Source of the DNA: an uncultured Flavobacteriales bacterium
GTDB taxonomy: Bacteria; Bacteroidota; Bacteroidia; Flavobacteriales_D; Parvicellaceae
Length of the DNA stretch: 40,072 bases
Assembly: GCA_905480225.1 (NCBI GenBank)
Contig: CAJQPO010000063.1
Location: forward strand, 1-40,072
Direction: 5' to 3'
Shown piece by piece: positions 1 through 40,072 of this stretch. Made by a program: the position numbers and the translations under genes. The first letter of the stretch is position 1. Each line of letters begins with the position of its first letter. The notes beneath the pieces were generated by a model. The model did not search any database. It was not told the DNA's origin and worked only from the letters and a program-made list of their open reading frames with translations.

Positions 1-722
1 CGCAGAATTACTTGATTTTCCCAATAGATGTCTACATTCCTCTTCCAGTCCCAATGTTCAATTTGTATTTGAGATCGAATTGTACTTGGTGTAGAATTCC
101 AGTTACGTTTACGACCATAACTGAAAAAATTTTCTTTTAAAATGACTTTTACTCTTGAACTATAATAACTTTCTAAAGTATCATGAATTACTTCTTCGAC
201 ATGCCCCTTTTTGTCAATTTTGTACAAGCCTGCATTGGAATATCCTACCCAAACATTATCTTCCTCATCAACTTCTAATTTGACAGATATAGGACTTCGA
301 TCTAATACTTTTAACAGTTCATCGTTGTATTGAAATTCGTGAATTTTGTTGTTTTCAAAATACGACAACTTACAATTGAATGAGCTAAACCAAATTCGAC
401 CTTTTCGGTCTTCATAAATTTGAAAAATAACATCATCCGGAAGGCCATTACCTGTCGAGAAAACGTCGAATTTTTTACCATCAAATCGCGCAACTCCTTG
501 GTCAGTGGCTATCCAAATGAAACCTTTGGAGTCTTGAATAACATGATAAGTTTCATCGCTAGGCAAACCATCTTCCACATTATAGTTCAGAAAACTTGTT
601 TCAAGCTCTAGTTTTTGCGCAAAACTAATTGTTGAGCCAACAAGGAAAATAATGGAAGATAAAACAAACCTATTTTGCAACGACAATATCAAGTTTATTA
701 GATATGACCGTAATAATCTCAT
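1..722 (-). CDS. Beta-propeller sensor-type protein, N-terminal part (cut by window edge)
   Basis: About 240 codons run without a stop from an ATG at 722 to the window edge, so only the N-terminus is visible. It begins with a basic stretch, then a hydrophobic segment ending in SFAQ that looks like a Sec signal peptide. Several repeats follow of the kind found in two-component regulator propellers: NVEDGLPSDETYHVIQDSKG, FIWIATDQGVARFDG, then DDVIFQIYEDRKGRIW. In that family these blades are the periplasmic sensor of hybrid histidine kinases or of adenylate-cyclase or LytTR-type regulators; the output domain lies outside the window, so the type is unknown. The proposed ATG overlaps the end of dnaG by 53 bases. 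A TTG further in would shorten the signal peptide. The propeller identity is fairly certain, the start less so. Confidence 0.75.
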   Translation of the reverse strand, partial: MRLLRSYLINLILSLQNRFVLSSIIFLVGSTISFAQKLELETSFLNYNVEDGLPSDETYHVIQDSKGFIWIATDQGVARFDGKKFDVFSTGNGLPDDVIFQIYEDRKGRIWFSSFNCKLSYFENNKIHEFQYNDELLKVLDRSPISVKLEVDEEDNVWVGYSNAGLYKIDKKGHVEEVIHDTLESYYSSRVKVILKENFFSYGRKRNWNSTPSTIRSQIQIEHWDWKRNVDIYWENQVIL

Positions 723-2631
723 TGTATTTTATAATATTTTGCATGATGACTGATTGCTTCGATTCTGGAATATCGTTTTTTAGTTTTATTTCCAAATCAC
801 TTTTCATCAATCTAACTCTTTTCAATTTATATATCCATACGGCCTCCTCGACCGCCCGTTGTAATTTCATTTCTTCAGTTTCAGGATAAATGTTATGCAT
901 CTTAGCCCAGTTTTCACTGACAATGTATTTTTCGGCGGTTAAATCGACCGCTAATGAGCTGATCTTTTGATTTGAATGATTAACAAAATGCTTGATATCT
1001 GGAATTATTCCAGAAGCTGCAGCTTTATTAAATTCGCCAATCATTTCATTAGCAGTTTCGTTAGTCATTACAATGCCATCAGTAGACAATTCATCCAATA
1101 TAAATTGAACTACAGGCACCTCTAATTTTGTAGTTTCCTCTTTAGAACCCTCGACTTCAATTTCAACACCATACGAGCCATAGAGTAACATTAAACGAAG
1201 CAAGTCTAACTCCTGACTATCTAAGTTTTCCCTAACGGCTGGCTTTTCTGGCAACTGATTTGGCGGTGTGATTAAATCTAAAGTATCTCCGTCATTGTAA
1301 CCTCCCTCTTTTCGATCCTTCTTGAAATTGGTACGTTTAATTTTGTTCAGCTCATTGATTAAGGTTTGCTCTGCAATTTCGAATTGAGAACTAGCTTGCT
1401 TGATATAAACTGATTGTGAAATTTGATCCGGCACCAATGCAATAGAGTTCAAAATTTCCCTAATGAGCTTCGACTTTTTTATTGGATCATTTTGCGTTTC
1501 TGCTAAAAGTATGTCTGTTTTAAAAGAGATAAAATCTTTCGCATTGGCATCTAAATAGGTAGCCAGTTCTGAGCTAGAAACGCTCTTTGAATAAGAATCA
1601 GGGTCTTCACCATCAGGGAATAAAACAACCTTGACATTCATTCCCTCTTGCAAGATGAGGTCTATACCTCTGAACGAAGCCCGAATTCCAGCGGCGTCTC
1701 CATCGTATAGAATGGTAATGTTAGGAGTAAATCGCTTGATTAACCTAATTTGACCATTAGTCAAAGCAGTCCCCGAAGAAGAAACTACATTTTCAATGCC
1801 AGATTGATGCATTGAAATTACATCTGTATACCCTTCAACCAAGTAGCAATTGTCTTGGTTCATCATATCCTTTCGCGCAAAATATATACCATATAGCACG
1901 TCGGATTTATGATAAATTGGACTTTCTGGCGAATTGAAGTATTTAGCGGTCTTCTTATCTTTCCGAAGTGTTCGACCACCAAAACCTAAAACACGGCCAG
2001 TTAAACTATGAATAGGGAACATGACTCTTCCTCTAAAAAAGTCAAATTGGTCGCCATTTTCCTTTGATTTTATCAGCCCGAGCTTTGTGAAAAAAGTAAT
2101 CTTGTGACCCGCCTTTTCAGCAGCGTTAATTAAAGCATCATTTTTATCCGGTGAGTAACCGAGCTGAAACTTTTTTACAATGTCGTCTCTATAGCCCCGC
2201 TCAGAAAAATAACTAAGCCCTATGGCCTTACCTTCTTGTGTATTTAATTGATTTACAAAAAACGATTGAGCAAATGCATTTGCTACAAATAACGATTCTC
2301 GTTCATTTAACTTCTCCCTCTCTTCATCCGTAAGTTCCCGCTCTGGAATTTCTATATTGTAATATTTACCCAACCATTTTAGCGCTTCCGGATAAGAAAA
2401 CCCTTCATGCTCCATTAAAAACGAAACGACATTACCCCCCTTGCCAGAACTGAAGTCTTTGAAAATTCCTTTAGCTGGAGAAACCATAAAAGAAGGTGTC
2501 TTCTCATTTACAAATGGGCTGAGACCTTTAAAATTAGAACCTGATTTTTTCAAATTCACAAATTCTCCAATGACCTCCTCAATATGAGCAGTTTCAAATA
2601 TTTTATCAATAATGTCTTTTGGTATCATCAT
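670..2631 (-). CDS. dnaG: DNA primase DnaG with ligand-free zinc-finger domain
   Basis: Primase that makes RNA primers at the replication fork. The 653-residue length is normal. Domains in order: a CHC2 zinc-finger-like domain (about 34-75), the catalytic core with a Toprim fold holding EGYTDV and, further on, DGDAAG and a DPDSY stretch, and a divergent C-terminal region where the DnaB helicase normally docks. The zinc-finger fold is recognisable (SPFVNEKTPSF, then KDFSSGKGGN), but the four usual ligands Cys-His-Cys-Cys are replaced by Ser38, Val41, Asp59 and Ser62. From memory, flavobacterial primases share this loss, so it is probably lineage-wide rather than damage. Two ATGs stand at the start (2631 and 2628). 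A Bacteroidota -7 box lies only 9 bases upstream, so the transcript may be nearly leaderless. The downstream propeller gene overlaps its end. Confidence 0.97.
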   Translation of the reverse strand: MMIPKDIIDKIFETAHIEEVIGEFVNLKKSGSNFKGLSPFVNEKTPSFMVSPAKGIFKDFSSGKGGNVVSFLMEHEGFSYPEALKWLGKYYNIEIPERELTDEEREKLNERESLFVANAFAQSFFVNQLNTQEGKAIGLSYFSERGYRDDIVKKFQLGYSPDKNDALINAAEKAGHKITFFTKLGLIKSKENGDQFDFFRGRVMFPIHSLTGRVLGFGGRTLRKDKKTAKYFNSPESPIYHKSDVLYGIYFARKDMMNQDNCYLVEGYTDVISMHQSGIENVVSSSGTALTNGQIRLIKRFTPNITILYDGDAAGIRASFRGIDLILQEGMNVKVVLFPDGEDPDSYSKSVSSSELATYLDANAKDFISFKTDILLAETQNDPIKKSKLIREILNSIALVPDQISQSVYIKQASSQFEIAEQTLINELNKIKRTNFKKDRKEGGYNDGDTLDLITPPNQLPEKPAVRENLDSQELDLLRLMLLYGSYGVEIEVEGSKEETTKLEVPVVQFILDELSTDGIVMTNETANEMIGEFNKAAASGIIPDIKHFVNHSNQKISSLAVDLTAEKYIVSENWAKMHNIYPETEEMKLQRAVEEAVWIYKLKRVRLMKSDLEIKLKNDIPESKQSVIMQNIIKYNEIITVISNKLDIVVAK

Positions 2632-2640
2632 GTATTAACA

Positions 2641-2648
2641 CAAAGATA
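2641..2648 (-). promoter_or_regulatory. Candidate -7 box for dnaG (TATCTTTG)
   Basis: Read on the minus strand this is a perfect match to the Bacteroidota -7 consensus TAnnTTTG. It ends 9 bases before the dnaG ATG, so transcription would begin within a few bases of the start codon. No well-placed -33 TTTG is seen: the nearest TTTG is about 26 bases upstream. Supported by consensus match only. Confidence 0.4.
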
Positions 2649-2744
2649 ATACTATCAGGTTGCCAGTTACTGTCCAAAACAAGTAGGAACCAAAAAAACA
2701 GGAACTAGGAGAATTTTCAAATCAAAAAAGAAATGTCCTGAATT

Positions 2745-3146
2745 TCAAGGCTCCTGACCTTTAGAATAGTCTTCTGAAAAAGCTTCCATCCCATCTTCTG
2801 TGTAAAATCGCCAAATACCGGCTGGCACTCCTCCTTCATAATATCCAATATACCGAACCTGGCTATTTCCGAAATAGGCTACCGTTTTACCATTCAACTC
2901 CCCATTTTTATAGACATTTTCACTTGCTTTGGAGCCATTCAAATAATAAGAAGTCCATACACCTGATCTTACCCCATTTTCTATCGTTCCTTTCAATTTT
3001 TCAGAACCATTTTTATAGTGAGTAATGTAATCTCCATCCGGTTCTCCAACTTCAATATTAACTTCTTGATAGTTTTGCTGCTCAACATCAGCAGGCTCAG
3101 CAGAACCACAGGATACTAAAAATAGTATTGGGATTAGTCTTTTCAT
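2745..3146 (-). CDS. YwqK/MORN-repeat lipoprotein
   Basis: A 133-residue predicted lipoprotein: MKRLIPILFLVSCGSAE has a lipobox with the acylated Cys at about residue 13, so it is probably anchored at the outer or inner membrane facing the periplasm. The rest carries about three short repeats of the YwqK type (HYKNGSEKLKGTIENG, YYLNGSKASENVYKNGELNG, YFGNSQVRYIGYYEGG), which form beta-hairpins of the MORN-like class. Proteins of this family are very common in Bacteroidota and mostly lack a known role. The ATG overlaps the stop of the polyprenyl synthase gene by 4 bases (ATGA), so the two are probably translated together. A link to isoprenoid synthesis is not implied by the repeats. Confidence 0.85.
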   Translation of the reverse strand: MKRLIPILFLVSCGSAEPADVEQQNYQEVNIEVGEPDGDYITHYKNGSEKLKGTIENGVRSGVWTSYYLNGSKASENVYKNGELNGKTVAYFGNSQVRYIGYYEGGVPAGIWRFYTEDGMEAFSEDYSKGQEP

Positions 3147-4123
3147 TTCGTTCTTTCAGTAGTGTAGGTTACTAATTTACGTAACGCATCCTTTGCTGAT
3201 GAATCGGGGAAATCATCTAAAATAGCTAAGGCTTTTTCGGTATAAAACATCATTCGATCATGTGCGAAATCCAATCCACCTTGTTCAATTACATTATCAA
3301 TAACGTATTTGACATAAACAGGGTCTTCATTGTGATTTTTTATTGCACTTTTCATCTTACGCTTTACCCGATTTTCTACTTTATTCATGGCATAAATAAG
3401 TGGTAAAGTCATTTTTCGTTCTTTGATGTCTATGCCCGTTGGCTTACCAATATCCTTTCCCGTACCGTAATCAAAAATATCATCCTTAATTTGAAAAGCC
3501 ATACCAATGTTTTCACCAAAACTTTTCATTTTTCCCACCATTAAATCGTCTACTCCTGCAGATTTTGCTCCGGTAGCGCAGCAAGCGGCAATTAGGCTTG
3601 CCGTTTTTTGCCTTATCACTTCATAATAAACTTCCTCAGTTATATCCAACCTACGGGCTTTTTCGATTTGAAGCAACTCACCTTCACTCATTTCATTGAC
3701 TGCTTCTGAAACCAACCTCAACATTTCAAACTCATTGTTCTCCACAGATAACAGAAGGCCTCTGCTCAGAAGAAAATCACCGACTAATACTGCAATCTTA
3801 TTCTTCCAAAGCGCATTAATTGAAAACATACCTCTTCTAAGATTCGCATCGTCAACGACGTCATCATGCACTAGTGTAGCGGTATGTAAAAGTTCGATTA
3901 AGGAAGCAGCACTGTAGGTTGATTCAGAAACACCACCACATAATTTAGCGCTTAAAAAAACAAATAAAGGCCGCATCTGTTTTCCTTTTCGCTTAACAAT
4001 ATAATGCGTAATTCTATCTAGAAGAGGAACCTTGCTCTTCATTGAAGCTCTGAACTTTTCTTCAAATAGCTTCATTTCATCCGAGACCGGAGCTTTTATT
4101 TCGTTAACAATTGTTGATGCCAT
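3143..4123 (-). CDS. Polyprenyl diphosphate synthase (long-chain, trans)
   Basis: A 326-residue trans-prenyltransferase that condenses isopentenyl diphosphate onto an allylic primer to give a long polyprenyl diphosphate. Both aspartate-rich motifs are present: the first as HDDVVDDANLRRG at about 86-98, the second as KDDIFDYG at about 216-223. The Lys and Arg residues that bind diphosphate (GKQMRPLF near 47-54) are also present. In Bacteroidota such enzymes usually supply the menaquinone side chain, so octaprenyl/heptaprenyl (IspB/HepT-like) is the likely class, but chain length cannot be read from the sequence. It is followed, in a 4-base overlap, by the YwqK-repeat lipoprotein. The 57-base gap to the next gene on the 3' side of the upstream unit has no clear terminator. 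Confidence 0.93.
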   Translation of the reverse strand: MASTIVNEIKAPVSDEMKLFEEKFRASMKSKVPLLDRITHYIVKRKGKQMRPLFVFLSAKLCGGVSESTYSAASLIELLHTATLVHDDVVDDANLRRGMFSINALWKNKIAVLVGDFLLSRGLLLSVENNEFEMLRLVSEAVNEMSEGELLQIEKARRLDITEEVYYEVIRQKTASLIAACCATGAKSAGVDDLMVGKMKSFGENIGMAFQIKDDIFDYGTGKDIGKPTGIDIKERKMTLPLIYAMNKVENRVKRKMKSAIKNHNEDPVYVKYVIDNVIEQGGLDFAHDRMMFYTEKALAILDDFPDSSAKDALRKLVTYTTERTK

Positions 4124-4180
4124 TGTCTAATCCTATACAAATATCGAGAAAAAACACATCAATAGTTAGAAAGTAAATTA

Positions 4181-4384
4181 CTAATGTTCTAGCACTACTG
4201 AAGCGAAACGAAATACTCTTGACTTCTTAGTGAAAAGAATGAATAGCTGGTTATTAATGTATTTGCCAATTTTCGGTAAAATTATGGTCTCCTGCTCTTC
4301 TGTATCAAATAGAAGGTTTTTTGTAATCTCTCCATTTGTATTAATATTGACCATCGCTGTTATACTGCGTTGAGGATTGTTCAT
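4181..4384 (-). pseudogene. C-terminal piece of the preceding exported protein, separated by an in-frame TAG
   Basis: This 67-codon stretch is not an independent gene. It lies in exactly the reading frame of the 433-residue gene upstream (4397-5698) and is joined to it by one TAG plus four sense codons (Glu-Ile-Arg-Thr). Its sequence (MNNPQRSITAMVNI, then ETIILPKI and a terminal RVFRFASVV stretch) matches, from memory, the conserved end of related Bacteroidota proteins, where an 'NP-(K/Q)-(K/R)-S' segment follows the 'FNDN..NF' segment. Frame and composition are kept for 68 further codons with no second stop. The piece could be a nonsense-mutation remnant, the product of stop readthrough, or the result of a sequencing error. 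Confidence 0.7.
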
Positions 4385-4396
4385 TGTTCTAATTTC

Positions 4397-5698
4397 CTAT
4401 GCTTCGTTTTCTTCAAAATTTTTCAGATTGTCGTTGTAAATCACACTGATTCCATTCTTATTAGGCACCACTACATACCCAGAGTAATCTCCATTATCAT
4501 TTGATGTAACTTGTTTCTTAGCTATTTTTTTTGTCCACAGTTCTTTTCCGTCTGAGTCAATTTTTACCACAATTATATCATTGTAGTGGTAATAATAGGT
4601 ATAGTTCGTAACGCCTGTTCTTTGATCAAAATAACTGGATGTTCTAACAAAGTATTGTTCAGCCGTCATATACATACTACCATCATGACCATTTACAAAA
4701 TAATCGAAATGAAAATCTTTTAAATCCATTTTCTTTGATTGTTGCCTACCCGACACAAATTGGTTTGTGAAACCATCAGAAAAGGGATTCAGACTTTTAT
4801 TTTTTATTACAATTGAATCTTTGTCAATGGTCATACAAATCGTTCCGGAGCTCGCTCCTTCTTTTGTATCATTGTAGAAACCGCCAACCATCAGGTTTCC
4901 GTCCTTCTTAAAAGACATATTTAATCCATTAACCCATTTGTCTTTCAATTGTATATCAAATTCTTTCAATTTATTCTTGCGGTTATTGTAAACCAGAACT
5001 GTATAATTCTTAATCATTGCACCTCTGTTCTTATTTTGTTTAGACAGTACATTGTTATAGGTCGTTAGCAAAAAGACATTTCCATTTTCATCAACTTGTT
5101 TGCCAATGATTTTAAATTCCTGATCTAAATATGGCAATTTGATTTCTGTCGTCCACAGTTGTTTCAGAGAGTCGTTATACATCGTTAATCTGAACTTCTC
5201 CATGTTGTATTTTTCATATGGTGGAGATTCTATCACTAAAAGCTTGGAATAATCTTGCGATTCCACAAAATCAAAAGTGCCTTTGTGATTCGATTTTTTA
5301 TAATCTATAGATCCAATTGAAGTTAGTTTTGCAGCGCTATTACGAGCTAGTCGTGCATTAGCAATTATTTGGTTTTTTTCTGTGTCTGTATTAATAAAGA
5401 GGGCATAAACCTGATTACCTAGCTCAACCAATGACTCTAGATTTTGATTGTTGGTTTGTATCATCTGTTCACCCCCGAAATTCATCTCGGGCAAACTAAA
5501 ATCTTGAATATACGCATCTGGGTCACCAAAGGCCTTATAATGAGCAAGCACTGCCGAAAAAGAAGCACTATCCAATTTCAAAAGTCGCTTCATTTTGGCC
5601 TTACCTCGGATACTTAGCTCTGGACTCCAATTTATTTTCTGGGCAGTTAGCTCTTGAAGAAAGATAACGGCTAATATGATGAAAAAAAGTTGTCTCAA
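4397..5698 (-). CDS. Exported Bacteroidota protein of unknown function, truncated by in-frame TAG
   Basis: A 433-residue protein with a clear Sec signal peptide (MRQLFFIILAVIFLQELTAQ). No enzyme motif is recognised. The body has repeated beta-rich, propeller-like segments with stretches such as DENGNVFLLT, DGSMYMTAEQYF and DSDGKELWTKKI, as in a family of large secreted proteins widespread in Bacteroidota with no assigned role. It stops at a TAG (4397-4399) inside a region that relatives continue through; the missing C-terminal 68 codons follow in the same frame. The full-length version would be about 505 residues. It lies 22 bases downstream of rlmN in the same orientation. Function unknown. 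Confidence 0.8.
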   Translation of the reverse strand: MRQLFFIILAVIFLQELTAQKINWSPELSIRGKAKMKRLLKLDSASFSAVLAHYKAFGDPDAYIQDFSLPEMNFGGEQMIQTNNQNLESLVELGNQVYALFINTDTEKNQIIANARLARNSAAKLTSIGSIDYKKSNHKGTFDFVESQDYSKLLVIESPPYEKYNMEKFRLTMYNDSLKQLWTTEIKLPYLDQEFKIIGKQVDENGNVFLLTTYNNVLSKQNKNRGAMIKNYTVLVYNNRKNKLKEFDIQLKDKWVNGLNMSFKKDGNLMVGGFYNDTKEGASSGTICMTIDKDSIVIKNKSLNPFSDGFTNQFVSGRQQSKKMDLKDFHFDYFVNGHDGSMYMTAEQYFVRTSSYFDQRTGVTNYTYYYHYNDIIVVKIDSDGKELWTKKIAKKQVTSNDNGDYSGYVVVPNKNGISVIYNDNLKNFEENEA

Positions 5699-5720
5699 TT
5701 TGTCTGATTACCTTTAAAAC

Positions 5721-6797
5721 CTAATCTCCGATAGGAGCTGCGATGTCATTTTTATTAGCTAATTGGCCACAAGCAGCATCAATATCCTTCCCACGACTTC
5801 TTCTAACATTAACTATAATGTTTTTATCTTCCAAATATTGTGCAAACGCGTCTACTTTTGATCGAGATGCTTGCTGAAAATTACCAGCTTCAATAGGGTT
5901 GTATTCTATTATATTGACCTTGCAAGGTACATGTTTACAAAAATTTGCAAGCTCTGCAGCATCCTTCAATTCATCATTGAAATCACGAAATATAATGTAC
6001 TCGTATGTTATCCTAGTTCTTGTTTTCTGATAAAAATATTTCAGTGATTCTGCCAGTTCACTTAAACTATTGGATTCGTTAATTGGCATGATTTCATTTC
6101 GCTTATCATCGTTAGCAGCATGAAGAGAAAGCGCTAAATTAAATCGAGCAGAATCATCTGCCAATTGCCGAATCATCTTTGCAATTCCAGCTGTACTTAA
6201 GGTGATTCTTTTAGGAGACATTCCGAGCCCATCTTCAGAGGTAATCATCCGAATACCTTCCATTACATTTTTATAATTCAATAAAGGCTCTCCCATTCCC
6301 ATCATAACAATGTTAGATAAGTTTTGTCCATAATGTTCAAGTGCTTGATTCTTAATGCAAACTACTTGATCATATATTTCTGAAGGTTCAAGATTGCGCA
6401 TTCTTTTTAGACTTCCTGTAGCGCAAAACTTACAACTTAAGGAACAGCCTACCTGTGAAGAGATGCAAGCGGTCATTCTATTGGAGGTTGGAATCAGCAC
6501 CCCCTCAACTACTTTCTTATCCATTAATTGAAATGCGCTTTTTATAGTGCGATCCTCACTCACTTGCTTTTCAGCAACAAAGAGTTTGTTAATGTAAAAA
6601 TGCGCATCAAGAAAATTCCTCAATGACAATGACAGGTTAGTCATTTCAGTAAAGTTTGCAACATCCTTTTTCCAGAGCCAGTCATACACCTGATTCGCCC
6701 GAAAACTCTTTTCAGCATGTGTCTCAAAAAACGCAGCTAAGTCCGTTCTGCTCAGATTTCTAATGTCCTGTTTCTTGCTCTCTATTTTCTGACTCAC
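5721..6797 (-). CDS. rlmN: 23S rRNA (A2503-C2)/tRNA (A37-C2) methyltransferase RlmN
   Basis: Radical-SAM methyltransferase that methylates carbon 2 of A2503 in 23S rRNA and A37 in some tRNAs. The [4Fe-4S]-binding CxxxCxxC is present as GCSLSCKFCATG (Cys 118, 122, 125 from the chosen start), with the upstream Cys of TACISSQVG and the C-terminal Cys of DIDAACGQL, which serve as the two mechanistic cysteines. The frame stays open further upstream to an ATG at 6851, but that would add 18 residues lying inside the preceding gene and unlike the family. The GTG at 6797 (SQKIESKKQDIRNLS) gives 358 residues, a typical size and N-terminus, and still overlaps the DUF2339 gene by 38 bases. Product certain, start probable. 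Confidence 0.93.
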   Translation of the reverse strand: MSQKIESKKQDIRNLSRTDLAAFFETHAEKSFRANQVYDWLWKKDVANFTEMTNLSLSLRNFLDAHFYINKLFVAEKQVSEDRTIKSAFQLMDKKVVEGVLIPTSNRMTACISSQVGCSLSCKFCATGSLKRMRNLEPSEIYDQVVCIKNQALEHYGQNLSNIVMMGMGEPLLNYKNVMEGIRMITSEDGLGMSPKRITLSTAGIAKMIRQLADDSARFNLALSLHAANDDKRNEIMPINESNSLSELAESLKYFYQKTRTRITYEYIIFRDFNDELKDAAELANFCKHVPCKVNIIEYNPIEAGNFQQASRSKVDAFAQYLEDKNIIVNVRRSRGKDIDAACGQLANKNDIAAPIGD

Positions 6798-9408
6798 TGG
6801 ATTCTTCTTGTTTCTGTTTCGCAAAAAACCTGTAATACAGGTAGGAAACAATCAGCAATAATACGCCAATTGTAATGAAAACTAATGTTTTAACCTCCAA
6901 TGAAAGGTGAATTAGATCGTAAAGCAAAAGTTTTGCGAGCACAATACACCAAATACCAAATGCCGCTATACGAAGATATCCCCTGCCTTTGGAAATTCCA
7001 ACGGCCATCAATACTACTGCATATGCTGCCCACATAACACTTAGTGCTGTTTTCGTAGAGTTTGAAAACCCATTAGTTTCCGCGATAAATAAAAACTCAT
7101 GACTGATGATAATTAATGCACATAAATGAATTAATCCCGCATTCCATTCTAAAAGGCGCTGTCCCAGTTGCAGTGCTTTTGTAGAAAGAAACTGAACACC
7201 TGCAAAAGCAACAAACAACAATAGAGAAGCATATTTATACAAATAAACTTTGTTAGCATCTAAACCGTAATAAGCATTCCAACTATTTTCACCATTTAAA
7301 GATTCTGCTAGGCGACTAAAGGCGACTGACTCCCCCATGGTGTATACAAAAATGCCCAACATGGAAATGGCCGTTAGAATCGTACCAAAATCTTTATTCT
7401 TCCAGATTTTCCAATTTAATAGACCCAGACATCCAATAAAAATTAAAGTATAATCTATAATAGATATTGCTCTAAATCTCAACAAATCATAATTATAACT
7501 AAAGTCATTGTCCCCAAACCAATTGCCAACCCAATTCTCACTTGATTGTGCCGTTTTAGACAAAATAAACTCGGAAGTCCAATAGGCAAAGATTTCTGCA
7601 AAAAAGGAAAAATAAACTAACGCAAAAGTCATGATAGGCAGTATATAATCAAATGCACGCTGCCAGTTATTCAGATTTAAAGGTCTTTTAATTGACCACC
7701 TATTTAATAGGGATAAAACGGCAAAACCTAAACAAGCTAAAGCCGCTCCTAGAAAGACCTCATTCGCAATGAAATTTAGTTGAAGTAAATCATCACTACC
7801 TTTATTGAAGTACGGTCTATAATCAAGAATGAGGCTTTTGAATACACTGAAAAACGCCAAGACAATCATTGGGTAGGACAATAATTCATACACTTTTATA
7901 CCCTGAACACGACCAATAAAGAATAATATTAGCGCTTCAAGGGTCCAAAATATTGGAATCCAGTTCCCATCAAATTGGATCGGGATTGCAATCGAAATGA
8001 ACAACAGCACCATTCCTGCTTCGATATAAAATAAACCCTTTCCAGCTAAATTATTTTTATAAAAAACAAGCGTAATAAGGAAATGAAAAGCAGCATTAAA
8101 CAATGCAAATAGACCCAAGTAATTTTGACCAATTACGGTTGAATCCAAAATAGCATAGCCCATAAGGAAGAAGAAAATAGAATTGATGAGAACCAAGGAA
8201 ATGTCGCCTCCGTTAAAATCCTCTTTTTGAATTAGCTTGTGTGCTAGAAACGCGGAATAGAAAGTCATGAAAAAGATACTCAAGAAAATAACCGCAGTCT
8301 GAAAATGGCTACTTGGACCGTATTCTAACATAAACCACCAGCTAAAAATCAACCAGGTCAACCCAAAAGCACTGTAGTACAATGCACGCCAAAACTTTTT
8401 AAACCCAATGAATAAAATCCCTGCATTAATAATGGCCATATAAGTAAACATGATGTGGACACGGCCAGAATTATTGTCCAAAAGAAAAGGGATTCCATAT
8501 GCACCAACCATACCCAGTATTGCAATGAGCTCTTGATTATATTTTAATGCCGCAAACACAGTGGCTGCAGTTATGATAATCATTAGTACAAAGGACTCGA
8601 CCTGACCAAAATATCCGTAAAAAGCATAAGAAGCATAAGTCATAAAATAAGCCGTTGCTAGTCCGCCACCTATTAGCACTGCACTAAATGCTTCATACTT
8701 TTTCTTCAGTCGAATTCCTAATAAACACAAAGCGATTGCCGCACCATACCCCACTATTAATTGAAATATCGGTCCAAGCCAATCATTTTCAATGGCTAAT
8801 TTAGCTCCTAAGCCAAGACCAATAACCAGAATGCCAATACCTACATAACTAAACAATTTTTGCCCAATAAAGACCTCAGTACTGTCCAGTTCATTCGCCT
8901 TTTTTGAATGACCACTTGGGTTTCCTTTTCGAGAAGATTCATTAGGTTTTTCTTGCATGGGTTCCTCGTTCTCAATGTTTGTATTGGACCTTTGTGATGG
9001 CGCTTTTTCAATACTCGTTTTTTTATTAGAACCAAGGCCACCGGCTGCAGGACGTTTGCTTCCTAGGCTTGAAGCTAATTTTTCTATCAGCACCCCAAAT
9101 CCAGCTAATTTTTCTTCTAAAAAATCAAGTTTCTGGTTGAACGTAGCTACACCATTAAGGTCTGTATCCACTGAATTCTTGAATGAATTAAGTTCTAATC
9201 TTAATTTTTCGAACTCTCTTGCAAAAACAGCGGACTTGCCCTTAAGAAATATCAAAGAGTCATTTGCGCCATGAAAAATGGTATCTGTCTCAGGCAATTG
9301 ATTAATCACTGTATCCAACTCTTCTAGCCTAGCACTGTGTACATCATGCTGCTTGCTAATGCTCTTAAATCTGCCAAACAACTTTTTTATACTTTCGATA
9401 TGACTCAT
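6760..9408 (-). CDS. DUF2339 polytopic membrane protein
   Basis: An 882-residue integral membrane protein. The first 110 or so residues look like a coiled coil (SIKKLFGRFKSISKQHDV, then heptad-like Leu/Phe spacing). A low-complexity Ser/Asn/Lys/Glu-rich linker follows (about 120-170), then VFIGQKLFSYVGIGILVIGL and a long series of more than 20 hydrophobic helices. This coiled-coil-plus-many-helices layout is that of DUF2339 proteins, found widely in Bacteroidota and Pseudomonadota without a proven role. The C-terminus is highly charged (KQKQEESSESENREQ). It opens a unit with rlmN, whose start it overlaps; the queA terminator lies just upstream, suggesting its own promoter in 9409-9445. Confidence 0.85.
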   Translation of the reverse strand: MSHIESIKKLFGRFKSISKQHDVHSARLEELDTVINQLPETDTIFHGANDSLIFLKGKSAVFAREFEKLRLELNSFKNSVDTDLNGVATFNQKLDFLEEKLAGFGVLIEKLASSLGSKRPAAGGLGSNKKTSIEKAPSQRSNTNIENEEPMQEKPNESSRKGNPSGHSKKANELDSTEVFIGQKLFSYVGIGILVIGLGLGAKLAIENDWLGPIFQLIVGYGAAIALCLLGIRLKKKYEAFSAVLIGGGLATAYFMTYASYAFYGYFGQVESFVLMIIITAATVFAALKYNQELIAILGMVGAYGIPFLLDNNSGRVHIMFTYMAIINAGILFIGFKKFWRALYYSAFGLTWLIFSWWFMLEYGPSSHFQTAVIFLSIFFMTFYSAFLAHKLIQKEDFNGGDISLVLINSIFFFLMGYAILDSTVIGQNYLGLFALFNAAFHFLITLVFYKNNLAGKGLFYIEAGMVLLFISIAIPIQFDGNWIPIFWTLEALILFFIGRVQGIKVYELLSYPMIVLAFFSVFKSLILDYRPYFNKGSDDLLQLNFIANEVFLGAALACLGFAVLSLLNRWSIKRPLNLNNWQRAFDYILPIMTFALVYFSFFAEIFAYWTSEFILSKTAQSSENWVGNWFGDNDFSYNYDLLRFRAISIIDYTLIFIGCLGLLNWKIWKNKDFGTILTAISMLGIFVYTMGESVAFSRLAESLNGENSWNAYYGLDANKVYLYKYASLLLFVAFAGVQFLSTKALQLGQRLLEWNAGLIHLCALIIISHEFLFIAETNGFSNSTKTALSVMWAAYAVVLMAVGISKGRGYLRIAAFGIWCIVLAKLLLYDLIHLSLEVKTLVFITIGVLLLIVSYLYYRFFAKQKQEESSESENREQETGH

Positions 9409-9445
9409 ACAAGTGAATTTACGGATTAATACAGCTAAAGTTTAA

Positions 9446-9480
9446 CAAAAAAAAACCCCATCAATAATATTGACAGGGTT
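9446..9480 (-). terminator. Intrinsic terminator after queA
   Basis: Read on the minus strand, AACCC-TG-TCAAT, loop ATT, ATTGA-TG-GGGTT forms a hairpin with two 5-bp arms around a small internal mismatch, followed at once by about ten T. It lies 27 bases beyond the queA stop and 37 bases before the DUF2339 start, so it separates the two units. Confidence 0.75.
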
Positions 9481-9506
9481 ATTAACAATAATTATTATAA
9501 ATGCTG

Positions 9507-10556
9507 TTAAATTATCAACATCGCATCACCATAGGAATAGAATTTATATTTCTCCTTTATTGCTTCCTTGTAAGCCTTCATCACCAAATCATAGCCTCCG
9601 AAAGCACAGACTTGCATCAAAAGTGTTGACATGGGCATGTGAAAATTAGTTACCATGGCATCAGCGATACTGAATTCATAGGGAGGGAATATAAACTTAT
9701 TCGTCCAACCATTAAACGGTTTAAGCTTTCCTTCAGTGGACACAGAAGTTTCAATTCCCCTCATTACGGTCGTTCCAATAGCACACACTTTGTTTTTCGT
9801 GCTTTTAGAAGCGTTCACAGTTTGAGCAGCAACATCAGGAATGATAAGCTGTTCCGAATCCATTTTGTGCTTTGTTAAATCTTCCACTTCAACCGGTCGA
9901 AATGTACCCAAACCAACATGCAAAGTTAATTCGGCAAAATCCAAGCCTTTTAACTCAAGTCTTTTCAATAGTTCCCGAGAAAAATGCAACCCTGCTGTTG
10001 GTGCTGCAACAGCACCCTCTTTCGAGGCGAAAATTGTCTGGAATCGCTCTGCATCAAGCGGTTCCACAGGGCGATCAATGTATTTAGGGATTGGCGTTTC
10101 ACCAAGTGCAGTAATGGCTTCTTTAAATTCTTCATAAGGACCATCGTACAGAAACCTCAATGTTCTACCTCTAGACGTCGTATTGTCAATCACCTCTGCA
10201 ACGAGAGATTCGTCTTCTCCAAAATACAACTTGTTTCCGATTCTAATTTTTCTTGCTGGATCTACTAAAACATCCCACAACAAGCTCTCTCTGTTCAATT
10301 CCCTCAGCAAAAACACTTCGATTCTTGCACCCGTTTTTTCTTTATTTCCATACATTCTAGCTGGAAATACCCTTGTATTATTGAAAACCATAGAATCACC
10401 ATCATCGAAATAATCAATGATGTCTTTAAACATTTTATGCTCCAACTTACCGTCTTTTCGGTTCACTACTAGCATTCTTGATTCATCTCGATTTACAGCG
10501 GGATATTGTGCTATTAACTTTTCAGGTAAATCGTATTTGAATTGAGATAACTTCAT
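9507..10556 (-). CDS. queA: S-adenosylmethionine:tRNA ribosyltransferase-isomerase QueA
   Basis: Transfers and isomerises the ribosyl group of S-adenosylmethionine onto preQ1 in tRNA, giving epoxyqueuosine at the wobble position. Family signatures include [50 protein letters not shown] and [12 protein letters not shown]. The open frame reaches 10604, but family members begin at the MKLSxFxYDLP segment, so the ATG at 10556 was chosen, giving 349 residues, the normal size. The gene is last in the run from ftsX through truB; a 109-base gap to truB holds an AT-rich stretch that could carry a promoter (TTG, then TATTATTG 23 bases on), but the match is weak. It ends at the terminator at 9446-9480. 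Confidence 0.96.
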
Positions 10557-10665
10557 ACTTTGAAAAAATTTTAGACTTGTCCTTAAGGTGCGCGAATTTA
10601 ACAATAATAATTTAACTCGTGAAAAGAGTGTCCAACTCTAGATAAAATCTATCTGAATCTAAGGG

Positions 10666-11352
10666 CTAATTATCCTGTATCAACGTGCAAATTTGATTAA
10701 TTGTTAGGGCGTCTTCCACTTGATATCTTCCTATTTTTGTTCTTCTAAGCGCAGTTAAATGTCCTCCTGAATTGGTTTCAACACCTAAATCTCTTGCCAA
10801 AGCACGAATATAGGTTCCTTTACTACATTCTATTTTAAACTTTACTTGAGGCAATGCATTGCAATCAATTTGAAAACTATAAACTTCGATTTCTTTAGGA
10901 GCTAGTTTCAAAAACTCACCCCTTCGGGCTGCGTCATATGCCCTCTGTCCATTTATTTTTTTTGCAGAAAAAGAGGGCGGCACCTGACTAAGCTTTCCCG
11001 TTAATTTCGTTGCTGCCAAAGTAATCTCACTCTCTGTAAGGTGTTCAATCGAATAGTTTTTATCAATTCCTGTCTCCAGATCAAACGAAGGAGTTGTAGC
11101 CCCCAGTTGAATTTCACCTGTATATTCTTTAGTTAATTGTTGAATCTGATCTATCGTTTTTGTTTTCTTACCAGTACATAAAATCAATAATCCTGTTGCT
11201 AATGGATCCAATGTTCCAGCATGTCCAACTTTTATCTTTTTGATTCCTAATTTATTTTTGATTTCATGTCGAACTTTATTAACTACCTGAAAAGAAGTCC
11301 ATTCAAGGGGTTTGTCGATCAACAATATTTCTCCTTCTAAAAAATCAAACAT
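10666..11352 (-). CDS. truB: tRNA pseudouridine(55) synthase TruB
   Basis: Makes pseudouridine 55 in the T-loop of tRNAs. The catalytic motif GHAGTLDPLATGLL is intact, with the nucleophile Asp at residue 49. RAYDAARRGE and CSKGTYIRALARDLG are also family signatures. The frame is open to 11391, but relatives begin shortly before GEILLIDKP, so ATG 11352 was chosen; it overlaps the uppP stop by 8 bases (ATGTTTGA), an arrangement that favours translational coupling. Length 228 residues, normal for Bacteroidota TruB, which has a short C-terminal PUA-like part. Confidence 0.95.
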   Translation of the reverse strand: MFDFLEGEILLIDKPLEWTSFQVVNKVRHEIKNKLGIKKIKVGHAGTLDPLATGLLILCTGKKTKTIDQIQQLTKEYTGEIQLGATTPSFDLETGIDKNYSIEHLTESEITLAATKLTGKLSQVPPSFSAKKINGQRAYDAARRGEFLKLAPKEIEVYSFQIDCNALPQVKFKIECSKGTYIRALARDLGVETNSGGHLTALRRTKIGRYQVEDALTINQICTLIQDN

Positions 11353-12427
11353 TAAAAAATCCATATAAGATAGCGGAAACTCCAACTGCAAAACAGTAAT
11401 AAGAAAAATACCTTAACTGGGCTTTTTTTACAAGTCGAATCATCCACTTACAGGCAAACAATCCCGTAAAAAAGGCTGCAGCAAAACCGACTAAAAGCAT
11501 CCACGTGCTGGTGTTAACCAAGGGACGAACTTTAGCCAAATCATGGTTCAATACATTTATTTTTGTACCTGACTTCACCCGCCGATCCAAATTCGATTCG
11601 AAAGCTTTTATTAAGCCAGTTTCTATGTTTGCTACCTCTTTTGAAGAAGTCAATTCAGTTATGGCCATTTTAGCTTTAGACCAAGCATCTTCTTTTTCCT
11701 CGATGGCCATCCTTACAGACTTGGCTTCCGCGCTGCTTATTAGGTGATCATTTTCTAAATCAGCTAGAATTATGGCTACACGTTGAGGAACACCGCTATT
11801 TTCTAATGTAAAAATATCGTTGTATTTCTTCAAATCTAATATAGCGGCACCCATGATTAATGGCACAACCATTAAAAAAGAAAATCTAGCAGCTCTTGAC
11901 CGATCAACGCCTAATATTACTGAAGTAGATATAGTAGCACCACTTCTTGAAATACCTGGTAATATCGCAATGGCTTGAGCAATCCCGACGATAACCGATT
12001 CTTTAAACGAAACGTTTTTCTTTGTGTCAATTGCTTTATCTGCACCAAACAACAAACCGCCAGTTACAAGCAACATAGCACCCACTAACAATATATTACC
12101 ACTAAAAAATTGCTCAATGTATTCTTCAAAATAGAGTCCTACGAAAACGGCAGGAATCATAGATAGAATAATTAAGCAAGTAAATTTGGTTTCGTCGTTC
12201 CAACTAAACTTTAGTAAGCCCTTCATTATTTTCAGAATATCTTTCCAAAAAATAAAAACAGTACTCAGAGCCGTTGCAGCATGCAGAACAACAGATAACA
12301 AAAGTGGATTTGGAACGCGGACACCAAGTATTTCTTTGGCAAGCTCGATGTGTCCACTACTAGAAACTGGTAAAAATTCAGTTAGGCCTTGAATAATGCC
12401 TAAAACAATGGCCTCAAAAAAACTCAT
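11345..12427 (-). CDS. uppP: Undecaprenyl-diphosphatase UppP (BacA) with large central insertion
   Basis: Integral membrane phosphatase that recycles undecaprenyl diphosphate to the monophosphate carrier used for peptidoglycan and surface polysaccharides. Both active-site motifs are present: FLPVSSSGHIEL (about 18-29) and ILPGISRSGATIS (about 155-167). The protein has 360 residues against about 265 usually. The excess is one hydrophilic, Glu/Lys-rich, probably helical block at about 203-303 (EAKSVRMAIEEKEDAWSKAK and following), between the membrane segments that end at DLKKY and start at TWMLLVGFAAAFF. Its ends show no mobile-element signs and the frame is continuous. It lies 4 bases after the DUF3098 gene and overlaps truB. 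Confidence 0.95.
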   Translation of the reverse strand: MSFFEAIVLGIIQGLTEFLPVSSSGHIELAKEILGVRVPNPLLLSVVLHAATALSTVFIFWKDILKIMKGLLKFSWNDETKFTCLIILSMIPAVFVGLYFEEYIEQFFSGNILLVGAMLLVTGGLLFGADKAIDTKKNVSFKESVIVGIAQAIAILPGISRSGATISTSVILGVDRSRAARFSFLMVVPLIMGAAILDLKKYNDIFTLENSGVPQRVAIILADLENDHLISSAEAKSVRMAIEEKEDAWSKAKMAITELTSSKEVANIETGLIKAFESNLDRRVKSGTKINVLNHDLAKVRPLVNTSTWMLLVGFAAAFFTGLFACKWMIRLVKKAQLRYFSYYCFAVGVSAILYGFFNV

Positions 12428-12431
12428 GAAA

Positions 12432-12746
12432 TTACCTTTTAGGTTTTTTCATTATTGCAAAAATCACTACTAAATAACCCAAAATTACGGTTATTGGAGC
12501 TACTGTTATTCGAGTAGGATGAAAAAGTTCTTCCTCGTTAAAAACGGTCGGATCCTCAGACCCGCCCCCTGACATAAGTACAAATCCAAGAACCACAATT
12601 AATACGCCTGCAATAATTAAAATGTAATTGAGCTTACCCAGTGCAAACTTATTTTCTACAGATTGAGGTTCATTGCTCTTTGGAATTCCCTCATCCAATA
12701 AAGATTCACTTTTTTGATCGTTTTGAGTTGTAGGTGCCTTTGCCAT
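12432..12746 (-). CDS. DUF3098 small membrane protein
   Basis: A 104-residue protein with a polar N-terminal tail (about 40 residues, Ser/Asn/Glu rich) and two hydrophobic segments: YILIIAGVLIVVLGFVLMSG and ITVILGYLVVIFAIM, separated by a short loop with GGGSEDPTVFNEEELFHPTR. This layout and loop are those of DUF3098, a Bacteroidota family that stands between ftsX and uppP in many genomes. Spacing is 17 bases after ftsX and 4 bases before uppP, so it belongs to one transcript. Position suggests a role in division or envelope assembly, but none is shown. Confidence 0.88.
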   Translation of the reverse strand: MAKAPTTQNDQKSESLLDEGIPKSNEPQSVENKFALGKLNYILIIAGVLIVVLGFVLMSGGGSEDPTVFNEEELFHPTRITVAPITVILGYLVVIFAIMKKPKR

Positions 12747-12763
12747 AATAATTGAAATCGTAA

Positions 12764-13687
12764 TTAGTACAAATTATCCGTTTTTATTCTAATGTACTTT
12801 CTGAGCGCTAAAGTAGTACTAACATATGAAATAAGCACACCTCCAATAACAATGCATCCAAACAAAAGCGCAAATGTTTTAAAGTCATTTTGATTGGTAT
12901 TACCCGCTAAAGTAATTGAATCTACTTCAGCACTTCCGAATAATACTTCGGGATTGTATTGCCAGAGCACATAACTCATCCCAATAAATAAAAGCGCTGC
13001 AACCACGCCAGACGCCAAACCCATTAAAACTGAATTAACTAAGAATGGTCTTTTAATAAAAGAAGACTTTGCACCTACCAATTGCATGGTCTTTATCGTA
13101 AACCTCTGAGCATAAATCGATAATCGAATCGTGACAAAAATCAACACTACGGCTACCACCGTTAGTAAAATAGCAAAACCCCAAATCCAAAGGCTAATAT
13201 TGCTAAAACTATCATTAACACTTTGAAATTGACTCTTGTTATAATATACTTCTTCAATTAATTCTTCATTTCCTGCTAACATCCACTGCTCAAATTTTTG
13301 GACACTATCAATATTGACATGATTTTCTTCAAGTAATACGTTAATAGATGCTTGAAAAGGGTTTTCATCCAACAGATTCATGTAATCCTCACCAATACCA
13401 GAGGACACAGTTGCAAATGCAGAGTCTTTAGAAACATATACGGCATTTCTAACATAAGACTGAGCAGCAATTTCTTTTTCAATTCGTTTCACGTCCGCTT
13501 CACTTGTTGTGTCATAAAAGAAGACGTCCAATTCGACTTGTTCCTTCACTTTTTTGGAAAGCTTTTCTATATTCAATAAAAAATATCCTCCAGACATTAG
13601 CATAACCAACAATAAGGACATGGACAATAGTGTCCCAACCCATGCCGTACGCGATTTTCTTCTACTGTATTTAACTCCTTTTGCCAT
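12764..13687 (-). CDS. ftsX: Cell division protein FtsX
   Basis: Permease-like partner of FtsE that transmits conformational signals to periplasmic peptidoglycan hydrolases during division. At 307 residues it has the expected order: cytoplasmic start with basic residues (SRRKSRTAW), one membrane helix (LLSMSLLLVMLMSGGYFLL), a periplasmic domain (about 45-160: VELDVFFYDTTSEADVKRIE and following, with ENPFQASINVLL), then three more helices (about 170-195, 220-245 and 270-295) and a short cytoplasmic tail. The IRLSIYAQRFTIKTMQLVGA stretch is typical. It is the first gene of the run DUF3098-uppP-truB. A 206-base divergent region separates it from the YceI-like gene; it contains a near-consensus TAATTTCG close upstream. 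Confidence 0.93.
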   Translation of the reverse strand: MAKGVKYSRRKSRTAWVGTLLSMSLLLVMLMSGGYFLLNIEKLSKKVKEQVELDVFFYDTTSEADVKRIEKEIAAQSYVRNAVYVSKDSAFATVSSGIGEDYMNLLDENPFQASINVLLEENHVNIDSVQKFEQWMLAGNEELIEEVYYNKSQFQSVNDSFSNISLWIWGFAILLTVVAVVLIFVTIRLSIYAQRFTIKTMQLVGAKSSFIKRPFLVNSVLMGLASGVVAALLFIGMSYVLWQYNPEVLFGSAEVDSITLAGNTNQNDFKTFALLFGCIVIGGVLISYVSTTLALRKYIRIKTDNLY

Positions 13688-13893
13688 TTATCTGCAAGTC
13701 GAAATTAGAAAAATTCAAATAGACAAACTACGTGCAGCAAAACAATTATTCAAAATCTTTGTTAATAAGAGCATGTCGATTTTAGAGTTGAGCGTCAAGT
13801 TTACAAAAGGGCATTTCTTAATCTAAATTAACGAGTCATTCAAATCAAATGCATATTTTGGCCCGTGTTAAAAAATAAAAACCAATAATAAAA

Positions 13894-14523
13894 ATGAAAA
13901 AATTAATCTTTCCTACAACTATATTCTCCGCATTGCTATTTGTCTCGTGCGGTTCTGAAGTTGTAAATAATGAGCCAGTTACTGAACCGACAGTAGAAAC
14001 TCCAAGTCCAATTCTTGAAACGTACAATTTAGACTCCACGTCAACACTGCAGTGGATGGGATATGAATCGGAGAACAAAGAAGGGCATAATCATGCTGGT
14101 ATGATAGCCATTAAATCAGGCTCTGTCAGCACTACCGATGGCGCAATTACTTCTGGAGAATTTATTATCGCGATGAATGAAATTTCGTACAGTTCCGGAG
14201 CCTCTAATGGTGGAGCTGTAACTCCAGAAAATGAAATTGCCGGAAAGGTAATGGGACATTTTACAGACTCAAGTTTTTTAAATAATCTCGCAATGCAAGA
14301 AGCCATTTTTACAATCCAAAATGCAGATGAAAATGGTGTGAATGGTGAACTTGGATTTAATGGCTCTACTATTGCCGTAAACATTCCGGGAAAAGCTCTA
14401 ACAGAGAATAATAAAATGACTTTTGAATCTACATTTAACCTTGATTTAAGTGCAGCCTCGCCGTACTTAGCTGAGTCTGGGTGGAAAATTGAAATGAAAC
14501 TCTCTTTAATTGCCTCGAAATAG
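13894..14523 (+). CDS. YceI-like domain lipoprotein
   Basis: A 209-residue lipoprotein: the signal ends at FVSCGSE with the acylated Cys at about residue 19. After a Pro/Thr/Glu-rich linker, the region from about residue 45 to the end has the YceI pattern (LDSTSTLQWMGYE, then GMIAIKSGSVS, ITSGEFIIAMNEI, GHFTDSSFLN, and the final amphipathic beta strands). YceI proteins are lipocalin-like barrels that bind isoprenoid or amide lipids in the periplasm. The two 'DxxxS' type segments fit. An A-rich leader precedes the ATG. The gene stands alone: a divergent 206-base region on its left and a strong terminator on its right. Ligand unknown. Confidence 0.85.
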   Translation: MKKLIFPTTIFSALLFVSCGSEVVNNEPVTEPTVETPSPILETYNLDSTSTLQWMGYESENKEGHNHAGMIAIKSGSVSTTDGAITSGEFIIAMNEISYSSGASNGGAVTPENEIAGKVMGHFTDSSFLNNLAMQEAIFTIQNADENGVNGELGFNGSTIAVNIPGKALTENNKMTFESTFNLDLSAASPYLAESGWKIEMKLSLIASK

Positions 14524-14544
14524 GTTTTATTAATTAGTTTACGT

Positions 14545-14582
14545 AAAAACCGTTCCTTGAATACCAGGAACGGTTTTTTTTT
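14545..14582 (+). terminator. Strong intrinsic terminator after the YceI-like gene
   Basis: AAAAACCGTTCCT (14545-14557), an 8-base loop, and AGGAACGGTTTTT (14566-14578) form a perfect 13-bp stem, and the T-run continues to 14582. It starts 22 bases past the stop codon at 14523. Confidence 0.95.
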
Positions 14583-14594
14583 ACCCGTAAATCC

Positions 14595-14602
14595 TACCTT
14601 TG
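14595..14602 (+). promoter_or_regulatory. Candidate -7 box for leuS (TACCTTTG)
   Basis: Perfect match to TAnnTTTG, just after the preceding terminator and 42 bases before the leuS ATG. The T-run of the terminator occupies the -33 position, so a TTTG is not seen there. Plausible because the terminator isolates leuS from upstream transcription. Confidence 0.5.
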
Positions 14603-14644
14603 CACCGTTTGGATACTTAAAATTGATCCCTCCAAATTATTGTA

Positions 14645-17410
14645 ATGGAATACAACCACAAAGAAATCGAAGCAAAATGGCAAAAGTTTTGGAAAGAAAA
14701 CAATACTTACGCTGTAACTGAAAATCCAGAAAAAGAAAAGTGTTATGTACTAGACATGTTCCCATATCCATCTGGGGCAGGGCTCCATGTTGGTCATCCA
14801 TTAGGATATATTGCATCAGACATATTTGCCAGGTATAAGCGATTAAAAGGATTAAACGTTTTGCATCCCATGGGATATGATTCTTTTGGCCTCCCTGCTG
14901 AACAGTATGCTATTCAAACCGGTCAGCATCCAGCACGAACGACTGATCAAAACATTTTAAGATACCGGGAACAATTAGATAGACTTGGATTCTCGTATGA
15001 CTGGAATCGTGAAGTACGAACTTCCGATCCCAGCTATTATAAATGGACGCAATGGATTTTCAAACAACTATTCAATTCTTGGTACAACAAAGACAACGAT
15101 AGAGCCGAAGATATCAACTTGCTCATCAAGATTTTTAAAGATTTTGGAAACACAACTGTAAATGCTGCCTCAGATCAAATAGAAAAATTCACGGCAGCGG
15201 ATTGGAATAACTGGAATTTAAAAGAACAACAATCCATGTTATTGAATTATCGGTTGGCTTTTCTTGCTGACAGCTGGGTAAATTGGTGTCCCGAATTAGG
15301 AACTGTCCTGGCCAATGATGAAATTAAAGATGGTGTTTCCGAAAGAGGCGGTTTTCCTGTAGTAAAAAAGCTCATGCGCCAATGGAGCTTGAGAATCACT
15401 GCTTATGCTGATCGACTTTTAAAAGGATTAGATAGCGTCGACTTTTCAGACTCTCTTAAAGAGCAACAAAAAAATTGGATTGGAAAATCTCAAGGGGCTT
15501 CTCTAGAATTCCAAGTTGAAAATCACGACCTTAAAATAGAAGTGTTTACCACACGTCCAGACACCGTATTTGGTGTGTCATTTGTGGTTTTAGCTCCTGA
15601 ACTCAGTATCATTCCAGAAATAACTACTAAAGAATACGAAAAGGCTGTTGTGGCCTATAAAAACAGTACCGCTTCCAAATCAGAACGAGAGCGGCAAGCA
15701 GAAATAAATAATATTACAGGCCAATTCACGGGTGCTCATGCTATCCATCCCTTTTCTGGTGAAAAAATTGAAATTTGGATTGGTGATTATGTTTTGGCCT
15801 CTTACGGCACAGGATCCGTAATGGCAGTGCCTGCCGGCGATCAAAGAGATTGGGAATTTGCAAGACATTTTAACATTTCAATTCCGCATATTTTTGAAGA
15901 CAAAGACCTATCCGGTGGTGCTTACACTGAGAAAGATGGCACATTAATTAATTCTGGGTTTTTAAATGGATTAACTTTTAAAGAAGCCAACAGTAAAGCT
16001 ATTGAAGCCATCGAAGCTAAAGGAATTGGTAGAGGCAAAACTAATTTTAGATTAAGAGATGCTGTTTTTTCAAGACAGCGATATTGGGGAGAACCGTTCC
16101 CGGTTTATTACGAAGAAGAAATACCTCATTTAATACCTGAAGATCAAGTGGTAACACTTCCGCCTATCGACAAATATCTTCCTACTTCAAAAGGAGAGCC
16201 ACCATTAGCTCGTGCCAAAAAAGAAGATTGGAATGTTTTTCAAGGAGAAAGGATGGAACTTAATACTATGCCTGGATGGGCCGGATCCTCATGGTATTTT
16301 TTGCGTTATATGGACCCGCATAATGAAAACGCATTTGCTTCAAAAGAAAAATTAGACTACTGGAATCAGGTAGATCTCTATGTAGGTGGCGCAGAACATG
16401 CCGTTGGACATTTACTGTATTCTCGGTTTTGGACGAAATTTTTAGCCGACATAGGTCACCTTTCTTTTGATGAGCCGTTTAAAAAACTAATTAACCAAGG
16501 AATGATTCAAGGTCGTTCTAGCTTTGTTTATCGAATAAAAGACACCAACCAGTTTGTCTCCTTTGGCAAGCGAAAAGAATATCAAACAACAAGAATTCAT
16601 GCAGACATTAAATATGTCGACAAGAATGTACTGGATATTGAAGCATTTAAATCGTGGCGGCCGGAATTTGAAAATGCCACTTTTATTCTTGAAGACGATG
16701 GCACCTATATTTGTGGACAAGACGTGGAGAAGATGTCAAAGTCTAAATTTAATGTGCAAACACCTGATGACCTTTGCGAAGAGTATGGTGCAGATGCGCT
16801 CAGGATGTATGAAATGTTTTTAGGACCACTTACAGATTCGAAACCATGGAGCACCAAAGGAATTAATGGCGTATCCAATTTTTTAAAAAAATTCTGGAGA
16901 CTCTTTCACGACAGCAATGGTATTAACTTATCCAATGAAGAGCCAAATGCAGACGAATTAAAAATATTGCATCGAACGATTAAAAAAGTTGCTGGGGATA
17001 TTGAGCGATTCTCATTCAACACCGCAGTTAGTACGTTTATGATTGCCGTAAATGAATTGTCTGCGATAAAGTGTAATAAGAAAGCCATTCTAAAAGATCT
17101 TACCATCATCTTGTCGCCCTATGCACCACACATAGCTGAAGAGTTTTGGGAAATTCTCGGAATGACCGATAGCGTGACCAATCAAAATTTTCCAGAAGTA
17201 AATGAAAATTACTTAATAGAAGATGCATTTTCGTATCCAGTTTCCTTCAACGGCAAAATGAGATTTAAAATTGATTTACCCATTTCTTTGACTCCGGAAG
17301 AAGTGAAAGAAAAAGTACTTGCCCACGACAAAACTCCTGGTTATCTCAATGGTCAAGAACCAAAAAAAATTATAGTTGTCCCTAAGCGAATTGTAAACAT
17401 TGTTATTTGA
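14645..17410 (+). CDS. leuS: Leucyl-tRNA synthetase
   Basis: Class I synthetase that charges leucine onto tRNA-Leu. The HIGH-type motif is GLHVGHPLGY at about 47-56; the KMSKS-type motif is EKMSKSKFN at about residue 695. The editing domain is present (TRPDTVFGVS and YGTGSVMAVPAGDQRDWEFA), so mischarged tRNA can be hydrolysed. FSRQRYWGEPFPVYY marks the return to the catalytic domain. The 921-residue length exceeds the roughly 860 of E. coli because of two insertions (about 155-195, with DWNNWNLKEQQ, and about 620-690, with GRSSFVYRIKD) that I recall as usual for Bacteroidota. The start MEYNHKEIEAKWQKFW is standard. Its stop overlaps the TTG of the next lipoprotein gene. Confidence 0.98.
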   Translation: MEYNHKEIEAKWQKFWKENNTYAVTENPEKEKCYVLDMFPYPSGAGLHVGHPLGYIASDIFARYKRLKGLNVLHPMGYDSFGLPAEQYAIQTGQHPARTTDQNILRYREQLDRLGFSYDWNREVRTSDPSYYKWTQWIFKQLFNSWYNKDNDRAEDINLLIKIFKDFGNTTVNAASDQIEKFTAADWNNWNLKEQQSMLLNYRLAFLADSWVNWCPELGTVLANDEIKDGVSERGGFPVVKKLMRQWSLRITAYADRLLKGLDSVDFSDSLKEQQKNWIGKSQGASLEFQVENHDLKIEVFTTRPDTVFGVSFVVLAPELSIIPEITTKEYEKAVVAYKNSTASKSERERQAEINNITGQFTGAHAIHPFSGEKIEIWIGDYVLASYGTGSVMAVPAGDQRDWEFARHFNISIPHIFEDKDLSGGAYTEKDGTLINSGFLNGLTFKEANSKAIEAIEAKGIGRGKTNFRLRDAVFSRQRYWGEPFPVYYEEEIPHLIPEDQVVTLPPIDKYLPTSKGEPPLARAKKEDWNVFQGERMELNTMPGWAGSSWYFLRYMDPHNENAFASKEKLDYWNQVDLYVGGAEHAVGHLLYSRFWTKFLADIGHLSFDEPFKKLINQGMIQGRSSFVYRIKDTNQFVSFGKRKEYQTTRIHADIKYVDKNVLDIEAFKSWRPEFENATFILEDDGTYICGQDVEKMSKSKFNVQTPDDLCEEYGADALRMYEMFLGPLTDSKPWSTKGINGVSNFLKKFWRLFHDSNGINLSNEEPNADELKILHRTIKKVAGDIERFSFNTAVSTFMIAVNELSAIKCNKKAILKDLTIILSPYAPHIAEEFWEILGMTDSVTNQNFPEVNENYLIEDAFSYPVSFNGKMRFKIDLPISLTPEEVKEKVLAHDKTPGYLNGQEPKKIIVVPKRIVNIVI

Positions 17411-17823
17411 AGCAAATTATTCCAATACTCTTTCTTCTTGCGATCGTCTTTTCTAGCTGTAAAAAATACGACGAAGGGCCCGCTCTTTCCTTTAGATCTA
17501 AACGAGAACGCGCCATAAATATCTGGACATTTACCAGTGTTTCAGACCATTCAGGAAATGACCTTACAGCTAATTACAACAATTGGATTTTCTCTATAGA
17601 TGAAAATAATAATCTATTGATTCAATGGTATCTATCCGGAATAAAAATAGAAACCTACGGAACCTGGGACTTTAATGAAGACAAATCTACTATTGAATTA
17701 ACTTACACAAATACCATATTAGAATCACAATTTTCTAAATCTCTCGAAATTCTTCGGTTAAAAGAAAAAAATTTAATCGTAAATACAGAAAGTTTTCGGT
17801 TCGATTTTTCGGGAACGCTTTAG
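17407..17823 (+). CDS. Small lipoprotein, lipocalin-like
   Basis: A 138-residue protein starting at a TTG that overlaps the leuS stop (TTGA), so translation is probably coupled to leuS. The signal ends in VFSSCKKYD, with a lipobox Cys at about residue 18. The rest (RAINIWTFTSVSDHSGNDLT, WIFSIDENNNLLIQW, then TWDFNEDKSTIELTY) has the alternating beta pattern of small lipocalin-like or META-like domains in Bacteroidota lipoproteins. No binding or catalytic residue can be assigned. Following gene is 50 bases away. Confidence 0.75.
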   Translation: MKQIIPILFLLAIVFSSCKKYDEGPALSFRSKRERAINIWTFTSVSDHSGNDLTANYNNWIFSIDENNNLLIQWYLSGIKIETYGTWDFNEDKSTIELTYTNTILESQFSKSLEILRLKEKNLIVNTESFRFDFSGTL

Positions 17824-17873
17824 TTTTCTTGGCATGTTATTTGTTTTGACAAGTCGAACAGAAAGCTAATACC

Positions 17874-18674
17874 ATGAAAAATTTATTTATTTTATTTCTC
17901 TCAACGTGTTTTATAAATGCCTCTGCATTTGAAGGCGTTGCTTCAAGGCAAAATCAAAAGACCTCATTTAGAAAAGTAAAAAATGAATCGTTTAAGGCAG
18001 GTGAAAAACTAACGTACAAAGTGCACTACGGAATGATAGATGCGGGTTATGCCACATTGGAGGTGAAAAAGACGGATAAAAAAATAAATGGAAGAGAATT
18101 ACTTCATGTAGTAGGTAAAGGAAAAAGCATAAGTGCCTTTGATCTGTTTTTTAAAGTGCGTGATAGATATGAATCCTATGTAGATTACGACGGGATGTTC
18201 CCCTGGATTTTCATTAGGAGAGTATATGAAGGAGGCATTGAAATAAAACAAGATTACACCTTTTATCAACACAAGAATAAAGTCGCGACAGGTAAGGAAA
18301 AAATGGATGTGCCAGCTAATGTTCAAGATATGCTTTCAGCCTTTTATTATGCCAGAACGATTGATTTTAGTAACGCTAAAATCAATCAAGTCTTTGAGAT
18401 GAGTTGTGTAGTAGATGGCGAAACCTGGCCACTTAAAATAAAGTATAAAGGTGAAGAAGAAGTTAAAATAAGAAAAGGCAAGTTTAAGTGCTTAAAATTT
18501 GCACCTGTTTTACAAGAAGGAAGAATCTGGAAAAACGAAGAAGATCTTTCCGTCTGGATCACTAACGATAAAAATAAAATCCCCTTACTTGCAAAAACAA
18601 AAATTTTAGTAGGATCAATTAAAATGGAACTCAGTGATTACGAAGGGCTAGTAGCCCCTATTGCAAAAATTTGA
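17874..18674 (+). CDS. DUF3108 exported protein
   Basis: A 266-residue protein with a Sec signal peptide (MKNLFILFLSTCFINASAFE). The mature part follows the DUF3108 pattern: FKAGEKLTYKVHYGMIDAGY (about 41-60), GKGKSISAFDLFFKVRDRYE, then PLKIKYKGEEEVKIRKG and FKCLKFAP. Members are predicted beta-rich periplasmic or outer-membrane-associated proteins with no proven role. As far as I recall, DUF3108 genes often neighbour tryptophan 2,3-dioxygenase and an M23 peptidase in Flavobacteriia, as here. A terminator follows 31 bases beyond the stop, so the dioxygenase unit is transcribed separately or by read-through. Confidence 0.85.
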   Translation: MKNLFILFLSTCFINASAFEGVASRQNQKTSFRKVKNESFKAGEKLTYKVHYGMIDAGYATLEVKKTDKKINGRELLHVVGKGKSISAFDLFFKVRDRYESYVDYDGMFPWIFIRRVYEGGIEIKQDYTFYQHKNKVATGKEKMDVPANVQDMLSAFYYARTIDFSNAKINQVFEMSCVVDGETWPLKIKYKGEEEVKIRKGKFKCLKFAPVLQEGRIWKNEEDLSVWITNDKNKIPLLAKTKILVGSIKMELSDYEGLVAPIAKI

Positions 18675-18705
18675 TGCCGAAAGGTATAAGTTAGTCTGTT
18701 TAAGT

Positions 18706-18741
18706 AAATGCTGAGCTATAAAGGTCAGCATTTATTTTTTT
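18706..18741 (+). terminator. Intrinsic terminator after the DUF3108 gene
   Basis: AAATGCTGA (18706-18714), a 10-base loop and TCAGCATTT (18725-18733) make a 9-bp stem, followed by A and seven T. An open frame for the dioxygenase reaches back to an ATG at 18708 inside this hairpin; the terminator argues against that start. Confidence 0.88.
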
Positions 18742-18840
18742 ATGAATTCTTCACAAGACCAACTTATTTGTACGAGAGAGACGGGTTTTCTTGCCCTTTA
18801 TTGAAAACATCTGATAAAAATCATACAAAAATAAAGTGGT

Positions 18841-18858
18841 TGTGGTATTTTTACCACA
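18841..18858 (+). promoter_or_regulatory. Palindrome touching the dioxygenase start codon
   Basis: TGTGGTA, loop TTTT, TACCACA is a perfect 7-bp inverted repeat whose last base is the A of the chosen ATG. It has no T-run after it, so it is not a terminator. It could be an operator for a dimeric regulator or an mRNA hairpin that covers the translation start. The inner TATTTTTA also resembles a -7 box with one mismatch. Confidence 0.45.
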
Positions 18859-19856
18859 TGGAAATGACTTCTGAAATAAATGAAAAAATTAAACTCCTAA
18901 AAGAGAAGTACTCGCAAATGGGGCAAGACATGAGTTCTTACCTAGATGGACTGCTACTTTCCAACTACCTAACCTATTGGGATTACATAAGACTGGATAC
19001 TCTTTTATCTTTACAACAGCCACAAACAGATTTTCCAGATGAACAGATTTTCATCATGTATCATCAAATTACGGAGCTCTACTTCAAATTGTGTTTACAT
19101 GAAATTGAGCAAATTTCGAATAATGGCAGAAATGTTCTAGACAATGGGGACGACCGTGGCTGGAAAGACACGCTTGACCCAGATTTCTTTCTGGAACGCT
19201 TAAAACGACTCAATAATTATTTCAAAGCATTAACAGGTTCTTTTGCAATCATGATAGAAGGAATGGATCGCAATCAATTTCTTAAATTTAGAATGGCCCT
19301 CCTACCTGCTAGTGGGTTTCAATCGGCACAATACAGAAAGATTGAAATTACTTCTACTGACTTTATTAATCTTGTTCACAAAGATAAACGCGCCCAGTAT
19401 AGTGGAACAGTAACCAACTCAATGATTGAAGACATGTTCAATTATTCTTATTGGAAGAGTGGTGCAACTGAACTGAAAACAGGTAAAAAGACACTCACTT
19501 TACAACAATTTGAAAAGAAGTATAAAGACGAATTTATAGCTACTGGAAAAGAATTTAAAGACCGAAATATTTGGAAAAAATACGTTGGTTTATCAGATGA
19601 TGACCGCGCGCGAGAAGACATACAGCAAGAACTAAAAAAATTCGATGCTAATGTCAACATAAACTGGCCACTGGTACATTATAAATCAGCAGCTAAATAC
19701 CTAAGTAAAGATTCAGCTGATATTGCTGCAACTGGCGGAACCAATTGGCAAAAATACCTGCCACCAAGATTTCAGAAAAGAGTATTTTATCCCGAACTGT
19801 GGAACGAAAAAGAAATCGAAGAATGGGGCCTGGCATTTCTTAATGAAAAAGAATGA
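18858..19856 (+). CDS. kynA: Tryptophan 2,3-dioxygenase
   Basis: Heme enzyme that opens the indole ring of L-tryptophan to N-formylkynurenine, the first step of the kynurenine route. Diagnostic stretches are YHQITELYFKLCLHEIEQ with the active-site His at 69, FRMALLPASGFQSAQYRKIE with the substrate-binding Arg, and NWPLVHYKSAAKYL with the likely proximal heme His near 274, then AATGGTNWQKYLPPRFQ and the FYPELW end. At 332 residues it matches the Bacteroidota type. The frame extends 50 codons upstream to 18708, but that start lies in a terminator and adds unrelated residues, so ATG 18858 is preferred; ATG 18864 is possible. Kynureninase and other pathway genes are not in the window. The stop overlaps the M23 gene. 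Confidence 0.95.
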   Translation: MEMTSEINEKIKLLKEKYSQMGQDMSSYLDGLLLSNYLTYWDYIRLDTLLSLQQPQTDFPDEQIFIMYHQITELYFKLCLHEIEQISNNGRNVLDNGDDRGWKDTLDPDFFLERLKRLNNYFKALTGSFAIMIEGMDRNQFLKFRMALLPASGFQSAQYRKIEITSTDFINLVHKDKRAQYSGTVTNSMIEDMFNYSYWKSGATELKTGKKTLTLQQFEKKYKDEFIATGKEFKDRNIWKKYVGLSDDDRAREDIQQELKKFDANVNINWPLVHYKSAAKYLSKDSADIAATGGTNWQKYLPPRFQKRVFYPELWNEKEIEEWGLAFLNEKE

Positions 19857-21145
19857 AGCTGTATTTCGCCGTTTTATCAGGTTTTATATTCTTTGCTTGT
19901 TCTACCGAAACAACTTCAGTTGTTGAAGTTCCTATTATTCGAACAGATACTATACCGGTTGTTGAAGCGGTTTATGAATATGGATTCTGTCTAGATTCAT
20001 TTACTGTAGATCGTGGGAAAATTAAGCAAGACTGGACATTGAGCCACTTGCTACTCCCGTTTAAAATCTCCCAACTGGATGTTAATAAAGCCAGTCAAAT
20101 GGCAAAAGATAGCCTAGTGGATTTAAAGTATATCACCAGCAACAAAAGCTATCTTATGCTGTCCAAACAAGAGGACACCAATAAAGTATTACACTATTGC
20201 ATTTACGACAAGAGCGTTTATGATTATGTAGTATTTGACTTTACAGACTCAATAAATGTATATAAGGTGAGCCGTCCCGTAGCAGAGGCCGAAAGGGAAA
20301 TGTCCGGCATTATTGGCGATGGATCAAACCTCTCCAACGAAATCCAAAGCGTATCAAAAAACCTAGGGATTACCTCAGAATTAGTCGGGAAAATTGCCCA
20401 GACATTTGCATGGAGTATTGACTTTTTCAGACTACATCCAGGAGACAAATTCAAAGTAATATATAACGAGAAATCAGTGAATGGAATCCCTACTGGGACG
20501 GGTAAAATTAAGGCACTTTTCTTTCAGCATAAAAATAAAGAATACTATGCTTTTGCCTATGAAAAAGAGAATGAAATCAATTATTACGACGAAAATGGAA
20601 ATAGTAATAAGTCCTTATTTCTGATGGCCCCGCTTAAATTTACGCGACTCAGTTCACCCTATACAAAACGACGCTTTCATCCAGTGCAAAAGCGATGGAA
20701 AGCACATTTAGGAACAGATTATGCAGCGCCTAAAGGCACGCCTATTTGGTCAACTGCTGACGGAACAGTAATTGCGGCGACTTACAGTCGTAATAATGGA
20801 TATTATGTCAAAATTAAACACAGCAGCACCTACACCACCCAATATTTACACATGACCAAAATCGCTTCAGGAATGAAAAAAGGGCGGCGAGTTCTTCAGG
20901 GAGAAACCATTGGATATGTGGGTTCTACCGGCTTAGCAACTGGGCCACATGTTTGCTATCGTTTTTGGAAAAATGGGAAGCAAATCGATCATCGACAAGA
21001 AGTACATCAGGCAAGCGAACCGCTTGATGTAGACTTAAAAGATGAGTATCTTGAGCTAATTAAACCGGTTAAAAAACAAATTGATGAGATTCCATACTCA
21101 ACCAATAATGAAATTGAAATCGCTGATACAGACACTATTAATTAG
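19853..21145 (+). CDS. M23 family peptidase, exported, with Cys at a zinc-ligand position
   Basis: A 430-residue exported peptidoglycan endopeptidase. The signal ends in FIFFACSTE, probably a lipobox with Cys at 16. Residues about 50-270 form the N-terminal domain often seen in Bacteroidota M23 proteins (LSKQED, SKNLGITSELVGKIAQTFAW). The LytM/M23 core lies at about 280-375. His285 and Asp289 (AHLGTDY) fit the HxxxD ligand pair, His333 (YLHM) and His366 (GPHVC) fit the catalytic histidines, but the second His of the usual HxH is Cys368. I recall the same GPHVCYRFW in related Bacteroidota enzymes, so it may be a lineage feature in which Cys binds zinc. The ATGA overlap with the dioxygenase implies co-translation. 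Confidence 0.92.
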   Translation: MKLYFAVLSGFIFFACSTETTSVVEVPIIRTDTIPVVEAVYEYGFCLDSFTVDRGKIKQDWTLSHLLLPFKISQLDVNKASQMAKDSLVDLKYITSNKSYLMLSKQEDTNKVLHYCIYDKSVYDYVVFDFTDSINVYKVSRPVAEAEREMSGIIGDGSNLSNEIQSVSKNLGITSELVGKIAQTFAWSIDFFRLHPGDKFKVIYNEKSVNGIPTGTGKIKALFFQHKNKEYYAFAYEKENEINYYDENGNSNKSLFLMAPLKFTRLSSPYTKRRFHPVQKRWKAHLGTDYAAPKGTPIWSTADGTVIAATYSRNNGYYVKIKHSSTYTTQYLHMTKIASGMKKGRRVLQGETIGYVGSTGLATGPHVCYRFWKNGKQIDHRQEVHQASEPLDVDLKDEYLELIKPVKKQIDEIPYSTNNEIEIADTDTIN

Positions 21146-22487
21146 CTTATTTCTTGCCTCTAGTACTGGTTCTTTTGCACAAAGATCTGCTGATATTCTT
21201 CCTTTTATCCCATTTAATAATGAGTCGTATGAGAATTTTCCATTGATAACGATAAAAGTTATTGCACACGTTGTTCAACGAAATCCGACATATCCCGAAA
21301 ATTTTAAAAATAATGAGCAAGATCAAAAAACAATTCGAGACCTCATTGAACATTGCAATCGCACTTATTCTAAGCTCACCAATCCAAGTATAAAAATAGC
21401 AACTAATCCAAAATCAATTGTTGACTCTAGAATAAGGTTTAGACTAGATGATATTATCTTTCATGTAGACTCTAGTGGCTGGGATCGCAATAAATTTAGG
21501 ATTGTTAATGGTGGAAAATGGCCATATGCAATCGATTCTATTTCAAAAGAAAACAAAGAGCTATTCTTCTTTAACCTTAATGCTTACCGTGGATTTAACC
21601 TATCTGATTCTTTGGTTGTTTCCACCTCTAATGGGCCCGTTATTTTACATAAAAAAGATCTTCAAAAGTGGGGCAAAACAACCGTTGTAACCGTGAAAGA
21701 ACCTATTGATGAATTGGAGCCTATAAATGCAACCTACTTTCGAAGAGTAGATTATAACTGCACCTCTGATAATTGGAAAAAATTAACAGATTCTGATGAT
21801 CGCCATTTGCACCTATTCTTTACAGGAGCCAGTTCAAAACGAATTCAATTTGGTTGCGCTCCATCGCCCTATTTTTTAAACGTTTCAAACTATATATTCG
21901 GTGGGCAATGGGCCGGCAATCAATTAACCGCTCACGAAATTGGTCATACTTTAGGTTTAGGTCACACCAATTATCCTCAGTTTGAAGACTTACCTCGAAA
22001 AGACAAGTTCTGTTCTGGCTGCCCGTGTAATGACAAAACAATTTCGAACAACATTATGGGCTACAATGGATGCAGGAATTATCTTTCACCACTTCAAATT
22101 GGAAGTGTATACAAAAATTATTCAACCAAAGAGAAACGCATTAGAATGACAACAGCATGCGATTATGATCCCACCCAAACTTCTTTTATTAGCAACAACC
22201 AAAAATGGGATAGAGAACGCACAATTCAAGGAGATATCGTTGTCAAAAGAAAACACTCACTTGCAATCAATCAGAACTTGTATTTGGCTAAGGGTGCTTC
22301 TATTTATCTTGAAAAAAAAGCCCACCTTATCATAAACAATTGTGTCGTTTCTAATGCTTGTGGAAGTGAATGGAACGGCGCTGTTCTTTGTAGAAAATTC
22401 AAACAGAAACGAATCAAACCACCTAGATTTAACAAAGGAACTATTGAGTTCCTTGCCGAAGGAAGGTTTGAAAAAGTAATTGAATAA
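21108..22487 (+). CDS. Secreted metzincin-type metalloprotease
   Basis: A 459-residue exported zinc protease. A Sec signal peptide (MKLKSLIQTLLISLFLASST to GSFAQ) starts at the ATG at 21108, inside the end of the M23 gene; an upstream ATG at 21081 would put nine extra residues before the signal and is less likely. The active site is AHEIGHTLGLGHTN (HExxHxxGxxH, His 276, 280 and 286), followed by a Cys-rich loop (FCSGCPCND) and a Met-turn NIMGYNGCRNYLSP. This layout fits the pappalysin/M43-like branch, but the family is not certain. The C-terminal 100 residues (TIQGDIVVKRKHSLAINQNL, then YLEKKAHLIINNCVVSN) resemble the start of a parallel beta-helix. It ends abruptly without a T9SS sorting domain that I can see. 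Confidence 0.85.
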   Translation: MKLKSLIQTLLISLFLASSTGSFAQRSADILPFIPFNNESYENFPLITIKVIAHVVQRNPTYPENFKNNEQDQKTIRDLIEHCNRTYSKLTNPSIKIATNPKSIVDSRIRFRLDDIIFHVDSSGWDRNKFRIVNGGKWPYAIDSISKENKELFFFNLNAYRGFNLSDSLVVSTSNGPVILHKKDLQKWGKTTVVTVKEPIDELEPINATYFRRVDYNCTSDNWKKLTDSDDRHLHLFFTGASSKRIQFGCAPSPYFLNVSNYIFGGQWAGNQLTAHEIGHTLGLGHTNYPQFEDLPRKDKFCSGCPCNDKTISNNIMGYNGCRNYLSPLQIGSVYKNYSTKEKRIRMTTACDYDPTQTSFISNNQKWDRERTIQGDIVVKRKHSLAINQNLYLAKGASIYLEKKAHLIINNCVVSNACGSEWNGAVLCRKFKQKRIKPPRFNKGTIEFLAEGRFEKVIE

Positions 22488-22492
22488 ACGTT

Positions 22493-22588
22493 ATGAATAT
22501 CATCTTTGAAAAATGTAACCCAATGAGCATTTCAATAAGTCACCCAAACAACCGAATGAGACTTGGCAAGATTGTTGTTTCAATTTAG
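22493..22588 (+). CDS. Possible 31-residue small ORF
   Basis: An ATG at 22493 opens 31 codons ending at TAG 22588, filling the gap between the metalloprotease and the next gene, two bases before that gene's ATG. The product would be short and basic (starting MNIIFEKCNPMSIS). It is out of frame with the metalloprotease, so it is not its continuation. No homology is recognised; it may be chance or a leader that couples translation of the following gene. Confidence 0.2.
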   Translation: MNIIFEKCNPMSISISHPNNRMRLGKIVVSI

Positions 22589-22590
22589 AC

Positions 22591-23187
22591 ATGAAAATTG
22601 CCTTGTTGTTAATAGTTCCGCTACTATTGTTTTCGAATAGGTCAATTGCACAAAACTATCTGCTTCTGCTTGATGGTATAGTTCATTATTTTTCTACTTA
22701 CGATGATTTATCCATACAAGCAGAAATTCGACCGGGCTTTCAAAATACTTTTTTCTCCTTTGGTGTTCGAGGTGGGCACAACAATAAAACGGACAATATA
22801 ACCATTGGGTTATCCATTTTTTATTCAAAAGACAAGTTTCATGGAGAGATTGGTCCTGGTACTTTCAAAAATTCTCATTTTGGACTCTATGGCGAAAAAA
22901 AGTTCAGAAAAAATCGAAATCAAAAATTATACCTATCGACCCCGCTAACTCTGGCAGTTGGAGTTAGCACTACCGATCAATATGCCCCGAGCTATGCTGA
23001 TAATTCCATTTACTTTTACTCGGAAGCAGAGTTGTTGATTAATTACGGTCTTGGTAAGCGCATTCAATTAAATTTCGGTCCTGGTGTTCGTATTTGTGAC
23101 GGTAGTGATACTTTTGGATTGAACGATAGAGATTTATCGGGTCTTTCCTTTCAGGCAGGAATTCGATTCGGAAACTTCACTCAATAA
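22591..23187 (+). CDS. Small outer-membrane beta-barrel-like protein
   Basis: A 198-residue protein with a Sec signal peptide (MKIALLLIVPLLLFSNRSIAQ). The mature part consists of alternating aromatic/polar strands with turns (FFSFGVRGGHNN, NITIGLSIFYS, HFGLYGEKKF, LTLAVGVSTT, LINYGLGKRIQLNFGPG) ending in GLSFQAGIRFGNF, the pattern of a small eight-strand-type outer-membrane barrel. The C-terminal Phe-containing strand also suits outer-membrane insertion. Family not recognised. It is last in the plus-strand run and faces a glycosyltransferase gene on the opposite strand 51 bases away, with no clear terminator between them. Confidence 0.6.
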   Translation: MKIALLLIVPLLLFSNRSIAQNYLLLLDGIVHYFSTYDDLSIQAEIRPGFQNTFFSFGVRGGHNNKTDNITIGLSIFYSKDKFHGEIGPGTFKNSHFGLYGEKKFRKNRNQKLYLSTPLTLAVGVSTTDQYAPSYADNSIYFYSEAELLINYGLGKRIQLNFGPGVRICDGSDTFGLNDRDLSGLSFQAGIRFGNFTQ

Positions 23188-23238
23188 CTAAGTCAAGAAA
23201 AAATATATGTCAAAAAATAACCCTTATTTGGACTCCAT

Positions 23239-24210
23239 TTATTCCTCCATATCGAACTTTCCAACGATATTATAATTTTTAAATCCTCCAATTACCCTTC
23301 CACCAATTAGGTTGTTTTCAATCCAGCTTACAACTCTGTACTTGGTTTTTTCATGTTTATGTTTGGGTCGATTTGAATTCCTTGAACCATTATACTGTAG
23401 GAGGTTGTCCCAATCGTGTTTGTTAATCCAGTCCTCCATAACACGCGGGTGTTCACCATTGAAAGTATTTAGCTTATGCAGTGGTCCATAATCATGTGTG
23501 TCTGGTTCATTTTTCATAAACGATGCTGTTGCCTCTTCCCCACGATAAGAATTGCTGTTTTTCTTGGTTTTTTTTGTCATTAGTGCAGGAGGTCGCACAT
23601 ACCCATAATGGAAAATGTATGCTTTCAGTTCAATGACATTTAACTTTCTACAACCCTCCTTCTTCTGATAGTCTTCGAATGTACCATCATGCTGTTCAAA
23701 CCACCTAAATGATTGCGCATCTTTCCAGCTGTGGATTTTTGAATCATTTCGGATAACCCTGATTTCTTTTTTATACCATACATGATCATTATGATAATGC
23801 TTGTAATCTCCCCAAAAGTGATAGTAATTAAATAGAAATCCTTCAACCTCTTTTTGTTGATTGAAGTGTTCACATGCAGCCTTAATCACGGGTAGGTTTG
23901 ATTCATGTATCGCCTCATCACATTGGATATAGAAAAGCCAATCTCCAGTACAATTCTGCTTCGCAATATCTGTTTGTCTGGCAAATTCTGTGTTTCTTGT
24001 ATAAGTAGATGTATCCCAAACGGTATGTACAATCCTAATTTTATCAGAACCTATGCTATTTATCAGTTCAAGCGTATTGTCATCTGAATCATTGTCACCC
24101 AAAGCTATGACAAACTCATCGCATATCGGCAGTATGGAAAGGATTGCCTCCTTTGCCGGAATGTATAGCTTACTCGCATTTTTAACAAAAGTGAACCCAC
24201 TAATTTTCAT
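23239..24210 (-). CDS. Family 2 glycosyltransferase
   Basis: A 323-residue GT-A fold glycosyltransferase, probably cytoplasmic. The nucleotide-sugar part begins at the N-terminus (ISGFTFVKNASKLYIPAKEA, DEFVIALGDNDSDDNTLELI), with an acidic motif IQCDEAI in place of the usual DxD (about 116-122). The region after 150 (YYHFWGDYKHYHNDHVWYKKEIR, KDAQSFRWFEQHDGTF) suggests the acceptor half. No membrane segment is seen. It diverges from a second family 2 enzyme with only 42 bases between the ATGs, and both lie next to an O-antigen ligase-type gene, so a role in lipopolysaccharide or other surface glycan is likely. Donor and acceptor unknown. Confidence 0.85.
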   Translation of the reverse strand: MKISGFTFVKNASKLYIPAKEAILSILPICDEFVIALGDNDSDDNTLELINSIGSDKIRIVHTVWDTSTYTRNTEFARQTDIAKQNCTGDWLFYIQCDEAIHESNLPVIKAACEHFNQQKEVEGFLFNYYHFWGDYKHYHNDHVWYKKEIRVIRNDSKIHSWKDAQSFRWFEQHDGTFEDYQKKEGCRKLNVIELKAYIFHYGYVRPPALMTKKTKKNSNSYRGEEATASFMKNEPDTHDYGPLHKLNTFNGEHPRVMEDWINKHDWDNLLQYNGSRNSNRPKHKHEKTKYRVVSWIENNLIGGRVIGGFKNYNIVGKFDMEE

Positions 24211-24236
24211 ACTGCGTAAAGCTAAGTCGATTTCCG

Positions 24237-24244
24237 TAACTTTG
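24237..24244 (+). promoter_or_regulatory. Candidate -7 box for the plus-strand glycosyltransferase (TAACTTTG)
   Basis: Perfect match to TAnnTTTG located 8 bases before the ATG at 24253, in the 42-base divergent gap. Transcription starting a normal distance downstream would give a leaderless or nearly leaderless mRNA. No clear -33 TTTG is seen. Confidence 0.4.
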
Positions 24245-24252
24245 AACTATTG

Positions 24253-25017
24253 ATGCCAAAATCAGTTCAAATATCAGTCGTTATCATTGCGTTCAACGAA
24301 GAACGAAATATTGGTCGATGTATTGATAGTGTTAAAGAAATTGCCGATGATATTGTTGTTGTAGATTCATTTTCAAAAGACAATACCGAAGAAATCTGTT
24401 CAGAGAAAAATGCTCGTTTTATCCAGCACCCATTTGAAGGACATATAGAACAAAAAAATTGGGCAATTACACAAGCCAAACATCAATATGTACTGTCTCT
24501 TGATGCAGATGAAGCCCTTGATGAGCAATTAATCAGTGAAATTTCTTTTATAAAATCAAATTGGACTCACGACGGTTATTCAATGAATCGTCTAAATCAA
24601 TTTTGTGGGAAATGGATTAAACATGGGGGGTGGTATCCTGATAAAAAGTTGCGTTTGTGGGATTCTAGTAAAGGAAAATGGGGCGGCACCAATCCTCATG
24701 ATTGTTTCCAATTAAATGAATCAAGCACCATTAAACATATTCAAGGCGACTTGCTTCACTACACCTACTATGAAGTTAATGAGCACATACGGCAAATTAA
24801 TTACTTCACAGATATTGCTGCTCAAGCCTATTACAACAAAGGGAAAAGATCTGATTTGATTAAAATTTATATTAAACCAAGACTTCTTTTTCTTAAAATG
24901 TACGTACTCAAACTTGGCTTTCTTGATGGGTATTACGGTTGGGTAATTGCCAAAAACTCAGCCCATTCTACTTTCTTGAAATATGTGAAACTACGTGAAA
25001 TACAACGAAGAAATTAA
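24253..25017 (+). CDS. Family 2 glycosyltransferase, WaaE/KdtX-like
   Basis: A 254-residue GT-A enzyme. Motifs: ISVVIIAFNEERNIGRCIDS at the N-terminus, IVVVDSFSKDNTEEI, then the DxD motif LSLDADEAL at about 78-86, and HGGWYPDKKLRLW in the acceptor part. This pattern is that of the WaaE/KdtX (LPS core beta-1,4-glucosyltransferase) group, which adds sugars to the inner core. The chosen start is ATG 24253; a TTG directly before it would add one Met. Its stop overlaps the stop of the opposing O-antigen ligase gene by 4 bases (25014-25017), so the two genes are tail to tail. Confidence 0.88.
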   Translation: MPKSVQISVVIIAFNEERNIGRCIDSVKEIADDIVVVDSFSKDNTEEICSEKNARFIQHPFEGHIEQKNWAITQAKHQYVLSLDADEALDEQLISEISFIKSNWTHDGYSMNRLNQFCGKWIKHGGWYPDKKLRLWDSSKGKWGGTNPHDCFQLNESSTIKHIQGDLLHYTYYEVNEHIRQINYFTDIAAQAYYNKGKRSDLIKIYIKPRLLFLKMYVLKLGFLDGYYGWVIAKNSAHSTFLKYVKLREIQRRN

Positions 25018-26573
25018 TGCGCTTTGCTTGTCTTAAATCCTTGAAATATTAGCCAGCAATTAAAAAATCCAAAAAACGTAACCCCAGGTTGCGTTTCTAA
25101 CGTGTTTTCAGCTAAAAAAGAAAGAATCGCAATTAAGAAAAAAGACAAGTAAATAAAATTTCTGTTCTCTTTTCTCAATATCGGACTGAACAACGCAACC
25201 ACAAAAATAATGAACCCAATCAGTCCTGTTTTGACCCAAGTTGAAAGGAATTCATTGTGCGATCCTAAGCGCCAGTTCTGATGAAGTATTGAGTTCGTTT
25301 TGTCATACATTTTTTGCATTTCTAACTTTCCATCACCCGTACCGACTCCAAATAAAATGTTTTCTGAAATTAATGCCTTGGCTGTTTTCCAAAACTCTAA
25401 GCGCATAATTACACTATTGCCACTTGGATTTTGACCATTGATATAAGAATCTATTTCCCAAAATATCTCATTTAATCGCTTGTTAATTCCGAATTTAAGT
25501 TCGACTGAAGAGGGGTTACCCGCTTCAATTTCTGCAATTTCATCGATAGTCAAAGACTCCACACCATCTCTGTCTTTGCACAACCCTTTCGAAGTTAAAT
25601 ATCGAATCAATGTCCCCATTACGGGTTGCCCTTTTTCGTCACTGCCTTTCACGTCTACATTAGAACGTTCATTCCACGCTGTTTTCAATCCATGATAATG
25701 AATGTTGCGCCATACATAATTGTTGTTTTCGACCTGCGTATTTTCCATGTCATGAAAATAAACATCTCCAGAGGCAGTACCAGATAAAGGTGAGTTGCAC
25801 ACTTTTTCGCTTACTCTGAAATAATCTTTTTTTGCCTTCCAGACGTACATCACGCCACCAAAAACAACTACTACAGAAGTGAAAAAGCCCACATATCTTA
25901 ACCACGTTATACTTGTGTTTTTGAGTGAATAAACGCCAAGAAATCCAACAAGAATAAACAGTATAACAAAACCCGTAGCAGATTGAATTAAATACAAAAA
26001 CCCAATAAACCAAAGGATGCCCAAAGAAATTAGCAGCCGGTATGCTTTCTCAGAAAGAATAAAATAAATAGAGAGAACTATGGCAACGCAAATAAGTAAA
26101 CTTAGCCTGATATGAGAAATGAAAATAGAAATATTGCGAACATCTGTAATATCAAGACTGGTAGGTATCCACTCTAAATAAACACCGACACTAATGAAGG
26201 TACTCACCAATGTAGCTAGTACAAAAAGCCTTGCAATCAAAGTAAGTTCCTTTTCTCTAAACCTCGGAATGCTTCCCAAAACAATTGGAAATAACAATAA
26301 CGGAAGCCTTATTCTGAGTTCTTTTAGCCCTTCGTTTAAATCAGAAGTGCCTACCATCCAGAAAACATAAATGAAAAAAAGAAATGTCAAAAGCAATGCC
26401 AGTTTATCCGATTTAAGTTTTTGAAATTTTACTTTGAAATTGCCCTCTAAAACCCAGTTCACCGCTAGCGTAATTGACGATATACTCATTAAAAATTCAG
26501 AGGTAGACAAGCCAACAACCAAGATCATAATGGCTGCTAGGTAAATAGAATAATGAGCGCGTTGTCCTAACAA
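25014..26573 (-). CDS. O-antigen ligase/polymerase-type membrane protein (Wzy_C family)
   Basis: A 519-residue polytopic protein with about 11-12 hydrophobic helices. The long periplasmic loop (about 250-405) lies between two helix groups, as in O-antigen ligases (WaaL) and polymerases (Wzy). The end of the loop has MRLEFWKTAKALI and, further on, GSHNEFL, matching the Arg and His that are functionally important in this family. The loop is large (CNSPLSGTASGDVYFHDMEN and following). It could join O-antigen to lipid A-core, polymerise a glycan, or glycosylate proteins; the sequence does not decide. It starts 3 bases after the processing protease gene, so it ends the rnpA-ctp unit. Confidence 0.85.
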   Translation of the reverse strand: MLGQRAHYSIYLAAIMILVVGLSTSEFLMSISSITLAVNWVLEGNFKVKFQKLKSDKLALLLTFLFFIYVFWMVGTSDLNEGLKELRIRLPLLLFPIVLGSIPRFREKELTLIARLFVLATLVSTFISVGVYLEWIPTSLDITDVRNISIFISHIRLSLLICVAIVLSIYFILSEKAYRLLISLGILWFIGFLYLIQSATGFVILFILVGFLGVYSLKNTSITWLRYVGFFTSVVVVFGGVMYVWKAKKDYFRVSEKVCNSPLSGTASGDVYFHDMENTQVENNNYVWRNIHYHGLKTAWNERSNVDVKGSDEKGQPVMGTLIRYLTSKGLCKDRDGVESLTIDEIAEIEAGNPSSVELKFGINKRLNEIFWEIDSYINGQNPSGNSVIMRLEFWKTAKALISENILFGVGTGDGKLEMQKMYDKTNSILHQNWRLGSHNEFLSTWVKTGLIGFIIFVVALFSPILRKENRNFIYLSFFLIAILSFLAENTLETQPGVTFFGFFNCWLIFQGFKTSKAH

Positions 26574-26576
26574 ATC

Positions 26577-28271
26577 TTATTCTTTGACCGTTCCTGCTAA
26601 TATTTGCGTGTAGCGCGTACTGTCCGTAAGTACTTCCATGGCCGTTTTAATGTACGGATCACTCTTAACAGAGGCTTCAATTCTTCCGTTTTGATAATAA
26701 TACCGGGAAACTATCTCATTTTCCAATAGCTCAATAATTTCTTCCTGATAACGTTCTAAATCGACTGATTTATCTGCTGTTAGTTTAGAGCGTAGCGCTT
26801 CAATTTCACTCTTTGCATCTTCGTAATACTTCTCTTCTTTAGCAACGTCCGTAAACGCAGCTAAGTACTCTTCAGATTCATTTTTATACTCATAATTTTT
26901 GTCCTTCAAAAAGTTGGTGAAATCTGTATATATCTCGTTATTAACTCTAAATGATTTAGCGGACTGAATACTGTCGTATTTATGTCTAAATATTGTTGCA
27001 TAATCAAATATCAAAGACTTACCAATTAAAGTGCCAGTCAGCCTACTATACATTCCTGGTTCAACAACAACATCCGGATCAATGCCTCTACCATCTTTAA
27101 CATCTCGGCCATTCTTAGTTTTGAAAAGGGTTATTAACGAATCCTCAACGGCCGTACCTCTTCCGTCATCATTTACATCAGAGTAATCTAATCGCTGTAT
27201 GCACCTTCCTGATGGCGTATAATACTTGGCAATAGTTAACTTCACTTTTGCATTGTATTGCAAATTCTTGGTTTGCTGCACCAGACCTTTACCGTAGGAA
27301 TTCATTCCAATCACTACCCCTCTGTCAAGGTCTTGCAAAGATCCAGCAACAATTTCAGAAGCAGATGCCGAATAACCATCAATCAAGACTACTACGGGCA
27401 TCTCCGTATTCCAGGGCTGATTTTGAGTACTATAGGTTCTGTTCACTTCTTCTACTCTGCCTTTTGTTTCAACGACTACTGTATTCTTATCAATAAAAAA
27501 ATTAACAATATTTACCGCTTCATTCAAAAGCCCTCCACCATTTCCTCTTAAATCCAAAATTAACTTACTCATTCCTTCATTTTGAAGCTCTCGTATAGCT
27601 GTTTCAACATTCTGACTAGCTGTATTTGTAAATGAATTTAGTTTCACATATCCAACCGCTGATTTTTCATCAATAATTCCAGCATATGGAACTTCGGGTA
27701 ATTTCACATTTTCTCTAATCAATTCTACAGTAGAAATCAATCCATTTCGGTCAATTTCTATAGAAAGGGGCGTACCAGACTGTCCTTTCAATAAGGAGCT
27801 TACGTCTTCGGTACTTTTACCTTTCATTTCCTTACCGTCTACTTTAATAATCTTGTCTCCCGCATGAAGTCCTGCCTTTTGAGCTGGATAGCCATCGTAT
27901 GGCTCAGTAACAATAATAAAATCCCCAGATTTGCGAATCATCGAACCAATCCCCCCGTACTCTCCAGTAGTCATTAATCGATAATCTTCAATTTTTGATT
28001 CCGGTATATAATTCGTGTACGGATCTAAAGACTTTAACATCGCATCGAGACCGGTTTTCATGAATTTCCCAGGTTCAACTTCTTCAACATAATAGAGATC
28101 AATTTCTTTATAGACAGAACTGAATATGCTGAGGTTTTTTGAAATTTCAAAAAGGTCTGAACTCGACCGAGCTGAAAAAGAAAAAAGAAGCGGAATTGCA
28201 ATTCCTGCTATAATAAAAGAAGCCACAATACTTGGCTTTTTCAATAAAGAAAAAATATTTTTAATCTGCAT
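26577..28271 (-). CDS. S41 C-terminal processing peptidase (CtpA/Prc type)
   Basis: A 564-residue exported serine protease. The N-terminal hydrophobic segment (SIVASFIIAGIAIPLLFSFS, about 14-33) is a signal or anchor. A PDZ domain spans about 95-180 (GGIGSMIRKSGDFIIVTEP, GLHAGDKIIKVDGKEM). The S41 core has KLILDLRGNGGGLLNEAV and the catalytic dyad region DGYSASASEIVAGSL with Ser303 and GMNSYGKGLVQQ with Lys328. The C-terminal part (about 400-564) is charged and partly helical. The ATG overlaps the rnpA stop by 11 bases, a placement I recall as common in Bacteroidota. Substrates are unknown; it likely trims envelope proteins at their C-termini. Confidence 0.96.
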   Translation of the reverse strand: MQIKNIFSLLKKPSIVASFIIAGIAIPLLFSFSARSSSDLFEISKNLSIFSSVYKEIDLYYVEEVEPGKFMKTGLDAMLKSLDPYTNYIPESKIEDYRLMTTGEYGGIGSMIRKSGDFIIVTEPYDGYPAQKAGLHAGDKIIKVDGKEMKGKSTEDVSSLLKGQSGTPLSIEIDRNGLISTVELIRENVKLPEVPYAGIIDEKSAVGYVKLNSFTNTASQNVETAIRELQNEGMSKLILDLRGNGGGLLNEAVNIVNFFIDKNTVVVETKGRVEEVNRTYSTQNQPWNTEMPVVVLIDGYSASASEIVAGSLQDLDRGVVIGMNSYGKGLVQQTKNLQYNAKVKLTIAKYYTPSGRCIQRLDYSDVNDDGRGTAVEDSLITLFKTKNGRDVKDGRGIDPDVVVEPGMYSRLTGTLIGKSLIFDYATIFRHKYDSIQSAKSFRVNNEIYTDFTNFLKDKNYEYKNESEEYLAAFTDVAKEEKYYEDAKSEIEALRSKLTADKSVDLERYQEEIIELLENEIVSRYYYQNGRIEASVKSDPYIKTAMEVLTDSTRYTQILAGTVKE

Positions 28272-28668
28272 TACTTAACTCTATTTTAAGTTCATTTTCT
28301 AAACGCGATAAAGCTACGATTATTTTATCTTGAAGCTCTTTCTGAGTGCTTTCGTTATTGTCTCTGTAGAGAATGAAAAGCGCCAATTGTTTTTCTGATT
28401 TTAACACGGTATCAAATAGACCTGTTTTCTGAAGCCGATATGCCTCTTTAATCAATCTTCTGATTTTGTTTCTTGTCACGGCCTTTTTAAACTTCTTTTT
28501 CGGAACTGAGAATCCAACCTGAATCGGCACTGAACTACTTAGTTTTTGAATTCTCCATAACAATACAAAAGGCCCGCTCTTTATCGAATTACCGGAACTA
28601 AATAGTTGTTCCATGATAACGCTACTTTTTAGGCGCTCTCTTTTCGATAATGTACGTTTTGTTGTCAC
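28261..28668 (-). CDS. rnpA: Ribonuclease P protein component
   Basis: A 135-residue basic protein subunit of RNase P, which removes 5' leaders from tRNA precursors. Signatures: TLSKRERLKSS and FSSGNSIKSGPF at the N-terminus, VPIQVGFSVPKKKFKKAVTR, and the RNR-like motif RNKIRRLIKEAYRL at about 76-89. It overlaps the processing protease by 11 bases and follows the amidohydrolase gene with 51 bases between them. rpmH, which is often next to rnpA elsewhere, is not in the window. Confidence 0.95.
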   Translation of the reverse strand: MTTKRTLSKRERLKSSVIMEQLFSSGNSIKSGPFVLLWRIQKLSSSVPIQVGFSVPKKKFKKAVTRNKIRRLIKEAYRLQKTGLFDTVLKSEKQLALFILYRDNNESTQKELQDKIIVALSRLENELKIELSNAD

Positions 28669-28719
28669 CTATTTTATTTGGGTTGACTGGTTTATGACCA
28701 ATCCATTGTATTGCCGCCT

Positions 28720-30036
28720 TTACTTCGCCAGACCGTATTTCATTTTGTACTTGTTATACAAATCATCTTGGTGATTGGTCAAACGCATAAATCTGCCTTG
28801 CACAAAAGCCTGTGTCAATTGATTTGTCCTCATGTCAAGCGCATCTCCTTTTGAGACAATTATGGTTGCGTCTTTTCCTTCCTCTAATGTCCCAACTCTA
28901 TTCGAAATCCCTAAAATCTCTGCTGCGTTTGATGTAATACTCGAAACAGCCTCCTCATAAGATAGTCCATAAGCAACTGCTGTTCCAGCATAAAACGGCA
29001 AATTTCGAGTGCCCATTTGTTCCATGTCACCAGCATTATTTAAACAAAATTTAACTCCAGCATCTTGTAATATTTTGGGCAGCTTATATGGTAGGTCAAT
29101 ATCTTCTTCTGCATACATTGGCAAACTATGTACACGTCTCAATACAACGGCAATGTTGTTGTTTTTTAAATTCTCTGCTACCAAGTAGCTATCATAACCC
29201 CCAACTAAAACCAAACGGTTCAAATTGAACATCTTCTTGAATGCTATTACATCTTGAATTTCTTTCACAAAATCTGTATGCACAAAAACACTTTTTACTC
29301 CATTGAAAACGGTCCTCATCCCCTCATAACGAAGGTCTTTATCGTCATGGAATTTCACGTCGTTGTATGCCTGAGCTACTTGCATAAATGCATTTAAATC
29401 CTGTACACTTTTATCATAACTCTTACTTTTCGTCCTTGACCTATTTTTCCAATCATATGAATACATTCGAGGCCAATTAATATGAATAGCATCGTCCATT
29501 TTATAGACAGCATCTTCCCAATTCCAACCATCAAAATGGACAACAGATGAAGTCCCTGAGATTCGTCCTCCACGAGGACATATTTGCCCTAAAAGCACCC
29601 CATTTGTTTTAACAGTGGCAGTTACTCTTGAATCCGTATTGAATGCAATGATGGAACGGACATGTGGATTCATCGTGCCAACTTCTTGTTGATCTCTGGT
29701 TGCTCTAACTGCACCGATTTCCTGCAAACCAAGGGTCGAATTAGGAGCAATGAACCCCGGGTAGACATGCTGTCCAGAAATATCAATAATGGTATCGTAT
29801 TCGTTTTCTTTTATCGTGATTAAAAGTGCATTCTTTACCATCGTAATTTTGCCCTTATGTATAGCGATGGCAGACTTATTTATCGTATCTCCATTTCCAA
29901 TATGTGCTTTTCCATTTAAAAGCAAAATACGCATCTCTGTTAATTCACCCGGCGCTTGTACTTGAGCAAGTGCCGAGATGGATACCAGCAATACAAAACC
30001 TACAGCTACTATTGACTTTTTTCTAATTACCATCAT
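28720..30036 (-). CDS. Amidohydrolase-fold exported protein lacking the metal ligands
   Basis: A 438-residue protein with a Sec signal peptide (SIVAVGFVLLVSISALAQVQ). It has the composite fold of amidohydrolases: an N-terminal beta sandwich (LLNGKAHIGNGDTINKSAIA), a barrel, and the C-terminal return (GISNRVGTLEEGKDATIIVS). The usual HxH after the first barrel strand is missing: GQHVYPGFIAPNSTLGLQEI shows Ala-Pro-Asn in its place, and I find no HxH or late Asp pair. So it is probably not a metal hydrolase. Start ATG 30036 is chosen, with the hydrophobic signal close behind; it overlaps the previous gene by 14 bases. It likely works with the larger neighbour, possibly as a partner subunit (inference). 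Confidence 0.82.
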   Translation of the reverse strand: MMVIRKKSIVAVGFVLLVSISALAQVQAPGELTEMRILLLNGKAHIGNGDTINKSAIAIHKGKITMVKNALLITIKENEYDTIIDISGQHVYPGFIAPNSTLGLQEIGAVRATRDQQEVGTMNPHVRSIIAFNTDSRVTATVKTNGVLLGQICPRGGRISGTSSVVHFDGWNWEDAVYKMDDAIHINWPRMYSYDWKNRSRTKSKSYDKSVQDLNAFMQVAQAYNDVKFHDDKDLRYEGMRTVFNGVKSVFVHTDFVKEIQDVIAFKKMFNLNRLVLVGGYDSYLVAENLKNNNIAVVLRRVHSLPMYAEEDIDLPYKLPKILQDAGVKFCLNNAGDMEQMGTRNLPFYAGTAVAYGLSYEEAVSSITSNAAEILGISNRVGTLEEGKDATIIVSKGDALDMRTNQLTQAFVQGRFMRLTNHQDDLYNKYKMKYGLAK

Positions 30037-33000
30037 CGGAAAATACATTGCAATTATGAATTCTATTCTTTTTCTCTTTTATGGGTTGTGTTTCTTCTCC
30101 CCCTAATTTTGCTTTAAGCATTTTGGCTATTAAACGAGTTCTTTCTGAAGCAATTTTTGTCCGCTGCAGTTTATCCATATTTTTATCAAATAGAATGTAA
30201 CCGTCAACTATCGTCTGTTCTGGTTTTGCATAGACCGATAATGGGTGCTTACTCCAAACCACCACATCTGCATCTTTTCCCACCTTCAAACTTCCTACCC
30301 GATCATCAATGTGTAACAGTTTGGCGGGATTGAGAGTTACCATTTTTAATGCATCTTCTTCACTCATGCCGCCATACTTGATTCCCTTTGCCGCCTCTTG
30401 ATTCAGTCTTCTCGCCATTTCTGCATCATCAGAATTAACGGCTGTTATCACTCCCATTTCATTTAAAAGACTCGCATTATGCGGAATCGCATCTCGTACT
30501 TCATATTTGTACGCCCACCAGTCAGAAAATGTAGAACCTCCAGCGCCATGTGCCTTCATCTTATCGGCCACCTTATAACCTTCTAATATGTGTGTGAATG
30601 TATTTAAAGTGAAACCCATGGAGTCAGCCACTTTCATTAACATATTGATTTCTGACTGAACGTAAGAATGACAGGATATATACCGCTCTTTGTTTAATAT
30701 CTGCGCTAATGTTTCTAGTTCAAGATCCCGCCTTGGAGGTATCGTAATTGTCGCATTCTTTTTACTCAATTTTAACGAATTATATTCACTCCATTTGGTA
30801 TCATATGCCTTGGCCCGTAAAAAATGATCATAGTAAACTTGTTCCACTCCCATTCTCGTTTGCGGAAACCGAACCGTGTTATAAGAACCCCAATTGCTTT
30901 GTTTTACATTTTCTCCTAGTGCAAATTTGATAAATAACGGCATGTTTTTGTATTTCATCTCCTCAGGTGTCCAGCCCCACTTCAATTTGATTATGGCACT
31001 TTGACCACCAATAGGATTTGCAGATCCGTGTAATAATTGTGAAGAAGTTACTCCTCCAGCGAGTTGACGGTATATATTAATGTCATCGGAATTAACCACG
31101 CTCGCTATGCTCACTTCTGCAGAAGAAGCTTGGCCACTTTCATTAACGCCTCGGGAAACTGCAATATGTGAATGCTCATCAATTATACCAGCAGTAACGT
31201 GTTTGCCCTTTCCATCTATAACAATAGTGCGTGCATCAACAAGATCAAGAACTTCACCAATTGCCTTAATCTTACCATCCTGCAGTAAAATATCCATCCC
31301 CTCCAAAACACCCTCTGCTTCATTCGTCCAAATCGTTGCATCTTTAATTAGAACATTCCGTAAAGCGGGCAGCGAATCTAAACCATAAGCCATCAGTGGG
31401 AATGTAATCGATCCTGTTTTTGAAGTATCTATTTTTAAGGTTTCTTTAACCTTCGTTTCCTTGTCTTTAAAATCGGCTGTCTTTATTGCTGCCCACATTG
31501 CCCACGAACCATCGGGCAACGTACCATTTCCTTCCCACAAGCCACTATTTGAATGTATTGTTCCTGCCAAAGAATAGAAGGCGTCCATCAACTTATAACT
31601 CAAGGCAACTTGTTGGTCTTTTACTGAAATCAAAGCTTTAACTTTCTTTCTTTTTGTCACTTTTATGGGCTTATTAGTACCCTCACTTAGCACTAAATCC
31701 CCACTTTTATCGACACTGTCCACCACAAAGTTGTATTCAATACTCGCAGTTGGTTTTGCTATAGATCCTGCAACAATCAGCGACCTGTCACTCTCGGCTA
31801 CTTTTAATTTATAACTACCCCTGAGGTCAATTAAGTTCTCAGAATTAATTACAAACTTGTTTCCCTGAATCCAATTAGAATAGAGAACCGTTTCTTTATC
31901 AAACAAATTCCCCGAAGTGACCAAAAAATTAGCATACATGCCAACCCGTAATCCACCAACTAAATCTTGGGCACCAATTATTTTCGCAGGGACTGTTGTT
32001 AGAGCAGCTAATGCATCGCTTTCCGTCAATCCTTGCGCCATCGCCTTGCTTATATTCAATTTAAAATCACTTGGCTTTTTTAAGCCATCTGTTGTAATGG
32101 CAAATTCAACACCACCATTTACGAGTAACACTGGATTTCTTGGTGCGAGCTCCCAATGCTTCATTTGTGTAAGGCTAATAAATCTGGCTGCATAAGGATC
32201 AGAAACATCAAATGGCTTTGGAAAATTAATAGGCACAATAATCGAGCCTCCAGTTGCTTTTATCTCAGACATTCTTTGATATTCATCGCCAGCTCCCTTA
32301 AAAATAAATTGATGACCAAATTCGTCACCAATTGCATCTGCACGAAGGATATTTAATTTATCGTTAGCCTCAAATATTTTAGGCAATTGAATGGTTTCTT
32401 GGAATGCACCAAGTGATAGATCTAGTGGTAGATTATCTTTTTTATTCTGATAATAAATCCCATCGTAAAAGGTTTGTCTTAAAAGAGCAATAATTCCCAT
32501 TAAAGAGGAAGGGTAAGATTGCTTAGAAGAACCCTTAGTAAAAGAAAAATGTGTCGCGACCTCAGGTTTTATTATTAAACCACGTTCTGAACCTTGATTT
32601 AAAGTAATTAATGAAGAAGTACCTCTTACTATCCCATCCTTGTTATGGCTTAACACCGTTCCAAATCCCATCTCCCTTAGTTCTTTGGCCTTTTTTTCAT
32701 TCGCAGTAAAGTGCTTGGCTGTACTATATTCTGGCTTTACCGATTCATTCCATCCAAATGCACCATTTTTACGAGATTCTAATTGTGGTCCTTGACCCAC
32801 ACTTTTAGGTTTAGTTTTTGGCTGCCCGTAATCTGAATATATATCAATAAAAGATGGATAAATGTGCTTCCCCTTAAGATCCACTATTACAGTGCCTTTG
32901 GGTAAACTCATGACCGTACCAACTTTAACAAATTTGCCATTGCGTACCAACAATGTGCCCTTTGAGCTAATGGACTGACCCAAATGAAGTGTTGCGTTAG

Positions 33001-33118
33001 TAAACGCATAATATGTGTCAGATTGATTCTTTACCCCATTCGTTGGATATAAGTTTCGATCTTGAGCAATCAGCTGATTCAGGCAAAAAAATGTGAGTGC
33101 GAATAGTATGTATCTCAT
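30023..33118 (-). CDS. Double amidohydrolase protein, exported; only the C-terminal module is intact
   Basis: A 1031-residue protein with a signal peptide (MRYILFALTFFCLNQLIAQ, ATG 33118; a TTG at 33124 would add two residues). Two amidohydrolase modules follow. The first (about 25-430) lacks the metal site: FIDIYSDYG stands where HxH belongs, though its end (LVGGLRVGMYANFLVTSG) is typical. The second (about 580-1010) is complete: DEHSHIAVSR (HxH), PLFIKFALGENVK (possible carboxylated Lys), SCHSYVQSE and NTFTHILEG (two His), and AVNSDDAEMAR (late Asp), then DRVGSLKVGKDADVVVWS. It is thus probably a periplasmic metal-dependent hydrolase or peptidase; the substrate is unknown. It is coupled with the smaller ligand-free paralogue downstream. 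Confidence 0.9.
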   Translation of the reverse strand: MRYILFALTFFCLNQLIAQDRNLYPTNGVKNQSDTYYAFTNATLHLGQSISSKGTLLVRNGKFVKVGTVMSLPKGTVIVDLKGKHIYPSFIDIYSDYGQPKTKPKSVGQGPQLESRKNGAFGWNESVKPEYSTAKHFTANEKKAKELREMGFGTVLSHNKDGIVRGTSSLITLNQGSERGLIIKPEVATHFSFTKGSSKQSYPSSLMGIIALLRQTFYDGIYYQNKKDNLPLDLSLGAFQETIQLPKIFEANDKLNILRADAIGDEFGHQFIFKGAGDEYQRMSEIKATGGSIIVPINFPKPFDVSDPYAARFISLTQMKHWELAPRNPVLLVNGGVEFAITTDGLKKPSDFKLNISKAMAQGLTESDALAALTTVPAKIIGAQDLVGGLRVGMYANFLVTSGNLFDKETVLYSNWIQGNKFVINSENLIDLRGSYKLKVAESDRSLIVAGSIAKPTASIEYNFVVDSVDKSGDLVLSEGTNKPIKVTKRKKVKALISVKDQQVALSYKLMDAFYSLAGTIHSNSGLWEGNGTLPDGSWAMWAAIKTADFKDKETKVKETLKIDTSKTGSITFPLMAYGLDSLPALRNVLIKDATIWTNEAEGVLEGMDILLQDGKIKAIGEVLDLVDARTIVIDGKGKHVTAGIIDEHSHIAVSRGVNESGQASSAEVSIASVVNSDDINIYRQLAGGVTSSQLLHGSANPIGGQSAIIKLKWGWTPEEMKYKNMPLFIKFALGENVKQSNWGSYNTVRFPQTRMGVEQVYYDHFLRAKAYDTKWSEYNSLKLSKKNATITIPPRRDLELETLAQILNKERYISCHSYVQSEINMLMKVADSMGFTLNTFTHILEGYKVADKMKAHGAGGSTFSDWWAYKYEVRDAIPHNASLLNEMGVITAVNSDDAEMARRLNQEAAKGIKYGGMSEEDALKMVTLNPAKLLHIDDRVGSLKVGKDADVVVWSKHPLSVYAKPEQTIVDGYILFDKNMDKLQRTKIASERTRLIAKMLKAKLGGEETQPIKEKKNRIHNCNVFSDDGN

Positions 33119-33135
33119 CTTCAATTTGATTCTTG

Positions 33136-33143
33136 CAAATTTA
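33136..33143 (-). promoter_or_regulatory. Candidate -7 box for the amidohydrolase pair (TAAATTTG)
   Basis: On the minus strand this is a perfect TAnnTTTG, 17 bases before ATG 33118, a leader length consistent with the Bacteroidota promoter. No convincing -33 element is found. It lies in the 113-base divergent gap to the membrane protein at 33232. Confidence 0.45.
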
Positions 33144-33206
33144 GCTTAAATCTGCTAAGATGTTAAATTCGATTCAAGAACCTTCTTCTTGTGCTGTCTT
33201 GTTTAT

Positions 33207-33214
33207 TACATTTG
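33207..33214 (+). promoter_or_regulatory. Candidate -7 box for the 33232 unit (TACATTTG)
   Basis: Perfect TAnnTTTG 17 bases before the ATG at 33232. A TTG at 33189-33191 lies 15 bases upstream, closer than the usual spacing of about 19. It would drive the membrane protein, cytochrome and hflX genes. Confidence 0.45.
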
Positions 33215-33231
33215 TAGGTAAATTATAGATT

Positions 33232-33675
33232 ATGAATGCACTGATACACGCTCATTCTGGGTTAAGATGGATTTTATTGATTTTGGTTCTATTTGCCATT
33301 ATTAAAGGCTTTGGAGGAATCAGTGGGAAGAAACCATTCTCTGCAAGCACAAAAAAAACTGCGCTTTTTGCAATGATTACATGTCATTTGCAATTAGTGA
33401 TAGGGTTGATTTTATTATTTACCAGTGCAAAAGTGTCGTTCGAATTCGAAGGATCAAAAGTGGCAAGTTTTCTGGTCATGGAACATTTAACAGGGATGAT
33501 TTTAGGCATTGCGCTTATCACTGTAGGTTACAGTACTTCAAAACGAAGCCAAGATGATAAAAAGAAACACAAGCGTATTGCTATCTGGTATACTTTCGGT
33601 CTTTTAGCTATCCTGGGATCAATTCCCTGGCCATTTATTGAACGTCTTCAAAATGGCGGGTTTGGCTGGTTCTAA
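33232..33675 (+). CDS. Small membrane protein, cytochrome b-like
   Basis: A 147-residue protein with four predicted membrane helices: about 10-28 (LRWILLILVLFAIIKGF), 43-65 (TALFAMITCHLQLVIGLILL), 83-105 (EHLTGMILGIALITVGYS), and 118-137. His residues near helix ends (IHAHSGLRW, TCHLQ, MEHLTG, KHKR) are conserved-looking and could bind heme; similar Bacteroidota proteins are, as I recall, often labelled cytochrome B, but heme binding is not proven. It overlaps a c-type cytochrome gene by 23 bases, which supports an electron-transfer role. A -7 box lies just upstream. Confidence 0.65.
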   Translation: MNALIHAHSGLRWILLILVLFAIIKGFGGISGKKPFSASTKKTALFAMITCHLQLVIGLILLFTSAKVSFEFEGSKVASFLVMEHLTGMILGIALITVGYSTSKRSQDDKKKHKRIAIWYTFGLLAILGSIPWPFIERLQNGGFGWF

Positions 33676-34021
33676 TTTCATCAAAACGACTTTAATTACC
33701 TTGTCTATACTTGTTGGGGCTTGTAATAATGAGAAGGATCTTCGTAGTAATGAAGATGGACCCAGTAATGTTGAAGAAGTAAATGTAATGAAGTTATATA
33801 CCAGGCATTGTGTAGATTGCCATGGAGAAAATGGTGACTTGGGATTAATGGGTGCAAAAAGTCTCGTTACATCCACGATGCCAATTTCAGAACGAATTGA
33901 GCTCATAACACACGGAAGTAAAAATGGCAAAATGAACCCTTTTGGCGTGGAGCATTATGGCGATTTAAATACCATAGAAATTGAAGCATTGGCCCATTTT
34001 CTTGAAACTTTACGACATTAG
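33653..34021 (+). CDS. c-type cytochrome lipoprotein
   Basis: A 122-residue lipoprotein: hydrophobic signal ending in LSILVGACNNE with lipobox Cys at 24, so it is anchored in the membrane facing the periplasm. A single heme site CVDCH is at about 53-57 (RHCVDCHGENGDLGLMG), the class I cytochrome c pattern; a Met in GKMNPFGVEHYG could be the sixth ligand. The ATG at 33653 was preferred to a TTG at 33638 because it leaves a standard signal. It overlaps the membrane protein gene by 23 bases and ends one base into the hflX start, so the three are probably one transcript. Confidence 0.9.
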   Translation: MAGLAGSNFIKTTLITLSILVGACNNEKDLRSNEDGPSNVEEVNVMKLYTRHCVDCHGENGDLGLMGAKSLVTSTMPISERIELITHGSKNGKMNPFGVEHYGDLNTIEIEALAHFLETLRH

Positions 34022-35217
34022 TGGGAGATTATTTCTATACAGATACAGAAGAAGAGACCGCAATTTTAATTGGCCTGATAACCCCCGATCAAAATGAAGA
34101 TCAGGTGACAGAATATTTAAAAGAACTTGCATTTCTTGCTGAAACATCCGGAGCAAAAACGCAAAAACGATTTGTACAAAAATTGGAGCATCCACACCCT
34201 GCCACTTTTGTAGGAAAAGGTAAACTGGAAGAGATACATCAATACGTAAAAGAAAACGAAATTGATCTCGTTATTTTTGACGATGAATTGACTCCTACTC
34301 AGTTGCGAAATATTGAAAAAGTGCTTGAAATAAAAGTACTTGATCGTAATAACCTGATTTTAGATATTTTTGCCAGTAGAGCTCGAACAGCTAATGCGAA
34401 AACGCAAGTTGAACTGGCTCAATATCAATACTTGCTTCCCAGACTAACCAGGATGTGGACCCACCTAGAAAGACAAAAAGGGGGTATTGGAATGCGCGGG
34501 CCAGGTGAAACTCAAATTGAAACCGATAGACGAATCATTCAACAAAAAATTGCCTTATTAAAAGAGAAATTAGTCAAGATAGATAAACAAAAATCTGTTC
34601 AAAGAGGGAACCGAGGGAAGTTAGTGCGGGTTGCGCTTGTTGGCTATACTAATGTAGGGAAGTCCACGACTATGAATATGCTGAGTAAATCAGAAGTGTT
34701 TGCTGAAAACAAACTATTTGCAACGCTAGACACCACGGTTCGAAAAATAGTGGTTAAGAACATCCCGTTTTTACTTTCGGATACCGTTGGCTTTATTAGA
34801 AAACTGCCTCATCAATTAGTCGACTCTTTCAAGTCAACCTTAGATGAAGTTCGGGAGTCAGATATCCTCGTTCATATTTTAGATATTGCCCACGGAAGCT
34901 TTGAAGAACAGTACGATGTAGTAAATCAAACACTGGAAGAAATTGAAACCATTGACAAACCCACCATCATCTTGTTCAATAAAATTGATGCCTACTCTTT
35001 CGCAAATCATTTACCTTATGAAATTCATGATGAGAATGCCAATGCTACATCACTAGACGAATTAAAACGGACCTGGATGGCAAAAATGAACGATAAAAAA
35101 TGTGTTTTCATCTCAGCCACAAATAAGGATAACATTGAAGAACTAAAAGATGTTCTTTACGACGAAGTCAAGAAAATTCATGTCATTCGATTCCCGTACA
35201 ATGAGTTTCTGTACTAA
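34021..35217 (+). CDS. hflX: GTPase HflX
   Basis: A 398-residue ribosome-associated GTPase that splits 70S ribosomes under stress. The N-terminal HflX domain has HPATFVGKGKLEEI and the sequence RARTANAKTQVELAQYQYLLPRLTRMW; the connecting segment is GIGMRGPGETQIETDRR. The G domain has the P-loop GYTNVGKSTTMN (about 209-220), DTVGF in G3, and NKID in G4. The start is GTG 34021, which shares one base with the cytochrome stop (TAGTG). It converges on the mlaF-type gene with 15 bases between the stops. Confidence 0.96.
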   Translation: MGDYFYTDTEEETAILIGLITPDQNEDQVTEYLKELAFLAETSGAKTQKRFVQKLEHPHPATFVGKGKLEEIHQYVKENEIDLVIFDDELTPTQLRNIEKVLEIKVLDRNNLILDIFASRARTANAKTQVELAQYQYLLPRLTRMWTHLERQKGGIGMRGPGETQIETDRRIIQQKIALLKEKLVKIDKQKSVQRGNRGKLVRVALVGYTNVGKSTTMNMLSKSEVFAENKLFATLDTTVRKIVVKNIPFLLSDTVGFIRKLPHQLVDSFKSTLDEVRESDILVHILDIAHGSFEEQYDVVNQTLEEIETIDKPTIILFNKIDAYSFANHLPYEIHDENANATSLDELKRTWMAKMNDKKCVFISATNKDNIEELKDVLYDEVKKIHVIRFPYNEFLY

Positions 35218-35232
35218 ACTTATTACGGAACA

Positions 35233-35988
35233 CTAAACCATCCTTTTCTTAAAGTCCCGCATGAATTTAGATGCGTAAACAAAATCATTAACTGCTTTAG
35301 ACTCTGTGCTAACGATGGACTTCCGGTCTCCTTGCCAATAATTCTCCCCTTCGTAAAGAAACATGATGTTCTCGCCTATCTCGAGTACTGAATTCATGTC
35401 GTGGGTGATTACTACTGTTGTCATGTCGTACTCTTTCGTTATGTCTTGAATAAGGTTATCGATAACAATGGCTGTTTTCGGGTCAAGGCCTGAATTTGGC
35501 TCGTCGCAAAAAAGATAACGAGGGTTTAAGGCTATGGCTCTAGCGATGGCTATTCTTTTTTGCATTCCTCCAGACGTTTCGGATGGATACAAGTTATTCT
35601 TATTAAATATTTCAACTCGCTTCAAGCAAAAGTTCGCCCTGTCGCGCATTTCGTCTCTGGTCATATTAGAAAACATGCTCAATGGAAATATTACATTTTC
35701 TTCCACGGTCATTGAATCAAATAATGCGCTTCCTTGAAACAACATCCCAATCTCTTTAAAAATTGTTTTTCGTTTCCGATTGCTCATCGACTGCATATCA
35801 CGTCCATCATAAAGCACTTGACCATGATCCACATCGTGTAAGCCTACAATACATTTTGTTAGTACAGATTTTCCAGATCCACTTTGTCCTATGACTAAAT
35901 TGGTCTTTCCTGTATCAAACTTAAATGAAATGTCTTTTAAAATAGACACCTCATTAAAGCTCTTGTGTATGTTTCGTATTTCAATCAA
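35233..35988 (-). CDS. ABC transporter ATP-binding protein, MlaF-like
   Basis: A 251-residue nucleotide-binding subunit. The Walker A is GQSGSGKSVLTK (about 34-45), the signature motif is ETSGGMQKRIAIARA (about 138-152), and Walker B is YLFCDEPNSGLDP (about 158-170), followed by the switch His in VVITHDMNSV. The N-terminus IEIRNIHKSFNEVSILKDIS and the SGGM signature fit the MlaF/Ttg2A branch, which powers retrograde phospholipid transport between the membranes. It overlaps the permease gene by 8 bases. The MCE-domain (MlaD) gene that normally follows is not in the window. Confidence 0.92.
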   Translation of the reverse strand: MIEIRNIHKSFNEVSILKDISFKFDTGKTNLVIGQSGSGKSVLTKCIVGLHDVDHGQVLYDGRDMQSMSNRKRKTIFKEIGMLFQGSALFDSMTVEENVIFPLSMFSNMTRDEMRDRANFCLKRVEIFNKNNLYPSETSGGMQKRIAIARAIALNPRYLFCDEPNSGLDPKTAIVIDNLIQDITKEYDMTTVVITHDMNSVLEIGENIMFLYEGENYWQGDRKSIVSTESKAVNDFVYASKFMRDFKKRMV

Positions 35989-36724
35989 TGAGTAACAATT
36001 GTGTAACTAAATAATTCACGAAAAGTATTGCGATGCTACTCCATATTACAGCTTTTGTACTTGCTTTTCCTACTTCTAAGCTTCCGCCTTTCACATAATA
36101 ACCGTAATAGGATGATACCGAAGCAATAATAAAGGCAAACAAGACTGTTTTGATCAGCGCATAAAAAATACTAAATGGTTCAAACCAATATTGCAAACCA
36201 TATATATAATCAGCAGAAGAAATAATTCCAGAAGCCATTCCAACTACCCATCCACCAAATAATCCAAGAACCATAGAGTAAATGATTATGAATGGAAGGA
36301 TAAACATAAAGCCTAAAATCTTTGGTAAAACAAGGTAATTCTTTGAGTTCACACCCATTATTTCCAAAGCATCAATTTGTTCCGTTACACGCATCGAACC
36401 AAGTTCAGATGAAATTCTACTACCTACTATCCCTGCAAGAATTAAAGAAATAATAGTTGGGGAGAATTCCAAAACAATCGTCTGTCTCGCCGTAAACCCC
36501 ACTGTATATTTTGGAATTAATTCACTGTCTATGTTAGATGCCGTTTGAATCGTTATGACCATACCCATAAATATGGAAATGATGAATACAATCCCCATTG
36601 AATTGACTCCAAGGTTCATGACTTCATCAACACACCTCTTCCAAAAAACTTTCAGTTTGTCTGGTCTAGAGAACGCTCCTCCAAGCATCAACGAATATTC
36701 CCCTATTCTTTGAATAAAAGTCAC
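35981..36724 (-). CDS. ABC transporter permease, MlaE-like
   Basis: A 247-residue permease of the MlaE/YrbE family. It has five or six hydrophobic helices, and the family motif region is GFTARQTIVLEFSPTIISLI, with GIVGSRISSELGSMRVTEQIDALE. These match the MlaE coupling segment. It is the membrane partner of the ATPase that overlaps it by 8 bases, forming an inner membrane lipid transporter core. In Bacteroidota the MCE subunit (MlaD) is often encoded next to the pair; here the ATPase is followed only by convergent hflX, so any partner must lie elsewhere. Confidence 0.93.
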   Translation of the reverse strand: MTFIQRIGEYSLMLGGAFSRPDKLKVFWKRCVDEVMNLGVNSMGIVFIISIFMGMVITIQTASNIDSELIPKYTVGFTARQTIVLEFSPTIISLILAGIVGSRISSELGSMRVTEQIDALEIMGVNSKNYLVLPKILGFMFILPFIIIYSMVLGLFGGWVVGMASGIISSADYIYGLQYWFEPFSIFYALIKTVLFAFIIASVSSYYGYYVKGGSLEVGKASTKAVIWSSIAILFVNYLVTQLLLID

Positions 36725-36806
36725 AATAGTCTTTTCACCGCATATTACTGCGCATTTACCCCGCTAAAGTAGGTATATAAAAACGAAACTTAAACCTAAG
36801 ATTCCG

Positions 36807-36814
36807 TACTTTTG
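36807..36814 (+). promoter_or_regulatory. Candidate -7 box for the SprT-like gene (TACTTTTG)
   Basis: Perfect TAnnTTTG, 41 bases before the ATG at 36856, inside the 131-base divergent gap to mlaE. No clear -33 TTTG is seen. Confidence 0.45.
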
Positions 36815-36855
36815 AACAGTTAACTGAAGATGAAGCAACTAAATAATTCGTATTG

Positions 36856-37464
36856 ATGACTTCTAATATGGTGTTAAACAAACTTATGGACCATGTTCCA
36901 GGGGTCAGTTACGGTTACGTAAAACAACTCATTGAGAGCTACAACGTTGTTTTTCGTATTGCCAAACCCAGGTCAACTAAACTCGGTGATTATCGATATA
37001 ATCCAACAACAAAAGTGCATTCTATATCTGTTAATTCAGACCTGAACAAATACTTATTTCTGATTACTTTCATTCACGAAATGGCTCATTATCGACAAGA
37101 AATAAAATACAAGCGTAGAACAGCTCCACATGGTAAAGAATGGAAAATAGAATTTCATACTTTGATGGCTCCACTTATAGAAGAATCAATTTTTCCTGAT
37201 GAAATCTCAAAACACTTATCCAAACACATGGAAAACCCGAGAGCAACGTGCTCAGACTCCCAATTAATGCGACTTTTAAAAAGGTATGATGAGCAACCTC
37301 ATCTTGTATTAGAAGACCTAGAAGATGGAGATTTATTTAAAATCCATAACAAACAAATCTTCAAAAGAACCAAGAAATTGCGCACCCGATATGAATGTAT
37401 CGATATTTCAACAAATCGAAAGTGGTTCGTGCATGCTTTAACCAAAATTGAGTTTGTTAATTAA
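36856..37464 (+). CDS. SprT-like metalloprotein
   Basis: A 202-residue protein with a zinc-metallopeptidase-type motif FIHEMAHYRQ (HExxH, His 74 and 78) and a downstream HGKEWKIEFHTLM stretch, the arrangement of SprT-like domains. The C-terminal half holds a single-cysteine segment (ATCSDS) and YECIDIS, but not the zinc-ribbon of classic SprT. Relatives are cytoplasmic; DNA-repair or proteolytic roles have been proposed for some SprT-like proteins, not for this one. Start: ATG 36856 was preferred over the TTG immediately before it. It opens a plus-strand run with the aminotransferase and manC, though 77 bases separate it from the next gene. Confidence 0.85.
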   Translation: MTSNMVLNKLMDHVPGVSYGYVKQLIESYNVVFRIAKPRSTKLGDYRYNPTTKVHSISVNSDLNKYLFLITFIHEMAHYRQEIKYKRRTAPHGKEWKIEFHTLMAPLIEESIFPDEISKHLSKHMENPRATCSDSQLMRLLKRYDEQPHLVLEDLEDGDLFKIHNKQIFKRTKKLRTRYECIDISTNRKWFVHALTKIEFVN

Positions 37465-37541
37465 ACAACAACAAAATTCAAATACCAATTGGTAGGTATG
37501 ATTACTTTCGCAGTTCAATAATTTTAAAACACATTAATTCC

Positions 37542-38819
37542 ATGATTACATCTGAAATTGAACTGCAATTATCTGAAATGGCCGAAGGTCTTGTTGGTTC
37601 AGAAATAATAAAACTTGCAGGAGAAGTTAAAGCAAAAGTTGCAGCAGGTGCCTCAATTGCTAATTTAACCATTGGTGATTTTAATCCTACGGTTTTTCCA
37701 ATTCCAAAAGAATTAAAAAACAATATTATTGAGGCATATGAAGATGGACATACTAATTATCCGATGGCCAACGGAATGTTCGAGTTAAGAACTGAAGTTT
37801 CGAAATACATCAATAAACGACAGCATCTGGATTATGACCCTGAAGAATTTTTAATTGCAAGTGGTGCAAGACCACTTATTTACGCAGCTTATCAAACCAT
37901 CCTTGACCCGGAAGACACTGTTGTTTTCCCTGTACCATCATGGAACAATAATCACTATACACACCTTTCTAATGGGCATCCTGTATATATCGAAACTTCA
38001 GCAGAAGATAACTTTATGCCAACTGCAGCAAATTTAAAACCTCATATTTCTGATGCAAGCTTAATAGCGCTGTGCTCTCCCTTAAATCCAACAGGAACCG
38101 TTTTCAAACGAGAGACCTTATCTGCAATATGTGATTTAGTATTAGCTGAAAATAAAAGACGTGGTCCAGCAAAAAAACCTGTCTATGTTCTTTTCGACCA
38201 AATCTATTGGGCACTTACCTACGGAAATACTGAACACTGCGACCCTGTTTCACTAAGACCTGAAATGAAAAATTACACCATCTTCATTGATGGTTTGTCA
38301 AAAGCTTTTGCAGCCACAGGAGTGCGTGTGGGATGGGGTTTTGGGCCAAAAAAAGTAATTAATAAAATGAAGTCCGTTTTATCTCATATTGGTGCCTGGG
38401 CTCCAAAAGCTGAACAGATTGGTGCCGCAAGTTTCTTAGGTAATTCTGTTGCCGTTGATACGTACTTATCTGAGATTAAGTCAAAAATTGAGTTGCGATT
38501 AAATGGGTTTTATGCTGCCATTATTCAACTTAAAAATGCTGGTCATCCTGTCGATGCAATTCCTCCTCAAGCGGCAATGTATCTTACTGTTCAATTTTCT
38601 TTAGTAGGCAAAAAGACTGCTGATGGAAAACTACTTCAAACAACGAAAGCAGTAACCAAATACTTATTGGATGAGGCCAATCTAGCAATTGTGCCTTTTT
38701 ATGCCTTTGGCACCGATATTGGATCATCCTGGTATCGGTTATCCGTTGGCACTGCTCAAGAAACAGATATCAATCAGGTTAGCAACGACCTGACACAAGC
38801 ATTATCCAAATTGTATTAA
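37542..38819 (+). CDS. PLP-dependent aminotransferase, class I/II
   Basis: A 425-residue fold-type I aminotransferase. The Schiff-base Lys is in DGLSKAFAATGVRVGWGFG (Lys254). Other PLP residues are in SPLNPTGT (Asn182), FDQIYW (Asp219) and the C-terminal SSWYRLSVG (substrate-carboxylate Arg). This matches the aspartate/aromatic aminotransferase group, so it probably transfers amino groups between 2-oxoglutarate and an Asp- or aromatic-type amino acid; exact substrate not decided. 77 bases separate it from the SprT-like gene; near its start TACTTTCG (37503-37510) is close to a -7 box. The manC gene follows after 12 bases. Confidence 0.93.
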   Translation: MITSEIELQLSEMAEGLVGSEIIKLAGEVKAKVAAGASIANLTIGDFNPTVFPIPKELKNNIIEAYEDGHTNYPMANGMFELRTEVSKYINKRQHLDYDPEEFLIASGARPLIYAAYQTILDPEDTVVFPVPSWNNNHYTHLSNGHPVYIETSAEDNFMPTAANLKPHISDASLIALCSPLNPTGTVFKRETLSAICDLVLAENKRRGPAKKPVYVLFDQIYWALTYGNTEHCDPVSLRPEMKNYTIFIDGLSKAFAATGVRVGWGFGPKKVINKMKSVLSHIGAWAPKAEQIGAASFLGNSVAVDTYLSEIKSKIELRLNGFYAAIIQLKNAGHPVDAIPPQAAMYLTVQFSLVGKKTADGKLLQTTKAVTKYLLDEANLAIVPFYAFGTDIGSSWYRLSVGTAQETDINQVSNDLTQALSKLY

Positions 38820-38831
38820 TTTGCGCTCATT

Positions 38832-39917
38832 ATGAAAGATAATTTTGCTGTAATAATGGCGGGTGGCATCGGCAGTCGATTTTGGCCAATGAGTAAAAGC
38901 TCTTACCCGAAACAATTTCATGACGTTTTAGGTACTGGAAGAACTTTAATTCAGATGACATTTGATCGATTCAAAGACATCTGCCCTGTAGAAAATATAC
39001 TTATTGTAACCAATGAGGATTACAAAAACCTCATATTAAAACAACTACCTGAAATAAAGGAAAGTCAGGTTCTTTGTGAACCGAGCCGCAGAAATACCGC
39101 TCCTTGCATTGCCTATGCCTGTTATAAAATAAAGGCAATAAATGAAAAAGCAAATATAGTTGTAGCACCCTCAGATCACCTTATTTTAAAGGAAAATGTT
39201 TTTACTGAGTGTATTCATTCTGCCATTGTACAGTCTAACAAAAACAATAGCCTAATTACTCTTGGAATTAAACCCAGCAGGCCTGACACAGGATATGGGT
39301 ACATACAATTTCGAGATGACTCGGGCTCTTCTCATTCGACGATTAAAAAAGTTAAAACTTTTACTGAAAAACCGCATTTAGATCTTGCAAAACAATTCTT
39401 GAATAGTGGTGATTTCTATTGGAACTCAGGAATTTTTATTTGGACCGTAGACAGCATTATTGAGGCCTTCGAGAAACACTTACCTGAAGTAGCCAAGCTT
39501 TTTAAAGAAGGAGAAGCCAGCTATCATACGCCTGATGAAGCTGTTTTCATAAACAAAATATATCCCGTTTGTAAAAACGTTTCCATTGATTATGGCATCA
39601 TGGAAAAGGCGGAGAATGTATATGTAGTTTTGTCTGATTTTGGCTGGTCTGATCTGGGTACTTGGGGCTCCTTGTACACACACGTAGAACATGATTCGGA
39701 TTCTAATGCAGTCATTGGAAACGATGTAATGATGTACGATTCTAAAAGCAATATGGTGAAAATGCCTGATGATAAATTGGTTGTTATCCAAGGGTTGTAC
39801 GACTACATTGTAGTAGAAAGTGACGGAACCTTGTTGATTTGTAAAAAGCAAGATGAACAGAAAATTAAACAGTTTGTCAACGACATAAAAACAAGCAAGG
39901 GCGAAAAGTTCGTTTAA
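38832..39917 (+). CDS. manC: Mannose-1-phosphate guanylyltransferase
   Basis: A 361-residue nucleotidyltransferase that makes GDP-mannose from GTP and mannose-1-phosphate, a precursor of fucose, mannan and O-antigen sugars. The activation motif is IMAGGIGSRFWPMSKSSYPK (about 8-27), with APSDHLI (metal/base binding) and the FTEKPHLDLA signature near 180. The length corresponds to the single-domain form without the isomerase (ManA-type) domain seen in ManC/AlgA fusions. It fits the glycan genes elsewhere in the window. It converges on a Ycf48-like gene two bases away. Confidence 0.95.
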   Translation: MKDNFAVIMAGGIGSRFWPMSKSSYPKQFHDVLGTGRTLIQMTFDRFKDICPVENILIVTNEDYKNLILKQLPEIKESQVLCEPSRRNTAPCIAYACYKIKAINEKANIVVAPSDHLILKENVFTECIHSAIVQSNKNNSLITLGIKPSRPDTGYGYIQFRDDSGSSHSTIKKVKTFTEKPHLDLAKQFLNSGDFYWNSGIFIWTVDSIIEAFEKHLPEVAKLFKEGEASYHTPDEAVFINKIYPVCKNVSIDYGIMEKAENVYVVLSDFGWSDLGTWGSLYTHVEHDSDSNAVIGNDVMMYDSKSNMVKMPDDKLVVIQGLYDYIVVESDGTLLICKKQDEQKIKQFVNDIKTSKGEKFV

Positions 39918-39919
39918 AC

Positions 39920-40072
39920 TTAATACGATAGTATCAAGCCTCTTCCTTTGCTCCCAACAGCAATGATATTTCTAGAGCTGGGAACACCAACAACCGCATT
40001 CATGTTTTGCTTGTTAATTTGAACCCACGTAGCTCCACCATCAACAGATAAGTCTGTTCCATTTGAACCAAC
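39920..40072 (-). CDS. C-terminus of a Ycf48-like/BNR repeat protein (cut by window edge)
   Basis: The last 50 codons of a minus-strand gene are visible, ending at TAA 39922-39920. They contain a repeat like those in Ycf48/BNR sialidase-type propellers: GSNGTDLSVDGGATWVQI (Asp-box-like SxDGGxTW), then a final strand AVGSKGRGLILSY. Such proteins in Bacteroidota are usually exported with six or seven blades. Everything upstream of residue 50 from the end lies outside the window, so size and signal are unknown. Its stop is two bases from that of manC. Confidence 0.72.
   Translation of the reverse strand, partial: VGSNGTDLSVDGGATWVQINKQNMNAVVGVPSSRNIIAVGSKGRGLILSY

Follow-up and report, generated by a model that had tools for sequence, protein, structure and literature searches.

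Recent nonsense pseudogenes of bacteria are marked by a single stop in an otherwise constrained reading frame, with no such stop in their relatives. The gene described here, from an uncultured marine Flavobacteriales bacterium, resembles them in each of these respects, and the one difference that we can name is the possibility of a sequence error. Full-length similarity, together with a signal peptide, places it in an unnamed Flavobacteriales family of exported proteins. With this family, the broken copy shares the signal peptide, a length of ~505–540, a common C-terminus and a core of the form AEQYYV...YHYNDIIVV...W..K..K.Q...NDNG, whereas it alone, among the matches listed, carries an in-frame stop. 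Its likeness to BamB and WD40 propellers is limited to the predicted fold, at 6–14% sequence identity and with no evidence for a shared function.

The window analysed (the whole stretch of DNA, 40,072 nt) carries the gene on the minus strand, which corrects the first-pass annotation. The frame opens with a TTG start and runs for 433 codons (5698..4400), encoding a signal peptide of the Bacteroidota type (MRQLFFIILAVIFLQELTAQ) and most of a predicted β-propeller. It is then interrupted by an in-frame TAG at codon 434 (4399-4397), after which a segment of 71 codons (4184..4396) leads to a second TAG (4183-4181) that closes the extended frame. The orthologue in the sister genome (G002) stops at this same TAG. 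Translation bears out the earlier claims that the TAG at 4397-4399 splits a secreted protein and that neither a second stop nor a frameshift precedes the tail's own TAG, as the frame 5698..4181 is clean apart from this one internal TAG. The tail was also rightly described as the residues EIRT followed by a 67-codon ORF (EIRT-MNNPQRSITAM...VVLEH), but these add up to 71 codons and not to the 68 given earlier. The start codon of this ORF, an ATG, is the fifth codon past the TAG. A split gene with independent translation of the tail was considered but is not supported, as such a product would lack a signal peptide and no aligned relative is organized in this way.

Three genomes of the genus were compared: G000 (carrying the broken copy), G001 and G002. 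The G001 orthologue (52% identical) is open across its full length. In G002, the closest relative, the orthologue is 82% identical, encodes Glu at position 434 and has sense codons through the whole tail. Another congener has Ile at this position. In an alignment of 25 sequences, column 434 is variable, with homologues having codons for Glu, Ile, Arg, Gly and others; such poor conservation argues against a special residue at the position of the stop, and this idea was discarded. Judged from the sequences, the interruption would be a single nonsense base, a substitution relative to the Glu codon of the sister species. The earlier proposal of a one-base change thus holds as to the single-base difference, but the sister codon encodes Glu, not the Lys (AAG) or Gln (CAG) that had been suggested.

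Beyond the genus, the family of exported proteins is present in 269 of the 399 genomes of the order-level search, in which the matches listed and inspected are the stronger ones. Full-length homologues from the family and order searches have open frames of ~510–560 codons, and the best of them align up to query residue ~500. Among the matches listed in the genus, family and order searches, an internal stop (one TAG) occurs only in G000, so the premature stop at codon 434 has no counterpart in these orthologues. Homologues continue through codon 434, and the tail aligns with their C-termini almost up to the last residues, which argues that the tail is not a product of chance and agrees with the earlier impression that it resembles the C-terminus of related Bacteroidota exported proteins. 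A distant intact paralogue is found in the same genome (L006, G000:C3:15310-16248; 21% identity, 478-codon frame), and another genus of the family carries two copies side by side (L010 and L023, G036:C343).

The sequence past the stop is not only homologous but also shows little relaxation. In a comparison of G000 with G002, the Nei-Gojobori dN/dS amounts to 0.102 over codons 1-433 and 0.149 over codons 435-505, both based on small numbers, compared with 0.033-0.273 for neighbouring genes. With G001 as the outgroup, one tail change falls on the G000 branch, four fall on the G002 branch and six are unassigned; the numbers are again small, and the G000 branch has no excess of tail change. Four tail positions (G456, L463, P475 and K476) are invariant or near-invariant in the alignment. 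Across the family, mean identity is 22.9% for the tail versus 28.0% for the body. Since the tail has not decayed on the G000 branch, the stop is either young or not real.

Searches of Pfam, NCBIfam and PDB sequences with the protein returned nothing significant or above cut-off, so the family could not be named, and literature searches gave nothing on point. An AlphaFold2 model of the full frame, built with 24 homologues, has a mean pLDDT of 84 and is nearly all β. Solved β-propellers match residues 17-504 of this model (Z ~16–18, maximum 18.4; rmsd about 4; ~310–335 residues) at 6–14% sequence identity, and the matches ranked 1-50 are generic propellers that indicate no function. The gene product is therefore predicted to be a secreted, uncharacterized Flavobacteriales β-propeller of about 505 residues. 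In the model, the strands 445-453, 458-465, 485-492 and 495-502, the last four of the predicted propeller, all lie past the stop.

Frame breaks also occur in two relatives. The G002 orthologue has an independent one-base break near codon 201 (L032:3594-3600), which is either a real mutation or an assembly error. A more distant homologue in G028 is broken near the counterpart of codon 430, only a few codons away from the position that corresponds to the TAG at codon 434 (L031/L017, G028:C77, about 2055-2065). These cases show that the gene, or assemblies like the present one, are disrupted from time to time, and such breaks could even be frequent. That the G028 break falls in the same linker as the TAG of G000 is mildly odd, but a coincidence of these two breaks may be due to chance.

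If the TAG were read through by a suppressor tRNA, recoding or programmed readthrough, a 505-residue protein would be made, and the persisting constraint on the tail speaks for this. The decoding machinery argues otherwise. The genome encodes an intact release factor 1 without internal stops, and no tRNA with a CUA anticodon, or otherwise reading UAG, was found among 28 tRNA matches (27 of them named by ARAGORN) in a genome that is 96% complete, a level at which a tRNA could have escaped detection. The 28th match resembles part of a tRNA-Arg and has TCT at the anticodon position (L060:1501-1558, G000:C124); its 5′ acceptor arm misfits the 3′ arm, ARAGORN made no call, and the sequence may be what is left of an integration site. 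PylS gave no match above the cut-off, only matches below it inside longer proteins, as in most control genomes. Stop usage was sampled over about 0.31 Mb of genome stretches, including the window. Here, TAG terminates 33 of 185 long genes and is followed by a mean in-frame extension of 23.6 codons, no longer than after TAA; a scan for long extensions yielded mostly apparent adjacent genes in the same frame. TAG is an ordinary stop in this genome. Together, these findings leave recoding of TAG unsupported, and its genome-wide form was rejected, in line with the earlier view that it was unlikely. The stop also occurs in none of the relatives listed, so there is no conserved readthrough signal, and we regard readthrough at this codon as highly improbable.

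We consider it fairly likely that the gene carries a recent nonsense allele and that this allele is probably null. One base change would have converted codon 434, which specifies Glu in the sister species, to TAG, recently, because the codons past it still look constrained. Termination would then most likely give a 433-residue product that lacks the last four strands. Loss of the last blade should destabilize a propeller, and the product should leave the ring unclosed, which is why the allele is probably null and the truncated protein probably non-functional. The converse, that the 433-residue product still works, could draw on the G028 break, by which two relatives would lose about the same piece, and on the somewhat lower conservation of the tail relative to the body. 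Nearly all close homologues among the matches listed keep the tail, however, the near-invariant residues and a dN/dS of 0.15 speak for its retention, and in the model the ring is completed by its strands; we find tolerated truncation quite unlikely. A version in which the propeller repeatedly and independently (here and in G028) is cut short in the linker that follows the 'NDNxKN' motif, so that the last strands are missing, and nevertheless works is even more doubtful. Of greater weight, though still unlikely, is that the T stems from a miscalled base, from a faulty consensus or from a minority strain, and that the gene is intact in the population. The genome, probably a metagenome assembly, is spread over 129 contigs, relaxation is not seen in the tail, and the other breaks examined (G002 and G028) come only from fragmented assemblies, but the change is a substitution and not a homopolymer indel, and the remainder of the frame is clean. 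The data show the stop itself, a tail that is homologous and constrained, and no detected recoding machinery; that function is lost, and that the T is genuine as opposed to a consensus error, we infer. Of the options listed in the first-pass annotation, nonsense mutation and assembly error are thus favoured over readthrough and functional truncation.

The recent nonsense allele that we favour, like the base error, looks like an event of a known kind, an ordinary loss-of-function mutation or miscalled base and not a new reading of the code. Since it concerns one base of a single assembly, it carries small weight alone, and automatic annotation will give this copy a truncated product. As a by-product of the analysis, exported β-propellers are predicted for a widespread family of Flavobacteriales that has no name in Pfam or NCBIfam.
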